NCBI GenBank assembly: GCA_017848855.1
Contig: JAFIHF010000062.1
Coordinates: 1-62,856 of the forward strand
Direction of reading: 5' to 3'
Source: Rhodanobacter denitrificans
GTDB lineage: Bacteria > Pseudomonadota > Gammaproteobacteria > Xanthomonadales > Rhodanobacteraceae
DNA: 62,856 nucleotides
In this document: piece by piece, positions 1 through 62,856 of the stretch
Layout: the number at the start of each line of letters is the position of its first letter
Position numbering within the stretch: the first letter of the stretch is position 1
The notes under the pieces: model-generated
Databases searched by the model: none
What the model was told of the DNA's origin: nothing
The model's input: the letters and a program-made list of their open reading frames with translations, nothing else
Translations under genes and position numbers: made by a program

Positions 1-1
1 G

Positions 2-208
2 TGGGTCAACACGATGCTGGGCAACGTCAAGAACGCCCTGCACGGCACCTATCACGCCTTGCGTCCGAAGTACCTGCAGCGCTACCTGTCCGAGTTCTGC
101 TACCGCTTCAATCGCCGCTTCGATCTGGCCGCACTCGTCCCCCGGCTCATCGTCGCGGCCGCTCATACGCCACCCCTGAGCTACCGGCTCGCAACCTTGG
201 ATGCGTGA
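2..208 (+). CDS. IS1595-family (ISXO2-like) transposase, C-terminal fragment cut by window edge
   Basis: The reading frame is open from base 2 and ends at 208, so the gene starts outside the window. The visible 68 residues look like the end of an ISXO2-like DDE transposase: a V-N-x-x-L-G-N-x-K-x-A-L-H-G-T-Y-H-A stretch, then Y-L-x-E-F-C-Y-R-F-N-R-R and a P-P-L-S-Y-R-L end. The H-G-T-Y-H segment is typical of IS1595 members. The element would end just past the stop, but I could not identify its terminal inverted repeat. A copy of the dispersed hairpin repeat follows directly. Confidence 0.8.
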   Translation, partial: WVNTMLGNVKNALHGTYHALRPKYLQRYLSEFCYRFNRRFDLAALVPRLIVAAAHTPPLSYRLATLDA

Positions 209-269
209 GGTGGGGAATCAGGACGTCTCTTGACTCCGGGCATCCTGCCCTCCGCCCTTCGGGCCGGCT

Positions 270-413
270 GCGCCGTTCGCCACCGCTCCTGGCGGTGGCG
301 TGGGCCAGCAAAGAGAAGTGACTCGGGCGCCGGCAGGCGACCGAAACCGCTTTGAAACTTGCGGAAACGTGAGAGCAAAAGCCCCTCTCCCCAATCCCTC
401 TCCCACCAGTGGG
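270..413 (+). repeat. Partial copy of the dispersed composite hairpin repeat
   Basis: A hairpin with a 9-bp perfect stem (278-286 pairing with 292-300, loop TCCTG) is followed by the family's conserved head: CAAAGAGAAG, the GGGCGCCGGCAGGCG palindrome and GAAACCGCTTTG. A CCTCTCCC/GGGAGGGG palindrome closes it at 380-413. Compared with the four fuller copies (4227, 4661, 30230, 32540) the body is shortened. No gene is seen between 209 and 431. Confidence 0.7.
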
Positions 414-431
414 AGGGGGGGAAAGCGCGCG

Positions 432-647
432 TTACGCCAGCCGCAAGAACTCCTTCATCAACGGCAGCCGCCACACGCGCACCGCACTGACGCGGAACAC
501 CGCGTTGGCGAGGGCGGGAGCGGCGGTGGGCATGGCGAGGAAGCTGGCGCCGGTGGGCGGGCGGTTGCCGCCGTCGACCACGATCGTTTCCACGCTGCGC
601 GGCCGCTGGGGCATGCTGGCGAGCCGGCGACTCTTCCAGTCGCGCCT
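432..647 (-). pseudogene. Duplicated 3'-end fragment of the iorB-like gene
   Basis: Read on the minus strand, this codes in frame for about 71 residues matching the C-terminus of the intact iorB-like protein (1304-3574). The shared sequence runs from W-K-S through S-V-E-T-I-V-V-D-G-G-N to L-P-L-M-K-E-F-L-R-L, then a stop. DNA 438-645 aligns with 1310-1517 without an obvious gap and with scattered mismatches. It has no start and cannot work alone. It lies 3 bases beyond the higA stop, so the higBA pair sits between two direct copies of the same gene end. Confidence 0.8.
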
Positions 648-650
648 TGC

Positions 651-932
651 TCAGGCGGCGTCCAGCGCGAGATGGACGCGTCGTCCCAGTGCGGTGGCGA
701 TGTTCACCAGCGCATCGAGCGAGAAGCGGGAGACGCGGCCGCGCAACAGGTCGTTGATGCGCGGCTGGGTCACGCCGCAACGCTCGGCCGCTTCGCTCTG
801 CTTCCAGCCGCTGGCGCTGATGATGGCGGCGATCTGTTGCATCAGCTCGGCCCGGGCACGCAGGTTCGCCGCCTGTTCCGGCGTGTCGGCGATGGCGTCC
901 CATACGCTGGCAAAGGTTTCGTGCTTGCTCAT
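651..932 (-). CDS. higA: HigA-like XRE-family antitoxin
   Basis: This 93-residue protein has a helix-turn-helix in its middle (W-K-Q-S-E-A-A-E-R-C-G-V-T-Q-P-R-I-N-D-L-L-R-G), the layout of the short XRE antitoxins paired with Gp49-like toxins. Such proteins bind the toxin and repress their own operon. Its ATG overlaps the toxin stop by 4 bp (ATGA at 929-932), so the two genes are translationally coupled. The toxin-first order is typical of higBA. The start gives the family's usual length. Confidence 0.85.
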   Translation of the reverse strand: MSKHETFASVWDAIADTPEQAANLRARAELMQQIAAIISASGWKQSEAAERCGVTQPRINDLLRGRVSRFSLDALVNIATALGRRVHLALDAA

Positions 933-1255
933 GGCGAGCCTCCGCAGAGTTCGGTGTAACGGGTCCGCGCCAGGTCGATGTCGCGTCGCGATGTCGTCTG
1001 CGTCTTCTTCTGGAACGCATGCAGCACGTAGACCGCATCGGCCAGCCGCGCCGTGTAGATCACGCGATAAGTGCCGCTGTCGTCCCATACGCGGATTTCC
1101 TCGACGCCCTTGCCGATGGCTGGCATCGGCTTGAAGTCGTCCGGCAGTGCACCGCGTTGCACCCGGTCCAGTTGGTAACCGGCATCCTGGCGGACGTCCT
1201 CGGGAAACTCGCGCAGGCGCTTGAGCGAGTCGCCAAGGAATCGGAGCGGTTTCAT
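929..1255 (-). CDS. higB: HigB-like (phage Gp49-type) RelE-superfamily toxin
   Basis: This 108-residue protein carries the Gp49/HigB pattern: an N-terminal K-P-L-R-F-L-G-D segment, a central strand E-I-R-V-W-D-D-S-G-T-Y-R-V-I-Y, and the family signature L-H-A-F-Q-K-K-T-Q-T-T followed by D-I-D-L-A. Members are mRNA interferases that cut translated mRNA on the ribosome and are neutralised by the partner antitoxin. The gene begins 48 bp before the iorB-like stop at 1304 on the same strand. I did not locate a distinct promoter in that short, AT-richer gap. Confidence 0.87.
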   Translation of the reverse strand: MKPLRFLGDSLKRLREFPEDVRQDAGYQLDRVQRGALPDDFKPMPAIGKGVEEIRVWDDSGTYRVIYTARLADAVYVLHAFQKKTQTTSRRDIDLARTRYTELCGGSP

Positions 1256-1303
1256 GACGAAAATATACTGATGCGGATATACGCAAGCAAGCTTGCGCGC
1301 TCC

Positions 1304-3574
1304 TCACGACAGCCGCAGGAACTCCTTCATCAACGGCAACCGCCGTACGCGCACCGCGCTGACGCGGAACACCGCGTTGGCGAGGGCAGGGGCGGCGGTG
1401 GGCATGGCGAGGAAGCTGGCGCCGGTGGGCGGGCGGTTGCCGCCGTCGACCACGATCGTTTCCACGCTGTTTGGCAGCTGCGCCATGCTGGCGAGCGGGT
1501 AGCTCTTCCAGTCGTGCTGCTGGACCTGGCCGTCCTTGGTGGTGATGGCGAGGTTGAGCGCGGTGGAAAGCGCGTCGAGCGTGGCACCGGCGACCTGGCC
1601 TTCGAGGCCGAGCGGGTTGATCACGCGGCCCACGTCGACCGCGCAGACGACGCGTTCGATGCCGAGCTTGTCGCCTTGCAGCGAGGTCTCGATGGCGTGC
1701 GCCACGTAGGCGCCGTCCATGTGCCAGCAGGCGATGCCGAGGCCGTTGACGCTGCGCAGCCAGTTCTTCCAGCCGATGCGGTCGGCGACCAGTTGCAGCA
1801 CGTTGCGCAGGCGGCCGGTGTCGAGCGTGCCGCCGTTCCTCAGCGCGATGCTGCGCGGTGCGCCGAGCAGGCGCAGGCGGGTGACGAGCGGGTCTTCGCG
1901 CAGCTGGTGCGCGAGCTCGTCGATGAAGCTTTCCGCCGCGAACGCGTTGGCGAGCTGCGGCATCGCGCGGTGCGGGCCGCGCGGCAGCGCGGATTGCAGC
2001 GCGTACCAGTCGCTGCGGTAGTTCGGCACCAGGCCGGCGGGCAGCTGGTCGGGCAGCACTTCGGAGGTCCACAGGCGGTCGGCGGGCACGCCGCGGCCGC
2101 TGAGCGCGGAAGCGCTGGCGAGGCGCTGGTTCCAGGCGACGATGTTGCGCTTGCGGTCGATCACCGCGCTGAGCTTGTGCACGCTGGCGGAGCGGTAGTA
2201 GTCGTGGGCGAAATCCTGCTCGCGCGTCCACAGCAGGCGCACGGGCTTGCCCGCCGCCTTGGCCAGCATCACCGCCTCGGCCACGTAGTCGTGGTCGAGC
2301 CGGCGGCCGTAGCCGCCGCCCACGCGCGGCACGCGGATCTCGATCTTGTCGGCGGGCAGGCCGGTGAGGCGCTGCACCACCGCCCAGGCCTGCTGCGGCG
2401 CCTGGCTGGGCACCACGAGGCGGGCATGGTCCTTGTCGACGTGCGCGAGGCAGTTCATCGGCTCCGGGCAGGCGTGCGCCAGCCACGGCTGGTAGTAGCT
2501 GGCCTCGTAGCGGCGCGCGGCGTGCTTGCCGGCCTTGTCCACGTCGCCGTCGTCGCGCACGCGGGCGGTGGGCGCGGCGTCGCCGTCGAGCAGGGCGCTG
2601 GCCTGCTGCTCCAGCGCGGCGCTGCTTTCCTGCGCGCTGGCGCCGGGCCGCCACTTCAGCTTGAGCTGCTCGCGGCCGGCGAGCGCGGCCCAGGTGTTCT
2701 TGGCCAGCACCGCCACCGCGGGCGCGATCACGGTGTGGCCCGGTTGCTGGCCGGCTTCGGGCTTCAGCTGCATCACCTTGACCACGCCCTTCACCGCGAG
2801 CGCGGGCGCGGTGTCGATGCTCTCCAGCGTGCCGTCCGGCCACGGGCAGTGCAGCAGCACGGCGACCAGCGCCTCGGCCTCGTGGTGGTCGATCGCGTAC
2901 TTCGCCTGGCCGGTGACGATGGCGTGCGCGTCCACGTCGCCGACCGGCTTGCCGATCAGGGTGTAGCGCTCCGGCGCCTTCGGCGCGGGCGCCTGCCTGG
3001 GCAGGTCGAGCTTGCTGGCGTCGTCGGCGAGGCTGCCGTAGGTGACGCGGCGGCCGTCCGGCGCGATCACCGTGCCGGCTTCGCAGCGCAGGCGGTCGGC
3101 GGCGATGCCGAGCCGGCGCGCGGCGGCCTGGGTGAGCAGCCAGCGTGCCAGCGCGCCGGCCTGGCGCAGCTCGGCCCAGGCGGCGGGGATGGAGTCGCCG
3201 GTGCCGCCGCGCTGGCGGCCGTAGGTCCAGTGCGGCTGGCCGTTGTCGTTCGCGCTGACGCCGAGGCCGAGCGGCACCACGCTGACGCGGTTCCAGTCGG
3301 CATCCAGCTCGTCGGCGATGATCATCGGCAGCGCGGTGGCGACGCCGGTGCCGGTGTCGGGATCGCGCGCGCCGATCAGCACGTCGCCCTCGGCGTCGAT
3401 GCGCACGTAGGCGCCGAGTTCGTGGAAGTGGTTGCCCAGCCATTCCGGCGGCAGCGGCGGCTCGTCCGCGTGCGCCATGCGGATGCCCACCACCAGCGCG
3501 CCGGCGGTGCCGGCGAGGATCTGCAGGAAACGCCGGCGCGACAGCCGGATGCCGTTCGGGGCGTGCGCGCTCAT
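1304..3574 (-). CDS. Isoquinoline 1-oxidoreductase beta-like molybdopterin subunit, atypical active site
   Basis: This 756-residue protein belongs to the IorB branch of xanthine dehydrogenase-like enzymes. It starts with a Tat signal (S-R-R-R-F-L-Q-I-L about residues 11-19) and has the molybdopterin-binding R-V-G-G-G-Y-G-R-R and the H-A-C-P-E-P-M-N-C segment. Near the C-terminus the family normally reads P-G-G-V-G-E-P, with a catalytic glutamate. Here the aligned sequence is P-T-G-A-S-F-L, placing Phe at about residue 721. The start overlaps the iorA-like stop by 4 bp. The fold is clear but hydroxylase activity is doubtful. A second copy of its 3' end lies at 432-647. Confidence 0.82.
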   Translation of the reverse strand: MSAHAPNGIRLSRRRFLQILAGTAGALVVGIRMAHADEPPLPPEWLGNHFHELGAYVRIDAEGDVLIGARDPDTGTGVATALPMIIADELDADWNRVSVVPLGLGVSANDNGQPHWTYGRQRGGTGDSIPAAWAELRQAGALARWLLTQAAARRLGIAADRLRCEAGTVIAPDGRRVTYGSLADDASKLDLPRQAPAPKAPERYTLIGKPVGDVDAHAIVTGQAKYAIDHHEAEALVAVLLHCPWPDGTLESIDTAPALAVKGVVKVMQLKPEAGQQPGHTVIAPAVAVLAKNTWAALAGREQLKLKWRPGASAQESSAALEQQASALLDGDAAPTARVRDDGDVDKAGKHAARRYEASYYQPWLAHACPEPMNCLAHVDKDHARLVVPSQAPQQAWAVVQRLTGLPADKIEIRVPRVGGGYGRRLDHDYVAEAVMLAKAAGKPVRLLWTREQDFAHDYYRSASVHKLSAVIDRKRNIVAWNQRLASASALSGRGVPADRLWTSEVLPDQLPAGLVPNYRSDWYALQSALPRGPHRAMPQLANAFAAESFIDELAHQLREDPLVTRLRLLGAPRSIALRNGGTLDTGRLRNVLQLVADRIGWKNWLRSVNGLGIACWHMDGAYVAHAIETSLQGDKLGIERVVCAVDVGRVINPLGLEGQVAGATLDALSTALNLAITTKDGQVQQHDWKSYPLASMAQLPNSVETIVVDGGNRPPTGASFLAMPTAAPALANAVFRVSAVRVRRLPLMKEFLRLS

Positions 3575-4107
3575 GCCTGCTCCGCCTTGCCGGCGGCGGC
3601 GCGCTTGATCGCGGCGCGCACGCGGGTCTGGCAGCCGCAGCGGCAGGTGTTGGGCAACTGGTCGATGTCGGCGTCCTCGGGTTGCGGTTTGCGCTTGAGC
3701 AGGTCCACGCTGGCGATCAGCCAGCCCGGCGTGCAGTAGCCGCAGCCGATCGCGTCTTCGTCGATGAAGGCCTGCTGCAGCGGGTGCAGGGTGCCGTCGT
3801 TCGCGGCCAGGCCCTCCACCGTGGTGATGCGCTTGCCGTCGAGCTTCGCCATCGGCTGGGTGATCGCGGACACCGGCTTGCCGTTCACCAGCACCAGGTC
3901 GGCGCCGTTCTCGCCGTGCGCGCCGCCGTACTTGGTGCCGGTGAGCTGCAGCACGTCGCGCAGGTACCACAGCAGCGGCATCTGCGGATCGCCGGTGTGG
4001 ACGAAATGCTCGCCGTTGACCTCGATGCCGATGCCGCCGCGCGCCGCCGCGGGCACGATGCCGCTGTCCGGAACAGCCGGTACACCGTGGGCTTGGGCTG
4101 GCGCCAT
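3571..4107 (-). CDS. IorA-like small subunit lacking the N-terminal [2Fe-2S] cysteines
   Basis: This 178-residue protein aligns over its length with the two-cluster iron-sulfur subunit of IorAB-type hydroxylases. The C-terminal cluster ligands are intact (C122-G-Y-C125 and C155-R-C157). The plant-ferredoxin-type N-terminal motif, normally G-T-K-F-G-C-x4-C-G-A-C, reads G-T-K-Y-G-G-A-H-G-E-N-G-A-D. The fourth ligand, expected near residue 82, is Ile. I chose the ATG at 4107 because a GAGGAG ribosome-binding site lies just before it; upstream ATGs fall in repeat DNA. It is coupled to the iorB-like gene by a 4-bp overlap. Confidence 0.82.
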   Translation of the reverse strand: MAPAQAHGVPAVPDSGIVPAAARGGIGIEVNGEHFVHTGDPQMPLLWYLRDVLQLTGTKYGGAHGENGADLVLVNGKPVSAITQPMAKLDGKRITTVEGLAANDGTLHPLQQAFIDEDAIGCGYCTPGWLIASVDLLKRKPQPEDADIDQLPNTCRCGCQTRVRAAIKRAAAGKAEQA

Positions 4108-4226
4108 GCGGGATCTCCTCAATCGTGTCCGCGCATTGTGGCATTGCGGTGGGCGGGTTAGGAATGCGGGGCGCTGAATGGGGGCGTGTGACGCCGCGCT
4201 TTTTGCGTCTCTCGTGCTTACCGCAA

Positions 4227-4503
4227 GGAACAAAGCGGTTTCGAGCGCCTGCCGGCGCCCGAGCTACTTTCTCTTTGCGTGCCCAAAGAGAAAGGAACCA
4301 AAGAGAAAGGGCACCCCGATGGCGCGCCCTCCAGGCATCCTGCCTTCCGGGTGCGCGGGCGGGTTCCGGGGTTTTTCGACGGGACTCCTGTCCCGGCGAA
4401 AAACTGGCCCGCATCCGTGCGGGCCATCCTGTCGGACTTTCCTCCACCCGCCCGCCGCGCCATAGGGGCCCCGGGTAAAGCAGCGCGCTCCCAGCGCGCA
4501 GAA
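4227..4503 (-). repeat. Composite hairpin repeat, copy A
   Basis: Copy A of the dispersed family, oriented so that the minus strand carries the GGA loops. Hairpins: 4268-4293 (10-bp stem), 4333-4345, 4372-4403 (TTTTTCG arm, loop TCCT), 4406-4425 (8-bp stem, loop ATCC-type) and 4483-4499 (6-bp stem, loop TCCCA). The head carries CAAAGCGGTTTCG followed by CGCCTGCCGGCG. No protein gene is credible here; the several ORFs crossing it are low-complexity readings of the palindromes. Confidence 0.8.
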
Positions 4504-4528
4504 GCAACAGCAAGAGCAACAGCAAGAG

Positions 4529-4584
4529 CTTCCCCCTCACCCCGGCCCTCTCCCCCAAGCGGAGCTTGGGGGAGAGGGAGTTGG
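4529..4584. repeat. CCTCTCCC/GGGAGAGG palindrome
   Basis: An inverted repeat of CCCTCTCCCCCAAGC and GCTTGGGGGAGAGGG with a short loop. Related palindromes occur at 380, 27924, 30235, 32863 and 62618, usually next to the composite hairpin repeat, so the two travel together. It resembles REP-type intergenic palindromes. Confidence 0.75.
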
Positions 4585-4660
4585 TGCGGCGCGCGCTTCG
4601 GCTTTGCTCTGCCTGCAGGGGAGGGGGCAGCGGGCTCGTGCGGCTTTGCTCGTGCTTGTG

Positions 4661-4998
4661 CTCTTGCTTCTGGCGCGCACGATGCGCGCCCGCTCTTCCG
4701 GGGCCCCTCGGCGGCGGTGAGGCGGGGACGAGGAGGCCGCGCAGCGGGCGAGCCCACGGATGGGCTCGCCTTTTCGACCGGACAGGAGTCCGACCGAAAA
4801 GCCCGGCCACGGCTCACGGACTTGCCGGGCAGGACGCCCGGCAAGCGCCGCCGCGGGGTGTCGTTTCTCTTTGGTGACTTTCTCTTTGGACAAGCAAAGA
4901 GAAAGTCACTCGGGCCGCGGCAGCGGCACGAAACCGCTCTGTCGCTTGCGGCAGCGGCACGAAACCGCTCTGTTCCTTGCAGCAGCGGCATGAAGCCG
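4661..4998 (+). repeat. Composite hairpin repeat, copy B (opposite orientation)
   Basis: Copy B lies inverted to copy A about 160 bp away. Hairpins on the plus strand: 4672-4690 (loop ACGAT), 4747-4770 (10-bp stem, loop CGGA), 4771-4800 (loop AGGA), 4821-4845 (10-bp stem, loop AGGAC) and 4879-4904 (10-bp stem). It ends with two to three tandem units of GCAGCGGCACGAAACCGCTCT. The whole 4108-5105 gap consists of these repeats, with no supported gene. Confidence 0.8.
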
Positions 4999-5105
4999 CT
5001 TTGTCGCTGGCGCAAACGATCAAGCGATAGATGGGGCCGTCCGCCGACAGGCGATCAAACCCGCTCAGCCGCCAGCCCCAGCCTCCTTGGGCGCACCAGC
5101 GCCGA

Positions 5106-6359
5106 TCACTTCTCCACGCGATCGAACCGCCGGATGAAATCCCGCACCTGCGGATAGACCACCTCGCGCCAGCGGCGGCCGCTGAAGATGCCGTAGTGGC
5201 CGGCGCCTTCGATCACCTTGTGCATGCGCCGCTTGGCCGGGATGTTGCTGCACAGGTCGTGTGCGGCCTGGGTCTGGCCGAGGCCGGCGATGTCGTCGAG
5301 TTCGCCTTCGATGGTGAGCAGGGCGCTGCGCTTGATCGCGGCGGGGTTCACCCGTTCGCCGGCCACGTCCCACAGGCCGCGCGGCAGCAGGAACTGCTGG
5401 AACACGGTGGCGATGGTGTCGAGGTAGAACTCCGCCGGCAGGTCGAGCACGGCGTTGTATTCGTCGTAGAACTTGCGGTGCGCCTCGGCATCGTCGAGGT
5501 CGCCGCGCACCAGGTCCTGGTAGAAGTCCCAGTGCGAGCTGAGGTGGCGGCCGGGGTTCATCGCGATGAAGCCGGCGTGCTGCAGGAAGCCGGGGTAGAC
5601 CTCGCGGCCGTGGCCGGGGTAGTTCGTCGGCACGGTGTGGATCACGTTGCCCTTGAACCAGGCCAGCGGCTGGTTGGTGGCGAGGTTGTTGACGCTGGTG
5701 GGGCTGCGCCGCGGGTCGATCGGCCCGCCCATCATGGTGAGGCTGCGCGGCGTGGGCTCGCCGCGCGCGGCCATCAGCGACACCGCCGCCAGCACCGGCA
5801 CGGTGGGCTGGCATACCGAGACCACGTGCAGGTTGTCGGCGCCGATGTGGCGGATGAAGCGCTCGACCAGCGCCACGTAGTCGTCCAGCCCGAACGGGCC
5901 GGCCGCGACCGGCACCATGCGCGCGTCGACCCAGTCGGTGATGTAGACCTTGTGGTCGCGCAGCAGGGTGCGCACGGTGTCGCGCAGCAGGGAGGCGTGG
6001 TGGCCGGACAGCGGCGCCACCACCAGCACCACCGGATCGGTCTTCATGGTCTCGATGGTGGTCGGGTCGTCGCTGAAGCGCTTGAAGCGCTTCAGCTGGC
6101 AGAACGGGGTGTCCAGCACCACGCGCTCGATCACCGCGATCTGGTGGTCGTGCGCCTCGGCCTGGTGGATGCCGAAGGCGGGTTTCTCGTAGTCCTTGCC
6201 GAGGCGGTGGACCAGCTCGTAGCCGGCGGCCAGCCGCTGCGTGCCGGGCCAGGACGCGAGCGGGTTGTTCGCGTCGTTGAGCATCTGCGCGCTGGCGTCG
6301 GCGAAATGGCTGAGCGGGCCGAGGAAGGCGCGCTGCCACTCGTGGATCTGATAGAGCAT
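5106..6359 (-). CDS. phaZ: Intracellular polyhydroxyalkanoate depolymerase PhaZ
   Basis: This 417-residue alpha/beta-hydrolase matches the PhaZ1 (PHB_depo_C) family, which breaks down stored poly-3-hydroxybutyrate granules. The nucleophile box is V-S-V-C-Q-P-T-V-P, the cysteine-type lipase box of intracellular depolymerases. Candidate Asp (G-E-L-D-D-I-A-G) and His (E-G-A-G-H-Y-G-I-F-S-G) of the triad are near the C-terminus, and the length is normal for the family. There is no signal peptide, fitting a cytoplasmic granule enzyme. No PHA synthase gene is in the window. Confidence 0.92.
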   Translation of the reverse strand: MLYQIHEWQRAFLGPLSHFADASAQMLNDANNPLASWPGTQRLAAGYELVHRLGKDYEKPAFGIHQAEAHDHQIAVIERVVLDTPFCQLKRFKRFSDDPTTIETMKTDPVVLVVAPLSGHHASLLRDTVRTLLRDHKVYITDWVDARMVPVAAGPFGLDDYVALVERFIRHIGADNLHVVSVCQPTVPVLAAVSLMAARGEPTPRSLTMMGGPIDPRRSPTSVNNLATNQPLAWFKGNVIHTVPTNYPGHGREVYPGFLQHAGFIAMNPGRHLSSHWDFYQDLVRGDLDDAEAHRKFYDEYNAVLDLPAEFYLDTIATVFQQFLLPRGLWDVAGERVNPAAIKRSALLTIEGELDDIAGLGQTQAAHDLCSNIPAKRRMHKVIEGAGHYGIFSGRRWREVVYPQVRDFIRRFDRVEK

Positions 6360-6545
6360 GGGCGGTCGGCGTTGGCGAAAGATGCGCCATCTTAGCGCCG
6401 CCGCCCGGGCTTGTGTTGCGGCGCCGCAAACGCGATTACTTGCGCGTTGACGCCACCCGGCGGCGCGCGTAGGTTCCGCTCGTCAGCGGCCGGGCAGGCG
6501 TCAGGGGCCGGGCGAGCCACAGCATGCGCGGCATGGGGGGGCGGC

Positions 6546-7547
6546 ATGATTCCAGGGGACAGCGACGCGACCGCGCAGGCGGCGCCGGACGTGCGCCGGG
6601 TGGCGGTGGAGCGCCGGGATGCCGCGAGCCTGCCCTATCCGGTATTCCTGCGCGACTACGTGGCGCGCAATCGCCCGGTAGTGGTGGAGAACGCCTTGCC
6701 GGCCTGTCCGGCGCAGCATCGGTGGACGCCGCAGTATTTCCGCGAGCGCTTCGGCAGCCGCGACGTGCAGATCAGCCCCAGCCGGAAGATGGCGTTCGCG
6801 ACGTTCGTCGACGCGGTGCTCGCCTCGACCGAGGCGGCGCCGGGGCCGTACATGTATCGCCTGTTCATCGGCCCGCACCTGCCCGAACTGCTGCCGGACC
6901 TGGAGCCGATGAACCCGTATGCGTTCCCGCGGCGGCTGGCCAGTCCGCTGATGCCGCAGCGCTGGCGGCGGCCGGACGGTTACCTCAAGCTGCTGTTCGG
7001 CGGCGTCGGCGGCCGCTTCCCGTTCCTGCACTACGACCTCGAGAACGCGCACGCGGCGATCACCGAAATCTACGGCGACAAGGAGTTCATCCTGTATCCG
7101 CCGGAAGATTCCGCCTGCATGTATCCCAAGCCCGAAATGCCGAACCAGTCGACGATCCCGGACGTGCACCGCGTCGACCTGCAGCGCTACCCGCTGTTCG
7201 CGCGGGCCACCCAGCACCACACCGTGCTGCACCCGGGCGACATGGTGTTCGTGCCCTCGCGCTGGTGGCATGGCGCCCGGGCGCTGTCGCCGTCGATCTC
7301 GATCTGCCAGAACCAGCTCGACGGCTCGAACTGGGGCGGCTTCGTCGATGAAGTGTGCTCGCCGCGCAGCGAGCTGCCCACCGCCAAGCGCCATGCCAAA
7401 CGGGCATACCTCGCCGCGCTGGGCGGCCTGCTTGCCGTGCTCGAGCGCTGGCCGCGCCGTGCCGCGGGGCGCATCGCGCGGCTCGCGCCGCGCAGTGGCG
7501 AAGAGGTCGGCAATTCCGGCACCTGGGCGGTCGACGGCTGGAAGTGA
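6546..7547 (+). CDS. JmjC/cupin-like domain protein (probable Fe(II)/2OG hydroxylase)
   Basis: This 333-residue protein resembles the cupin_8/JmjC group of iron- and 2-oxoglutarate-dependent hydroxylases. Candidate metal ligands are the H-Y-D pair in F-P-F-L-H-Y-D-L-E-N-A-H and the distal His in V-P-S-R-W-W-H-G-A, with a lysine in G-D-K-E-F-I-L-Y that could contact 2-oxoglutarate. The substrate cannot be told from sequence. I chose the ATG at 6546, preceded by a G-rich stretch; the frame stays open upstream to 6411 but without a recognisable protein. It is divergent from phaZ. Confidence 0.78.
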   Translation: MIPGDSDATAQAAPDVRRVAVERRDAASLPYPVFLRDYVARNRPVVVENALPACPAQHRWTPQYFRERFGSRDVQISPSRKMAFATFVDAVLASTEAAPGPYMYRLFIGPHLPELLPDLEPMNPYAFPRRLASPLMPQRWRRPDGYLKLLFGGVGGRFPFLHYDLENAHAAITEIYGDKEFILYPPEDSACMYPKPEMPNQSTIPDVHRVDLQRYPLFARATQHHTVLHPGDMVFVPSRWWHGARALSPSISICQNQLDGSNWGGFVDEVCSPRSELPTAKRHAKRAYLAALGGLLAVLERWPRRAAGRIARLAPRSGEEVGNSGTWAVDGWK

Positions 7548-7553
7548 GTTTCG

Positions 7554-8408
7554 TCAGGGCCTGGCCTGGAAGGCGAACAGCCACAGGATGGCGCCCTGCG
7601 CCGGCGCGCTGGTCCAGCTGACGTCCCAGGTGCCGGGGCCGTCCACCTGCTTCACCGCCACCGCGCATTGCACGGCGCTGTTCGGCGGCAGGTCCAGCCA
7701 CTGGTCGATCAGCTTGAAGCCGTGGTTGGGCACGGCGGTCATCTTGAGCGCCCGCGAGTCGCCCCACCACACCGCCACCAGGGTAGCCGGCCCGGTGGTG
7801 GTGACCTTGCCGCTGGTGAGCGTGGCGCTGCTGTCACCGCCGGCCAGTAAATGCCAGCGGCGCTCGAGCTTGTCGGTGAGGCTGGGGGCGGGGTAGTTCT
7901 GCGCCACCGCCTGCAGCACGCCCGCGTGCCGGATCTCGACGAACGGCGCGCTGAGTTCGCCGGCCGCGTAGCCGGGCTTGGCGATGCTGATCCGGTGATC
8001 CGGGCCGCCCTTGGCTTCCGTCGCCACGTAGGCCCGGGCCGAGAAGCGGTTTTCGTAGCCGCGGAAGTAGGCGCTGTCGCCCAGCTGCGTCCAGCGGTTG
8101 CCGTAGGTGTCGGTCGGGGCGGCGTCGTTGCTGGCGTAGCTGCCGACCAGCACCAGCAGCGAACTGCCGCTGGCCTGGGTGTCGATGGGGGTGCTGACGG
8201 CCGGGCTCGTGCCCTGGCCCTCCGACTGGCCGAGCAAGGTGTGCGCGCCCAGCGACGGGGCGCCCGGCGGCGTCGCGGCGGCGGCGTCGGTGGCCGCGAG
8301 CAGCAGCGCGATCAGTGCCGCGATGTGGCGCAGGCGCGGCCCTCGCCGACGCTTGCCGACGGTGGCGGGCGGCGGGTTCGGTGCGGGTGAGAGTGGAGCC
8401 GAGTCCAT
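7554..8408 (-). CDS. Secreted hypothetical protein
   Basis: 284 residues, not recognised. A basic N-terminal stretch (G-K-R-R-R-G-P-R-L-R-H) leads into a hydrophobic segment ending A-T-D-A-A-A-A, so a signal peptide is likely. The rest is rich in Gly, Ser, Thr and aromatic residues (for example S-L-L-V-L-V-G-S-Y and V-A-V-W-W-G-D-S), suggesting an extracellular beta-sandwich. No enzyme motif was found. It converges on the cupin gene with only 6 bp between the stops. Confidence 0.65.
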   Translation of the reverse strand: MDSAPLSPAPNPPPATVGKRRRGPRLRHIAALIALLLAATDAAAATPPGAPSLGAHTLLGQSEGQGTSPAVSTPIDTQASGSSLLVLVGSYASNDAAPTDTYGNRWTQLGDSAYFRGYENRFSARAYVATEAKGGPDHRISIAKPGYAAGELSAPFVEIRHAGVLQAVAQNYPAPSLTDKLERRWHLLAGGDSSATLTSGKVTTTGPATLVAVWWGDSRALKMTAVPNHGFKLIDQWLDLPPNSAVQCAVAVKQVDGPGTWDVSWTSAPAQGAILWLFAFQARP

Positions 8409-8477
8409 GTCGCCAGTTCCCCCGATGCTGGAAGGTGTGCCGGGCCACCTTACCCCATGCGGGCAGGTGGCCGCGCT

Positions 8478-8975
8478 TCAGTCGCCCGAGCGTCGCAGCT
8501 CGGTGTCGGCGGCGAGGTCGTGCAGCGCGCGGCGGCGCGGATCGAACAACGCCACCGCGAACCACAGCGCCCACGCGCCCAGCACGGCCCACAGCGTGGC
8601 GGCGAGGCCGAGCAGCGGTTCCAGCGCCAGCAACAGCAGGGGCGCGGCGGCCACCAGCACGCGGATCGCCGCCTGCTGCAGGCTGATCGTGCCGCCGTCG
8701 TCGCGGCACACGCGGATGCGCCACGGCCGCATGCCCAGGGTCTGCCCGCCGCGCCGCCACGAGGCGATGAAGTAGGCGGCCACCACCGCGCCTTGCAGCG
8801 CCTGGTACCAGAGCGGCACCTGCGCGTGTGCGCCGGTGGCGATCAGCCGGCCGCCGGTGGCGAGCTGGCACACCAGGCCCACCACCATCACGATCGCCAC
8901 CACGATCAGGAGGTCGTAGACCAGCGCGACGAGGCGACGCCACAGCGGGCAGGGCAGGTTGGCGTTCGAAGGCAT
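8478..8975 (-). CDS. RDD-family membrane protein
   Basis: 165 residues. The N-terminus has the RDD pattern (L-W-R-R-L-V-A-L-V-Y-D, with the Arg and Asp that name the family), followed by about four hydrophobic segments. The second RDD box reads G-G-Q-T-L-G-M-R-P-W-R-I-R-V, and the end has F-D-P-R-R-R-A-L-H-D-L, also typical. RDD proteins sit in the inner membrane and their transport role is poorly defined. The start at 8975 leaves about 40 bp to the divergent xerD. Confidence 0.85.
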   Translation of the reverse strand: MPSNANLPCPLWRRLVALVYDLLIVVAIVMVVGLVCQLATGGRLIATGAHAQVPLWYQALQGAVVAAYFIASWRRGGQTLGMRPWRIRVCRDDGGTISLQQAAIRVLVAAAPLLLLALEPLLGLAATLWAVLGAWALWFAVALFDPRRRALHDLAADTELRRSGD

Positions 8976-9014
8976 CGCTTGCGCTCGCGTCGCACGACGC
9001 CCAGCATCGTGCAC

Positions 9015-9932
9015 ATGCAGAAGGAAGAAGTTCACACCAGTATCGCCGAAGCGGATGCCGCGAGCATCGACGCCTTCCTCGAACGCGTGTGGTCCGAGGA
9101 CGGCCTCGCCGATCGCACGCTGGAGGCCTACCGCCGCGACCTCGAGGCGCTCGCGCGCTGGCTGGCCGGACGCGGCCGCTCGTTGCGCGACGCGCGGCGC
9201 GAGGACATCTCCGAATACCACGGCACGCAGCGCGCCGCGGTGCGCTCGATGGCGCGGCGGCAGTCGGCGTTCCGGCGCTACTACGCGCAGCTCGCCCGCG
9301 AGCAGGCGGGCTTCGAGGACCCCACGCTCCTGATCGAGCGTCCGCGCATGCCGCGCAGCCTGCCCAAGGCGCTGGCCGAGCGCGAGATCGAGGCGCTGCT
9401 CGCCGCGCCGGACACCGACGGCACGCTGGGCCTGCGCGACCGCGCGATGCTGGAGCTGATGTACGCCTCGGGCCTGCGTGTGTCCGAGCTGGTGGAGCTG
9501 CCGCTCGCCGCGCTCAATCCGCGCCAGGGCGTGCTGCGCGTCACCGGCAAGGGCGGCAAGGATCGTCTGGTGCCGGTGGGCGAGGTGGCGCTGGGCTGGA
9601 TCGAGAGCTATCTCGCCGCCGCGCGCCCCGCGCTGGCGAAGGGACGCCAGCCTGCGGCGCTGTTCCTCAGCAAGCGCGGCGAAGGCATGACGCGGCAGAT
9701 GTTCTGGACCCTGGTGAAGCGCCATGCGCTCAAGGTCGGCATCCAGGCCAAGCGCATCTCGCCGCACGTGCTGCGGCATTCCTTCGCCACCCACCTGCTG
9801 AACCACGGCGCCGACCTGCGCGCGCTGCAGATGCTGCTGGGCCACAGCGCGCTCAGCACCACGCAGATCTACACCCTGGTGGCGAAGGAAGGCCTGAAGC
9901 GCCTGCATGCGCAGCACCATCCGCGCGGCTGA
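9015..9932 (+). CDS. xerD: Site-specific tyrosine recombinase XerD
   Basis: 305 residues with all catalytic positions of the XerCD recombinases: Arg in S-G-L-R-V-S-E-L, Lys in G-K-G-G-K-D-R-L-V-P, H-V-L-R-H-S-F-A-T-H, then L-G-H-S and the nucleophilic Tyr in T-Q-I-Y-T. With XerC it resolves chromosome dimers at dif, activated by FtsK. It is assigned to XerD rather than XerC because dsbC follows directly, as in many gammaproteobacteria. The ATG at 9015 gives the usual length. Confidence 0.93.
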   Translation: MQKEEVHTSIAEADAASIDAFLERVWSEDGLADRTLEAYRRDLEALARWLAGRGRSLRDARREDISEYHGTQRAAVRSMARRQSAFRRYYAQLAREQAGFEDPTLLIERPRMPRSLPKALAEREIEALLAAPDTDGTLGLRDRAMLELMYASGLRVSELVELPLAALNPRQGVLRVTGKGGKDRLVPVGEVALGWIESYLAAARPALAKGRQPAALFLSKRGEGMTRQMFWTLVKRHALKVGIQAKRISPHVLRHSFATHLLNHGADLRALQMLLGHSALSTTQIYTLVAKEGLKRLHAQHHPRG

Positions 9933-10016
9933 GGGACGGGTTCAGAACCACGCATGGCGGCTGTGCGAGAATCGCCGGACAGCCGCCGTCCCCGCGGCCA
10001 TCGAGGTGCAAGCAAG

Positions 10017-10835
10017 ATGTTGAAGAAGCTGTTGCTGGCTGTGTGCGTCAGCGGATTCGCCCTGAGCGCCTGCGCGGCCGACGACACCGCCGCGGCCGCG
10101 CCGCCGGCGCCGGCGCCGGCGCCGGCGGCCAGCGCCGCCAGCCCGGTCCTGGGCAGCGGCGTCGATGCCGCCGCGCTGAAGCTGGTGCAGCAGTCGCTGG
10201 CGAAGCTGGCGCCGGGCGTGCGGGTGGACGTGGTGAACCGCGCGCCGCTGCCGGGCTTCTACCAGGTGATCGCCTCGGGCCAGCTGGTCTACGTGAGCAC
10301 CGACGGCAAGTACCTGTTGAACGGCGACCTGGTCGACCTGGGCACGAAGACGAGCCTCAACGACGCCGCCTGGGCGGCCTACCGCAAGGCCGAGCTGGCC
10401 AGGGTGCCGGCGGCCGCGCGCATCGAATACGCGCCGGCGAACCCGAAGTACCGGGTCACCGTGTTCACCGACGTCACCTGCCCGTACTGCAGGGTGCTGC
10501 ACGAGCACATTGCCGAGCTCAACAAGGAAGGCATCGCGGTGGACTACCTGGCCTGGCCGCGCGAGGGCGTGACCAATGCGCTCGGCCATCCCACCTCGAC
10601 CTACAAGACCATGGCCGCGGCCTGGTGCGCCGCCGACCGCAAGGCCGCGCTCACCGAGGCGTTCGCGGGGCACGAGCCCAAGGCCGCCAGCTGCTCCAAC
10701 CCGGTGCGCGCCCAGTTCGACCTGGGCGTGAAGCTGGGCGTCAGCGGCACCCCGGCGATCTTCACCCCCAGCGGGCGCATGGTGGGCGGCTACCTCACCC
10801 CGGCGCAGCTGCTGCAGGTGTTGCAGAAGGATTGA
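10017..10835 (+). CDS. dsbC: Thiol:disulfide interchange protein DsbC
   Basis: 272 residues. The N-terminal signal ends in L-S-A-C, so the protein could be lipid-anchored rather than freely periplasmic. An Ala/Pro linker follows, then the DsbC N-terminal dimerisation domain and a thioredoxin-like domain with the active site F-T-D-V-T-C-P-Y-C-R. The cis-Pro loop is G-V-S-G-T-P-A-I-F. DsbC isomerises wrong disulfides in the periplasm. The xerD-dsbC order is the conserved gammaproteobacterial one. Confidence 0.9.
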   Translation: MLKKLLLAVCVSGFALSACAADDTAAAAPPAPAPAPAASAASPVLGSGVDAAALKLVQQSLAKLAPGVRVDVVNRAPLPGFYQVIASGQLVYVSTDGKYLLNGDLVDLGTKTSLNDAAWAAYRKAELARVPAAARIEYAPANPKYRVTVFTDVTCPYCRVLHEHIAELNKEGIAVDYLAWPREGVTNALGHPTSTYKTMAAAWCAADRKAALTEAFAGHEPKAASCSNPVRAQFDLGVKLGVSGTPAIFTPSGRMVGGYLTPAQLLQVLQKD

Positions 10836-10860
10836 GCGGGCACTCCGCGCGGAGCGGCGC

Positions 10861-11754
10861 TCACACCTCGTGGTGCGCCGCCTCCGCCCCCAGCGCCACG
10901 GCACGCCGCGGCGCCAATTCCACCAGGTACATCGCGCCCAGCACCAGCGCGCCGCCGGCGAGCATGCGCCAGGTGAGCGCGTCGACGCCGAGGGCCACCG
11001 CGAACGCGGCGGCGAACACCGGCTCGGTGGTCATCACGATCGCGGCGCGGGTGGCCGGCAGGTGCGCCTGCGCCCAGGTCTGCATCGCCATCGCGCCGGC
11101 GCCGGCGATCAGCGCCATGTAGAGCACCGCCAGCCAGGCGGCGCGATCCGGCGGCGCCGCGGGACCGCCGTGCGGCAGCGTGGCGAGCAGGCAGACCAGG
11201 GCGATCGCGACCATCTGCAGCGCCGACAGGCCGAACGCGTCGCCGGGGCGCGACCACTGCCCCAGCAGCACGATGTGCAGGCCGTAGAGCACCGCCGAGG
11301 CGAGCGTGAGCCACACGCCAAGGTCCACCGACACGCCGTTGAGCGAGAGCAGCGCGAGGCCGGCGGTGGCCAGCCCCACCGCGAGCCACACCACGCCGGG
11401 CATGCGCTGGCGCAGCAGCAGCGTGGCGAGGATCGGGGTGAACACCACGTACATGCCGGTGGCGAAGCCGCTGACGCTGGGCGCGATCAGCTGCAGGCCC
11501 CAGGTCTGCAGCAGCTGGCCGACGCCGTAGATCGCGCCCAGCGCGAGCCCGCGCACGACGCCGATGCGGCCCAGCCGCCCGACGTGGCGCGGGAACAGCG
11601 CCAGCATCGCCAGCGCGGCCACCGCGAAGCGCACGGCGAGGAAATCCGCCACCGGCATGCGCGCCACCACGTCCTTGATCAGCACGAAGGTGGAGCCCCA
11701 CACGGCGGTCATCGCCAGCAGGCCCAGGGTGGGGAGGGTCGTGGTGCGCGGCAT
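10861..11754 (-). CDS. EamA/DMT-family transporter
   Basis: 297 residues forming about ten hydrophobic helices in two EamA halves. The first begins L-A-M-T-A-V-W-G-S-T-F-V-L-I-K, the classic start of DMT exporters. The second repeat contains T-R-A-A-I-V-M-T-T-E-P-V-F-A-A, also characteristic. Substrates vary (amino acids, metabolites, drugs) and cannot be read from the sequence. It ends 25 bp from the convergent dsbC. Confidence 0.88.
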   Translation of the reverse strand: MPRTTTLPTLGLLAMTAVWGSTFVLIKDVVARMPVADFLAVRFAVAALAMLALFPRHVGRLGRIGVVRGLALGAIYGVGQLLQTWGLQLIAPSVSGFATGMYVVFTPILATLLLRQRMPGVVWLAVGLATAGLALLSLNGVSVDLGVWLTLASAVLYGLHIVLLGQWSRPGDAFGLSALQMVAIALVCLLATLPHGGPAAPPDRAAWLAVLYMALIAGAGAMAMQTWAQAHLPATRAAIVMTTEPVFAAAFAVALGVDALTWRMLAGGALVLGAMYLVELAPRRAVALGAEAAHHEV

Positions 11755-11826
11755 GGAGTGAGGAGTGAGAGAAAAGAGCGAGGCGGCGAAATCAAGCTTG
11801 CTTGAATGTTCTCACAGCCTTTCCCG

Positions 11827-11980
11827 ATATCTCGAAAACCGCCCTCCTGGCGGTTTTCGAGTCGGCCCATCCGGCATGCGCCGGATGCGCCTCCGCCGCC
11901 AGGTACTGGCGTACCTGGCGCGGCGGACCATCCGTGGCCCGCGAAACGCAGCCCGACTCATCGGTCTGCGTTTCGCGCCC
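11827..11980 (-). repeat. Serial hairpin array at the 3' end of the glycosyltransferase gene
   Basis: At least five perfect or near-perfect hairpins follow one another: 11829-11857 (CGAAAACCGCC arm, loop AGGAG on the minus strand), 11869-11888 (CATCCGGC arm), 11897-11922 (CGCCAGGTAC arm), 11919-11941 (loop CGGA on the minus strand) and 11940-11978 (CGCGAAACGCAG arm), the last running into the coding end. The 11829 hairpin could terminate leftward transcription. The arrangement resembles the composite hairpin repeats but shares little stem sequence with them. Confidence 0.6.
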
Positions 11981-12842
11981 TGCGCAGCAATTGCCCCGGA
12001 ATCTGTACGAGGAAGTGCAGCCAGATGCCCAGCCACACGGTGGCGGCGACCAGCGGCCGGCGCGCCGCCGGGTCGAACTTGCGGAACCAGCGCCACATGC
12101 CGCGGTGCTTGTGGCGGCTCACGAACACCGGGCGGTGCCGGCTGGAGCCGCCCTTGCCGTGCGGCACGCGCACGTCGCCGGCCAGCAGCACGCGCCAGCC
12201 GGCGTCGCGCACGCGGCGGCACAGGTCGAGATCCTCGCAGTGCAGGAAATAGCCCTCGTCGAAGCCGCCCAGCCGCTCGAACAGCTGGCGCGGCAGCAGC
12301 ATCAGCGCGCCGGATACCGCCTCGGCTTCGACCAGGTGGTCCGGCACCGCGCCGCCGACCTCGACGCGCTCGCCCTTGCCGCCGAACAGGCTGGCCAGCG
12401 CGCGGCGCAGCAGCGGGTCGCGCCGGTACGAGGCGGGATCGGGCACGCCCTGCGTGTCGCACACCACGGCGCCGAGCAGGCCGACCTGGTGCTCGCGGGC
12501 GAACACGGCGAGCAGGCGGTCGAGGCTGGCCTGGTCCAGCAGGCAGTCGGGGTTGAGCACCAGCAGCAGCTCGCCGCGCGCCTCGCGCGCCGCCCGGTTC
12601 ACCGCGGTGCCGAAACCGAGATTGGCGTGGTTCTGGATCAGGCGGAAGCGCGGCTCGTGCTCCTGCGCGCGCGCGGCCGCTTCCGGCATGCCGTCGGTGG
12701 AGGCGTTGTCGATCAGCAGCAGCTCCAGCGGCGTGCTGCAGGCCAGTACCCGGCGCACGCAGTCGCGCAGTCCCGGGCCGCTGTCGGCGGACACCACGAT
12801 CACGCTGAGCGGCAGCGGCGGCGGAGAGAAAGGCGTATTCAC
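11958..12842 (-). CDS. Glycosyltransferase family 2 protein
   Basis: 294 residues with a GT2 N-terminal domain: S-V-I-V-V-S, then L-I-D-N-A-S-T-D-G and the metal/nucleotide-binding V-L-N-P-D-C (DXD-like). The acceptor region reads G-G-F-D-E-G-Y-F-L-H-C-E-D-L-D-L-C-R-R, typical of rhamnosyltransferase-like GT2 enzymes. A C-terminal hydrophobic segment (W-L-G-I-W-L-H-F-L-V) may touch the membrane. The sugar and acceptor are unknown and there is no polysaccharide cluster here. The last residues are encoded within the hairpin array. Confidence 0.88.
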   Translation of the reverse strand: MNTPFSPPPLPLSVIVVSADSGPGLRDCVRRVLACSTPLELLLIDNASTDGMPEAAARAQEHEPRFRLIQNHANLGFGTAVNRAAREARGELLLVLNPDCLLDQASLDRLLAVFAREHQVGLLGAVVCDTQGVPDPASYRRDPLLRRALASLFGGKGERVEVGGAVPDHLVEAEAVSGALMLLPRQLFERLGGFDEGYFLHCEDLDLCRRVRDAGWRVLLAGDVRVPHGKGGSSRHRPVFVSRHKHRGMWRWFRKFDPAARRPLVAATVWLGIWLHFLVQIPGQLLRRARNADR

Positions 12843-12899
12843 GGGGCGAGTATGCGGCAGGGGGCGTGAGGCGGTTGCGTAGGATACGGGCGCGGCGGC

Positions 12900-13652
12900 T
12901 CAGTCGTCCTCGTCATGCCCCAGCACGTGGGCGAGGGCGAGCGGCGTGTGTTCCTCGTCGCGGCTCAGCCACGGCTGGCCTTCGTGCCAACCGGCGAGCT
13001 GCCAGCCGCGCAGGCGGTGGCGGCGATCGCGGCGGCGATCGAGCAGCATCAATCCGCGTTGACCGGCGAGCGGCAGCGCCAGCCAGCGCCCGTCGGCGGC
13101 GAAGTCGCAACGCGGCTCCACGCCATCCAGGCGACTGCCGTCGGCCAGCTGCACCGCCGCGCCGCGCCAGCGCAGTTCGCCACCCAGGGGATCGGCGAGC
13201 CCCGCTGCCAGCGGGCGCCATTGCGGCGGCTGCAGTTCGATGATCGCGGCGGCCGGGCCGATCGGCGCCAGCGCCAGTTCGGGCCATTCGCCCGCGGCCG
13301 CGGGCGACGGTTCGCGCGGCCGGCCGCGGTCCAGCCAGTTCTCCAGCAGCATCAGCAGCGAGAAGCCGGCCAGTGCGGCGAGCAGGGTCAGCAGCCAGGC
13401 CAGCGCATCCTTCGCGCCGAACGTGCGCAGCACCGCCAGCAGCAGGCCGGGCAGGCCCCAGCGCAGGGCGAGCCGCAGCAGCCGCGCCTGCGCCTGCAGC
13501 GGCCCGCTGCGCCACAGCAGCGCGAGCGTGCAGGCCGCGAGCAGCGGCAGGTCCAGCCACCACGGCAACACGGCCAGCAGCAACAGCCATGCGAGCGCCG
13601 GCAGCCAGCACGGCCACCGGCGCCATGCGGCCGGCGGGCTCAGCCGCACCAC
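12900..13652 (-). CDS. Hypothetical membrane protein downstream of purL
   Basis: About 250 residues, not recognised. The N-terminal ~110 residues hold four or so hydrophobic helices ([11 protein letters not shown] and similar). The soluble C-terminal half contains [18 protein letters not shown] and [13 protein letters not shown]. Two in-frame GTG codons at 13652 and 13649 overlap the purL stop, so expression probably depends on translation coupled to purL. The exact start is uncertain. Confidence 0.6.
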
Positions 13653-16600
13653 ACCCTGGCGTTGCGGAACATGCGCAGCCACGGCGAATCCTCGCCCCAG
13701 GTTTCCGGCGCCCAGCTCATCTGCACGCTGCGGAACACGCGCTCGGGATGCGGCATCAGGATGGTCACGCGGCCGTCCGCGGCGGTGAAGCCGGCGAGGC
13801 CGCCGGGCGAGCCGTTCGGGTTGAGCGGGAAGTGCTCGGTGGGCTTGCCGCGGTTGTCCACGAAGCGCAGCGCCGCCTGCGCCTTGGACGGGCTGCAGGT
13901 GTTCGGGAAATGCACGCGGCCCTCGCCGTGCGCCACCGCCACCGGGATGCGCGAGCCGGCCATGCCCTTGAAGAACAGGCTGGGCGAATCGAGCACTTCC
14001 AGCGTGGCCACGCGCGCCTCGTACTGCTCGGAGGCGTTGCGCAGGAACTTCGGCCAGTGCTGCGCGCCGGGGATGATGTCCTTGAGCTGGCTCAGCATCT
14101 GGCAGCCGTTGCACACGCCCAGCGCGAACTTCGCGGGATCGGCGAAGAACGCGCTGAATTCCGCGCGCAGATAATCGTTGTAGAGGATCGAGGTGGCCCA
14201 GCCGCGGCCGGCGCCCAGCACGTCGCCGTAGGAGAAGCCGCCGCAGGCGGCCAGGCCGCGGAAGTCGGCCAGCTTCACCCGGCCGCTGGCGAGGTCGCTC
14301 ATGTGCACGTCCACCGCCTCGAAGCCGGCGCGCGTGAACGCGGCGGCCATCTCCACCTGGCCGTTGACGCCCTGCTCGCGCAGGATCGCCACGCGCGGCT
14401 TGGCGCCGCCAGCGATCGCCGCGTGGATCAGCGGCGCGGCGATGTTCTCGGCCGGATCGAACGTGAGCTTCGGGCTGAGGCCCGGATCGGCGTCGTCCAG
14501 CCGCCACTCCAGCTCGGCGTCCGCGCTGGCGGGGTTGTCGCGCAGCCGCTGCATCGCGTGGCTGGTCTCGTTCCAGGCGCGGTACAGCGTGCTCCAGTTC
14601 CACTTGAACAGCGTCTCGCTGCCCGAGAAAAGCTTGATGCCCAGCTTCTCCTTGGGCCGGCCGATGCGGTAGCTCATGCCGGCGAGGTCGTGCTTCACCA
14701 GCAGCGCCTCGAATGCCTCGCGGTTCGCCACCGCCACCTGCAGCACCGCGCCCAGTTCCTCGTTGAACAGCGCGCGCAGCGCGGCCTCGGCCCAGCCGTC
14801 GAGCTGGATCTCCAGGCCGCAGTGGCCGGCAAAGGCCATCTCCAGCAGGGTGACGATGACGCCGCCGTCGGAGCGGTCGTGGTAGGCCAGCAGCAGGCCG
14901 CTGCGGTTCGCCTCCTGCACCAGCTCGAACAGCGCCTTGAGGCGCCTGGCGTCGTCCAGGTCCGGCGGCACGCCGCCGCCGCGATTGAACACCTGGGTGA
15001 GCGCGGAGGCGCCGAGGCGGTCGCGGCCGGCGCCGAGGTCGAGCAGCCACAGGTCGGTGTCGCCGCGGTCCAGCTTCAGCTGCGGCGTGAGCGTGCGGCG
15101 CACGTCGTCCACGCGGGCGAAGCCGGTGACGACCAGCGACACCGGCGCCACCGTGCGCTGCGGCGCGTCGCCGTCCTTCCACACGGTCTGCATGGACAGC
15201 GAGTCCTTGCCCACCGGGATGGAGATGTCGAGCTGCGGGCACAGCTCCATGCCCACCGCCTTCACCGCGTCGAACAGCGCGGCGTCCTCGCCGGGGTGGT
15301 TCACCGCGGCCATCCAGTTCGCCGAGAGGCGGATCTCGCCCAGCGAGGCAATCGGCGCCGCGGCGAGATTGGTGATCGCCTCGCCCACCGCCAGCCGTGC
15401 GGCGTCGGCGCTGTTGAGCAGCGCCACCGGCGCGCGCTCGGCCATCGCCATCGCTTCGCCGCGGTAGCCGTCGAAGTCGGCCATGGTCACCGCGCAGTCG
15501 GCCACCGGCACCTGCCACGGGCCGACCATCGGATCGCGGTGGTTGAGGCCGCCCACGGTGCGGTCGCCGATGTGGATCAGGAAGCTCTTGCTGCCCACGG
15601 TGGGCAGGCGCAGCACGCGCAGCAGCGCCTCATCCATGCCGATGCCGGTGAGGTCGGGCACCAGGTCGACGCGCGGCTTGATGCGCTTCGCGTCGCGGTG
15701 CATGCGCGGCGGCTTGCCGAACAGCACGTCCATGGGGAGGTCGATCACGATCTCCCGGGACTCGGGACTCGGGACTCGGGACTCGGTAGAGCCAGGAGCA
15801 AGAGCGGGAACGGTGCGGGTCACGCGCAGGCGGCGTTCCTCGGTGGCGGTGCCGACCACGGCGTGGGGGCAGCGTTCGCGTGCGCAGTACGCCTCGAACT
15901 CCGGCAGGTTTTCCGGCGCGATGCCGAGCACGTAGCGTTCCTGCGACTCGTTGCTCCACACCTGCATCGGCGACAGCGAGGGGTCGTCGCAGGGCACCTG
16001 GTCGAGGTCGATCTCGCCGCCCACGTTGGAGTCGTTGAGCAGCTCGGGGATCGCGTTGGAGAGGCCGCCCGCGCCCACGTCGTGCACGCTGACGATGGGG
16101 TTCCGCTCGCCGCGCGCCCAGCAGGCGTCGATCACCTGCTGGCAGCGGCGCTCCATCTCGGCGTTGTCGCGCTGCACGGAGGCGAAATCCAGTTCCGCGC
16201 TGGAGGCGCCCGAGGCCACCGACGAGGCGGCGCCGCCGCCCAGGCCGATCAGCATCGCCGGCCCGCCCAGCACGATCACCGCGTGGCCGGGCTGCAGCGT
16301 GCGCTTCTGCACGTGCTCGCGGCGGATGTTGGCGAGGCCGCCGGCCAGCATGATCGGCTTGTCGTAGCCGCGGCGCAGGCCGGGCTCGCCGGTCTCGTGC
16401 TCGTAGCTGCGGAAATAGCCGCCGAGGCACGGCCGGCCGAATTCGTTGTTGAACGCGGCGGCGCCCAGCGGGCCGTCGCGCATGATCTCGAACGCGGATG
16501 CCATGCGCGGCGGCAGCGGACGCTCCACTTCCCATGGCTGCGGGTGGCCGGGGATGCGCAGGTCGGACACCGAGAAGCCGGTGAGGCCCGCCTTGGGCTT

Positions 16601-17560
16601 GGCGCCGCGGCCGGTGGCGCCCTCGTCGCGGATCTCGCCGCCGGCGCCGGTGGCCGCGCCCGGCCAGGGCGCGATCGCGGTGGGGTGGTTGTGCGTCTCC
16701 ACCTTGATCGCGTAGTCGATCTGTTCCTCGTGCGCGCGCCACACGCCGTTCGCGTCGGCAAAGAAGCGTCGGCCGGCGCTGCCCTCGATCACCGCCGCGT
16801 TGTCGTGGTAGGCGGACAGCGTGTGCGCGGGCGAGCGCTGGTGGGTGTGCTTGATCATCGCGAACAGGCTCTTGTCCTGTGCTTCGCCGTCCACCGTCCA
16901 GCTCGCGTTGAACACCTTGTGCCGGCAGTGCTCCGAGTTCGCCTGCGCGAACATGAAGAGCTCGGCGTCGGTGGGGTCGCGGCCCAGCTCGGCGTAGCGC
17001 GCGGCGAGGTAGTCGATCTCGTCCTCGGCCAGCGCCAGGCCCAGCTCGGCGTTGGCTTTGGCCAGCGCGGCGCGGGCGTCGCCGCCCAGCGCGACGTGCA
17101 CCAGGTCGCCCGGAGCGCCGGCGAGGAACAGGCCCTGCGCCTCGTCCAGCGAGCCCAGCACCGACTGCGTCATCGCGTCGTGCAGTAGCGCCAGCACCGC
17201 CGCGTGCGCGGGCGTGCCGGCGTCGGGCAGGCCAACCAGCTGCCAGGCCGTGCCGTGCTCCACCCGGCGCACATCGAAGCCGGCGCCGTGCAGGATGTCG
17301 GTGGCCTTGCTCGACCACGGCGAGATCGTGCCCAGCCGCGGCACCACCCACAGCGTGGCCGGCGCGGGCGCGGCGTCCTTCGCCTCCAGCACCTCCAGCA
17401 GGCGCTGGCGCAGTTCGCCCGCGGGCGCCTGGGCGGCATCGAGGAAATACACGAACCACGCGGCCTGCACCCGGGTGCCGCGATGCAGGGCATCGAGGCG
17501 GGCATTGAGGCGTTCGAGGCGGAAGGTCGAAAGGGCGTTCTGCCCGTCGAGTGCGATCAT
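13640..17560 (-). CDS. purL: Phosphoribosylformylglycinamidine synthase
   Basis: 1306 residues, the large single-chain gammaproteobacterial PurL. It converts FGAR, glutamine and ATP to FGAM in purine synthesis. Visible parts are the N-terminal PurS-like region, an [12 protein letters not shown] motif, [14 protein letters not shown] in the synthetase domain, and a C-terminal glutaminase with [11 protein letters not shown] 17560 gives an N-terminus like E. coli PurL; a start at 17581 is possible. A 7-bp tandem repeat lies inside the gene at 15755-15787. Confidence 0.95.
15752..15788. repeat. Heptamer tandem repeat (GGGACTC)n inside purL
   Basis: Just over four back-to-back copies of the 7-bp unit GGGACTC. 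On the coding strand they read in frame as [10 protein letters not shown], in the variable linker just before the conserved [11 protein letters not shown] segment. The same unit occurs between pilT and pilU (35683-35715 and, inverted, 35803-35830). Confidence 0.85.
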
Positions 17561-17704
17561 GCGGGGAACGGCGCTGTGCAAGTGGAAACGCCCATTCTAG
17601 CCGATGCTGCAGCACGGCATAACCGGATGCCGGGGCGGCAGGTTCTTGCGGCCCGGGGCCAGGGCGGCCGGTCGGGCTTCATCCGGGCGCCCGCCCCGCG
17701 AACC

Positions 17705-18241
17705 TCAGTGCCCAGCCCCGCGCGCCAGCCGGCGCGCCTCGCGCGTCTGCAGCGCCACGCGCACCAGGTACACCACGATCGCCACGTTGCCGAGCAGCGC
17801 GGCCAGCTTCAGCCAGCCGAAGCGGTGCAGGGTCTCGTACAGCTCGATCGGGATCAGCGAGGCGGTGGCGATCACGGTGAACCACTCGGCCCAGTACTTG
17901 CCCATCAGCAGGCCCACGCCCTCGATGCCGAACAGCACGGCGTAGCCCAGCGCCACCACGCCCACCGCCACGAAGCGGCTGGGGCCGAATTCCTGCAGCA
18001 TCGACACCATCCGCCAGCGCAGGCCGTTGCTGTCGGACAGCGACAGATGCTCCAGCCAGTGCACCAGCTGCCGGAAGTTCTGCTCGCGGTCGAGGTGGAA
18101 GGCGGCGACCGCCACCAGCACGAGGCAGAGGGTCTTGATGACCTCGTAGATCGCGATCACGCGCAGGCCGGCGCGGTGCGACGGCGGCGCCTTGGCGTGT
18201 GCGGCGGCAGGCAGGGCGGCGATGGATTCGATGTCGGACAT
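17705..18241 (-). CDS. DUF2127 family membrane protein
   Basis: 178 residues. The core R-V-I-A-I-Y-E-V-I-K-T-L-C-L and the later Y-A-V-L-F-G-I-E-G-V-G-L and K-Y-W-A-E-W-F-T-V-I-A-T match the DUF2127 family of four-helix inner-membrane proteins, whose function is unknown. I chose the ATG at 18241 because residues before it look non-coding. It lies between purL and ybdD on the same strand, with gaps of more than 120 bp on both sides, so it is probably its own unit. Confidence 0.8.
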   Translation of the reverse strand: MSDIESIAALPAAAHAKAPPSHRAGLRVIAIYEVIKTLCLVLVAVAAFHLDREQNFRQLVHWLEHLSLSDSNGLRWRMVSMLQEFGPSRFVAVGVVALGYAVLFGIEGVGLLMGKYWAEWFTVIATASLIPIELYETLHRFGWLKLAALLGNVAIVVYLVRVALQTREARRLARGAGH

Positions 18242-18368
18242 GGGGGCTGGGTCGGCGATGCGTGCATTGTCGCCGGCGCCGTATGAACGGCCAGTGCGCA
18301 AAGGCAGGGGGATGCAGGAAACCGCGCGGCCCGCCGGTGCGATCCGGCGGGCCGCGCGAGACGGCGGT

Positions 18369-18563
18369 TCAGCAGCAGCGCCCGCCGCCGCCCTTGTAGC
18401 GGGCCTCGGTGCGTTCGCGGTAGAACTCGGCGTAGCTCGGCACCTTGCGTTCGGGGTGGTGCTCGCGCAGGTGCTTCACGTAGGCGTCGTAGTCCGGCAC
18501 GCCGCAGCACAGGCGGGCGGTTTGCACCGCCCACTTGCGCAGGGCCGCGAGGCGCGGGGCCAT
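18369..18563 (-). CDS. ybdD: YbdD/YjiX family small protein
   Basis: 64 residues matching the YbdD/YjiX (DUF466) family: C-G-V-P-D-Y-D-A-Y-V-K-H-L-R-E-H-H-P and Y-A-E-F-Y-R-E-R. Family members almost always sit directly after cstA or its homologue btsT and are thought to assist that transporter. Here the ATG shares one base with the cstA stop (TGATG), so the two are coupled. The end G-G-G-G-R-C-C has a terminal Cys pair, as in relatives. Confidence 0.9.
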   Translation of the reverse strand: MAPRLAALRKWAVQTARLCCGVPDYDAYVKHLREHHPERKVPSYAEFYRERTEARYKGGGGRCC

Positions 18564-20638
18564 CACGGCGTGGCCACGTCCGCCAGCGCCACGTAGGGTT
18601 CCTCGTGGGCGGTGGGACGGTTGGTGCGCCAAGCCTTGAGCAGCGCGTTGAGGCAGAACAGCGTCATCACCACCACCAGCGCCATGAAGATCGCGGTCAT
18701 CGCCATGTCCACGCGGTTGTTGGTGATGATCTGCTGCATCGCCGCCGCGGTCTTGGCCGGCGCCAGCAGCTGGCCGTTCGCCAGCGCCGCGGCGTACTTG
18801 TCGGCGGCCGCGGTGAAGCTGATCGGGCCGCTCAGCTTTTCGTAGCCCGCGGTCAGCGTGCACACGATCAGCCAGATCGCCGGGATGCCCGGCACCCACA
18901 CGTAGCGCTCGCGCTTGAGCTTCACCACCACCACCGTGGCCAGCATCAGCGCGATCGCCGCCAGCATCTGGTTGGCGATGCCGAACAGCGGCCACAGCGT
19001 GTTGATGCCGCCCAGCGGATCGACCGCGCCCTGGTACAGGAAGTAGCCCCACAGCGCCACGCAGACCGCGGTGGCGAGCAGGTTGCCGGCCCACGACTCG
19101 GTAGCCTGCAGCGGTTTGTACAGCAGGCCGGCGATCTCCTGGATCATGAAGCGGCCCACGCGCGTGCCGGCGTCCACCGTGGTGAGGATGAACAGCGCCT
19201 CGAACAGGATCGCGTAGTGGTACCAGAACGCCATCATGCCTTCGCCCGGCAGGATGTTGTGCAGCAGCTGGGCCATGCCCACCGCCAGCGTGGGCGCGCC
19301 GCCGGCGCGGGAGAGGATGCTCTGCTCGCCCACGTCCTTCGCGGTCTGCAGCAGCTGGTCCGGCGTCACCACGAAGCCCCACTGGCTGATCGTCTGCGCC
19401 GCCTGTTCCACCGTGGTGCCGATGATCGCGCCCGGCGCGTTCATCGCGAAGTACACGCCCGGGTGCAGCGACACCGCCGCGACCATTGCCATGATCGCCA
19501 CGAAGGCCTCCATCAGCATGCCGCCGTAGCCGACCATGCGCGCCTGGCCCTCGTTCGCCAGCAGCTTGGGCGTGGTGCCCGAGGCGATGATCGAATGCCA
19601 GCCCGACACCGCGCCGCAGGCAATGGTGATGAACAGGAACGGGAACAGGTTGCCGGCGAACACCGGGCCGGTGCCGTCGATGAACTTCGTCACCGCCGGC
19701 ATCTGCAGCATCGGCGCGGCGAGGAAGATCGCCAGCGCCAGCAGCGCGATGGTGCCGATCTTGAGGAAGGTGCTGAGGTAGTCGCGCGGCGCCAGCAGCA
19801 GCCACACCGGCAGGATCGAGGCGCAGGAGCCGTAGCCGATCAGCCACCAGGCCAACGCCTTGGCGTCGAGGTCGAAGATCGGCGCCAGCACGGCCGAGTC
19901 GGCCACGTACTTGCCGGCCCAGATCGACAGCAGCAGCAGCGCCAGGCCGATGATCGACACCTCCAGGATGCGGCCGGGGCGGAACCAGCGCAGGTAGGCA
20001 CCCATCAGCAGCGCGATCGGGATCGTGGCGGCCACGGTGAACGTGCCCCACGGACTGTGCGTGAGCGCCTTCACCACCACCAGCGCCAGCACCGCCAGCA
20101 CGATCATCATCAGCACCAGCACGCCGATCATCGCCACGATGCCGGGCAGCGGCCCCAGCTCCTCGCGCAGCATGTGGCCCAGCGAGCGGCCGTCGCGGCG
20201 CAGCGACAGGCCGAGGATCATGAAGTCCTGCACCGCGCCGGCGAACACCACGCCGAACAGGATCCACATCGTGCCGGGCAGGTAGCCCATCTGCGCCGCC
20301 AGCACCGGACCCACCAGCGGGCCGGCGCCCGCGATCGCGGCGAAGTGGTGGCCGAACACCACCCACTTGTCGGTGGGCACGTAGTCGAGGCCGTCGTTGC
20401 GCAGCACCGACGGCGGCGCGCGCGTGGGGTCGAGCTGCAGCACGTAGTGCTCGACGAACTTGCCGTAGAAGCGGTAGCCGATCACGAACACCGCGATCGC
20501 CGCGGCGACCATCCAGATCGCGTTGATCGGCTCGCCGCGGCGCAAGGCCACCACGCCGAGGCACCAGGCGCCCACGATGGCGATCGCGACCCACAGGATC
20601 TTCGCCGCCGGGCTGGGTTTGACGGTTGCGCTGTGCAT
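18563..20638 (-). CDS. cstA: Carbon starvation protein A (peptide/pyruvate transporter)
   Basis: 691 residues with many transmembrane helices and the CstA signatures: G-H-H-F-A-A-I-A-G-A-G-P-L-V-G-P, D-F-M-I-L-G-L-S-L-R-R-D-G-R-S and C-G-A-V-S-G-W-H-S-I-I-A-S-G-T-T. Members import peptides and, in several species, pyruvate during carbon limitation. I chose the ATG at 20638 for its strong GGGAGAGAG ribosome-binding site. It is co-transcribed with ybdD and divergent from def; no clear CRP site was recognised in the 182-bp gap. Confidence 0.95.
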   Translation of the reverse strand: MHSATVKPSPAAKILWVAIAIVGAWCLGVVALRRGEPINAIWMVAAAIAVFVIGYRFYGKFVEHYVLQLDPTRAPPSVLRNDGLDYVPTDKWVVFGHHFAAIAGAGPLVGPVLAAQMGYLPGTMWILFGVVFAGAVQDFMILGLSLRRDGRSLGHMLREELGPLPGIVAMIGVLVLMMIVLAVLALVVVKALTHSPWGTFTVAATIPIALLMGAYLRWFRPGRILEVSIIGLALLLLSIWAGKYVADSAVLAPIFDLDAKALAWWLIGYGSCASILPVWLLLAPRDYLSTFLKIGTIALLALAIFLAAPMLQMPAVTKFIDGTGPVFAGNLFPFLFITIACGAVSGWHSIIASGTTPKLLANEGQARMVGYGGMLMEAFVAIMAMVAAVSLHPGVYFAMNAPGAIIGTTVEQAAQTISQWGFVVTPDQLLQTAKDVGEQSILSRAGGAPTLAVGMAQLLHNILPGEGMMAFWYHYAILFEALFILTTVDAGTRVGRFMIQEIAGLLYKPLQATESWAGNLLATAVCVALWGYFLYQGAVDPLGGINTLWPLFGIANQMLAAIALMLATVVVVKLKRERYVWVPGIPAIWLIVCTLTAGYEKLSGPISFTAAADKYAAALANGQLLAPAKTAAAMQQIITNNRVDMAMTAIFMALVVVMTLFCLNALLKAWRTNRPTAHEEPYVALADVATP

Positions 20639-20820
20639 GGACTCTCTCCCGGGAAGTCCCGGCAAGAGTCTCGCCGGGCGTGACGAGGGTCAATGCCGGC
20701 CATCTTAGCCTTTGGTCGAATGCCGCGTGCCCGGCCTGCACGGCGCGTTCACGCATTGGCACGCCAGCGTCATCTCGGCTCGGCTAAAGTCGACGCATCA
20801 TCCAGCCCGGCGAGGCAAGC

Positions 20821-21357
20821 ATGATCCGCGAGATCCTGAAGATGGGCGACCCGCGCCTGCTGCGCGTGGCGCCGCCGGTGCCCGACGCGATGCTCGGCAG
20901 CGCCGAGCTGGACGCCCTGGTCGCGGACATGTTCGACACCATGCACGCCGCCGACGGTGTGGGCCTCGCCGCGCCGCAGATCGGCGTGGACCTGCAGCTG
21001 GTGATCTTCGGCTTCGAGCATTCCGAACGCTACCCCGACGCGCCCGAGGTGCCGCAGACGATCCTGCTCAACCCCGTCATCACCCCGCTGTCGCAGGACA
21101 TGGAGGAAGGCTGGGAAGGCTGCCTCTCGGTGCCCGGCCTGCGCGGTGCGGTGAGCCGCTACAGCCTGATCCGCTACCAGGGCATCGACCCGCACGGCGC
21201 GCCGATCGACCGCCGCGCGGAAGGCTTCCATGCCCGCGTGGTGCAGCACGAGTGCGACCACCTGATCGGCCGGCTCTACCCCTCGCGCATCACCGACTTC
21301 AGCAAGTTCGGCTACACCGAGGTGCTGTTTCCGGGGATGGAGGTGGCAGCGGAGTAG
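20821..21357 (+). CDS. def: Peptide deformylase
   Basis: 178 residues with the three PDF motifs: [17 protein letters not shown] and the metal-binding Q-H-E-C-D-H. The enzyme removes the formyl group from new proteins' N-terminal methionine on the ribosome. In many relatives def is followed by fmt; here it stands alone and is followed by a toxin-antitoxin pair. The third motif has Cys in the X of HEXDH, where Leu or Cys both occur in the family. Confidence 0.93.
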
Positions 21358-21548
21358 CGCGCCATGCCCGCCGTGCTCTCGGCTATCCTTCCGGATCAGT
21401 CGAGTAGCGGGATGCATGCAATGGCGAAAGGGGTGCGGCTCGACGCGCTGCCGAAGCAAGGTTCGCCGAAGGCGCCAGGTTGGTGGTGCGGGTTCGCAGG
21501 AATTCACAGGGCTTGGACCATGCTTCCCCGGATTGAGGAGCGCGAGTC

Positions 21549-21980
21549 ATGTCATTGAACGTCGAGCACCTGCGGCGCACGGCGGATACGCTGGAACAAG
21601 CCGTCGCCAAACTCGGCGAAGTGGCGCCCGGCGACGAGGTGATGTACGACCTGTTCCGCAACGCGGCGGTGAAGAGCTTCGAGCTGTCGCTGGAAACCAC
21701 CGGCAAGCTGTTGCGCAAGGCGCTGAAGTTGTACGGCGGCAGCCCGCGTGAAGTGGACAGGCTGGTGTTCAAGGACTTGTTCCGGCATGCCAGCAAGCAT
21801 GGCCTGCTGGACGAAGCCGCCGTCGAACGCTGGTTCGGCTACCGCGCCAACCGCAACACCACGGCGCACGACTACGGCGCCGGCTTCGCCAACGAAACCC
21901 TGAAAATCCTGCCGGCGTATTTGCAGGACGTGCGTGCGCTGGCCGCCACCTTGCAGGGCCTGTTCGATGCCCAGGCGTGA
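21549..21980 (+). CDS. HepT-like HEPN protein (toxin of a HepT/MntA-type pair)
   Basis: 143 helical residues of the HI0074/HepT type, often named nucleotidyltransferase substrate-binding protein. The HEPN active-site pattern R-x4-H is present as R-N-T-T-A-H, followed by D-Y-G. In type VII systems HepT is an RNase or RNA-binding toxin that is blocked when MntA attaches AMP to it. A GGAG ribosome-binding site precedes the ATG at 21549. The end overlaps the mntA-like start by 14 bp. Confidence 0.8.
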   Translation: MSLNVEHLRRTADTLEQAVAKLGEVAPGDEVMYDLFRNAAVKSFELSLETTGKLLRKALKLYGGSPREVDRLVFKDLFRHASKHGLLDEAAVERWFGYRANRNTTAHDYGAGFANETLKILPAYLQDVRALAATLQGLFDAQA

Positions 21981-22314
21981 CCCCGGCCAGTTGCGGCTTG
22001 CGCCGCGCCATCTGGAGTTGCTGCGCACCCTGCTGTCGCGGCAAGCGCCGGACGCGGAGGTGTGGGCCTACGGCAGCCGCGTGAACGGCGGCGCGCACGA
22101 AGGCAGCGACCTGGACATCGTGTTGCGCAACACGGCCGATCCCGACACCGAATGCGCGGGGTGGCAGGACGTGCAGGAGGCGATCCAGGAAAGCGATCTG
22201 CCGATGCTGGTGGACGTGCACGACTGGGCGCACCTGCCGGCGGAGTTCCATCGCAACATCGAGCGGGACTATGTGGTCATCCGCGAGCCGGCAGGGCCGC
22301 GGCATGGCGGATGA
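21967..22314 (+). CDS. MntA-like minimal nucleotidyltransferase (antitoxin)
   Basis: 115 residues with the complete minimal nucleotidyltransferase motif G-S-x10-D-x-D (Y-G-S-R then S-D-L-D) and a later acidic V-D-V-H-D-W that supplies the third carboxylate. Proteins of this type encoded with HepT AMPylate the HEPN partner. I chose the ATG at 21967 because it lies inside the partner gene with a conserved-looking N-terminus, as in other overlapping hepT-mntA pairs. Confidence 0.8.
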   Translation: MPRRDPGQLRLAPRHLELLRTLLSRQAPDAEVWAYGSRVNGGAHEGSDLDIVLRNTADPDTECAGWQDVQEAIQESDLPMLVDVHDWAHLPAEFHRNIERDYVVIREPAGPRHGG

Positions 22315-22506
22315 TCACGGGTGATGCGTGGGCTGGCTGAAGCGTCGGCCGGCCCCAGACTGTGCTGACTGCTGGTGTCGGACGCGGCATGGATTGTCTT
22401 GAGCGGATTGACCTGGACCCGGTTGACCTGGATCAGGAGCTCACGGGTGGCCCTTCTGCATCATGGCGCGCCGGCGCGTGCCGGCCATTCCCACACGGTG
22501 CCCACG

Positions 22507-22746
22507 ATGCAGTTCGAACTTTCCGCTTGCCACCACGACGCCGCGAGCATCGCCATCGCGATGCGCACGCTCGACGCCCACGCCACGGTCACGCTGGATG
22601 CCGCGCACGGCCGGCTGGAAGTGCTTACCCAGGCGAGCGCCGCGCAGGTGCTGGACAAGCTGCAAGGCCTGGGCTGCACGGCGAAGCTGCTGGAGCAGCC
22701 GGTGCACATCAGCGGCGGCAGCACCTGCTGCGGTTCGTGCGGCTGA
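22507..22746 (+). CDS. Small HMA-fold-like protein with C-terminal Cys cluster
   Basis: 79 residues. The spacing of F-E-L-S, I-A-I-A-M-R-T-L-D-A, V-T-L-D-A-A-H-G-R-L-E-V and V-L-D-K-L-Q-G-L-G-C-T-A matches the beta-alpha-beta heavy-metal-associated fold. The usual metal loop M-x-C-x-x-C reads S-A-C-H-H-D instead, and the protein ends S-T-C-C-G-S-C-G. Metal binding through these residues is plausible but not shown. It has no clear operon partner. Bases 22315-22506 upstream hold no supported gene. Confidence 0.6.
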   Translation: MQFELSACHHDAASIAIAMRTLDAHATVTLDAAHGRLEVLTQASAAQVLDKLQGLGCTAKLLEQPVHISGGSTCCGSCG

Positions 22747-22805
22747 GTTGATCGAACCTGCTGCGCGGCGGCTCAGCCGCGCAGCGTGCGTCCGCGCTCA
22801 GGCGG

Positions 22806-23501
22806 TCACCGCTGGCCCTGCTGGCTCCCGCGCGTGGCGTGCATGCGCCGGATGCGCGCGATGCTGCCGCCCTCGTACGTCACCACGTAGGTGGAGCCGT
22901 CGTGCGCTTGTCGCGCGACCCGGACCGGGTCGCTGCGCATCGCCTGCTGCAGCGCCTGCTGATGAAACGCTGCCAGGTCGCCGGTCGGAATCAGCGTCAG
23001 CGGCGGGCTGGTCTGCTGGAAGCTGGTGAAGTGGCTGCCGCATTCGGTGGTGTCGCGGCTGAACTTGAGCCAGCCCTGGCCGCAGCTCTGGCCCGAGATT
23101 TCCGGCAGGCGCTTCAGCCAGATGAAGTACTTGTTCTCGTGCGTGATCCGCACGCGGTCGTGGCGCGCGTCATCGCCACCGATATTGGCGGAGGTCCAGA
23201 AGCGCACGATGCTGGCTTCGTGGCAGTCGGCCGACGCGCACTCCTGCAGCACCAGGTATTCGTTGTCCTGCAGGGACATCGGCTCGATGCTGAGGATGTC
23301 GCCCTCGACCAGCGCCTGCGCGGGGAACACCACCGCAGGCATGCGCGGGTCGACCTTGAAGTCGCCGGAGATCAGGTGGCCGCCATGCTGCGACGAGTAC
23401 GGCGGCGCGGTGACCTGCACGGCGGGTAGATCGGTTTGCGCCGATGCGGCGAAACCCGCCGACATGCAGCAGCCGAACAACGCGATGGCCGGAGTTTTCA
23501 T
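22806..23501 (-). CDS. Secreted hypothetical protein
   Basis: 231 residues, not recognised. The N-terminus M-K-T-P-A-I-A-L-F-G-C-C-M-S-A-G-F-A-A-S-A-Q is a signal peptide with a likely cut after A-S-A. Five or so cysteines in the mature part (E-C-A-S-A-D-C-H, G-Q-S-C-G-Q-G, T-E-C-G-S) could form periplasmic disulfides. No enzyme motif is seen. It lies downstream of hemE on the same strand with a 39-bp gap, so partial read-through is likely. Confidence 0.65.
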   Translation of the reverse strand: MKTPAIALFGCCMSAGFAASAQTDLPAVQVTAPPYSSQHGGHLISGDFKVDPRMPAVVFPAQALVEGDILSIEPMSLQDNEYLVLQECASADCHEASIVRFWTSANIGGDDARHDRVRITHENKYFIWLKRLPEISGQSCGQGWLKFSRDTTECGSHFTSFQQTSPPLTLIPTGDLAAFHQQALQQAMRSDPVRVARQAHDGSTYVVTYEGGSIARIRRMHATRGSQQGQR

Positions 23502-23540
23502 GACGGCTCCCTGGCGCTCCGTCGGCGGCCGGCTTGACGA

Positions 23541-24617
23541 TCAGGCCGGCATGCCGCGCAGCACCCGCCCGTAAGTGTGCACCTCGTCCACCAGCACGCG
23601 CACGTGCTCGGGGTCGACCTCGGGCGTGATGCCGTGGCCGAGGTTGAACACGTGGCCCGGATGTGGGCCGTAGCTGTCCAGCACGGCGCGCGCTTCGCGG
23701 CGGATCACATCCACGCTGGCGCGCAGGATCGCGGGGTCCATGTTCCCCTGCAGTGCCACCTTGCCGGCCACCGCGCGGCGCGCGTCGGCGAGGTCGATCG
23801 TCCAGTCCACGCCCAGCGCGGCGCAGCCGGAGTCGGCCATCGCGGCGAGGCTGGCGTTGGCGCCCTTGGAGAACAGGATCACCGGCAGATCGCGCGCGTG
23901 CGCGTCGTCCTTCAGCGCGGCCACGATCTGCGCCATGTAGCGCAGCGAGAATTCGCGGAACGGCGCGGGTCCGAGCATGCCGCCCCAGCTGTCGAACACC
24001 ATCAGCGCCTGTGCGCCGGCGGCGGCCTGCGCCGAGAGATACGCCGCCACGCTGCGCGCCAGCACGTCGAGCAGCCGGTGCGCGAGCTGCGGCTCGTTCC
24101 AGCACAGCGCCTTGAGGCTCACGTAGTCGCGCGAGCCGTGGCCTTCCACCATGTAGCAGGCCAGCGTCCACGGGCTGCCGGCGAAGCCGATCAGCGGCAC
24201 GCGGCCGGCGAGTTCCCGGCGGATCAGCCGCACCGCGTCCATCACGTAGCGCAGCTCGCCGTCCATGTCGGGCACGGCGAGCCGATTGATGTCGGCGGTC
24301 GTGCGCACCGGACGCGCGAACTGCGGGCCTTCGCCATGGGCGAAGGAAAGGCCCAAGCCCATCGCATCGGGGATGGTGAGGATGTCGGAGAACAGGATCG
24401 CCGCGTCGAGATCGAAGCGTTCCAGCGGCTGCAGCGTCACCTCGCAGGCGAGCTCCGGGTTCTGCGCCAGGCCCATGAAGCTGCCGGCGCGCTCGCGCGT
24501 GGCGCGGTACTCGGGCAGGTAGCGGCCGGCCTGGCGCATCACCCAGATCGGCGTGGTGTCGACGGGTTCGCGCCGCAGCGCGCGCAGGAAACGATCGTTC
24601 TTCAGGATATCGGTCAT
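23541..24617 (-). CDS. hemE: Uroporphyrinogen decarboxylase
   Basis: 358 residues with the UroD signatures: [15 protein letters not shown] near the start, [11 protein letters not shown], and G-F-A-G-S-P-W-T-L. It removes four carboxyl groups from uroporphyrinogen III to give coproporphyrinogen III in haem synthesis, in the cytosol. I chose ATG 24617; an in-frame TTG three codons earlier is less likely. The WGR-domain gene ends 5 bp before it, so the two are probably one operon. Confidence 0.95.
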
Positions 24618-24622
24618 GTCCG

Positions 24623-24883
24623 TCAACGGCCGTAGGGGCCTTCCAGGCCTTGGGCGAACATCAGGCGGTAGCCGCGCTTGAGCTGGGCGTCGCGCGCCTT
24701 CTCGAACGCGGCGATCGCAGCGTCGCGCTCCAGGAACTGCTCGCGGCGCAGCGTGGCCTTGCCGCCCTGCTGGCCCGTCTCGCGGTACAGCGTCCAGCCG
24801 CCGAGCAGATCCTGCTCCAGCACGATCTGGACGTAGCGTGGCGGCTCGGCGCTGCCGGGCAGGTTTTGCAGGTAGAGGCGCAT
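24623..24883 (-). CDS. Small WGR-domain protein
   Basis: 86 residues that are essentially one WGR domain: [21 protein letters not shown] (the W-G-R-like core), then [16 protein letters not shown] domains bind DNA or nucleic acid in PARP-like and MolR-like proteins; a stand-alone version has no assigned role. It lies directly upstream of hemE on the same strand. Confidence 0.75.
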
Positions 24884-24940
24884 GGATCGCGAGTTGGAGC
24901 GTTTGCCGGGGCCCACAGTCTACAGGCGAGCAAGCGTTTT

Positions 24941-25017
24941 GTAGGAGCGCACCCTGTGCGCGAATGCTCTGGCGCTTGATCGGAGCAAGAGCATTCGCGC
25001 ACAGGGTGCGCTCCTAC
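24941..25017. repeat. GTAG-type REP palindrome, copy 1
   Basis: Inverted arms GTAGGAGCGCACCCTGTGCG, each extended to GCGAATGCTCT, face each other across a loop of about 15 bases. Each arm itself contains the GCGCAC/GTGCGC palindrome. Its right edge forms the stop codon of aroB (TAG at 25014-25016). Confidence 0.9.
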
Positions 25018-26111
25018 CGGGCGACAGCCTCGCGCAACACCGCCAGCACCTCGGCTTCGGCCACGCCGCTCACGATCTCCGCCTTGCCGATGCCGCGCCA
25101 CAGGATCAGCCGCAACGTGCCGGCGGTGTTCTTCTTGTCCAGCCGCATCAGGGCGAGCAGTTGTTCCGGGTCGAAGCCGGCGGGCACGGCGGTGGGCAGG
25201 CCGATGGTTTCCAAGAGACGCTGCAGGCGCGCGGTGTCGGCGGCCTCGCTCATGCCGAGCCGCTCGGACAACCGCGCGGCGAGCAGCATGCCGACCGCCA
25301 CGCCTTCGCCGTGCAGCAGCGCGGTGTAGCGGCCGGCGGTTTCCAGCGCGTGGCCGAAGGTGTGGCCGAGATTGAGCAGGGCGCGTTCGCCCTGTTCGGT
25401 TTCGTCGCGCGCCACCACGCCGGCCTTGTACGCCACCTTGCGCGCGATCGCCTCGATCACGGCGGCGTCCTCGCGCGCGGCGAGCGCGGCGGCGTGGGCT
25501 TCCAGCCAGGCGAAGAACGGCTCGTCGCCGATCGCCGCGCCCTTGATCACTTCGGCGAGGCCCGCGCGGTATTCGCGCACGGGCAGGGTGGCCAGCGTGT
25601 CGATGTCGGCCACCACCGCGCGCGGCTGGTGGAAGGCGCCGACCAGGTTCTTGCCGGCGGGCAGGTTCACACCGGTCTTGCCGCCCACCGAGGAATCCAC
25701 CATCGCCAGCAGGGTGGTGGGGAACTGGATGAAGTCGATGCCGCGCATCCAGCACGCCGCGGCGAAGCCGGCGAGGTCGCCCACCACGCCGCCGCCCAGC
25801 GCGATCACGCAGGCGTCGCGGGTGGCGCCGAGTTTCGCCAGCGCCTCCAGCGCGCGCTCCACGTTGGCGAAACTCTTGTGCGCCTCGCCGTCGTCGAGCA
25901 GGAAGCTGGACCACGTCAGCCCGTCGAGGCCCTGCGCCAGCCGCTCCAGGTACAGCGGCGCCACCGTGGTGTTGCTCACCACCAGCACGTGGCGGCCGCG
26001 CAGGCGCGCGCGCCAGCGCGCGGCGTCGGCGATCAGGCCGTGGCCGATCCAGACCGGGTAGCTGCGCTGGCCGAGGGCGACGTCGAGGGTGGTGGCTTGA
26101 TGGATGCTCAT
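25014..26111 (-). CDS. aroB: 3-dehydroquinate synthase
   Basis: 365 residues with the AroB NAD and metal signatures: [25 protein letters not shown] and [11 protein letters not shown]. It cyclises DAHP to dehydroquinate in the shikimate pathway. The start overlaps the aroK stop by 4 bp, the usual aroKB operon coupling. The stop codon belongs to the REP element that follows, so the C-terminus R-E-A-V-A-R was fixed by REP insertion. Confidence 0.95.
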
Positions 26112-26662
26112 GCGGAAGTCGTGGAGGAGGGAAGGGCGGCGCGCTGCCAGTGGCGGTCGATCAGCGCGATGGCCTGCGCCGCGCTGGCGGCCACGCCGTG
26201 CGCGGCGGGCAGCACGAGGTCGGCGGTGGCCTGGTACAGCGGTTCGCGGATCGCGGCCATCGCTTCGAGCCGGGCGCGGCGATCCGGGTCGGCCAGCAGC
26301 GGGCGCGAGCTGTCGTGCGCGAGGCGCTCCAGTTGCTGCTCGATGCCGGCCTGCAGCCACAGCACGTAGCCGCGCGCGGCGAGCCGTTCGCGGTTGGCGG
26401 CGTCGAGCACCGCGCCCGCGCCGGTGGCCAGCAGCACGCCGTCGCCCGCGCTGAACTCGTTCAGCAGCACGCTCTCGCGCTGGCGGAAACCGGCCTCGCC
26501 CTCGATCTCGAAGATGGTGGCGACGTTGGCGCCGGTGCGCCGCTCGATCTCGCGGTCGAGATCGACGAAGGCGAGGCCATAATGCGCGGCGAGGCGCCGG
26601 CCCAGCGAGGTCTTGCCGGCGCCGGTGGGGCCGATCAGGAACAGGTTGCGCGAGGGATTCAT
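26108..26662 (-). CDS. aroK: Shikimate kinase
   Basis: 184 residues. Walker A is G-P-T-G-A-G-K-T-S. Shikimate-binding residues appear as [11 protein letters not shown] and G-E-A-G-F-R-Q-R-E, and the lid carries R-P-L-L. The enzyme phosphorylates shikimate at the 3-hydroxyl. It is first in a minus-strand aroK-aroB operon and divergent from the epimerase-like gene with only 27 bp between the starts, so the two promoters must overlap the genes. Confidence 0.94.
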
Positions 26663-26689
26663 TTCGCCACTTTAGCAGTAGAGGTTTGG

Positions 26690-27523
26690 ATGGCTGAACG
26701 TGTGTTGCTCGCCGGTTGCGGCGACTTGGGTTTGCGCGTGGCCGAACGCCTGCTGGCGGCCGGCGACGAGGTGTGGGCGCTGCGCCGCCGGCCGCCGCCC
26801 GACGCGCCGCGCGGCCTGCACTGGCTGGGCGCCGACCTCACCGCGCCGCACACGCTGAGCGGCCTGCCGGCCGGCATCACGCGCGTGGCGTACCTGCCCG
26901 CGCCGCAGGCGCGCGACCAGGCGACGTATCGCGCGCTGTTCGTCGACGGCCTGCGCCATTTGCTCGAAGCACTGGATGCCTCCGCGCTGCGCCAGGTGCT
27001 GCTGGTGTCCTCCAGCGCGGTGTACGGCGAGCACGACGGCGACTGGGTGGACGAGGCCACGTCGCCTGCGCCGCTGGGCTTCAACGGCGCGCTGCTGCTG
27101 GAGGCCGAGCGCTGGCTGGCCGCGCAAGCCGTGCCGTCCACCGTGCTGCGCCTCGCCGGGTTGTACGGGCCGGGGCGGCTGCAGCTGATCGAACGCCTGC
27201 GCGCCGGCACCGTGCGCGTGCCGCGCGAGGTGCCGCACTGGGCCAACCGCATCCACGTCGACGATGCCGCCGCGGCCATCGTGCACCTGCTGCGCCTGCC
27301 CGAGCCCGCGCCGCTGTACCTGGGCGTGGACGACACCCCGCTGCCGCTGGACGAACTGTGCGACTTCCTCGCCCAGTGGATCGACGCGCCGCCGCCGCGC
27401 GAAGGCCCGCCGCCGCCCGGCGTGGGCAGCAAGCGGCTCGGCAATGCGCGCCTGCGGGCGAGCGGCTGGGCACCGCAGTGGCCGGATGCACGCGACGGTT
27501 ACGCGGCGCTGCTGGATACTTGA
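26690..27523 (+). CDS. NAD(P)-dependent epimerase/dehydratase-like protein
   Basis: 277 residues with a Rossmann N-terminus ([13 protein letters not shown]) of the extended short-chain dehydrogenase type, like Yee[11 protein letters not shown] is the active-site serine/Tyr region, and [12 protein letters not shown] is the C-terminal signature. The usual Y-x3-K pair is not clearly kept: the helix after [11 protein letters not shown] lacks both, as in several YeeZ relatives. The substrate is unknown. Confidence 0.82.
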
Positions 27524-27550
27524 GCCTTCCCCACTGGAGGAGCGACGCAC

Positions 27551-27916
27551 ATGGCCAACCTTCCCGTCCCCCACGGCATGGTCACCACCGGCAACGAGCT
27601 GCACGGCTATCGCGTGGTGCGCACGCTTGGCATCGTGCGCGGCATCACCGTGCGTTCGCGCAGCGTGGTGGGCAATATCGGCGCCGCGCTGCAGACCCTG
27701 GTGGGCGGCAACATCACGATCTATACGGAACTGTGCGAGAAGGCGCGCGAGGAAGCCTTCGAACTGATGCTGCAGCATGCCGCCGCGATGGGCGCGAACG
27801 CGGTTATCGCGATGCGCTACGACGCCAACGACGTGGCCGAGGGCGTCACCGAGGTGCTGAGCTACGGCACGGCGGTGCAGGTGGAGCCGGCACAAGAAAT
27901 GCCGAGAGGTAGCTGA
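27551..27916 (+). CDS. YbjQ/UPF0145 family protein
   Basis: 121 residues matching the YbjQ (UPF0145) family: [29 protein letters not shown] and [11 protein letters not shown]. These proteins form pentameric rings; their role is unclear. A GGAGGAGCG ribosome-binding site precedes the ATG. It follows the epimerase gene by 27 bp, so the two are probably transcribed together. Confidence 0.9.
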
Positions 27917-27923
27917 GCGAATC

Positions 27924-28037
27924 CCTCTCCCTGCGGGAGAGGGTGGCGGCAGCCGGGAGAGGGTTCGTGCGGAGCGAGGCGCTGCGGCAAGTCCGAACCC
28001 TCACCCCCGGCCCCTCTCCCGGAGGGAGAGGGGAGTA
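27924..28037. repeat. CCTCTCCC-type palindromic repeat pair
   Basis: Two linked palindromes: CCTCTCCCTGCGGGAGAGG at 27925-27943 and CCCCTCTCCCGGAGGGAGAGGGG at 28012-28034, joined by further partial copies. It belongs to the same family as 4529, 30235, 32863 and 62618. Confidence 0.75.
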
Positions 28038-28066
28038 ATTCGTCACGCGTGCGTGAGTCCGGTCCG

Positions 28067-28154
28067 TGGGTCGGGCTTCAGCCCGACTCGCCGCAAGCGT
28101 CGGGCTGAAGCCCGACCTACGAATCAGCGTCGGGCTGAAGCCCGACCCACGGGA
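28067..28154. repeat. Three tandem GTCGGGCTTCAGCCCGAC-type palindromes
   Basis: Three copies of an 18-bp perfect palindrome (28070, 28100 and 28126 approximately), spaced by CTACGAATCAGC-like linkers. This motif is common between genes in Xanthomonadales. Here it lies after the ybjQ-like gene and before the convergent kinase stop. Confidence 0.85.
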
Positions 28155-28163
28155 TGCGCAAGG

Positions 28164-29003
28164 CTACGCGTGCGTGAGCCCGGTCATGTGCCGCTCATCG
28201 TCGTACTCCACCACGCTGTCGGCGAGCGCGGGCAGGGTGGCGAGCGCGTGGCGGCTGAGCCGCTCGTAGTGCTGCAGGAAGCGCTCCAGCGTGGCCGCGT
28301 CCATCGCCAACGGCGCGCGGCGTGCCAGCAGTTCCTGTTCGGTCTCGCCGCGCCAGCGGCGCACCACGTCCCAGTTCGGCGCCTGCAGCACGATCAGCGC
28401 GTCGAACTTGCGCCACAGCGGCTGGTAGCCGCGCAGCTGCTTGTTGACCCAGTGGCGCCAGCCGCCGTCGGGGTCTTCCTCGCGTTCCAGCCGGTTCATC
28501 GGCTCCTCCAGCGCGGCCTGCGGCTGCGGGCGGATGCCCAGCGCCCAGCCCTCCACGATCACCAGCTTCGGCGCGCGCACCACGCGCGGCCAGCGCGAGG
28601 GCTGCATGCGTGTGTCGCGGCCCTTGTCGAAGCGCGGCCAGGATACCGGCAGCTTCTCCGAGGCCTGCGGCAGCGCGGCCAGCACCGAGAGCAGCAGCTC
28701 GATCTCGTGCGTGCCCGGCACGCCGCGGGTGCGCAGCAGCGGGTGGATCTGCTGGGCCATCAGTTCGCGGTCGCCGCGCGAGTAGTAGAAGTCGTCCAGC
28801 GACAACACCTCGGTGGGCCAGCCGCGCGCCTCGGCCTGCGCCTTCATCTCGCGCGCCAGCGTGCTCTTGCCGCTGCCCTGCAGGCCGGACAGGCCGAGGA
28901 TGTAGGGCCGCCGCGAGCGGGCGATGCGCCCGGCGTACTGGTCCAGCAGGTGGCCGGCCAGCGAGGCGTTCGGCGCCGGCGGATGCGGCTTGGGCGCGCT
29001 CAT
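28164..29003 (-). CDS. Glycerate kinase-like P-loop kinase (YggC/phosphoribulokinase family)
   Basis: 279 residues. Walker A is G-L-S-G-L-Q-G-S-G-K-S-T-L. L-D-D-F-Y-Y-S-R-G-D holds the catalytic Asp, and V-I-V-E-G-W-A-L-G is the Walker B-like strand. This pattern fits the group containing plant D-glycerate 3-kinase, yeast YGR205W and E. coli YggC. The real substrate in bacteria is usually unproven, though glycerate is a fair guess. It converges on the palindrome array and is divergent from pdxH. Confidence 0.78.
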   Translation of the reverse strand: MSAPKPHPPAPNASLAGHLLDQYAGRIARSRRPYILGLSGLQGSGKSTLAREMKAQAEARGWPTEVLSLDDFYYSRGDRELMAQQIHPLLRTRGVPGTHEIELLLSVLAALPQASEKLPVSWPRFDKGRDTRMQPSRWPRVVRAPKLVIVEGWALGIRPQPQAALEEPMNRLEREEDPDGGWRHWVNKQLRGYQPLWRKFDALIVLQAPNWDVVRRWRGETEQELLARRAPLAMDAATLERFLQHYERLSRHALATLPALADSVVEYDDERHMTGLTHA

Positions 29004-29139
29004 CGGCGGGCATCCGCTTCGGGCGGACGCAGCCGGCCGTGGACACGGGCGGGATGGGCGATTGGGTTAAGATGTGCCGGTTTCATCCGCGTCATGATGG
29101 CGCGCCCGCGCCACGATTCAAGGGAAAAGTTTCGAAGCC

Positions 29140-29727
29140 ATGCTGAGCCCCGAGATTCTCGACACTTTCCGGCAGCTGCTGGAGGAGGCGAAGGCCGCCG
29201 GCGAGCCCGAGCCCACCGCGATGAACCTGGCCACGGTGGATGCCGACGGCCGCGTGGCCTCGCGCATCGTGCTGCTGAAGGGCGTGGACGAGCGCGGCCT
29301 GCGCTTCCACACCAACTACGACAGCGACAAGGGCAGCCAGCTGGCGGCGCATCCGCAGGTGGCGCTGTGCTTCCACTGGAAGCAGCTGCGCCACGGCGTG
29401 CAGGTGCGCGTGGAAGGCGTGGCGCGCAAGCTGCAGGCGGCGGAATCCGACGCCTACTTCGCCACCCGCCCGCGCGGCAGCCAGATCGGCGCCTGGGCCT
29501 CGCTGCAGTCGCAGACCCTGCCCGACCGCCGCAGCTTCGACGAGCGCGTGGCGCGCTACGAGCGCGAGTTCGAAGGCCGCGAGGTGCCGCGCCCGCCGCA
29601 CTGGGGCGGCTACCTGGTCGAGCCGGACATGGTCGAGTTCTGGTACGGCGCCGAGTTCCGCCTGCACGAGCGCGTGTGCTGGAGCCGGCACGGCCAGACC
29701 TGGACGCACCGTTTGCTTTATCCCTGA
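29140..29727 (+). CDS. pdxH: Pyridoxamine 5'-phosphate oxidase
   Basis: 195 residues. FMN- and PLP-binding motifs include R-I-V-L-L-K-G-V-D-E-R-G, F-H-T-N-Y-D-S-D-K-G and G-S-Q-I-G-A-W-A-S-L-Q-S. The C-terminal signature is F-W-Y-G-A-E-F-R-L-H-E-R. It oxidises PNP or PMP to pyridoxal phosphate with an FMN cofactor. It is followed by yjbQ after 13 bp, on the same strand. Confidence 0.95.
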   Translation: MLSPEILDTFRQLLEEAKAAGEPEPTAMNLATVDADGRVASRIVLLKGVDERGLRFHTNYDSDKGSQLAAHPQVALCFHWKQLRHGVQVRVEGVARKLQAAESDAYFATRPRGSQIGAWASLQSQTLPDRRSFDERVARYEREFEGREVPRPPHWGGYLVEPDMVEFWYGAEFRLHERVCWSRHGQTWTHRLLYP

Positions 29728-29740
29728 GGAGAGCCGCGCC

Positions 29741-30181
29741 ATGAGCCGTTCCGTGCCCGCCGAACATGCCGGACAGCACGGTTTCACGGTGCACACGCGC
29801 GGCCGCGGCTTCACCGAGATCACCACCCAGGTCGCCGACGTGGTGGCCGCCAGCGGCGTGCAGCTCGGCATCGCCCACGTGTTCACCGCACACACCAGCT
29901 GCTCGCTGCTGCTGAGCGAGAACGCCGACCCCACCGTGCGCGAGGATCTCGAACGCTGGCTGGCGCGCGCCGTGCCCGACGGCGACGCGATCTTCCGGCA
30001 CGACGCCGAAGGCCCCGACGACATGCCCGCCCACGTGCGCGCCGTGCTCACCGGCGTGAGCCTCGTCGTGCCGGTGCATGGCGGCAAGCCGCAGCTGGGC
30101 ACTTGGCAGGGGCTGTTCCTGTGGGAGCATCGGCGTGATCCGCATCAGCGGAAGGTCACGGTAACGGTGTTGGGGCACTGA
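29741..30181 (+). CDS. yjbQ: YjbQ/UPF0047 family protein
   Basis: 146 residues with the family hallmarks F-T-A-H-T-S-C-S-L-L-L-S-E-N, D-M-P-A-H-V-R-A-V-L and a final G-T-W-Q-G-L-F-L-W-E-H-R. E. coli YjbQ shows weak thiamine-phosphate synthase activity; the physiological job is unsettled. A GAGGAGAG ribosome-binding site lies before the ATG. It probably forms an operon with pdxH. Confidence 0.92.
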   Translation: MSRSVPAEHAGQHGFTVHTRGRGFTEITTQVADVVAASGVQLGIAHVFTAHTSCSLLLSENADPTVREDLERWLARAVPDGDAIFRHDAEGPDDMPAHVRAVLTGVSLVVPVHGGKPQLGTWQGLFLWEHRRDPHQRKVTVTVLGH

Positions 30182-30229
30182 GGGTGCGGCGCTGGCGCGG
30201 TCGTTGATTCGACGCCTGGTGCTGCGTTG

Positions 30230-30612
30230 CGCTTTTTGTCCCCTCGCCCGCTTGCGGGAGAGGGGTTGGGGGAGAGGGGCTTTTGCTTCGGCGCTGTCGC
30301 AATTGACAGAGCGGTTTCGAGCGCCTGCCGGCGCCCGAGTTCCTTTCTCTTTGAATGGCCAAAGAGAAAGGAACCAAAGAGAAAGGCCACCCCGATGGCG
30401 CGCCCTCCAGGCATTCCCGGATCAAGTCCGGGACAGGCTCTGCCTTCCGGGTACGCGGGCGGGTTACGGGGTTTTTCGCCGGCACATTCATGTGCCGGCG
30501 AAAAACTGGCCCGCATCCATGCGGGCCATCCTGCGGACTTTCCTCCACCCGCCCGCCCGCCGCGCCATAGGGGCCCCGGAGAAGTAGCGCGCTCCCAGCG
30601 CGCACTCGGGCG
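30230..30612 (-). repeat. Composite hairpin repeat, copy C
   Basis: Copy C has the same orientation as copy A. A CCTCTCCC-type unit (30238-30280) is followed by the head CAGAGCGGTTTCGAGCGCC, hairpins at 30345-30371, 30472-30505 (14-bp class stem), 30508-30527 (8-bp stem, loop ATCC-type) and 30587-30603 (loop TCCCA). Compared with copy A, an extra hairpin (TCCCGGATCAAGTCCGGGA, about 30415-30433) is inserted into the AGGCA/TGCCT hairpin. It ends about 110 bp before the stop of the HEPN-like gene; 30613-30723 shows no gene. Confidence 0.8.
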
Positions 30613-30723
30613 CAGCCGCTGCGCGGCTGCGGAAGTCCCGCGCATTGTGCTTTTGATTGGGATTGTTGATGGGTTTGCAGAATGCGTTGTTACGGGATTA
30701 ATGCCTGAGTTAGCGCTCATTGG

Positions 30724-31665
30724 CTAGTACTCGTTGTTATCGTCTTCCCACATGCTGCGAGCAAGCTTGTCAACGTCGATGCCAAAATACTCCACGGCAT
30801 CATAGTGACTCGTCGAGATGTAACTCTCACCGAGCCCACAAGCAAGGAGCTTGGAGTATCCGGTGATCTTCAGCCCGCATGCGACGCAGAAAAAATCCTC
30901 TGGCTTCATTGCTTGCCGTTCAACGATGCCGTCTTCATCAGTTGAGGTTTTTGCCACGCCCATGGCTTTTCCTTGAACGAGCGCAGTGGCAGTGCAGGAA
31001 GGACACTGAACTCGATGGCCGTAGTGACGAAGAGACGCAGCGGCAGCTTGGTCTAATGCAGCCTTCTTGTCCGGATCGGATTTCGCGGACCAGACCACTT
31101 TGTGAGCATTGATTGTGCCTAGCACGCTCTTGGCGGCCTCGTCGCTGAGCGCCGAGATGTCATCGCGCGCTTCTGCTGCACCAGTTGCACCGAACAAAGA
31201 TTCCAGCGTTGCGCCGCAATGAGCCAAAAGGACATCGCATACTGCAAAGAAGTGCGGACGCCACGAAGAAGAGCTGGATCCATCAAAAGGCATGTTTCCT
31301 GAATGCAGTTCCGAGTTGCGCCGTGAGAGGTGAGTGGCGCAGAAATTCACATGCTCGCGTGTGAATGCAGGCACAAGCTCTTCTGCTCGTGCAATCAACT
31401 CGGTTATAGCGGCAGTGCGAGGGATAAATTTCGCTTTCTTTGGGGTATGACCTAGCGCGTAAAGTACGTTGTTCCAGTCGGAGTTGTCGGCAACTAGTGC
31501 GGGAGAAATTGCCGAGACAGAAGCTCTTATCAGCATCTCGAGCAGAAATGTCGACCACAGTCCGTACTGCCAGTCGGTGGAGTTGGCCTCCATGGCTTCC
31601 GAGTACAACTCGGATTTAGCTAGATACGATTCTTTTGACCATTCGTGAGTTGTTTTCGCTGTCAT
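30724..31665 (-). CDS. HEPN-like / zinc-ribbon hypothetical protein
   Basis: 313 residues, no family recognised with certainty. The N-terminal ~150 residues are helical and contain R116-N-S-E-L-H121, which fits the R-x4-6-H motif of HEPN RNases. The C-terminal part has a zinc-ribbon pattern: C221-P-S-C224 and C260-V-A-C263. Base composition is visibly more AT-rich than neighbours, suggesting recent acquisition. Its ATG follows the dioxygenase stop with no gap, so the pair is one operon. A stress or defence RNase is possible but unproven. Confidence 0.6.
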   Translation of the reverse strand: MTAKTTHEWSKESYLAKSELYSEAMEANSTDWQYGLWSTFLLEMLIRASVSAISPALVADNSDWNNVLYALGHTPKKAKFIPRTAAITELIARAEELVPAFTREHVNFCATHLSRRNSELHSGNMPFDGSSSSSWRPHFFAVCDVLLAHCGATLESLFGATGAAEARDDISALSDEAAKSVLGTINAHKVVWSAKSDPDKKAALDQAAAASLRHYGHRVQCPSCTATALVQGKAMGVAKTSTDEDGIVERQAMKPEDFFCVACGLKITGYSKLLACGLGESYISTSHYDAVEYFGIDVDKLARSMWEDDNNEY

Positions 31666-32349
31666 CTAGCTGACGCTCTTTAGGTAAATTCGTTTGAGAA
31701 CTCGCTTGTCGGAAGCTTGAGGTACGGCTGACCTTCCGTGAAGAGTGCGCCAATTGTCCACTATCAGAGTTTGACCAGGCTCTTCAAGGGCGACCTTGCT
31801 CTGCTTCGCAGTGCTCAGTCGATCGCTTATCAAACTCGCGATGCGGGCAGCAGCGCGGTTTGCCGGCTCTAAGAAAAGTGCATCCCAGCGAAAGATGTCG
31901 CTGCTCAACATTCGAAGCGGAATCTGGCGGCCGTCAAGTGGGCGGCGAGCCCGAAAGATGGCTCTAGCACATTCCACTTGCTCTTGCGGTCTAAGGATGT
32001 GATCTCTATGTATGAAGTTAGTCGTTACGTTACTGGATCCGGAAGCACAAATAAGTGCGAAGTATCTTGGAGGAACGCTCCAATGCGCCATGTCGGTATG
32101 AAACGGAAACGCACCGAGACCGAAGTTGTCGCTATAGCTGGGTCCGACTCCACACCCCGGCCGAGGCACCAGTGTCTGGATGGGGCTAATCCCCTGAATC
32201 ACATCAATCCTTCCTAGAGCGCCCTCGATGTAGAGTTCGTCAAAGTCGAGGGGGATCCTTGTTACCGCAAATCCAGTTTCGTACAGCGTCCGTTGCCATT
32301 GATGCATGATATGAGCGCTAACGCCTAGGTAGACCCCGGATCGGGGCAT
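31666..32349 (-). CDS. TauD/TfdA-like Fe(II)/2-oxoglutarate dioxygenase
   Basis: 227 residues. Candidate iron ligands are H84 and D86 in F-P-F-H-T-D-M-A-H-W and H204 in V-D-N-W-R-T-L-H-G-R, with the 2-oxoglutarate-binding Arg near 220 (R-V-L-K-R-I-Y-L). That is a complete facial triad, so the enzyme may be active. It is short for the family (TauD is about 280). The frame of a neighbouring AT-rich segment (32350-32530) lacks a clear extension. Low GC and repeat-flanked context suggest transfer. Confidence 0.78.
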   Translation of the reverse strand: MPRSGVYLGVSAHIMHQWQRTLYETGFAVTRIPLDFDELYIEGALGRIDVIQGISPIQTLVPRPGCGVGPSYSDNFGLGAFPFHTDMAHWSVPPRYFALICASGSSNVTTNFIHRDHILRPQEQVECARAIFRARRPLDGRQIPLRMLSSDIFRWDALFLEPANRAAARIASLISDRLSTAKQSKVALEEPGQTLIVDNWRTLHGRSAVPQASDKRVLKRIYLKSVS

Positions 32350-32539
32350 ATGTAGCGATGCTCCATCGCCGAAGCAGCAGCGTCAAGTGAGGAAATTTTG
32401 CGTGCTGACGAAGGGCTGGCCGGCTTTCCTAGGCCAACAGTCGCGAACATGCTGGCGTGCATATCGCACGAGACAAGGTTGATATCGCTTATCAGCCCAG
32501 AAGTTCGGATATGCACGCCACGCCAGTGGTGAGCGAGGG

Positions 32540-32930
32540 TCTTGCTTCTGGCGCGCAGGATGCGCGCTGCTTTTCCGGGGCCCCTCGGCGGCGGTGAGAC
32601 GGGGACGATCAGGCCGCGCAGCGGGCATCGCCATGGATGGCGATGCCTTTTCGACCGGACAGGAGTCCGGCCGAAAAGCCCGGCCACGGCTCACGGACTT
32701 TCCGTCCATGGATGGACGGAAAGCGCTGCCGCGGGGTGTCGTTTTCTCTTGGCTACTTCTCTTTTGGACAAGCAAAAGAGAAGTAGCTCGGGCGCCGGCA
32801 GGCGCACGAAACTGCTTTGAAACTGGCGATGGCGCAGAGACAAGAGCAGCCCCCTCACCCCAGCCCTCTCCCCCAACGATGAAACTGTTGGGGGGAGAGG
32901 GAGCATCGAGAGGGAGCATCGAGAGGGGGC
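32540..32930 (+). repeat. Composite hairpin repeat, copy D
   Basis: Copy D, inverted relative to copy C across the dioxygenase/HEPN-like operon. Plus-strand hairpins: 32551-32567 (loop AGGAT), 32624-32647 (10-bp stem, loop TGGA), 32648-32677 (loop AGGA), 32698-32723 (11-bp stem, loop TGGA) and 32756-32783 (10-bp stem). The head GGGCGCCGGCAGGCGC and a CCTCTCCC palindrome (32863-32902) follow. Bases 32350-32540 next to it are AT-richer and hold no supported gene. Confidence 0.8.
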
Positions 32931-32934
32931 GATG

Positions 32935-33510
32935 TCAGCCCACCACCGCCAACCGCACCCCGATGTCGAGCAACGGCGCCGCCACCAAAATCCGCGCCAA
33001 CAGCAAACCAACGATCACCACCGTCGGCGAAAAATCGATCATCCCCACCACCAGCCTGCCGCGCAGTGGCCGCAGCAAGGGATCGACGATCGTGCCGAGC
33101 AGGCGCTGCAGCGGATGGTGCCGGTCGGGGGCGAGCATGCTGAGCAGGGACCAGCCGAACACCAGCATCAGGTAGAACAGCAGCGCGAAGTCGAGCAGTT
33201 CGGCCAGCGACAGCACGAGCAGGCCAAGGAAGTGCGGCGCCAGCCCCGTCAGCGCGAACAGCACCAGGCGTTTCAGCAGCATCGCCAGCCACGCCACCAG
33301 CAGCGCGGCGAGGTTGATGCGACGCCAGTTCGGCAGCACGCGGCGGATCGGCGCCAGCACCGGGTTGGTGGTGCGGTAGATGAACTGGCTGAGCGGGTTG
33401 TGGAAGTCGGCGCGGCAGGCTTCGGCGGCGAGGCGCACCAGGAACAGCGTGGCGACGGCGTCGAAGGCGAGTTCGACCAGCAGCGCGAGGGCGTTCAGGA
33501 GGTAGCTCAC
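32935..33510 (-). CDS. yggT: YggT-family membrane protein
   Basis: 191 residues containing two YGGT domains, each with a pair of hydrophobic helices and a short motif (N-P-L-S-Q-F-I-Y-R-T-T-N-P-V-L-A-P-I and H-H-P-L-Q-R-L-L-G-T-I-V-D-P-L). Members are linked to osmotic tolerance and membrane protein assembly. The start is GTG at 33510, overlapping the proC stop by 4 bp (GTGA). The proC-yggT order beside pilT is conserved in related genera. Confidence 0.9.
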   Translation of the reverse strand: MSYLLNALALLVELAFDAVATLFLVRLAAEACRADFHNPLSQFIYRTTNPVLAPIRRVLPNWRRINLAALLVAWLAMLLKRLVLFALTGLAPHFLGLLVLSLAELLDFALLFYLMLVFGWSLLSMLAPDRHHPLQRLLGTIVDPLLRPLRGRLVVGMIDFSPTVVIVGLLLARILVAAPLLDIGVRLAVVG

Positions 33511-34334
33511 GCGCCGCTCTCCCGGTCCAGCGCGGCGGCGAGTTCGGCGCCGCGGCGGGTGGCGGCGGCGACGGCGCGCGCGACGATGCGCGGCAGGCCG
33601 TCGGCGGCGAAGCTTTCCAGCGCGGCCTGGGTGGTGCCGTTCGGCGAGGTGACGCGGCGACGCAGTTCGGCGGGGTCCTCGCCGCTTTCGACGAGCATGC
33701 GGCCGGCGCCGAGGCAGGTCTGCGCGGCGAGCGCGCGGGCGGTGTCGCGCGGCAGGCCCTGCGCCACGGCGGCGTCTTCCAGCGCCTCGACCAGGGCGAA
33801 GAAGTAGGCGGGGCCAGAGCCGGACAGTGCGGTGACGGTGTCCATCAGCGCCTCGTCGTCGATCCAGCGGGTGAGTCCGGCGGCGTCCATCACGTGCTGC
33901 GCCTGCGCTTTCTGCACGGGACTGACGCGGCCGTTCGCGCACAGGCCAGTGGCGCCGGCGCCGATCAGCGCGGGGGTGTTCGGCATGCAACGCACGATCG
34001 GCAGCGCGCCCAGCCAGCGTTCGAGCTGGTCCAGCCGCACGCCGGCGGCGATCGAGATCACCAGCGGGCGCCGGCCCTGCAGGGCGAGGCGCAGCTCGCC
34101 GTGCACCTGGGGCATGGCCTGCGGCTTCACCGCCAGCACGATCACCTCGGCGTCGGTGACGGCGAAGCGGTTCTCGGCGAAGGTGACCACGCCGAAGTCG
34201 CGGCCCAGCCGTTCGCGCACTTCGGCCAGCGGTTCGGCCACGCGGATGTCGGCGGGCGCCAGGCCGGTGGCGAGCAGGCCGCCGATCAGGCTGCGGGCCA
34301 TGTTGCCGCCACCGATGAAGGCGATGCGTGTCAT
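33507..34334 (-). CDS. proC: Pyrroline-5-carboxylate reductase
   Basis: 275 residues. The NADPH-binding start is I-A-F-I-G-G-G-N-M-A. V-R-C-M-P-N-T-P-A-L and the signature G-S-G-P-A-Y-F-F lie further on, followed by L-G-A-G-R-M-L. It makes proline from pyrroline-5-carboxylate. It is divergent from pilT. In many relatives yggS lies between proC and pilT; it is absent here and the 34335-34640 gap holds no recognisable gene. Confidence 0.95.
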   Translation of the reverse strand: MTRIAFIGGGNMARSLIGGLLATGLAPADIRVAEPLAEVRERLGRDFGVVTFAENRFAVTDAEVIVLAVKPQAMPQVHGELRLALQGRRPLVISIAAGVRLDQLERWLGALPIVRCMPNTPALIGAGATGLCANGRVSPVQKAQAQHVMDAAGLTRWIDDEALMDTVTALSGSGPAYFFALVEALEDAAVAQGLPRDTARALAAQTCLGAGRMLVESGEDPAELRRRVTSPNGTTQAALESFAADGLPRIVARAVAAATRRGAELAAALDRESGA

Positions 34335-34640
34335 GGGGAATCCTGGATGGTGGAGACGGCCGCTTACCTTACCGGAGCCGGCGTCGGCGTGCCCGTGATC
34401 GCGTGCGAGAGCGGCCCGATGAAGTCCGCACGCAGGCCGCTGCGGACATCCTTTGGTGACCGGGTGCGCAAACCGCCGCGAAAGCTGGCCGTGCGCCCCG
34501 TGCCGCGAGTAGTATCGGCTCGCTGCAGGGGGAGTCGGATGGCCTGGGTCGCGGCGCGCATCGCGCAGGGCGGCCGCACCGCGCCTTCCCGTCGCAGCCA
34601 TCGCCACAGCATCCTGACGACCGGTCGAGGGGAACCACAG

Positions 34641-35678
34641 ATGGATATCGCCGAACTGCTTGCCTTCTCGGTGAAGAACAAGGCCTCGGACCTGCACCTT
34701 TCCGCCGGCCTGCCGCCGATGATCCGCGTGGACGGCGACGTGCGCCGCATCAACATCCCGGCGCTGGACCACAAGCAGGTGCACTCGCTGGTGTACGACA
34801 TCATGTCGGACAAGCAGCGGCGCGACTACGAGGAGTTCCTGGAGACGGACTTCTCGTTCGAGATCCCGGGCCTGGCGCGCTTCCGCGTCAACGCGTTCAC
34901 CCAGAACCGCGGCGCCGGCGCGGTGTTCCGCACGATTCCCTCCGAGGTGCTGACGCTGGAGGACCTCGGCTGCCCGCGGGTGTTCAAGGAGCTGATCGAG
35001 CAGCCGCAGGGCCTGATCCTGGTGACCGGCCCCACCGGCTCGGGCAAGTCGACCACGCTGGCGGCGATGGTCGACCACATCAACAAGAACGAATACGGCC
35101 ACATGCTCACGGTCGAGGACCCGATCGAGTTCGTGCACACCTCGCAGAAGTGCCTGGTGAACCAGCGCGAGGTGCACCGCGACACGCACGGCTTCAACGA
35201 GGCGCTGCGCTCGGCGCTGCGCGAGGACCCGGACTACATTCTGGTGGGCGAGCTGCGCGACCTGGAGACGATCCGCCTCGCGCTGACCGCGGCGGAAACC
35301 GGCCACCTGGTGTTCGCCACCGTGCACACCAGCTCGGCGGCGAAGACCATCGACCGCATCATCGACGTGTTCCCCGCCGGCGAAAAGCCGATGGTGCGCT
35401 CGATGCTGTCCGAATCGCTGCGCGCGGTGATCTCGCAGTCGCTGCTGAAGAAGACCGGCGGCGGCCGCATCGCGGCGCACGAGATCATGGTGGCGGTGCC
35501 GGCGATCCGCAACCTGATCCGCGAGGACAAGGTGGCGCAGATGTACTCGGCGATCCAGACCGGCCAGCAGTTCGGCATGCAGACCCTGGACCAGTGCCTG
35601 CAGGACCTGGTCAAGCGCGGCCTGGTGGCGCGGCAGGAAGCGCTGGGCTATGCCAAGAACAAGGATCTGTTCCGGTGA
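34641..35678 (+). CDS. pilT: Type IV pilus retraction ATPase PilT
   Basis: 345 residues, the normal PilT length. The N-terminal PAS-like domain is followed by a RecA-like motor: Walker A G-P-T-G-S-G-K-S-T-T, Asp box (E-D-P-I-E-F-V), Walker B (I-L-V-G-E-L-R-D) and His box (H-L-V-F-A-T-V-H-T). The A-I-R-N-L-I-R motif needed for retraction is intact. It works as a cytoplasmic hexamer at the pilus base. The frame is open upstream, but a start at 34641 (M-D-I-A-E-L-L) matches the family. Confidence 0.97.
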   Translation: MDIAELLAFSVKNKASDLHLSAGLPPMIRVDGDVRRINIPALDHKQVHSLVYDIMSDKQRRDYEEFLETDFSFEIPGLARFRVNAFTQNRGAGAVFRTIPSEVLTLEDLGCPRVFKELIEQPQGLILVTGPTGSGKSTTLAAMVDHINKNEYGHMLTVEDPIEFVHTSQKCLVNQREVHRDTHGFNEALRSALREDPDYILVGELRDLETIRLALTAAETGHLVFATVHTSSAAKTIDRIIDVFPAGEKPMVRSMLSESLRAVISQSLLKKTGGGRIAAHEIMVAVPAIRNLIREDKVAQMYSAIQTGQQFGMQTLDQCLQDLVKRGLVARQEALGYAKNKDLFR

Positions 35679-35682
35679 GGCG

Positions 35683-35830
35683 CGGGACTCGGGGCTCGGG
35701 ACCCGGGACTCGAACCGCGTTGCACGCGGTTGACGCAGCGGGTCGGCATGCGTCGCCGGCCATGAGATGTTTAGCGCCCGGCGGCTTGGCGTGCTTTGGC
35801 CGAGTCCCGGGTCCCGAGTCCCGAGTCCCG
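35683..35830. repeat. Inverted arrays of the GGGACTC heptamer between pilT and pilU
   Basis: Forward copies at 35683-35715 and reversed copies at 35803-35830 face each other across about 87 bp, so the RNA could form a long stem-loop just before the pilU ribosome-binding site (CAGGAG). The loop region has no gene. Confidence 0.8.
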
Positions 35831-35844
35831 CCAGGAGCATCGCC

Positions 35845-37011
35845 ATGAGCGAATTCGATTTCACCTCCTTCCTCAAGCTGATGGTGCACAAGCAGGCCTC
35901 GGACCTGTTCATCACGGCCGGCGTGCCGCCGTCGATGAAGGTGCAGGGGCGGATCGTGCCGGTCACGCAGAGCCCGCTGTCGATCCAGCAGTCGCGCGAC
36001 ATGGTGCTCAACGTGATGACGCCCTCGCAGCGCGAGGAGTTCGAGAAGACCCACGAGTGCCAGTTCGCGATCTCCGCGCAGGGCGTGGGCCGCTTCCGCG
36101 TGTCGTGCTTCTATCAGCGCAACTGCGTGGGCATGGTGCTGCGCCGGATCGAGTCGAAGATCCCCACCGTGGAGGAGCTGAACCTGCCGCCGGTGATCAA
36201 GCAGCTGGCGATGACCAAGCGCGGCATCATCATCTTCGTGGGCGGCACCGGCACCGGCAAATCCACCTCGCTGGCGTCGATGATCGGCTACCGCAACCAG
36301 AACTCGACCGGCCACATCATCACCATCGAGGACCCGATCGAATACGTGCACAAGCACGAGGGCTGCATCATCACCCAGCGCGAGATCGGCATCGACACCG
36401 ACAGCTGGGAGAACGCGCTGAAGAACACCCTGCGCCAGGCGCCCGACGTCATCATGATCGGCGAGGTGCGCACGCGCGAGACGATGGAGCACGCGATCGC
36501 GTTCGCCGAAACCGGTCACCTGGTGCTGTGCACGCTGCACGCGAACAACGCGAACCAGGCGATGGACCGCATCCTGCACTTCTTCCCCGAGGACCGGCGC
36601 CAGCAGCTGTTCATGGACCTGTCGCTGAACCTCAAGGGCGTGGTGGCGCAGCAGCTGATCCCCACCCCGGACGGCAAGGCGCGCCGGGTGGCGGTGGAGA
36701 TCCTCCTGGGCACGCCGCTGGTGCAGGACTACATCCGCCAGGGCGAGATCCACAAGCTCAAGGACGTGATGAAGGAATCCAACCTGCTCGGCATGAAGAC
36801 CTTCGACCAAAGTTTGGTCGAGCTGTACCACGCCGGCGAGATCAGCTACGAGGACGCGCTGCGCCACGCCGACAGCGCGAACGAGGTGCGCCTGCGCATC
36901 AAGCTGGCCCAGGGCGGCGACGCGCACACGCTGTCGCAGGGGCTGGAAGGCGTGGAGGTGGAGCAGACCCGCGGCGGCGACAGCTTCGGCGGCGGGCTGT
37001 TGCAGCGCTGA
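35845..37011 (+). CDS. pilU: Type IV pilus accessory retraction ATPase PilU
   Basis: 388 residues. Walker A is G-G-T-G-T-G-K-S-T-S, the Asp box E-D-P-I-E-Y-V-H and Walker B I-M-I-G-E-V-R-T-R-E. The long C-terminal extension after the helix-rich region (A-L-R-H-A-D-S-A-N-E-V-R-L-R-I) is what distinguishes PilU from PilT. PilU boosts retraction force in a PilT-dependent way. The ATG at 35845 has a clear CAGGAG ribosome-binding site, and the gene is probably co-transcribed with pilT. Confidence 0.96.
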   Translation: MSEFDFTSFLKLMVHKQASDLFITAGVPPSMKVQGRIVPVTQSPLSIQQSRDMVLNVMTPSQREEFEKTHECQFAISAQGVGRFRVSCFYQRNCVGMVLRRIESKIPTVEELNLPPVIKQLAMTKRGIIIFVGGTGTGKSTSLASMIGYRNQNSTGHIITIEDPIEYVHKHEGCIITQREIGIDTDSWENALKNTLRQAPDVIMIGEVRTRETMEHAIAFAETGHLVLCTLHANNANQAMDRILHFFPEDRRQQLFMDLSLNLKGVVAQQLIPTPDGKARRVAVEILLGTPLVQDYIRQGEIHKLKDVMKESNLLGMKTFDQSLVELYHAGEISYEDALRHADSANEVRLRIKLAQGGDAHTLSQGLEGVEVEQTRGGDSFGGGLLQR

Positions 37012-37036
37012 GCTGCGCAGGCCGGCTGATCTTGCC

Positions 37037-37186
37037 GTAGGAGCGCACCCTGTGCGCGAAAGCGAGAAGTGAGTGCAGAGGAGTGAGGAGATAGAGAAAG
37101 CATGGGCGGCGAGGTGCTGCTCCTCTCTCACTTCTCGCTCCTCTGCACTCACTCCTGCTCCATTCGCGCACAGGGTGCGCTCCTAC
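37037..37186. repeat. GTAG-type REP palindrome, copy 2, with a second inverted repeat nested in its loop
   Basis: Outer arms GTAGGAGCGCACCCTGTGCG at 37037 and its complement ending at 37186 enclose an inverted repeat of AGTGAGTGCAGAGGAG and its complement (about 37069-37153). The inner unit resembles the one at 60732-60826. The two families are nested. Confidence 0.85.
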
Positions 37187-37195
37187 GGGCTCATT

Positions 37196-37232
37196 GAAAC
37201 GAAGAGGGCGCCATCGGCGCCCTCTTCGTTTC
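37196..37232. terminator. Bidirectional terminator between pilU and the lipoprotein gene
   Basis: A perfect 17-bp stem, GAAACGAAGAGGGCGCC, pairs with its complement across a 3-base loop (ATC). It lies between two convergent genes and the arms give TTTC/GAAA edges in both directions, as expected for a shared rho-independent terminator. Confidence 0.75.
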
Positions 37233-37248
37233 GGCTGTGCAACCGGGT

Positions 37249-39045
37249 TTACTTCAGCGTGGTGTGGCTGGTCACCACCATGCCGTGCTCGTCCACGTGC
37301 AGCTCGGCGTCGATGCGGTCCACCCGTTGCGCCTGCGCTTCCATCGCGGCGAACTGCGCCTTGGTGCGGGCGGCGTCGGCGGCGGCCTGGGCGGCTTCGT
37401 CGGCGGGCGTGGTGTCGCCGTTGATGGTGGGCTCGTCGCGCTTGCTCATCTCGGCGGCGGCCGCCGCGTAGCTGTCGGCCTTCTGCTCCATGAACTTCAG
37501 CCAGTCCAGGTACATCGCGCCGGAGAGGTGCATGCGCGCCATCTGGCCGGGCTCGCCCGCCGGATCGTGCAGGGTGCCGGCGAGCTTGCCGTCCTCGCCG
37601 GCGCCGATGCCGAGCGCGAGCGCCTTGTCGCCGGTCGCCAGCCACGCCGGTGCGCCGAACATCGTGACCACGTCCTTGGGCAGCGCCGTCGCCGCGCCGT
37701 TGGCGGCGGGCTTCAGCGTGGCCAGCGCGGGCAGCATCTGCTGGCTGAGCGCGAGCAGGCCGGCGGGGTCGCTGCTGCCCAGCACGATGCGGCCGGTGAA
37801 GTTCGGCAGGCTGCTGGTCTTGTCGGCGCTGAGGCTGTCCAGCGCGAAGCGCAGGCCGAGCAGGTTGCCGAACGGCGGGATCGCCGACTTGGGCAGGAAC
37901 TCGCCCAGCTTGGCGAAGCCTTCGTTGAGGTCGGCCAGCTTCGGGCAGGTGAACGGCTTGGCCGCCACCGCGTCGGCCTGGGCCGACCAGAACTTGCGCA
38001 GCTCGGCCACCGGCATGGCCAGGCTGAGGTCGAACGGCGCGGCCGCGCCGCCTTCGCCCAGGCCGGGCAGCTCCACCTTGAGGCCGCTGAAGGCCTTGGC
38101 GATGTCGTCGGCCAGCGCCACGTCGAAGCGCCCGTCCTGGTGCTTCGCGTCCAGCCGCGTGTAGCCGAAGCTCGCCGACGGCACGCGTGCGGCGATGCGG
38201 CTGGCCTCGGGTGCGCAGCTCGGCGCGGTCTTCAAGAGGTTCGCCACCGGCTCGCCGGTACGCGCCGATTCGGCGTCGGCGCGCGCCTTCTCGATCGCGG
38301 CGATCAGCGGATCGTTGCCGCCGATCACCAGCGGCAGCGCGCGGCCGAGGTCGAGCTGGCCGACCAGCCACTTCGCGTAGCCCTTGTCCTTGGCCAGCGC
38401 GGCGAGGCGGCCTTCGTCCTGCAGGCTCTTCGCCGGGCGGTCCAGGCCCAGGGTCTGGCGCAGCAGCGCGGTCGAGGCGTCGGCCGGCAGCAGCGCGGCC
38501 ACCATCTGCTTGCCGACCACGGCGAGCACCAGCTCGGTGCCGGAAGCGGGGAACACCTGCCTGCGGTAGTTCTGCGTGGCCAGCGTGGCGGTGTCGAGCT
38601 TCTTGCCGTAGGCGGTTTCCAGCCGGCCCACGAAACCCTCGAAGGCCTTGGGGTCGGTCAGCTCGATGCGCAGCACCGGCGCCATGCCCTCGCCGTAGAG
38701 CGCGAAGCGGCCCTTGAGGTCGAAGCCGTTCGCCTGGGCGAAGGCCTCGATGGTCTTGCCCTTGTACTCGGCGGCGAACGCGCGCACCAGCCGCGCGGCG
38801 TCGGGGTCCTTGGCCTGGAGGCGGGTGGCGAAGGCTTCCATCTGGGCGACCTGCGAGGGTAGCTGCAGGTCGGCCTGGGCGAGCAGCGCCTGGCGCGTGG
38901 CGTCGTCCAGCACGTCCAGGTTGGCGACCGCGTACGGCGTGTCGGCCGGCACGAAGGCCAGCGGGGCGTTCTTGTCCTTGTGCGTGCAGGCCGCCAGCGC
39001 GACGCAAGCCAACCCCAGCGCGATGAAGCGCGTCCTCGATTGCAT
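37249..39045 (-). CDS. Large hypothetical lipoprotein
   Basis: 598 residues, family not recognised. A lipoprotein signal (A-L-G-L-A-C-V-A-L-A-A-C) is followed by a periplasmic domain starting L-A-F-V-P-A-D-T-P-Y-A-V-A-N-L, the opening seen in DUF3352-like proteins. The middle alternates strands and helices with no enzyme motif. The C-terminal ~100 residues are Ala-rich and probably helical. Its place between pilU and pyrB is where relatives have other genes, so a pilus link cannot be inferred. Confidence 0.75.
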   Translation of the reverse strand: MQSRTRFIALGLACVALAACTHKDKNAPLAFVPADTPYAVANLDVLDDATRQALLAQADLQLPSQVAQMEAFATRLQAKDPDAARLVRAFAAEYKGKTIEAFAQANGFDLKGRFALYGEGMAPVLRIELTDPKAFEGFVGRLETAYGKKLDTATLATQNYRRQVFPASGTELVLAVVGKQMVAALLPADASTALLRQTLGLDRPAKSLQDEGRLAALAKDKGYAKWLVGQLDLGRALPLVIGGNDPLIAAIEKARADAESARTGEPVANLLKTAPSCAPEASRIAARVPSASFGYTRLDAKHQDGRFDVALADDIAKAFSGLKVELPGLGEGGAAAPFDLSLAMPVAELRKFWSAQADAVAAKPFTCPKLADLNEGFAKLGEFLPKSAIPPFGNLLGLRFALDSLSADKTSSLPNFTGRIVLGSSDPAGLLALSQQMLPALATLKPAANGAATALPKDVVTMFGAPAWLATGDKALALGIGAGEDGKLAGTLHDPAGEPGQMARMHLSGAMYLDWLKFMEQKADSYAAAAAEMSKRDEPTINGDTTPADEAAQAAADAARTKAQFAAMEAQAQRVDRIDAELHVDEHGMVVTSHTTLK

Positions 39046-39164
39046 GGTGTTCCCCGATGGTGGATGCCGCTGCGCGCAATTATGCCCGCTTTGCGGCTTG
39101 CTGCGCTGCAAGAAGGGCGACCCTCCGGCCGCCCGCGCGATGCGTGATGCCGAATCGACGGCGC

Positions 39165-40091
39165 TCAGCGCGCCAGCAGATCGGCCAGCACGGCCATGCG
39201 CACGAACACGCCGTTCGCCACCTGTTCGAGGATGCGCGACTGCGCGCCGTCGGCCACCTCGTCGGCGATCTCGATGCCGCGGTTGAGCGGGCCCGGGTGC
39301 ATCACCAGGCAGCCCTTGGCGGCGCGCGCGAGGCGCTGGTTGTTGAGGCCGTAGCGCTTGAAGTAGGCGGCCTCGTCGGGCAGCTCGGTGGCGGCCATGC
39401 GCTCCTTCTGCAGGCGCAGCATGATCGCCACGTCGGCGCCCTCGATCGCGCTGTCGAAGTCCTCGGTGAAGCGGCACTGCGGGAACTCGGACGCTTCCGG
39501 CAGCAGCGCGGCGGGGCCGCAGAAGCGGATCTCGCCCACGCCCAGCGCGCCGAGCGCGTGCACGTCCGAGCGCGCCACGCGCGAGTGGCGGATGTCGCCG
39601 CAGATGGTCACCGTGAGGTTCTCGAAATCCGGCCGGTGCTGGCGGATGGTCAGCGCGTCGAGCAGGCCCTGGGTGGGGTGCGCGCGGTTGCCGTCGCCGG
39701 CGTTGACCACCGACACGCCGCTCATCGCGTGGCGCACCAGTTCGTCCGGCGTGCCGGAAACCTTGTGCCGCACCACGATCGCGTCGAGGTGCATCGCCTC
39801 CAGCGTGTGCAAGGTGTCGTACAGCGCCTCGCCCTTGGCGCTGGAGGAGAAGCCGATGTCGAAATTCACCACGTCGGCGCCGAGCCGCCGCGCCGCCAGC
39901 TCGAACGAGGTGCGCGTGCGCGTGGACGGCTCGAAGAACAGGTTGAGCACGGTGCGCCCGGCCAGCGTGTCCAGCTTGCGGGTGCCGTGGGCGCAGGCGT
40001 CGCGCAGCGCGATGGCGCGGTCGAGCAGGTGCTCGATGCTCTCGCGCGACAGGTGTTCCAGCGTGGTGAGGTGGCGCAGGCGAGGGGTCAT
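39165..40091 (-). CDS. pyrB: Aspartate carbamoyltransferase catalytic subunit
   Basis: 308 residues with the carbamoyl-phosphate site F-E-P-S-T-R-T-R-T-S-F-E, the aspartate-side loop S-S-S-A-K-G-E and H-P-T-Q-G-L-L-D. It makes carbamoyl-aspartate in pyrimidine synthesis. It overlaps ruvX by 4 bp. In Pseudomonas the matching operon also has pyrR before and a pyrC-like gene after pyrB; neither is here, so a PyrR-type attenuation control is not expected at this locus. Confidence 0.96.
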   Translation of the reverse strand: MTPRLRHLTTLEHLSRESIEHLLDRAIALRDACAHGTRKLDTLAGRTVLNLFFEPSTRTRTSFELAARRLGADVVNFDIGFSSSAKGEALYDTLHTLEAMHLDAIVVRHKVSGTPDELVRHAMSGVSVVNAGDGNRAHPTQGLLDALTIRQHRPDFENLTVTICGDIRHSRVARSDVHALGALGVGEIRFCGPAALLPEASEFPQCRFTEDFDSAIEGADVAIMLRLQKERMAATELPDEAAYFKRYGLNNQRLARAAKGCLVMHPGPLNRGIEIADEVADGAQSRILEQVANGVFVRMAVLADLLAR

Positions 40092-40546
40092 GGCGGGCCG
40101 GAAGGGATGATGGAGACGGAAGCGGAGGGCGCGGCGTGCAGCCAGCGCTCGAGGATCACGGCGGCGGCTTCGGCGTCGATCGCGGCGGCATCGTGGCGGC
40201 GCTTGAGGCCGTGGGCGCGGGCAGCGGCGAAGCGGCGCGCGGCCTCCTGCGAGCTGTGGCGTTCGTCGACCAGCGCCACCGGCAGGGCATAGCGTTGTTG
40301 CAGCGTGGCGGCGAAGCGGCGCGCGCGCTTGCTGGCGGGCTGCTCGGCGCCGTCCAGCGCGAGCGGCAGGCCCACCACCAGGGTGTCGGGCTGCCAGGCG
40401 CCGCGCAGCGCGTCCAGCTGCGGCCAGTCCGGCTCGCCGTCGCGCACCGCGAGCACGGCGAGCGCGCGGGCGCTGGCGGTGAGCGCGTTGCCCACCGCCA
40501 CGCCGATCAACTTGCTGCCGACGTCGAAGCCGAGCGCACAGCTCAT
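40088..40546 (-). CDS. ruvX: RuvX/YqgF Holliday-junction resolvase-like protein
   Basis: 152 residues of the RNase H-like YqgF family: G-F-D-V-G-S-K-L-I-G-V-A-V-G-N at the start, V-G-L-P-L-A-L-D-G, V-D-E-R-H-S-S and the final D-A-A-A-I-D-A-E-A-A-A-V-I-L. Members process the 5' end of 16S rRNA and may resolve Holliday junctions. It overlaps both yqgE and pyrB by 4 bp, forming a tight three-gene operon. Confidence 0.93.
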   Translation of the reverse strand: MSCALGFDVGSKLIGVAVGNALTASARALAVLAVRDGEPDWPQLDALRGAWQPDTLVVGLPLALDGAEQPASKRARRFAATLQQRYALPVALVDERHSSQEAARRFAAARAHGLKRRHDAAAIDAEAAAVILERWLHAAPSASVSIIPSGPP

Positions 40547-41112
40547 GCGTGGCCCGCGTAGCCGGTCAGCTGCAGCGGGTCGACGCCGACCAGGCCGGCG
40601 GCGGCGCTCCAGCGTTCCTCCAGCGGGGTGTCGAACACCACCCGCTCGCTGGCCTCGGCGGTGAGCCAGGCGTTCGCCTTCAGTTCCTGCTCCAGCTGGC
40701 CGGCGTCCCAGCCCGCGTAGCCCAGCGCCATGATCGCCTGGCGCGGGCCTTCGCCGGCGGCCATCGCCACCAGGATGTCGCGCGAGGTGGTCACCGACCA
40801 GTGCGCGTCGATGCGGTAGCTGGATTCCCAGTGGCCGGGTTCGCGGTGCAGCACGAAGCCGCGCTCCTGCTGCATCGGGCCGCCGATCAGCACCGGCGCG
40901 TCGGCCAGCTCGGGATCGCTGCACTCCAGCTTCATCTGCGCCAGCACGTCGCCGAAGCGGTACTGCGAGAGTTGGTTCACCAGCAGGCCCACCGCGCCTT
41001 CCTCGCTGTGCTGGCACAGCAGGGCCACGCCGCGCGAGAACGGCGGTTCGGCCAGCCCGGGCATGGCGATCAGGAAATGGCCGGTGAGGGTGGGCGGTTC
41101 GGTGCGGCTCAT
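40543..41112 (-). CDS. yqgE: YqgE/UPF0301 family protein
   Basis: 189 residues with the family signatures L-T-G-H-F-L-I-A-M-P-G-L at the start, F-S-R-G-V-A-L-L-C-Q-H-S-E-E-G-A-V-G, Y-A-G-W-D-A-G-Q-L-E and N-A-W-L-T. The function is unknown. It is co-translated with ruvX, the common arrangement across Gram-negatives. Confidence 0.93.
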   Translation of the reverse strand: MSRTEPPTLTGHFLIAMPGLAEPPFSRGVALLCQHSEEGAVGLLVNQLSQYRFGDVLAQMKLECSDPELADAPVLIGGPMQQERGFVLHREPGHWESSYRIDAHWSVTTSRDILVAMAAGEGPRQAIMALGYAGWDAGQLEQELKANAWLTAEASERVVFDTPLEERWSAAAGLVGVDPLQLTGYAGHA

Positions 41113-41157
41113 GCGCCTATTGTAAGCCCGCCGCGGATCGGCGCGATGCCTGCCCGC

Positions 41158-42018
41158 CTATTTGCTGGTCAATACGCCGCCGGGCAGGAACTGCCAGGTG
41201 CGGGTGATGTAGAGCTCGTCCGCCTCGGCGGCGGCGGGCAGCGGCGGGAACGGCGCGGCCAGCCGCACGATGCGTTCGGCGGCGGCGTCCAGCAGCGGCT
41301 GGCCGGAACCGCGGATCACGTCGATGCTGCGGATGCTGCCGTCGCGGTTGATGCCCACGGTGAGCAGCAGGTCGCCGTGCAGGTCGCGCCGGCGCGCTTC
41401 TTCGGGGTAGTTGAGGTTGCCCACCCGCTGCACGCGGTCGGACCAGCCGCGCATGTAGGCGGCGTAGACGTACTCTTTCGTGTTGGCCGAGATGTACTTC
41501 TTGCGCGGGCGCTTGGCGTAGGCCTCGGTCTGCTGGCGCAGCTCGGCGGCGAGCTGGGCCATCTCCTGCTGGCGGCGCAGATCCTCGGCGCTGGGCGCGT
41601 CCTGCGGCGGCACTTCGGTCTGCGCGGTGTCGCTGGCCACGCTGTAGCGGCTCTGGCCGCTGGTGGTGACCATGCGCTGTGGCGTGGCCTCGCGCGGCTG
41701 CGGCGTGGCGGCGGCGACGTTCTGCATCGCGGTGCCCGGATCGGGCTTGGGCAGGGCGCCGGAGAACGGCTGCGAGGGCCGCGCCGCATGCTCGCTCTGG
41801 CCGCCGCCGCGGTTGTTCGCCTGGGCCAGGAAGTCGGCCTGGTCCGGCGCCTCGCGGTTCGCCACGTTGACCAGGGTGACGTCCAGCGTGGGCAGGCTGG
41901 GCGTGGGCTTGGCGTAGTGGAAGGTGATCCCCAGCAGCAGCACGCCGTGCAGCAGCAGCGAGAACAGCAGGGTCGCGCCGATCGGGTCGGCGGCGGGGCG
42001 TGCGGCGGCGGTACTCAC
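41158..42018 (-). CDS. TonB-like energy transducer
   Basis: 286 residues. One N-terminal transmembrane helix (A-T-L-L-F-S-L-L-L-H-G-V-L-L-L-G) is followed by a proline/glutamine-rich linker and a TonB C-terminal domain (Y-P-E-E-A-R-R-R-D-L-H-G, V-G-I-N-R-D-G-S-I and F-P-P-L-P). The Ser/His pair in the membrane helix that couples to ExbB-ExbD is present. GTG start at 42018 overlaps the gshB stop. In Pseudomonas the protein at this position affects twitching and pilus assembly rather than iron uptake. Confidence 0.85.
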   Translation of the reverse strand: MSTAAARPAADPIGATLLFSLLLHGVLLLGITFHYAKPTPSLPTLDVTLVNVANREAPDQADFLAQANNRGGGQSEHAARPSQPFSGALPKPDPGTAMQNVAAATPQPREATPQRMVTTSGQSRYSVASDTAQTEVPPQDAPSAEDLRRQQEMAQLAAELRQQTEAYAKRPRKKYISANTKEYVYAAYMRGWSDRVQRVGNLNYPEEARRRDLHGDLLLTVGINRDGSIRSIDVIRGSGQPLLDAAAERIVRLAAPFPPLPAAAEADELYITRTWQFLPGGVLTSK

Positions 42019-42992
42019 GGAGCGCGGCTTCCGGCAGGGCGCTGCTCGATGGCGTCGAACAGCAGGCCGGCGATATTGAGCCCGAACTGCGCGTCCAGCT
42101 CGCGTGCGCAGGTCGGCGAGGTGACGTTGACCTCGGTGAGGTAGTCGCCGATCACGTCCAGGCCGACGAAACGCAGGCCGCGGCGGCGCAGTTCCGGCCC
42201 CACTTCGGCGGCGATCCAGCGGTCGCGCTCGGACAGCGGCACGCCTTCGCCGCGGCCGCCGGCGGCGAGGTTGCCGCGGAACTCGTCGCCCTGCGGGATG
42301 CGCGCCAGCGCGTACGGCACCGGTTCGCCGTCGATCAGCAGGATGCGCTTGTCGCCGGCGCTGATCTGCGGGATGAACTTCTGCGCCACCGCGAACTGGC
42401 GGCCCTGGCCGTGCGCGTCGCCGCCCAGCAGGGTCTCCAGCATGGAGTTCAGGTTGCTGTCGCCGGCCTTCACCTTGAAGATGCCGCGCCCGCCCATGCC
42501 GTCCAGCGGCTTCAACACCGCCTCGCCGTGCTCGGCCACGAAGCGGCGCAGCTCGGCCGGGTCGCGTGCGACCAGGGTGGGCGCCATGCACTGCGGGAAG
42601 TGCAGCGCGAACACCTTCTCGTTGCAGTCGCGCAGTGCGCGCGGGTCGTTCACCACCTGCACCCCGGCGCGCTGGGCCGCCTCCAGCACCATGGTGTCGT
42701 AGATGAACTGCGCGTCGACCGGCGGATCCTTGCGCATCAGCACGATGTCCAGCTCGCGCAGGTCGCGCCAGCGCGCTTCGCCGAGGCTGTACCAGTCGCG
42801 CGCGTCGTCGCGCACCGCGAGCGGTCGCAGCCGCGCCCACGGCGCGCCGTCGCGCAGCGCCAGGTCGCCCTGCTCCAGGTAGTGCAGGGCGTGGCCGCGG
42901 CGCTGCGCTTCCAGCAGCATCGCCAGGCTGGTGTCCTTGGCCGGCTTGATCGCGCCGATCGGGTCCATCAGCACTGCGACCGAAAGGGGCAT
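42015..42992 (-). CDS. gshB: Glutathione synthetase
   Basis: 325 residues. The N-terminus reads V-A-V-L-M-D-P-I-G. The ATP-grasp loop is K-P-L-D-G-M-G-G-R-G-I-F, later L-D-V-I-G-D-Y-L-T-E-V-N-V-T-S-P-T-C. It joins gamma-glutamylcysteine and glycine. I chose the ATG at 42992 because it matches the family; a longer frame exists. It is divergent from pilG and followed by the tonB-like gene with a 4-bp overlap. Confidence 0.95.
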   Translation of the reverse strand: MPLSVAVLMDPIGAIKPAKDTSLAMLLEAQRRGHALHYLEQGDLALRDGAPWARLRPLAVRDDARDWYSLGEARWRDLRELDIVLMRKDPPVDAQFIYDTMVLEAAQRAGVQVVNDPRALRDCNEKVFALHFPQCMAPTLVARDPAELRRFVAEHGEAVLKPLDGMGGRGIFKVKAGDSNLNSMLETLLGGDAHGQGRQFAVAQKFIPQISAGDKRILLIDGEPVPYALARIPQGDEFRGNLAAGGRGEGVPLSERDRWIAAEVGPELRRRGLRFVGLDVIGDYLTEVNVTSPTCARELDAQFGLNIAGLLFDAIEQRPAGSRAP

Positions 42993-43168
42993 CGTGGTTC
43001 TCCGCGAAAGGTCCTGCGGCGCGAAGCGCCGGCGACGGGAGCGAGGATGTTCGCCCACGCCGCCGGCTGCGACAAGCGCGTTCGCTGCCGAAGTGCCGCG
43101 GAAGGTTCAAGCCTGCCGATGCGGGTCACATTGCGCGCGGGCGGAACGCCTTGCCGCGCGAATGTTGC

Positions 43169-43197
43169 TTGACGCGCTGGCAGGCAGGCAGTAAACA
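43169..43197 (+). promoter_or_regulatory. Candidate sigma-70 promoter for the pilG-chpC operon
   Basis: TTGACG (43169-43174) and TAAACA (43192-43197) are separated by 17 bp, 144 bp before the pilG start in the 348-bp gshB-pilG gap. The match to consensus is moderate and only its position supports it. The rest of the gap (42993-43340) shows no gene. Confidence 0.4.
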
Positions 43198-43340
43198 ACG
43201 GAGCGTGCACATCCCGCCGCAGAGCGGGTGTCGTGGATCGCAACGCAGGGTTGTTTTGTCATGAGCACCGGCGGCATGCTTGTTGCCTGTCTTGGTGGTT
43301 GTCCTGGGCCCGGCTTGCGGGCGGCAGGAGGGGGGAAGTA

Positions 43341-43754
43341 ATGAATCTGAACGCGAACGCGAATGGTCTGGCCGGCCTGCGAGTCATGGTGATCGACGAC
43401 TCCAAGACCATCCGTCGCACGGCAGAGACCCTGCTGAAGAAGGAAGGCTGCGACGTGCTGACCGCGGTGGACGGCTTCGAGGCGCTGGCCAAGATCGCCG
43501 ACCAGAAGCCCGCGATCATCTTCGTCGACATCATGATGCCGCGGCTGGACGGCTACCAGACCTGCGCGCTGATCAAGAACAACCCGCAGTTCCGCGCCAC
43601 GCCGGTGATCATGCTCAGCTCCAAGGACGGGCTGTTCGACAAGGCGCGCGGCCGCGTCGTGGGCGCGGAGCAGTACCTCACCAAGCCATTCACGCGCGAC
43701 GAGCTGCTCGGCGCGATCCACCACCATGTCAGCACGGTACCCACCAGCCGCTGA
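43341..43754 (+). CDS. pilG: Twitching motility response regulator PilG
   Basis: 137 residues, a stand-alone receiver domain. The acidic pocket is V-I-D-D-S-K, the phosphorylated Asp is in F-V-D-I-M-M-P-R-L-D-G, with M-L-S-S-K-D and the Lys in Y-L-T-K-P-F. Phosphorylated by ChpA, PilG promotes pilus extension and raises cAMP in Pseudomonas. A strong GGAGGGGGGAAG ribosome-binding site lies before the ATG. First gene of the Pil-Chp operon. Confidence 0.96.
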   Translation: MNLNANANGLAGLRVMVIDDSKTIRRTAETLLKKEGCDVLTAVDGFEALAKIADQKPAIIFVDIMMPRLDGYQTCALIKNNPQFRATPVIMLSSKDGLFDKARGRVVGAEQYLTKPFTRDELLGAIHHHVSTVPTSR

Positions 43755-43779
43755 CCGCAGATTCTTTCAGGGGGAACCT

Positions 43780-44151
43780 GTGGCCGACATCCTCATCATC
43801 GACGACTCGCCGACCGACGTGCGCGTGCTCACCACGCTGCTCGAACGGGCGGGTCACCAAGTGGCTTCCGTCGGCAACGCCGAGGAAGGCATCGAACGGG
43901 TGCGCAGCACGCCGCCCGCGCTGGTCATCATGGACGTGATCATGCCCGGCATGAACGGCTTCCAGGCCACCCGCACGCTCACCCGCGATCCGGCCACCGC
44001 CGAGGTGCCGATCGTGATGATCACCACCAAGGCGATGGAAACCGACCGCGTGTGGGGCCTGCGCCAGGGCGCGCGCGCCTTCATCACCAAGCCGGTCAAC
44101 GAGGGCGAGCTGCTCGCCTGCATCAACCAGCTGCTGGCGAGTGCGGCATGA
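43780..44151 (+). CDS. pilH: Twitching motility response regulator PilH
   Basis: 123 residues, a single receiver domain: I-I-D-D-S-P-T-D, V-I-M-D-V-I-M-P-G-M-N-G, M-I-T-T-K and F-I-T-K-P-V. PilH opposes PilG and favours retraction or acts as phosphate sink. I prefer the GTG at 43780 with its CAGGGGGAAC ribosome-binding site to upstream ATGs, since the family begins right at the first strand. The end overlaps the pilI start by 4 bp. Confidence 0.94.
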   Translation: MADILIIDDSPTDVRVLTTLLERAGHQVASVGNAEEGIERVRSTPPALVIMDVIMPGMNGFQATRTLTRDPATAEVPIVMITTKAMETDRVWGLRQGARAFITKPVNEGELLACINQLLASAA

Positions 44152-44699
44152 ACGCGGCCGCCGGATCCGCCCTCACCCCGTTCGAAGTCCTGGCCCGCTA
44201 CGAGCGCCTGTCGCTGGCGCACGCCTCGGACACCGGCAACCGGATGGACGCGCCGGGCCTGTGGCGCGGCATCGGCTACCGCGTGGGGCCGCGCCTGCTG
44301 GTCAGCGAGATCGGCGAGATCAACGAGCTGCTGGCGCTGCCGCCGCTCACCCCGGTGCCCGGCACCCGGCCGTGGCTGCTCGGCGTGGCGAACGTGCGCG
44401 GCAACCTGATGCCGGTGGTGGATTTCGGCCGCTTCCTGTTCGACGAGCGCACGCCGCTCACCGACCGCGCCCGCCTGCTGGTGGTGCGCCAGGGCGGTGG
44501 CAGCGTGGCCCTGCTGGTCGACGAGGTGTTCGGCCAGCGCACGGTGGACGCGGAGCAGCGGCACGCGGCGGAGCCGGAGGGCGATCCGCGGCTGGCGCGC
44601 TTCGCCGAGCAGCGGGTGGGCGAGGGGGAGCAGCAGATGGCGATATTCAGCATGAACCGGCTGGTGCGGGCGCCCGATTTCCGCCAGGCCGCAGCCTGA
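44148..44699 (+). CDS. pilI: CheW-like adaptor PilI
   Basis: 183 residues with one CheW domain: G-I-G-Y-R-V-G-P-R-L-L-V, then W-L-L-G-V-A-N-V-R-G-N-L-M-P-V-V-D-F and A-L-L-V-D-E-V-F-G-Q. It should couple the receptor PilJ to the kinase ChpA. It starts on ATGA shared with pilH and is followed by a 129-bp gap before pilJ, longer than the other spacings in this operon. Confidence 0.93.
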   Translation: MNAAAGSALTPFEVLARYERLSLAHASDTGNRMDAPGLWRGIGYRVGPRLLVSEIGEINELLALPPLTPVPGTRPWLLGVANVRGNLMPVVDFGRFLFDERTPLTDRARLLVVRQGGGSVALLVDEVFGQRTVDAEQRHAAEPEGDPRLARFAEQRVGEGEQQMAIFSMNRLVRAPDFRQAAA

Positions 44700-44828
44700 T
44701 CCAGCGGCGATCGCAGGCAGCAGGTCCGGCGCCGTCGAGGGCCGGAAACTCCAGGGTGGCAGGTCTTTGGGCCGGTTCCCGTCCACGGTGGCGAGGCCGG
44801 TCCGGCGAAGTAGACGGATGAGGTGAAC

Positions 44829-46859
44829 ATGAGCACTACAGGGGGCGTCGGCAAGGAGCGTGGCAATACCGCACTCATTGTCCTGTTGCTGGTCGCGATC
44901 GGCTTCGCGGCACTGGATTTCTGGCAGCTCAACGTGAAGAACGGCGAGGATCGCCAGGCCGTCGCGTTGACCACGCAGATCCAGGTGCTGTCGCAGCAGA
45001 CCGCGAAATTCGCGCTGGAATCGTCCGACGGCAACGCCGATTCGTTCAAGGAGCTGGAAAGCACCCGCAACGCGATCGACTCGGCGGTGCGCCGGCTGAA
45101 CAAGGGCGACCCGGCCACCGGCATGCACGCCTACGCCGACAACGGCGCCTCGCCGGTCGGCCGCGCCGCCAACGCGCTGGACGGCGCCTGGAAGCAGCTG
45201 GACGGCGACATCGGCAAGATCCTGCAGAACAAGGCCGTGGTGCTCGACTCCGGCCAGCGCGCGGCCACCGTGTCGCAGCAGATGCCGCTGCTCAACTCCA
45301 GCATGGACCAGGTGGTGACCATCCTGCAGCAGCACAACGGCAGTGCCGAGCAGATGCTGGGCACCTCGCGCCAGATGCTGTCGGCCGACCGCATCATCCG
45401 CCGCGTGCAGGAAGTGCTGCAGGGCGGCGACAACGCCCAGGCCGCCGCCGACGGCCTGCAGCGCGACGCGCAGCTGTACGGCAGCGTGCTGAAAGGCCTG
45501 ATCGAGGGCAACCCGGGCAGCGGCGTGCGGCCGATCGGCGACGCGAACGCGCGCAAGATCCTCACCGGCATGCAGGGCGACTGGGACAAGCTGGCCGACC
45601 CGCTGGCCAAGCTGGTGTCCGCCTCCGGCAACCTCGCCGCGGTGAAGCAGGCCGGCAACAAGGCCTCGCTGGATTCGCAGTCGGTGCTGCTGCGCGCGAA
45701 CGACCTCGCCGAGCAGGTCGGCAAGCTGCCGCTGCGCCGCCTGTTCCCGAACGTGTGGTGGGGCCTCTTGGCCGCGATCGGCGCGGTGGCGTTCGCCCTG
45801 CTGCTGGTGGTCAGCCTGGTGCGCGACCAGCGCCGCCGCTTCGCCGAATCCACCTCGCTCAACCAGCGCAACCAGGAGGCGATCATGCGCCTGCTGGACG
45901 AGATGGGCGCGCTGGCCGAAGGCGACCTCACGGTGAAGACCACGGTGACCGAGGAGATCACCGGCGCGATCGCCGACTCGGTGAACTACGCCATCGACGA
46001 GCTGCGCACCCTGGTGACCACCATCAACGAGACCTCCGAGCAGGTGTCCACCTCGGCGCAGGAATCGCAGACCACCGCCCGCCACCTGGCCGACGCAGCC
46101 GAGCAGCAGGCGCAGCAGATCAGCACCGCGACCAGCGCGATCAACGAGATCGCCAGCTCGATGGACCACGTGTCGAAGAACTCCGCCGAATCGGCCGACG
46201 TGGCCGAGCGCTCGGTGCAGATCGCCTCGCACGGCGCCGAGGTGGTGCGCGAGACGATCTCCGGCATGGACTCGATCCGCGACCAGATCCAGGAGACCTC
46301 CAAGCGCATCAAGCGGCTGGGCGAATCCTCGCAGGAGATCGGCTCGATCGTGGAACTGATCAACGACATCGCCGAGCAGACCAACATCCTGGCCTTGAAC
46401 GCGGCGATCCAGGCGGCCTCGGCCGGCGAGGCGGGCCGAGGCTTCGCGGTGGTGGCGGACGAAGTGCAGCGCCTCGCCGAACGCTCCACCAGCGCGACGA
46501 AGCGTATCGAGACGCTGGTGCAGACGATTCAGTCCGATACCAACGAGGCGGTGAACTCGATGGAGCAGACCACCGCCGAAGTGGTGGCCGGCGCGCGCAA
46601 GGCGGAGGACGCCGGCAGCGCGCTGGGCGACATCGAGCGCGTGTCGCACGACCTGTCCGCGCTGATTCAGAACATCTCCAGCGCGGCGCGCCAGCAGTCG
46701 GCGGCGGCGACGGACATCTCGCAGTCGATGAACGCGATCCGGGAGATCACCTCGCAGACCTCGCAGGGCGCCAGCCGCACCGCCGATTCGATCGGTACCT
46801 TGGCGCAGCTGGCCAGCGACCTGCGGCGTTCGGTGGCGCACTTCAAGCTGCCGGGCTGA
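44829..46859 (+). CDS. pilJ: Methyl-accepting chemotaxis protein PilJ
   Basis: 676 residues. Two membrane helices (about 14-32 and 307-327) bracket a periplasmic sensor of PilJ type with two helical-bundle modules. A HAMP-like segment and a signalling domain follow, with the conserved tip [15 protein letters not shown] and [10 protein letters not shown]. No C-terminal CheR-docking pentapeptide is present. It probably senses pilin or surface contact. ATG 44829 has GAGGTG upstream; GTG 44823 is an alternative. Confidence 0.95.
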
Positions 46860-46932
46860 TGCCAAAATTAATAATGGGGGGCGAACTCGATGGTGGCGTG
46901 GCGGCACGCCGCGTCACCGCTGAGGAAGGCGC

Positions 46933-49900
46933 ATGAGACTTCAAGACCATATCGATTTCACCACCCTGCAGTGGGTCCGGCCCGAGCTGGAACAGACGCT
47001 GGCGGATGCCCGCGAGGCGCTGGAGTCCTACGTCGACAACCCGGCCCGCGACGAGGCCATGCGCGCCTGTGCCAGCAAGCTGCACCAGGTGCAGGGCACG
47101 CTGCGCATGGTCGAGCTGCCCGGCCCGGCGATGGTCGCGGCGGAGATGGAAGCGCTCGCCACCGCGCTGCTGGAGGGCGGCGTCGCGCAGCGCGAAGAGG
47201 CCTACACCGCGCTGATGCGCGGCCTGATGCAGCTGCCCGACTACCTCGAACGCCTCGCCGGCGGCCACCGCGACGTGCCGGTGGTGCTGCTGCCGCTGCT
47301 GAACGACCTGCGCGCCAGCCAGGGCCAGGAGGCGCTGACCGAGGCGGCACTGTTCCACCCCAACCTCGACGCGTTCCTGCCCACCCAGGCGCCCGCCGCG
47401 ATGAGCGAGGCGCAGGCCGCGGCGCGCCGCGGCGAGCTGGCCGAACTGCGTCTGCAGTTCCAGCAGCACATGCTCGCCTGGTTCCGCGGCCAGTCGCAGA
47501 CGCAACCGCTGGCCGGCATGCGCAAGGCGCTGCTGGCGATCGCCGCGCGCTGCTACCACGTGCACGGCCGCCGCCTGTGGTGGATCGCCGCCGGCGTGGT
47601 GGAAGGCCTCGAGCGCGGCATGCTCGGCGCCCATGCCGCCGAACTGCGCCAGCTGATCGGCAAGGCCGACCGCCACATCCGCCAGCTGATCGAGCAGGGC
47701 GAGGACAGCCTGCGCGGCGGCGACGCCGACCAGTTGTGCAACCGCCTGCTCTACATCGTGGCGCAGTCGCGTCAGCACAGCCCGCACATGGAGCTGCTGC
47801 GCCGCACCTACGCGCTGGACAACCTGCTGCCCGACGCCGACGAGCTGGAACACGCGCGCGGTTCGATCGCCGGGCACAACCGCGCCCTGCTCGACTCGGT
47901 GGCCAAGGCGCTGAAGGAGGACCTGCTGCGCGTCAAGGAAGCGCTCGACCTGTTCCAGCGCCAGCCCGACGCCGACCCAGCCACGCTGGCGCCGCAGTGC
48001 GAGCTGCTCGGCCGCGTCGGCGACACCCTGGGCATGCTGGCGCTGTCGGTGCCGCGCCGGGTGATCGAGGAGCAGCGGCGCGTGCTCGAGGAGATCGTCG
48101 ACAAGCTGCGCGCCGCCGACGAGGACATCCTGCTCGACGTGGCCGGCGCGCTGCTGTACGTGGAAGCCTCGCTGGACGACCACATCGAGAGCCTGGGCGC
48201 GGGCGAGGAGCCGCACGACGGCGCCGTCGCGCCGGGCCTGCCGCGCAGCGAGGCGCAGGGCATCCTCAGCACGGTGATGCAGGAGGCGATCCGCAACACC
48301 GAGAAGGTGAAGGAGGCGATCGTCGCCTTCGTCGAGTCCGGCTGGGAACACGCCGGGCTGGCCGCCGCGCCGGCCCACATGAGCGAGGTGGCCGGCGCCG
48401 CGCGCATGCTGTCCGCCGAGCGTCCGGCCGAACTGGCCGAAGGCATCGGCCGCTTCATCCACAACGAGTTGCTGGTCGACCGCCGCGTGCCCAGCAGCGT
48501 GCAGATGGATCACCTGGCCGATGCGCTGGCCGCGCTGGAGTACTACCTGGAGGCGGCGCGCGAACACCGCGGCGGCCTGGCGCACATCATCGACGTGGCC
48601 GAGCACAGCCTCGGCCAGCTCGGCTACTGGCCGCTGCCCGCCGCGCGGCCGCTGCCGCCGGCCGCCGCGCCGGCGCAGGACGCCGAGGCGCGCAGCGGCG
48701 AGGCCCTGTCCGAACCGGTGAGCCTGTATCCCGGCAGCGACGCCAGCCAGCTGTTCGTGGCGCCCGAGGCGCCGCGCGAGACGCCGGCGCACGACGTCGA
48801 CGGCCTGCGCTACGCGCAGACCGAGCCCACCGCGCCGCCGCAGGCCGCCGCCGCCGACGATGCCGACTGGATCGAGATCGAGGAAGAGATCGAGGAACAG
48901 GTGCCGGCGAACGCCGCGCTGGCCGCCGCGTTCCGCTTCGACCACCAGGCCGAGGGCATCGACGACGACATCCGCGAGATCTTCCTGGAGGAAATGCAGG
49001 AGGAGATCGACAACCTGCGCGGCGCCGAAGGCGCCTGGCTGGCCGACCCGGCGCGGCTGGAACTGCTGACCCCGATCCGCCGCTCGTTCCACACCCTGAA
49101 GGGTTCGGGCCGGCTGGTCGGCATCGCCGCGCTGGGCGAGTTCGCCTGGCGGGTGGAGGACATGCTCAACCGCGTGCTCGACCACACGATCGAGCCGCAC
49201 GCGGGCGTGCAGGTGCTGGTGCGCCACGCCATCGACGCGCTGCCGCAGCTGCTGGCCTCGCTGAAGGGCGAGGGCGCGCCGCACGCGCCGATCGAGGCGA
49301 TCCAGCAGGCCGCCAGCCGGCTCGCCGCCGGCGACGCATCCGCGCGGATCGAGGACCACGCGCCGGCCGCGATGGAAACCGTGCGCCGCACGGTGCGCCG
49401 CCGCGTGCCGCGGTTCGACGCCGCGGCAGCCGCGATACCGCCTGCGGGCGTCACCGATGCCGGCAGCGTCGCCGCCGCGGAGCCGGCCGAGCCGCCGCTG
49501 TCGCTGGCGATCTCGCCGCTGCCCTCGGTCGACCCGGTGCTGCTGGAAATCCTGCGCAGCGAGGTCGCGCAGTACCTGCAGACCATCCGCACCGCGATCC
49601 AGCGCGCCAGCGGCGAACTGCCGGTGGGCGAGGACTTGCTGCGCGCCGTGCACACCCTGCATGGCGCGATCGCGATGGTCGAGATCCCCTTGATCACCCA
49701 GCTGCTGTCGCCGCTGGAAAGCCTGCTCAAGCGCGTGCGCAACGCCGGGCAGCCGCTGCCGGTGGAGGGCGTACGCCTGCTCGACCGTTCGGCCGACGTG
49801 GTCGATCACGTGATGGCCCAGTTCGACGTGGCCGCGCCGCAGCTGCCGAACGTCGACCTGCTCACCGCCCAGCTGACCGAACTGCGCGACCGCTATCCGG

Positions 49901-52900
49901 AATCGCAGGTGGCGCACGTCGGCGCCGAGCCCCATGCCGAGGCCGCGCCGTCGCCGGCCGAATCCGCCATGCCTTCCGAGGCCGCGGACGAGCACGCGGC
50001 CGCCGCCGCGGAGCACCCGACATCGGCGACGCTGCCGGAGGATGGCGCGCACGACGACTACGCCAGCGAGCTGATGGCCGCGCTCGGCGCCTTCGAACCG
50101 CACGCGCCGACCTCGGCCGAACGCGAAGCGACCGAGCGCGCCGAAGCCGAACGTGCCGAAGCCGAGCGCGTCGAAGCCGAGCGCGTCGAAGCCGAGCGCA
50201 TCGAAGCCGAGCGCATCGAAGCCGAGCGCATCGAAGCCGAACGTGTCGAGGCCGAACGTGTCGAGGCCGAACGCCTCGAAGCCGAGCAGCGCGCCCGCGC
50301 AGCCGCCGAGCAGGCGGCGCAGGCGAAGGCCGAACAGGAGCGGGCCGAACGCGAGCAGGCCGAACGCGAGCAGGCCGAACAGGCGCGCCTCGAACAGGCG
50401 CGCCTCGAACGGGAGCGTGCCGAGCAGGCACGGCTGGCGCAGGAGCGCGCCGCCCGCGAAGCCGCCGAGGCGCAGATGCGCGCGGCGGCGGAAAAGGCCG
50501 CGGCCGAACAGCGCGCCGCGGAAGCCGCGGCGGCGGAACAGGCCCGGCAGGCCGCGGAGCGCGAGGCGGAGGCGGCCCGCGCCGCCGCCACCGAAACACA
50601 AGCCGGCGACGCGGCGCCGGTGGCCGCCATGGCGGCCGCCGACACCGGCCTGCCGATCGACGCCGACCTGCTCGAAGTCTTCGTCGAGGAGGCGCGCGAG
50701 ATCCTCGACCACGCCGACGGCGTGCTGGCGCAGTGGCATGCCGAGCCGGCCGCGACCGGGCATCTTCCGGAGCTGCAGCGCGACCTGCACACGCTCAAGG
50801 GCGGCGCGCGCATCGCCGGCCTGATGCCGGTGGGCGACCTGGCCCACGCGATCGAGACGCTGCTGGAGAAGCCGGTGGCCGACGCCGCCCAGGCGGTCCC
50901 GCTGATCGGCGTGCTGGAGAGCAATTTCGACCAGTTGCACACCATGGTGCAGCAGGTGGCGCAGGGCCAGGTGCCGGCCTACCCGAAGGCCGCGATCGAC
51001 CAGCTGCTGGCGCTGGCCGGCAAACAGCAGTTCGCCGACGAGGCGGCGCTGGCCGCCCGCGTGGCGCCGCCGGCGCAGCCCGCCGCGCCGCTGCCCGAGC
51101 TGCTGCCGGCGGAGCAGGGCGCCGACGCGCCCGCGGCGCAGGAGCAGATCCGCGTCCGCGCCGAGCTGCTCGACAACCTGGTGAACCATGCCGGCGAGGT
51201 GGCGATCTACCGCTCGCGCCTGGAGCAGCAGGTGTCCGGCTACCGCTTCAACCTGGTCGAGCTGGACCAGACCGTGCAGCGCCTGCGCAGCCAGCTGCGC
51301 ATGCTGGAAATCGAGACCGAGGCGCAGATCATCGCGCGCTTCCAGCGCGAGCACCGCGAGGCCGGCAACACCACCGTGTTCGATCCGCTGGAGCTCGACC
51401 GCTTCTCGCAGCTGCAGCAGTACTCGCGTGCGCTGGCCGAGTCGGTGTCCGACCTGGTGTCGATCCAGGGCATGCTGGACGAACTGACCCGCCAGGCCGA
51501 GAACCTGCTGGTGCAGCAGTCGCGCGTCAGCACCGAGCTGCAGGAAGGCCTGCTGCGCACGCGCATGCTGCCGTTCGACACCATGGTCCCGAACCTGCGC
51601 CGCACCCTGCGCCAGGCAGCGCAGGAGGAAGGCAAGAGCGCGCAGCTGTACGTGGACGGCGCCCACGGCGAAATGGACCGCAACCTGCTCGACCGCATCA
51701 AGGCGCCGTTCGAGCACATGCTGCGCAACGCCGTGGCGCACGGCATCGAGTCGCCGGCGGAACGCCGCAAGGCCGGCAAGCCGGCCGAAGGCGCGGTGCG
51801 CATCCGCGTGGCGCGCGAGGCTACCGAGGTGGTGGTGCGCGTCAGCGACGACGGCCGCGGCCTCGACCGCGAGGCCGTGCGCAAGCGCGGCGTGGAGCGC
51901 GGCCTGATCCGCGCCGACGCGCGCCTCAGCGACGACCAGCTGCTCGCGCTGATCACCCAGCCGGGCTTCTCCACCGCCAGCACGGTCACCCAGCTCGCTG
52001 GCCGCGGCGTGGGCATGGACGTGGTGGCGAACGAGATCAAGCAGCTCGGCGGTTCGCTGGCGATCGAGTCGCAGCCGGGGCAGGGCACCACCTTCGTGCT
52101 GCGCCTGCCGTTCACCCTCGCGGTGACCCAGGCGATCCTGGTGCGCATCGGCGAGAGCACCTTCGCGATCCCGATGACCTCGGTGCAGGGCGTGGCGCGG
52201 ATCGGCCCCGACGAACTGGCCGCCAGGCTGGCCGAGCCGGAGCCCGTGTTCGGTCACGGCGGCGAGCAGTACGGCATCCACGACCTGGCCGAGCTGCTCG
52301 GCCTGCCGCCCGGCGCGGTGCCGGAGGGCGAACAGCCGCCGCTGCTGCTGACCCGCGCCGGCGACCTGCGCGCGGCGATCCGCATCGACGCGGTGCTGGG
52401 CTCGCGCGAGATCGTGGTGAAGTCGGTCGGCCCGCAGGTGAGCTCGGTGCCGGGCGTGCTCGGCGCCACCATCATGGGCGACGGCTCGGTGCTGGTGATT
52501 CTCGATCTGGCGCCGCTGGTGCGCCACGGCGTGGTGCGCCGCGAGCAGCGCCTGGCCGAAGGCCTCGGCGCGGTCGAGCTGCCGACGATCGAGGAGCAGC
52601 GTACGCGTCCGCTGGTGATGGTGGTGGACGATTCGATCACCATGCGCAAGGTCACCGGCCGCGTGCTGGAGCGCCACGAGTACGAGGTGAGCACCGCGAA
52701 GGACGGCGTCGACGCGCTGGAGAAGCTGCACGAGCGCGTGCCCGACCTGATGCTGCTGGACATCGAGATGCCGCGCATGGACGGCTACGAGCTGGCCACC
52801 CACATGAAGGCGGACCCGCGCCTGCGCGAAGTGCCGATCATCATGATCACCTCGCGCACCGGCGAGAAGCACCGCCAGCGCGCGTTCGACATCGGCGTGG

Positions 52901-53010
52901 ACCGCTATCTCGGCAAGCCGTACCAGGAGGCCGAGCTGCTGGCGCAGATCGGCGAGGTGTTGGAGCAGCGCGCCATGGCGCTGCTTGCAAGGGAGCCACA
53001 CCATGCTTGA
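46933..53010 (+). CDS. chpA: Hybrid chemosensory histidine kinase ChpA/PilL
   Basis: 2025 residues. Hpt-type histidines lie in H-T-L-K-G-S-G (about 717), H-T-L-H-G (about 908) and H-T-L-K-G-G (about 1286); the N-terminal domain has a degenerate site L-H-Q-V-Q-G (about 50). The kinase core carries [17 protein letters not shown] and G-R-G-V-G-M-D-V (1590-1700), then a CheW domain and a receiver with D-I-E-M-P-R-M-D-G (1895-2010). A pentapeptide E-A-E-R-x repeat forms a charged linker (about 1070-1120). Pseudomonas ChpA is longer, with more Hpt domains. Confidence 0.95.
50110..50287 (+). repeat. 15-bp tandem repeat within chpA encoding E-A-E-R-x units
   Basis: About ten near-identical 15-bp units (consensus GTCGAAGCCGAGCGC with A/G/C changes at the variable codon) code for a pentapeptide whose first position is V, I, A or L. 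Such charged repeats often form a single long helix. Unit number could vary between strains. Confidence 0.85.
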
Positions 53011-54514
53011 TGCGCAGCCCGCGGTGGCGCTGCTGTTCGACGATGCCGAGCTGGGCGGCCACCTGCGCCAGGTACTGCAGGAACGCGGTGCGCAGATCGT
53101 GCACGAAGGCAGCGTCGCGAGCTTCGACGCCGCGCTGCAGCGCCAGCTCGATCCCGACGTGCTGGTGGTGAACCTGGACGAGGAGGACGACGCGGTCTTC
53201 GATCGCCTGGTCGAGATGATCGGCAGCGAGCGCCCGCGCCTGGTGTTCAACGACGCCCGCGCCAGTCGCGCGCTGAGCGGCTGGGACCGCGCGCGCTGGG
53301 CCCGCCACCTGGCGGTCAAGGTGCTGGCCAGCGGCGACGTGGACCCGCCGCGGCCGGCGGATGCGCTGGCGGTGGAAACGGCGCCGGCGTCCGCGCCGGT
53401 CGCGGCGCCGGCGCCCGAGCCGGCCGGCCACGCGGCGGCGATGCCGGAGCCGGAGCCGGCGGTGCAGGACGCGCCCGAGCCGGCCACCGAGCCCCCCTTG
53501 CACGCCGGCGAACACGAGGCGCAGCACCGCGCCGCGTCGGACGACCTGGAAGCCGAGCTGGCCGCCCTGCTCGCCGCCGGCGAGCCGCTGCCGGACGAGC
53601 ATGCCGCACCGTCCGCACCGCGCCAGGAACTGCCGCTGCACGACGGCGATTTCGGCGGCGCCCTGCGCCTCGACGACGAGCCGCCCGCGGCGCCGGCGCC
53701 GGCCACCAAGCCGCCGGCGGCTCCCGACAGCTGGGCGCTGGTCGACGACGCCCCCGTGCCCGCCCACGCGGCGCCTGCCGACGCGGCCGATTTCGGCATC
53801 GAGAAGCTGAGCGCCGCCGATTTCCTCGCGCCGGACGTCGAGCCGGCGGTGCCGGAATTCCAGCCGACGATGAGCCTGGAGCTGGTGTCGATCGAGGAGG
53901 CGGTGGCGCCGCAGGCCTGGGAGCCGAACGAAATGCTGCTCGACGATCTCGGCAGCGTGCCCAGCCGCGTGGTGCTGCTGGGCGCCGCCGTCGACGGCCT
54001 CGATGCGGTGTGCGCCTTCCTGGCGGCGCTGCCCGCCACGGCGCGCTACACGATCCTGCTGACCCAGCATTTCGGCGAACAGCCGGCCGCCGCGGTGCTG
54101 CAGCGGCTGTCGGCCCACTCCCGCCTGCCGGTGCGGCTGGCCGCGCACGGCAGCCGTGCGCGCAGCGGCGAAGTGCTGCTGGTGCCGGACGATGGCCAGG
54201 TGCAGCTGCGCCGCGACGGCAGCGTCGAGCTGCGCAGCCACGACGATGCGCAGGAGCCGTCGATCGACGCCAGCTTCACCATGGCGGCGAACGTGTTCGG
54301 GCGCGACGCGCTGGGCATCGTGTTCGCCGGCCGCTCCACCGATGCGGTGGCCGGCGCGCAGGCGATCCACGACCGCGGCGGCCAGGTGTGGGTGGAAGCG
54401 TCCAGCGGCGAGCACTTCGCCGACATGGTCAGCGGCATCCACGCCGAACGGCTGGTGAGCTATTCCGGAACGCTGCACGAACTGGCGGCGCACCTGATCG
54501 AGGTCTATCCATGA
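53003..54514 (+). CDS. chpB: ChpB-like CheB-family protein, probably catalytically inactive
   Basis: 503 residues. The N-terminal ~75 residues look like a receiver without a clear phosphorylated-Asp pocket. A long Ala/Pro/Glu linker follows. The C-terminal ~170 residues match the CheB methylesterase fold, keeping the histidine (L-L-T-Q-H-F-G-E-Q, about 353). Where CheB has G-A-S-T-G-G the sequence is G-A-A-V-D-G (about 325), so the catalytic Ser is Ala. The ATG overlaps chpA by 8 bp, with AAGGGAG upstream. Confidence 0.8.
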
Positions 54515-55005
54515 GCGACGTGTTGCCCCGCGAAATCCGCTGCGTGCTGGTGCCGGCCGGCAGCCTGCGCCTGCTGCTGCCCAACGCCACCGTGGCCGAA
54601 GTGATCACCCAGCCCGCCCACGAGACGGTGGAAGGCGCGCCCGACTGGCTGGTCGGCCGCATCACCTGGCGCGGCTGGCGCGTGCCGCTGGTTTCGTTCG
54701 CCCGGCTCGCCGGCGCGGGCGCGGGCGACGCCGAACTGACCGTGCGCGTGGCCGTGCTGAAGGCGCTGGGCGGCCACCCGAAGCTGCCCTTCGTCGCGGT
54801 GCTCACCCAGGGCTTCCCGCGCCTGACCACGCTGAACGCCGAGCTGATCATCCCCACCCACGACGGCAACGCGCTGCCGCCCGGCGTGCGCGCCCAGGTG
54901 CTGGTGCGCGACGACGTGGCGGTGATCCCCGACCTCGAAGGCATCGAGGCGGAGCTGGTGCGCTTGCTGGGCCTCGACGAAGAAGCTGCCGGCGATGCGG
55001 CCTGA
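54511..55005 (+). CDS. chpC: CheW-like protein ChpC
   Basis: 164 residues with one CheW-like domain: C-V-L-V-P-A-G-S-L-R-L-L-L-P-N-A-T-V-A-E-V-I, W-L-V-G-R-I-T-W-R-G-W-R-V-P-L-V-S-F and R-D-D-V-A-V-I-P-D. ChpC is an extra adaptor that probably links another receptor to ChpA. ATGA overlap with chpB. Last gene of the operon; a REP element follows before the convergent rsmE. Confidence 0.9.
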   Translation: MSDVLPREIRCVLVPAGSLRLLLPNATVAEVITQPAHETVEGAPDWLVGRITWRGWRVPLVSFARLAGAGAGDAELTVRVAVLKALGGHPKLPFVAVLTQGFPRLTTLNAELIIPTHDGNALPPGVRAQVLVRDDVAVIPDLEGIEAELVRLLGLDEEAAGDAA

Positions 55006-55021
55006 CGGCCATGCCGTTACC

Positions 55022-55097
55022 GTAGGAGCGCACCCTGTGCGCGAATGCTCTGGCGCTCATCGAAGCTAAAGCATTCGCGCACAGGGTGCGCTCCTAT
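55022..55097. repeat. GTAG-type REP palindrome, copy 3
   Basis: GTAGGAGCGCACCCTGTGCG arms face each other over a loop of about 14 bases. The right edge reads ATAG instead of GTAG and forms the rsmE stop codon (TAG on the minus strand at 55094-55096). Lying between convergent genes, it may also help stop transcription. Confidence 0.9.
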
Positions 55098-55831
55098 GCC
55101 AAATCCCCGTGCAGCGCCTGCAGCGCGGCCAGCGCCGCCAGCCCGGCGGTTTCGGTGCGCAGGATGCGCGGCCCCAGCCGCAGGCCGGTGAAGCCGGCAT
55201 CGCCCAGCAGCGCCACGTCGCGCTCGCCCAGGCCGCCCTCCGGCCCCACCACCAGCACGGCGCCGGCATCGCCGGGACACAACTCCCGCGCCGATGATTC
55301 CGCCTCGGGCAGCAGGGCCAGGCGCAGCGCGCCGTCGCCGGCCAGCGACGCCAGCCAGGCAGGCAGGGCCAGCGCGGGGAGGATCTCGGGCAGGCGCGCG
55401 CGGCCGCACTGTTCGCAGGCGCTGGCGGCCACCGCGCGCCAGTGCGCCAGGCGCTTCTCCGCGCGGGCGGGATCGAGCTTCACTTCCGAGCGCTCGGTGA
55501 GCAGCGGCACGATGCGCGCCACGCCCAGCTCGGTGGCCTTCTGCACGATCAGGTCCATCTTCTCGCCGCGCGCCATGCCTTGCGCCAGGGTCAGCCGCAG
55601 CGGCGATTCGTTGTCGCGCACCGTGGCGCGCTCCACGCGCGCCGACACCTCGCGCTTGCCGACGGCGAGCAGGGTCGCCTCGTAGTCGTGCCCGTCGCCG
55701 TTGAACAGGGTCAGCGGATCGCCCGCCGCGAGGCGCAGCACGCGCGCCACGTGCTCGCCGGCCTGCGCCGGCAAGGTCACTTCCGCGCCGGCGGCGAGCG
55801 GCAGGTCGACATGGATGCGGATGGTGCGCAT
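55094..55831 (-). CDS. rsmE: 16S rRNA (uracil-1498-N3)-methyltransferase
   Basis: 245 residues of the SPOUT class. The N-terminal PUA-like part ends with R-V-L-R-L-A-A-G-D-P-L. M-D-L-I-V-Q-K-A-T-E-L-G-V and the C-terminal knot G-P-E-G-G-L-G and R-I-L-R-T-E-T-A are all present. It methylates U1498 of 16S rRNA. The stop codon is supplied by the REP element at the gene's end. The 143-bp gap to the next gene is a divergent promoter region. Confidence 0.95.
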   Translation of the reverse strand: MRTIRIHVDLPLAAGAEVTLPAQAGEHVARVLRLAAGDPLTLFNGDGHDYEATLLAVGKREVSARVERATVRDNESPLRLTLAQGMARGEKMDLIVQKATELGVARIVPLLTERSEVKLDPARAEKRLAHWRAVAASACEQCGRARLPEILPALALPAWLASLAGDGALRLALLPEAESSARELCPGDAGAVLVVGPEGGLGERDVALLGDAGFTGLRLGPRILRTETAGLAALAALQALHGDLA

Positions 55832-55974
55832 GCGGCGGATTCACGGCAAAACGCAAGCATAATCGAGCCGATTCGCCAGCTGAATGCCGGCGCATCGCGC
55901 GCCTGCCGCCGCTTGCCCGCCGCCGGGTGCGGGCGCAGGATGATGGGGTCATCGAGCAGCAGGAGGTAACCGCC

Positions 55975-56298
55975 ATGCTCAAGACCACGATCCTTGCGTT
56001 GACGACGGTGCTCAGTCTGGGGGGCGGCGCATCCGCGCTGGCGCAAACGGCGCCGCCTGCGCCACCCGCACGGCATGCCGCGCCGACCGCCGTGACCAAG
56101 CCGGCCGACCAGCAACCGCAGCTCATCAAGCCGGGTGACCGCAACTGCCTGCGCAGCACCGGCAGCCTGATCCCGGCGAAGAAGGGCCAGTGCCTGCAGG
56201 GCGTGTTCGGGCGCAGCTACAGCGCGCAGGAACTGCGCAACGCCGGCCAGCAGAACACCGCCGACGCCCTGCGCATGCTGGACCCGGCGATCCACTGA
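55975..56298 (+). CDS. Small secreted hypothetical protein
   Basis: 107 residues, not recognised. A signal peptide (M-L-K-T-T-I-L-A-L-T-T-V-L-S-L) with a likely cut after A-L-A is followed by an Ala/Pro-rich stretch. The core N-C-L-R-S-T-G-S-L-I and K-G-Q-C-L-Q-G-V-F-G-R-S has two cysteines that could pair, and the end is helix-like. An excellent AGGAGGTAAC ribosome-binding site precedes the ATG, so it is probably well expressed. Confidence 0.7.
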   Translation: MLKTTILALTTVLSLGGGASALAQTAPPAPPARHAAPTAVTKPADQQPQLIKPGDRNCLRSTGSLIPAKKGQCLQGVFGRSYSAQELRNAGQQNTADALRMLDPAIH

Positions 56299-56322
56299 TC
56301 GCCACGCAGATGTCGCGGCGCT

Positions 56323-57711
56323 TCAGTCCGCCACGGCGCGTGCTATGCCCGCGATGGCCACGTCGACCAGGTGGTCGAGCTCGGCCTCGCTCACCACGTA
56401 GGGCGGCATGAAATAGACCACGTTGCCCAGCGGGCGCAGCAGCGCCTCGTGCTGCAGGCCGTGCAGGTAGACGCGCAGGCCGCGCCGCTCGGCGGCAGGG
56501 AAGGGGCGGCGCGTGGCCTTGTCGGTGACCAGCTCCAGCGCGGCGATCATGCCGGTCTGGCGCACCTCGGCCACGTGCGGGTGGTCGCGCAGCGGTGCCA
56601 GTCGGCGGGCGAGGTGGGCGGCCAGCGCGCGGTTGCGTTCCAGCACCGGCTCGTCGCGGAAGATCGCCAGCGTGGCCAGCGCCGCGCTGCAGGCGAGCGG
56701 GTTGCCGGTGTAGCTGTGCGAGTGCAGGAAGGCCTTGCCGGCGCTGTATTCGGCATAGAACGCGTCGTACACGTGCTGCGTGGTGAGCACCGCCGACAGC
56801 GGCAGCGTGCCGCCGGTGAGGCCTTTCGAGAGGCACATGAAATCCGGCGAGACACTGCCCCTTCGACCAGGCTCAGGACAGGCCTGCTCGCACGCGAACA
56901 GCGTGCCGGTGCGGCCGAAGCCCACCGCGATCTCGTCGGCGATGAAGTGCACGGCGTATTCGTCGCAGAGCCGGCGCAGGCCCGCGAGGTAATCGGGGTG
57001 GTACATGCGCATGCCGCCCGCGCATTGCACCAGCGGTTCCACGATCACCGCGCAGGTTTCGTGCGCATGGCGCTCCAGCAGCGTGCGCAGCTCGCCCAGC
57101 CGGCGTGCGGCGACCTGCGCGGGCGTCTCGCCCGGCTCACCTTCGTAGGCGTCGGGCGAGGGCGCGAGGATCGGCGTCAGCAACAGCGGCGCGTAGGTCT
57201 TGCGGTACAGCGCCACGTCGCTCACCGACAGCGCGCCCAGCGTCTCGCCGTGGTAGCTGCCGGTGAGTGCGATGAAGCGGGTCTTCTCGCCGTGGCCCTG
57301 GTTGAGCCAGTAGTGGAAGCTCATCTTCAGCGCCACTTCGATCGCCGCCGAGCCGTTGTCGGCGAAGAACACCTTGTCCAGCCCCGGCGGCGCGATGCGT
57401 ACCAGTTCCTCGGCCAGCTCGATCGCGGGCGGATGCGTGAAGCCGGCGAAGATCACGTGCTCCAGCGTGCGCGCTTGCTCCGCCAGCGCGGCGGCGATGC
57501 GCGGGTTGGCGTGGCCGAACAGGTTGGTCCACCACGAGCTGATGCCGTCGAGATAGCGCCGCCCTTCGGCGTCGACCAGCCACGCGCCCTCGCCGCGCAC
57601 GATCGGCAGCATGGGAATGCGCTCGTGGTCGTGCATCTGGGTGCAGGGGTGCCAGATATGCTTGAGGTCTCGCGCGGCGAGCGCGGCGTTGCGGTCGGCA
57701 AGTTTCGTCAT
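56323..57711 (-). CDS. bioA: Adenosylmethionine-8-amino-7-oxononanoate aminotransferase
   Basis: 462 residues, a class III aminotransferase. W-H-P-C-T-Q-M and G-I-S-S-W-W mark BioA; D-E-I-A-V-G-F-G-R-T-G is the PLP site and the Schiff-base Lys is in M-C-L-S-K-G-L-T. It makes DAPA in biotin synthesis. Between F-A-C-E-Q-A and S-P-D-F-M-C lies an extra C-P-E-P-G-R-R-G-S-V, coded by a CCTTCGACCAGGCTCAGGAC repeat in frame. ATG 57711 fits the family start. Confidence 0.93.
   Translation of the reverse strand: MTKLADRNAALAARDLKHIWHPCTQMHDHERIPMLPIVRGEGAWLVDAEGRRYLDGISSWWTNLFGHANPRIAAALAEQARTLEHVIFAGFTHPPAIELAEELVRIAPPGLDKVFFADNGSAAIEVALKMSFHYWLNQGHGEKTRFIALTGSYHGETLGALSVSDVALYRKTYAPLLLTPILAPSPDAYEGEPGETPAQVAARRLGELRTLLERHAHETCAVIVEPLVQCAGGMRMYHPDYLAGLRRLCDEYAVHFIADEIAVGFGRTGTLFACEQACPEPGRRGSVSPDFMCLSKGLTGGTLPLSAVLTTQHVYDAFYAEYSAGKAFLHSHSYTGNPLACSAALATLAIFRDEPVLERNRALAAHLARRLAPLRDHPHVAEVRQTGMIAALELVTDKATRRPFPAAERRGLRVYLHGLQHEALLRPLGNVVYFMPPYVVSEAELDHLVDVAIAGIARAVAD
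56855..56885. repeat. CCTTCGACCAGGCTCAGGACAG-type dispersed repeat inside bioA
   Basis: The 30-bp sequence matches a well-known intergenic repeat (CCTTCGACNNGCTCAGGNCAGGC) seen in many bacteria, from memory. Here it lies within coding sequence and adds about ten residues without shifting the frame. Confidence 0.7.
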
Positions 57712-57731
57712 CCGGTTATGATCGACGTGAG

Positions 57732-58568
57732 TTGACGCACGCTCAAGTGCGCGCACGAAGCATCCGGATCATTCGCTTGAAAACCCTGAGGAAAATCCTG
57801 CCGGCCGCGGCCGTGTTGCTGTTGGCCGCCGCGGCCCTGCTGTGGTGGCTGCCCGCGCGCTGGGCGCTGCCGCTGTTGCAGCCTTCGCTGCACGGCCTGC
57901 GTCTGCAGCAGGTCGGCGGCACCGTGTGGCAAGGCCACGCGGAGCAGGTGCTCGCCACGAACGGCCGCGCGCTGGGGCGGCTGCAATGGCAGTTGTCGCA
58001 TCGCGCCCTGCTCGGGCAGGTGGCGCTGCGGCTCGATCTCGACGGGCCGCAGTTCGGCTTCCACGGGCAGATGCAGCGGCTGCCCGCGGGACAGGTGGCT
58101 TGGACCGACCTGCACGTACACGGAGAACTGTCGGCGCTGGCCGATCCGCGCCTGCGCCTGCCGCTGGGCCAGCCGCAGGGCGAATTCGTGCTGGATGCGG
58201 AACACGCGCTGCTGCAGGGCGGCTGGCCGCTGCAACTGCAGGCCGAGCTGCAATGGCAGCAGGCCGCCGTGCATATGAAAAATGCTGAGGTGATGCTGGG
58301 CAATCTGCATGGCACGCTCGCCGCGCAAGGCGGGGTGATCCATGCACAATGGCAGGACGACGGCTACGGCCCGCTGCGCACCACCGGCGAACTGCAACTG
58401 AGCCCGCTGGGCTGGCGCCTCGCGGCCGAGCTGCAGCCGCGGCGGGACGATCCCGCGCTGCGGCGCTGGCTCGCCGCGCTGGGCCGGGCCGACGCCGACG
58501 GCACGGTGCACGTCGAACGCCGCGGCGGCCTGGCCGCCCTGACCACTACGGAGAAAACCGCACGATGA
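57732..58568 (+). CDS. gspN: Type II secretion system protein N
   Basis: About 278 residues. One N-terminal membrane helix (A-A-V-L-L-L-A-A-A-A-L-L-W-W-L) is followed by the GspN pattern L-Q-Q-V-G-G-T-V-W-Q-G-H-A and W-Q-L-S-H-R-A-L-L-G. It is an inner-membrane protein of type II secretion. There is no ATG at the front: the possible starts are TTG codons at 57732 and 57777, so the N-terminus is uncertain. No other gsp gene is near. The end overlaps the next gene by 4 bp. Confidence 0.78.
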   Translation: MTHAQVRARSIRIIRLKTLRKILPAAAVLLLAAAALLWWLPARWALPLLQPSLHGLRLQQVGGTVWQGHAEQVLATNGRALGRLQWQLSHRALLGQVALRLDLDGPQFGFHGQMQRLPAGQVAWTDLHVHGELSALADPRLRLPLGQPQGEFVLDAEHALLQGGWPLQLQAELQWQQAAVHMKNAEVMLGNLHGTLAAQGGVIHAQWQDDGYGPLRTTGELQLSPLGWRLAAELQPRRDDPALRRWLAALGRADADGTVHVERRGGLAALTTTEKTAR

Positions 58569-59341
58569 ACGCCGAACCCGCCGCGACCGCCCTGGCCGCC
58601 GCCCGCGAAGCCGCCGCCGCCGCCGCCGAGGTGATCCTGCATTACTGGAAGCGCGGCGTGGACGTGGAGATCAAGGGCGACGCCACGCCGGTGACGGTGG
58701 CCGACCGCGAGGCCGAGCAGGCGATCCGCAAGGTGCTGCATGCCGCGCTGCCGCAGGCCTCGATCTACGGCGAGGAATACGGCCTGGACGGCACGCGCGA
58801 CGGCCTGCTGTGGCTGGTGGATCCGCTCGACGGCACCAAGAGCTTCGTGCGCCGCACACCGTACTTCTCCACCCAGATCGCGCTGATGGATCGCGGCGAA
58901 CTGGTGCTGGGCGTGTCCAGCGCGCCGGTGTACGGCGAGACGATGTGGGCCAGCCAGGGGCTGGGCGCGTGGTTCGAGGGCCAGCGCGTGCGTGTGGCCG
59001 ACACCGTGGATTTCGCGCAGGCCTCGCTCTCCATCGGCAACGTGAAGACGCTCACCGGTGATGCGCGCTGGGCCGCGCTGGGCGCGATGATCCGCGACAG
59101 CAACCGCATCCGCGGCTACGGCGACTTCTGCCACTACCACCTGCTCGCGCGCGGCTGCCTGGACCTGGTGATCGAGTCGGACGTGAACATCCTCGACATC
59201 GCCGCGCTCGCGGTGATCGTGCGCGAGGCCGGCGGCACGTTCACCGATCTGGACGGCCAAACGCCGACGCTGGAAACGCGCAGCGTGCTGGCCGGCACGC
59301 CGGCGATCCACGCCGAAGCGCTGCGGCGTCTGACCCGCTGA
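58565..59341 (+). CDS. Inositol-monophosphatase-family phosphatase (HisN-like)
   Basis: 258 residues with the lithium-sensitive phosphatase motifs: Y-G-E-E-Y-G (first metal Glu), W-L-V-D-P-L-D-G-T-K-S-F and L-V-I-E-S-D-V-N-I-L-D-I-A-A. Members include histidinol-phosphatase (HisN) and inositol monophosphatase; E-S-D-V-N-I-L-D at the third site resembles HisN. The exact substrate is not settled. It is translationally coupled to gspN and followed by nudE after 15 bp. Confidence 0.82.
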   Translation: MNAEPAATALAAAREAAAAAAEVILHYWKRGVDVEIKGDATPVTVADREAEQAIRKVLHAALPQASIYGEEYGLDGTRDGLLWLVDPLDGTKSFVRRTPYFSTQIALMDRGELVLGVSSAPVYGETMWASQGLGAWFEGQRVRVADTVDFAQASLSIGNVKTLTGDARWAALGAMIRDSNRIRGYGDFCHYHLLARGCLDLVIESDVNILDIAALAVIVREAGGTFTDLDGQTPTLETRSVLAGTPAIHAEALRRLTR

Positions 59342-59356
59342 CGCTACAATCGCCGG

Positions 59357-59914
59357 ATGCCCAAGCCGCCCATCATCCACGCCACGCGCGAAATCGAGCG
59401 CAGCCGCTTCCTGCGCCTGGAGCAGGTCGACCTGGAATTCTCCAACGGCGAGCGGCGCACCTTCGAGCGCATGCGGCCGGGCGGCCTCGGCGCGGTCATC
59501 ATCGTGCCGATGCTGGATGCGGACACGGTGCTGCTGGTGCGCGAATACGGCGTGGGCCTGGACCGCTACGAGCTGGGCCTGCCCAAGGGTCGGCTCGATC
59601 CCGGCGAAACGGCGGAGCAGGCGGCCGACCGCGAGTTGAAGGAAGAAGTGGGCTACGGCGCGCGCTCGCTCACCCCGCTGCACAAGCTGTCGCTGTCGCC
59701 GGCCTACATGAGCCACGTCGCCCATGTGGTGCTGGCGCGGGAGCTCTATCCCGAGCGCCTGCCAGGTGACGAGCCCGAGCCGCTGGAAGTGGTGCCGTGG
59801 AAGCTCGCCGAACTGCACCATCTGGTGGCGCGCGACGACGTCACCGAGGGCCGTTCCATCGCTGCGCTGTTCATGGCGCGCGAATACCTTGCCGGAAGGA
59901 TGCCCCTGCCGTGA
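59357..59914 (+). CDS. nudE: ADP-compounds hydrolase NudE
   Basis: 185 residues with a complete Nudix box: G-R-L-D-P-G-E-T-A-E, then R-E-L-K-E-E-V-G-Y. The surrounding L-G-L-P-K-G and the C-terminal G-R-S-I-A-A-L-F-M match NudE, which hydrolyses ADP-ribose, NADH and Ap3A-type compounds. It overlaps cysQ by 4 bp (GTGA), as nudE-cysQ do in many gammaproteobacteria. Confidence 0.92.
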   Translation: MPKPPIIHATREIERSRFLRLEQVDLEFSNGERRTFERMRPGGLGAVIIVPMLDADTVLLVREYGVGLDRYELGLPKGRLDPGETAEQAADRELKEEVGYGARSLTPLHKLSLSPAYMSHVAHVVLARELYPERLPGDEPEPLEVVPWKLAELHHLVARDDVTEGRSIAALFMAREYLAGRMPLP

Positions 59915-60732
59915 TCGATGCCTTCGACCATCCCCTGCTGGACGAAGTGGGCCGGCTCGCGCGCCGCGCGGGCGAGGCGATCCTGGAGGTCTACCGCCGC
60001 GACTTCGACGTCGAGCTGAAGGACGACCGCTCGCCGCTCACCGCCGCCGATCTCGCCGCGCAGCAGGTGATCGCCGCCGGTCTCGCGGCACTCGATCCCG
60101 CGCTGCCGCTGGTGTCCGAGGAAGCCAGCCAGGCGTCGTGGAGCGAACGCGCAACGTGGGCGCGGCACTGGCTGGTCGATCCGCTCGACGGCACCCGCGA
60201 GTTCGTCAAGCGCAACGGCGAGTTCACCGTCAACATCGCGCTGATCGAGCACCACGAGCCCGTGCTCGGCGTGGTGCTGGCGCCGGTCACCGGCGACCTC
60301 TACGCCGCCGCGCGCGGCCGCGGCGCCTGGTGGCAGGCGCAGGCGGGCGGCGACTGGGAGCGCATCAGCGCGCGCGCGCTGGCGCAGCCGGCGATCGTGG
60401 CCGGCAGCCGTTCGCACGGCGGCGCGCAGGAAGACACCCTGCGCCAACTGGTCGGTGAGGACTACACGCTGCAGCCGCTGGGTTCCTCGCTGAAATTCTG
60501 CCTGCTCGCGCGCGGCGGCGCGGACGTCTATCTGCGCCGCGGCCCCACCAGCGAGTGGGACACCGCCGCCGCGCAATGCGTGCTGGAGGAAGCCGGCGGC
60601 GCCGTGCTCGACCTCGCCGGCCGGCCGCTGCGCTACGACCGCGGCGAATCCCTGCTCAACCCCGAATTCATCGCGGTGGGCGACGCCGGCCTCGACTGGC
60701 CCGCCAAGCTGCGCGCCGCCGGCCTGCCGTGA
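59911..60732 (+). CDS. cysQ: 3'(2'),5'-bisphosphate nucleotidase CysQ
   Basis: 273 residues. P-L-T-A-A-D-L-A-A, S-E-E-A-S, W-L-V-D-P-L-D-G-T-R-E-F and the C-terminal S-E-W-D-T-A-A-A match the CysQ subfamily. It clears 3'-phosphoadenosine 5'-phosphate, a by-product of sulfate assimilation. Start is the GTG at 59911 (V-I-D-A-F-D-H-P), overlapping the nudE stop. Confidence 0.93.
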   Translation: MIDAFDHPLLDEVGRLARRAGEAILEVYRRDFDVELKDDRSPLTAADLAAQQVIAAGLAALDPALPLVSEEASQASWSERATWARHWLVDPLDGTREFVKRNGEFTVNIALIEHHEPVLGVVLAPVTGDLYAAARGRGAWWQAQAGGDWERISARALAQPAIVAGSRSHGGAQEDTLRQLVGEDYTLQPLGSSLKFCLLARGGADVYLRRGPTSEWDTAAAQCVLEEAGGAVLDLAGRPLRYDRGESLLNPEFIAVGDAGLDWPAKLRAAGLP

Positions 60733-60826
60733 AGCGAGAAGCGAGTGAAGAGGAGCGAGAAGTGAGTAATGGGCAGCGAGCTTGCGGGCTTTCTCTCACT
60801 TCTCACTCCTCTCCACTCACTCCTGA
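60732..60826. repeat. Inverted repeat of GAGAAGYGAGT/GAGGAG units between cysQ and mazG
   Basis: GCGAGAAGCGAGTGAAGAGG near 60735 and its approximate complement (CTCCTCTCCACTCACTCC, to 60825) pair across a loop. A close relative is nested in REP copy 2 (37069-37153) and a half copy lies at 11756-11776. It ends just before the mazG start, so it may affect mazG expression. Confidence 0.75.
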
Positions 60827-60830
60827 TGCC

Positions 60831-61637
60831 ATGACCGACACGCCCTCTGCCGCCCTCGCCGACCTGCTCGCCATCATGGCGCGGCTGCGCGACCCCGAGC
60901 GCGGCTGCCCGTGGGACGTGCAGCAGGACTTCGCCAGCATCGCGCCCTACACCATCGAGGAAGCCTACGAGGTGGCCGATGCGATCGACCGCGGCGACTT
61001 CGACGATCTGCGCGAGGAACTGGGCGACCTCCTGCTGCAGGTGGTGTTCCACGCGCAGATGGCGGCCGAGCAGGGCCGCTTCGACTTCGCCGACGTGGCG
61101 CAGGCGATCAGCGCGAAGATGATCCGCCGCCACCCGCACGTGTTCGGTGACGCGCGTTACGCGAACCTCGACGCGCAGAAGCAGGCCTGGGAGGAACTCA
61201 AGGCCGCCGAGCGCGCCGCCAAGGGCGAGGCGCACGACGCCAGCGCGCTGGCCGGCATCTCGCGCGGCCTGCCGGAATGGAAGCGCGCCACCAAGCTGCA
61301 GCAGCGCGCCGCCACCGTGGGTTTCGACTGGCCCGACCATCGCCCGGTGCTGGACAAGCTGGCCGAGGAGATCGACGAAGTGCGCGCCGAGTTCGACGCC
61401 GGCGCCGATCCGGCGCGGCTGGAAGACGAGATCGGCGACGTGCTGTTCGTGGTGGCGAACCTCGCCCGCCACGCCGGCGTGGACTTCTCGCGCGCGCTGC
61501 GCCACGCCAACGCGAAGTTCGAGCGACGCTTCCGCCGCATGGAGCAGTTGGCCGCCGAGGCCGGCAGCAGCCTGGCCGCACACGACCTCGCCGCGCAGGA
61601 AGCCCTGTGGCGGCGCGCCAAACAGGACGAAGGCTGA
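60831..61637 (+). CDS. mazG: Nucleoside triphosphate pyrophosphohydrolase MazG
   Basis: 268 residues with two MazG domains. The first has C-P-W-D-V-Q-Q and E-E-A-Y-E-V-A-D-A-I-D, then E-E-L-G-D-L-L-L-Q-V-V-F-H. The second repeats E-E-I-D-E-V-R-A-E and D-E-I-G-D-V-L-F-V. It hydrolyses NTPs and dNTPs to monophosphates and can lower ppGpp levels. Full length. It is followed by REP copy 4. Confidence 0.94.
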   Translation: MTDTPSAALADLLAIMARLRDPERGCPWDVQQDFASIAPYTIEEAYEVADAIDRGDFDDLREELGDLLLQVVFHAQMAAEQGRFDFADVAQAISAKMIRRHPHVFGDARYANLDAQKQAWEELKAAERAAKGEAHDASALAGISRGLPEWKRATKLQQRAATVGFDWPDHRPVLDKLAEEIDEVRAEFDAGADPARLEDEIGDVLFVVANLARHAGVDFSRALRHANAKFERRFRRMEQLAAEAGSSLAAHDLAAQEALWRRAKQDEG

Positions 61638-61650
61638 TCGCCCTGCCCGC

Positions 61651-61726
61651 GCAGGAGCGCACCCTGTGCGCGACTGCTCTTGCTCCGATCAGCGCCAGAG
61701 CATTCGCGCACAGGGTGCGCTCCTAC
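61651..61726. repeat. GTAG-type REP palindrome, copy 4
   Basis: Arms GCAGGAGCGCACCCTGTGCG and its complement, ending GTAG on the minus strand, face each other over a loop of about 14 bases after mazG. Confidence 0.9.
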
Positions 61727-61795
61727 CGGAACGGCTTGCAACCTTTTGCCGCCCGGCCGCATCACAGCAGGCGATACCCCACTAGGAGTCCCGCC

Positions 61796-62575
61796 ATGCG
61801 CCGCACCGTGCTTGCCCTGCTGCTGCTCGCCCCGCTTTCCGCCTTCGCCGCCAATCCGTGCAAATACCAGGCGCCGCGCAACCTGCAGCTCGATCTCGCC
61901 GGCGTGCGCGGTGTGCAGATCGACGTCAACAGCTACGACCTGCACGTGAACGGCGCGCCCGGCGCGAAGCAACTGGTGCTGACCGGCCGCGCCTGCGCCT
62001 CGGACGCGGCGATGCTGGACGACCTGCAGATCACCCAGCGCCGCGAAGGCGACCAGCTCATCATCGAACTGGGCGGCGGGCGCCACCGCGCGTTCTCGAT
62101 CCACTTGTTCGGCAGCTCCTACGCGAACCTGGAAGCGAACGTGCAGCTGCCGCCGGAACTGCCGGTGAGCGTGCGCGTGGGCTCCGGCGACGCCACCGTG
62201 GCCGGCCTGCAGCAACTGCGCAGCGTGGTCGGCTCCGGCGACCTGCACGCCAGCAACATCAGCGGCGCCTTCAGCACCAGCGTGGGCTCCGGCGACGTCG
62301 GCGCCAACGATGTCGGCAGCCTGCAGGCCGGTTCGGTAGGCTCCGGCGACCTGAAGGCGAACGGCATCAAGGGCGACGCCAAGGTCGGCAGCATCGGCTC
62401 CGGCGACGTGACCCTGCGCAATGTGGGCGGCAGCGTGCACGTGGACACGCTGGGCTCGGGCGACCTCGGCGTGCACGACGTGGGCGGCGACCTCAGCCTC
62501 GGCGCCAAGGGTAGTGGCGACGTTGACCACAGCGGCGTGAAAGGCAAGGTCAGCGTGCCGCGTGACGACGATTGA
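61796..62575 (+). CDS. Secreted GSGD-repeat protein (probable beta-solenoid)
   Basis: 259 residues. A signal peptide (V-L-A-L-L-L-L-A-P-L-S-A-F-A) is followed by a small domain with two cysteines, then from about residue 125 about seven repeats of 15-20 residues, each starting G-S-G-D and ending near a G-x-V strand. The pattern resembles the DUF4097/DUF2807 adhesin-like beta-solenoids. An AGGAG ribosome-binding site lies before the ATG. A cell-surface or periplasmic role is likely; the partner is unknown. Confidence 0.75.
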   Translation: MRRTVLALLLLAPLSAFAANPCKYQAPRNLQLDLAGVRGVQIDVNSYDLHVNGAPGAKQLVLTGRACASDAAMLDDLQITQRREGDQLIIELGGGRHRAFSIHLFGSSYANLEANVQLPPELPVSVRVGSGDATVAGLQQLRSVVGSGDLHASNISGAFSTSVGSGDVGANDVGSLQAGSVGSGDLKANGIKGDAKVGSIGSGDVTLRNVGGSVHVDTLGSGDLGVHDVGGDLSLGAKGSGDVDHSGVKGKVSVPRDDD

Positions 62576-62595
62576 TCTCACGGCGCTTCCCCTCT

Positions 62596-62717
62596 CCCGC
62601 TTGCGGATTCGACATTCTCCCTCTCCCCCAACAGTTTCATCGTTGGGGGAGAGGGTTGGGGTGAGGGGGCTTCTGCTTCTGCTCTCTCGCAAGTTTCAAA
62701 GCGGTTTCGTGCCGCTA
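62596..62717. repeat. CCTCTCCC palindrome plus truncated head of the composite repeat
   Basis: A long palindrome (about 62618-62655) has a loop that is the reverse complement of the one at 32863-32902. After it come GCTTCTGCT and CAAGTTTCAAAGCGGTTTCGTGCC, the head of the composite hairpin repeat. The repeat is cut off at 62717 by the IS3-type end. Confidence 0.75.
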
Positions 62718-62856
62718 TGAACCGCCCCGGGATTCTCGGAGGCTCCAACTCTTGAGAGGATGGAGCGATGGAAACCCCGAAGAAGAAGACCCCAACGTAC
62801 TCGCCGGAAGTCCGCGAGCGGACCGTCCGGATGGTGTTTGAACACCGTGCTGAATA
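62718..62856 (+). mobile_element. Left end of an IS3-family insertion sequence
   Basis: The likely terminal inverted repeat starts TGAACCGCCCCGGG at 62718, an end typical of IS3-family elements, and the transposase orfA starts 50 bp later. The right end is outside the window, so the target-site duplication cannot be checked. It interrupts a copy of the composite hairpin repeat. Confidence 0.75.
62768..62856 (+). CDS. IS3-family transposase OrfA, N-terminal fragment cut by window edge
   Basis: 29 residues are visible. Y-S-P-E-V-R-E-R-T-V-R-M-V is the opening of IS3-type OrfA, leading into the helix-turn-helix that binds the element's ends. GAGAGGATGGAGCG upstream holds a ribosome-binding site. 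Confidence 0.85.
   Translation, partial: METPKKKTPTYSPEVRERTVRMVFEHRAE

What the first reader, a model, noticed from the sequence alone, without database searches (positions are those of the whole stretch)
4227..4998. Composite hairpin repeat: stems change completely between copies but pairing is kept
Aligned in one orientation, four copies (4227, 4661, 30230, 32540) share head, order and loops. The same hairpin has arms GGCCCGCA/TGCGGGCC in copies A and C, GGCGAGCCCA/TGGGCTCGCC in B and GGCATCGCCA/TGGCGATGCC in D. Another is CTTGCCGGGC/GCCCGGCAAG in B and CTTTCCGTCCA/TGGACGGAAAG in D. Conserved pairing without conserved sequence is the mark of selection on structure, or of swapping whole hairpin modules.
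Basis: seen in the sequence. Interest (0 to 1): 0.85.

Follow-up and report, generated by a model that had tools for sequence, protein, structure and literature searches.

The report
Shuffling three-stranded DNA repeat element
A repeated stretch of non-coding DNA in a bacterium has ends predicted to fold into a three-stranded, knotted shape, and its letters change from copy to copy in step so that the shape is kept; what it does is not known.

Summary
Copies A-D are arms of a larger element: a type-A and a type-B arm (about 290 nt each) face each other inverted, usually 0.65-0.75 kb in all, in dozens of places in this genome; 14 of 15 genomes held of its genus have arm matches. Part of the "complete change" of stems is therefore type A versus type B, but stems also vary within type A with pairing kept. 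Interleaved pairs assort separately and heads at shared loci switch alleles in step, so swapping of whole hairpins cannot be the only cause; constraint on the fold plus recombination between copies can. The triplex idea is known (BoxC/PIT/TM_ECO); this A/T-rich, pseudoknotted family, also found in Pseudomonas and Selenomonadaceae, I did not find described. At four loci accessory genes, some defence-like, lie between the arms. Function unproven.

The parts
4222..4502 (+). Unit 1, type-A arm (copy A)
   Evidence: profile hit and type scores; DNA fold z -8.4; structure count
4245..4258 (+). outer hairpin H1 of arm A
   Evidence: helix 1, three of five pairs changed on both sides
4264..4314 (+). 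head of arm A: outer stem and pyrimidine tract 4264-4277, loop 4278-4283, purine tract and outer stem 4284-4297, mirror purine tract 4300-4308, loop partner 4310-4314. In this copy the outermost stem bases do not all pair (5' CTA, 3' GAA)
4315..4467 (+). long-range stem of arm A (4315-4326 with 4456-4467) enclosing hairpins 4333-4345, 4372-4403 and 4405-4426
   Evidence: DNA fold; helices 4-7; helix 4 never varies in type A
4483..4499 (+). inner hairpin of arm A (never varies in type A)
   Evidence: helix 8
4503..4641 (.). centre of unit 1, holding a G/C-rich triplex motif of the TM kind read leftwards from 4577
4642..4984 (-). Unit 1, type-B arm (copy B)
   Evidence: profile hit and type scores; DNA fold z -9.1
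4858..4909 (-). head of arm B
30298..30604 (+). Unit 2, type-A arm (copy C), head about 30340-30390
30605..32535 (.). stretch between the arms of unit 2, GC 0.54 against 0.71 in flanks, with a 313-aa ORF of unknown family (30724-31665, -) and a TauD-like ORF (31666-32349, -)
32536..32835 (-). Unit 2, type-B arm (copy D), head about 32736-32787
301..371 (-). partial head, the rest of the arm missing
   Evidence: profile hits; sequence

Best explanation
A dispersed, non-coding DNA element built of two inverted arms (A and B). Each arm has an outer head whose letters are held to a three-stranded fold: a pyrimidine tract pairs with a purine tract, a second purine tract that mirrors the first lies along that duplex as a third strand, and the loop pairs with the bases after the third strand, locking the fold as a pseudoknot. 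Shown here by covariation: the duplex, the mirror relation, the loop-partner pairing and several further hairpins. Inferred: that the fold forms in single-stranded DNA (for example on the lagging strand), that a protein recognises the folded head rather than its letters, and that this lets the element spread. Recombination among the many heads and arms reshuffles stem alleles; copies that lose the fold are lost, so alleles turn over quickly while the shape persists.
For: Mirror rule in 13 of 13 distinct asymmetric tracts, 49 heads. Loop and partner match over four or more bases in 284 of 360 hairpins against about 101 when re-paired at random. In 58 distinct heads the top 13 of 1176 column pairs are all predicted pairs or mirror triples. 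Interleaved assortment: this genome, paired V 0.93-1.00, unpaired 0.16-0.54 with one at 0.75. At shared loci 18 of 25 head comparisons changed tract, mirror kept within one mismatch in both in 16; 18 changed loop, partner fits in 18; 14 changed outer stem, paired in 14. Pair counts against shuffled and slid controls. For DNA rather than RNA: both orientations in each unit, no strand preference of 35 Firmicutes heads, and the statement in PMC4666352 that purine-motif triplexes cannot form in RNA. For spread: 3 to 57 matches per genome in 14 of 15 genomes of the genus.
Against: No biophysics, RNA or protein data. The mirror rule fits equally a pyrimidine-motif triplex on the opposite strand. No mobilising enzyme was found: two Y1_Tnp matches in the genome have no arm in their fetched loci. 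No clean empty site or target duplication. Covariation tests are not tree-corrected; unpaired segments are also associated, more weakly, and mostly above shuffles. Further pair types did not exceed shuffles. Two interrupted alleles (L114 and L131; L081) do not mirror exactly at the interruption.
Confidence: 0.55

Rival explanations
1. A structured RNA: the strand opposite to the head's purine strand is transcribed and folds as a pseudoknot with a pyrimidine third strand in the major groove (telomerase-like; analogy recalled), acting for example in mRNA 3' regions.
For: The opposite strand has the class IV order, and PMC4666352 states that pyrimidine-type intrastrand triplexes occur in RNA. In outer stems of 125 distinct heads, A-C mismatches outnumber G-T 33 to 2; read on the opposite strand these A-C are G-T wobbles. 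Units tend to avoid divergent gene pairs: 4 of 48 against 34 of 153 control gaps (overall p 0.086).
Against: Each two-armed unit has heads in both orientations; 35 Firmicutes heads show no strand preference; in the rest of the arms G-T outnumbers A-C on the other strand (55 to 12 and 18 to 11, on a structure fitted with RNA energies); no Rfam family at the curated cut-off.
Confidence: 0.2
2. No function: stems stay perfect through copying errors between arms of a hairpin (template switching), gene conversion and spread of a few old alleles.
For: Alleles are few and shared between copies; heads at shared loci turn over fast, arms reassort and units invert.
Against: Template switching makes inverted or direct copies, not mirror copies (established knowledge); interleaved pairs assort separately; in one shared locus (L041, L254) all three tracts differ while loop, partner and outer stem agree.
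Confidence: 0.15
3. The paired arms work as a landing or exchange site for accessory gene cassettes, through homologous recombination between arms or an unknown recombinase.
For: 8 of 95 facing arm pairs hold 1.05-2.84 kb between the arms and none lies between 0.34 and 1.05 kb; consecutive arms 0.4-4 kb apart face each other in 8 of 9 cases, the ninth being one arm split by a group II intron. At one locus shared by four named genomes the contents differ: PDC-S19, unknown, AAA_13/PDC-S06, Pycsar TIR plus cyclase plus PDC-S52. GC of contents 0.53-0.59, flanks 0.64-0.71. 4 of 8 contents match PADLOC models.
Against: Only four distinct loci; flanking genes give homology too; in L116 and L146 only one flank is within the locus. 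Control: 1 of 10 flank or other window proteins had a weak PADLOC match, too few for an enrichment claim. At the window's unit-2 site G010, G001, G014 and G004 have no arms and other genes, and G013 has arm remnants around a transposase-like ORF.
Confidence: 0.3

Closest known systems
BoxC / PIT / TM_ECO class II intrastrand triplex repeats (Holder et al. 2015, PMC4666352, read in part; Hoyne and Maher's papers known only through it)
   Same: Y-loop-R-turn-R order with the third strand antiparallel to R; intergenic, many copies; inverted pairs that join a type A with a type B motif (five of five pairs in E. coli K-12).
   Different: Tract is A/T-rich, not CCCTCNCCC; loop pairs with bases after the third strand (the word pseudoknot does not occur in that paper's main text); sits at the end of a 290-nt structured arm; asymmetric alleles co-vary. 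G/C-rich TM-like motifs also occur near some units.
REP / REPIN elements moved by RAYT (PMC3116915, PMC8266576, PMC3733652: listing and start of abstract only)
   Same: Dispersed, intergenic, palindromic, inverted pairs.
   Different: Arms ten times longer, no RAYT gene found beside arms. Separate GTAG-type pairs exist in the window.
Triple-helix pseudoknots of telomerase RNA and viral frameshift signals (recalled)
   Same: A strand lying along a duplex, locked by loop pairing.
   Different: Those are single RNAs; here a multi-copy genomic repeat with co-varying alleles, molecule and strand unknown.

Membership tests
Class II intrastrand triplex repeat (BoxC/PIT/TM kind) | Y, R, R order with the third tract mirroring the second | tested here: met
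   13 of 13 asymmetric alleles; columns
Class II intrastrand triplex repeat (BoxC/PIT/TM kind) | stems 6-15 nt and loops 1-6 nt (ITxF rule) | tested here: met
   tracts 7-11 nt; loop 6 nt if the closing G-C pair is counted in the stem, 8 nt if not; turn usually 4-5 nt
Class II intrastrand triplex repeat (BoxC/PIT/TM kind) | triplex forms in vitro | not testable with these tools
   no bench work
TM_ECO (BoxC) proper | consensus CCCTCNCCC...GGGNGAGGG...GGGNGAGGG | tested here: not met
   heads are CTTTCTCTTTG-like; TM-like motifs nearby are separate
REP/REPIN | short palindrome of about 20-40 nt | tested here: not met
   arms about 290 nt
REP/REPIN | inverted pairs | tested here: met
   23 of 24 units with two arms of at least 200 nt are A facing B, one is B facing a B-like arm (counted)
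REP/REPIN | associated RAYT (Y1_Tnp) gene flanked by the repeat | tested here: not met
   two Y1_Tnp matches in the genome; no arm in their 3.2-3.3 kb loci L167, L168
MITE | terminal inverted repeats with target-site duplication at insertion | tested here: inconclusive
   inverted arms met; sites lacking the unit are too diverged to show a duplication
Known RNA family (Rfam 15) | match at the curated score | tested here: not met
   0 matches in the window; relaxed search of 4150-5050 gave 8 matches, all below their cut-offs
Structured RNA | is transcribed | not testable with these tools
   no RNA data held

The most novel reading that the evidence does not exclude
The heads are shape-recognised DNA ends: an unknown protein binds a locked three-stranded fold of a single strand, whatever its letters, and through it the element spreads between genera and even phyla and lets short antiviral gene cassettes be traded between the paired arms; the rapid, pairing-preserving switching of stem alleles would reflect an arms race or self-avoidance between copies.
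Probability: 0.15. Interest if true: 0.9.

Novelty: new variant of a known kind. Interest (0 to 1): 0.72.

Why it matters
For bacterial triplex repeats it has stayed open whether the triplex itself is what evolution keeps; the paper read here found no function and little sign of the triplex in cells. Here 13 asymmetric alleles in which three strands change together give direct comparative evidence, and a closing pseudoknot makes the fold a concrete target for structure work. Stem turnover at shared loci can be compared between close species, which makes the question testable.

Tried and rejected
Tried without result: Rfam at the curated cut-off; plasmid and phage records, no match each; viral contigs, 0 for one exact head pattern; an exact-allele pattern in 368 other genomes of the class, 0 matches (one allele only, so an underestimate); text searches for the repeat itself (97 papers, 20 listed, none of the listed titles about such a repeat; 1 unrelated paper); a protein family recurring beside heads (the group covering 110 loci includes translations of the repeat itself; the rest look like shared loci); clean empty sites.

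Rejected: a RAYT-driven REPIN; my own interim idea that conserved edges of the inter-arm contents mark a new mobile cassette, since four of the eight proved to be one shared locus. Not tested: whether the long ORFs across unit 1 are translated; I take them as chance ORFs.

Full report
Observation. The sequences quoted in the finding are present. The four copies are arms of two units. Unit 1 is A (4222-4502, +) facing B (4984-4642, -); unit 2 is C (30298-30604, +) facing D (32835-32536, -) with 1.93 kb between them. A and C are one arm type, B and D another. Of 24 units with two arms of at least 200 nt in the fetched stretches of this genome, 23 are one A and one B arm, in either order; one (L066) is a B arm facing a B-like arm (counted). 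The draft genome (3.49 Mb, 73 contigs) gave 58 matches to arm A, a lower bound; 14 of the 15 genomes held of the genus have matches, 3 to 57 each. Of 96 stretches returned by the scan of named genomes 50 are titled Rhodanobacter, and the strongest arm matches are in such genomes, so the host is most likely a Rhodanobacter; no tool names it.

Fold of an arm. As single-stranded DNA, arms A and B fold far better than shuffles (z -8.4 and -9.1). A 68-pair structure counted on 23 type-A arms gave 98.3% paired cells, 18 pairs changed on both sides and 103 doubly changed cells, none reached in 500 shuffles, while sliding the partner by 1 to 3 columns drops pairing to 40-49%; further pair types did not exceed shuffles (430 of 500). 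The long-range stem and the inner hairpin never vary in type A, so they are neither supported nor contradicted there; in 34 type-B arms two pairs of the long-range stem change on both sides in three arms.

The head. Inside the outer hairpin each arm has a pyrimidine tract (commonly CTTTCTCTTT), a short loop, the complementary purine tract, a turn, a second purine tract, and a few bases complementary to the loop. The second purine tract looks like a direct copy only because the commonest core reads the same backwards. In alleles whose core is not symmetric it is the mirror image: 13 of 13 distinct pyrimidine tracts, 49 heads, score higher for mirror than for direct (counted by hand from its table, which comes from 247 hairpins with a third purine run among 529). 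In that table the rows where direct scores higher or ties have a core that reads the same both ways, or are G/C-rich or poly-A rows outside this family. Two alleles with an interrupted tract (L114 and L131; L081) keep a purine, not an exact mirror, at the interruption. A mirror copy is what a purine third strand antiparallel to the duplex purine strand requires: the class II design of PMC4666352.

Pseudoknot. Loop and partner vary together: for example GTGGCC with GGCCAC, GTGCCC with GGGCAC, GTGCTC with GAGCAC, TTGTGC with GCACAC. Of 360 hairpins that passed the filter (not all of this family) 284 match over four or more bases, against about 101 when loops and partners are re-paired at random; of the 243 A/T-type heads 230 do. 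In 58 distinct ungapped heads the two strongest of 1176 column pairs (APC-corrected G) are loop-partner pairs, the next two outer-stem pairs, and the top 13 are all predicted pairs or mirror triples; 19 of the top 25 are. No tree correction was made.

Block swapping or structure? Order along the strand is outer stem, tract, loop, tract, outer stem, third strand, partner, so the pairs interleave. In this genome's heads (57 rows before allele filtering) paired segments have Cramer's V 0.93-1.00 and unpaired ones 0.16-0.54, except one neighbouring pair (outer stem with tract) at 0.75. Over all 242 rows paired V is 0.76-1.00 and unpaired 0.16-0.48; most unpaired values also exceed shuffles, so linkage exists but is weaker. 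Exchange of whole hairpins alone cannot give this pattern.

Turnover at shared sites. Units lie at the same place in related species, for instance G011 and G007 with flanks 89-98% identical, yet their heads differ. In 25 head comparisons from 15 locus pairs (5 further sides missing; some loci reused) 18 changed tract allele, with the mirror kept within one mismatch in both copies in 16; 18 changed loop, with the partner fitting in 18; 14 changed outer stem, with pairing kept in 14; several comparisons changed little. In one case (L041 and L254) all three tracts differ while loop, partner and outer stem are the same. Whole units are also found inverted (L238 and L262; L044 and L333, the latter with one arm largely lost).

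Where it occurs. In 10 of the 11 Pseudomonas stretches two heads face each other; in Firmicutes I saw mostly single heads. Two of the 96 stretches (L076, L143) gave no arm-profile hit. One exact pattern found none in 368 other genomes of the class and none in 10 other genera of the family and 16 order-level genomes, so by this allele the distribution is patchy. Phage, plasmid and viral collections gave none.

Context. Of 83 Rhodanobacter units 48 could be placed between called genes: 28 tandem, 16 convergent, 4 divergent, against 81, 38 and 34 control gaps (p 0.086). Of 35 Firmicutes heads the upstream gene is on the same strand in 15, opposite in 14, unseen in 6. G/C-rich motifs of the TM kind lie within 200 nt outside 9 of 67 heads, and at least a half motif in 25 of 67 (no background rate).

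Genes between the arms. Of 95 facing arm pairs (at least three counted twice), 87 are separated by 343 nt or less and 8 by 1.05-2.84 kb. The eight are four loci. One locus, flanks 85-92% identical among four named genomes (only one flank available in two of them), holds different contents: a PDC-S19 protein (L090), an unknown protein (L098), an AAA_13/PDC-S06 protein (L116), and a Pycsar TIR effector, cyclase and PDC-S52 protein (L146). L240 holds a DUF5343/PDC-M34A protein, L140 an ice-binding-like one. The window's unit 2 holds a TauD-like ORF and one of unknown family; G011 has other ORFs at that site, and named locus L151 has arms 84 nt apart there, with 0.9 kb carrying a periplasmic-binding protein gene outside one arm; G010, G001, G014 and G004 have no arms there, and G013 has arm remnants around an integrase-core ORF. 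In this genome a group II intron reverse transcriptase lies inside one A arm (L055). Four of eight contents match PADLOC models; of ten flank or other window proteins one matched weakly. This is suggestive, not a proven enrichment.

Reading. Shown: a repeated element whose heads keep a three-strand mirror relation and a crossing helix while their letters change. Inferred: folding in single-stranded DNA, recognition by a protein, spread through it. Open: strand, molecule, enzyme, benefit. Literature seen: PMC4666352 in abstract, introduction, most of methods, results sections 15, 16 and 18 and part 1 of 2 of the discussion, plus a word search; REP/REPIN papers as search listings only. Searches for a prior description; no listed title or abstract start described this family, but most subscription journals are not held and long result lists were shown only in part.

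Noticed in passing
24941-25017, 37037-37186, 55022-55097, 61651-61726: Four inverted pairs of a GTAG-type repeat (GTAGGAGCGCACC, 8 matches against 0.13 expected), looking like REPINs; the genome's intact Y1_Tnp gene has such a pair about 1.4 kb away (L168).
   Followed up: partly
4533-4577, 30240-30279, 28033: G/C-rich triplex motifs of the TM/BoxC kind, one in the centre of unit 1 and one just outside unit 2.
   Followed up: partly
4917-5009: Three tandem copies of a 31-nt unit outside the B head; similar tandem 31-mers precede other heads.
   Followed up: no
L146 209-3044, L116 161-2649, L090 4960-6368, L098 4624-5672: One locus with different, mostly defence-like contents between the arms in four Rhodanobacter-titled records.
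   Followed up: partly
L055 1175-3027: A group II intron reverse transcriptase/maturase gene inside an A arm of this genome.
   Followed up: partly
425-645 and 1297-1517: A direct repeat of 221 nt, 90% identical, close to the partial head at 301-371.
   Followed up: no
50086-50416: 15-base tandem repeats inside a very long ORF (46933-53010, +).
   Followed up: no
L075, L089, L139, L153 and other Selenomonadaceae loci: Firmicutes MAGs carry the same head motif, alike in letters as well as in plan, mostly as single heads; how it crossed phyla is unexplained.
   Followed up: partly
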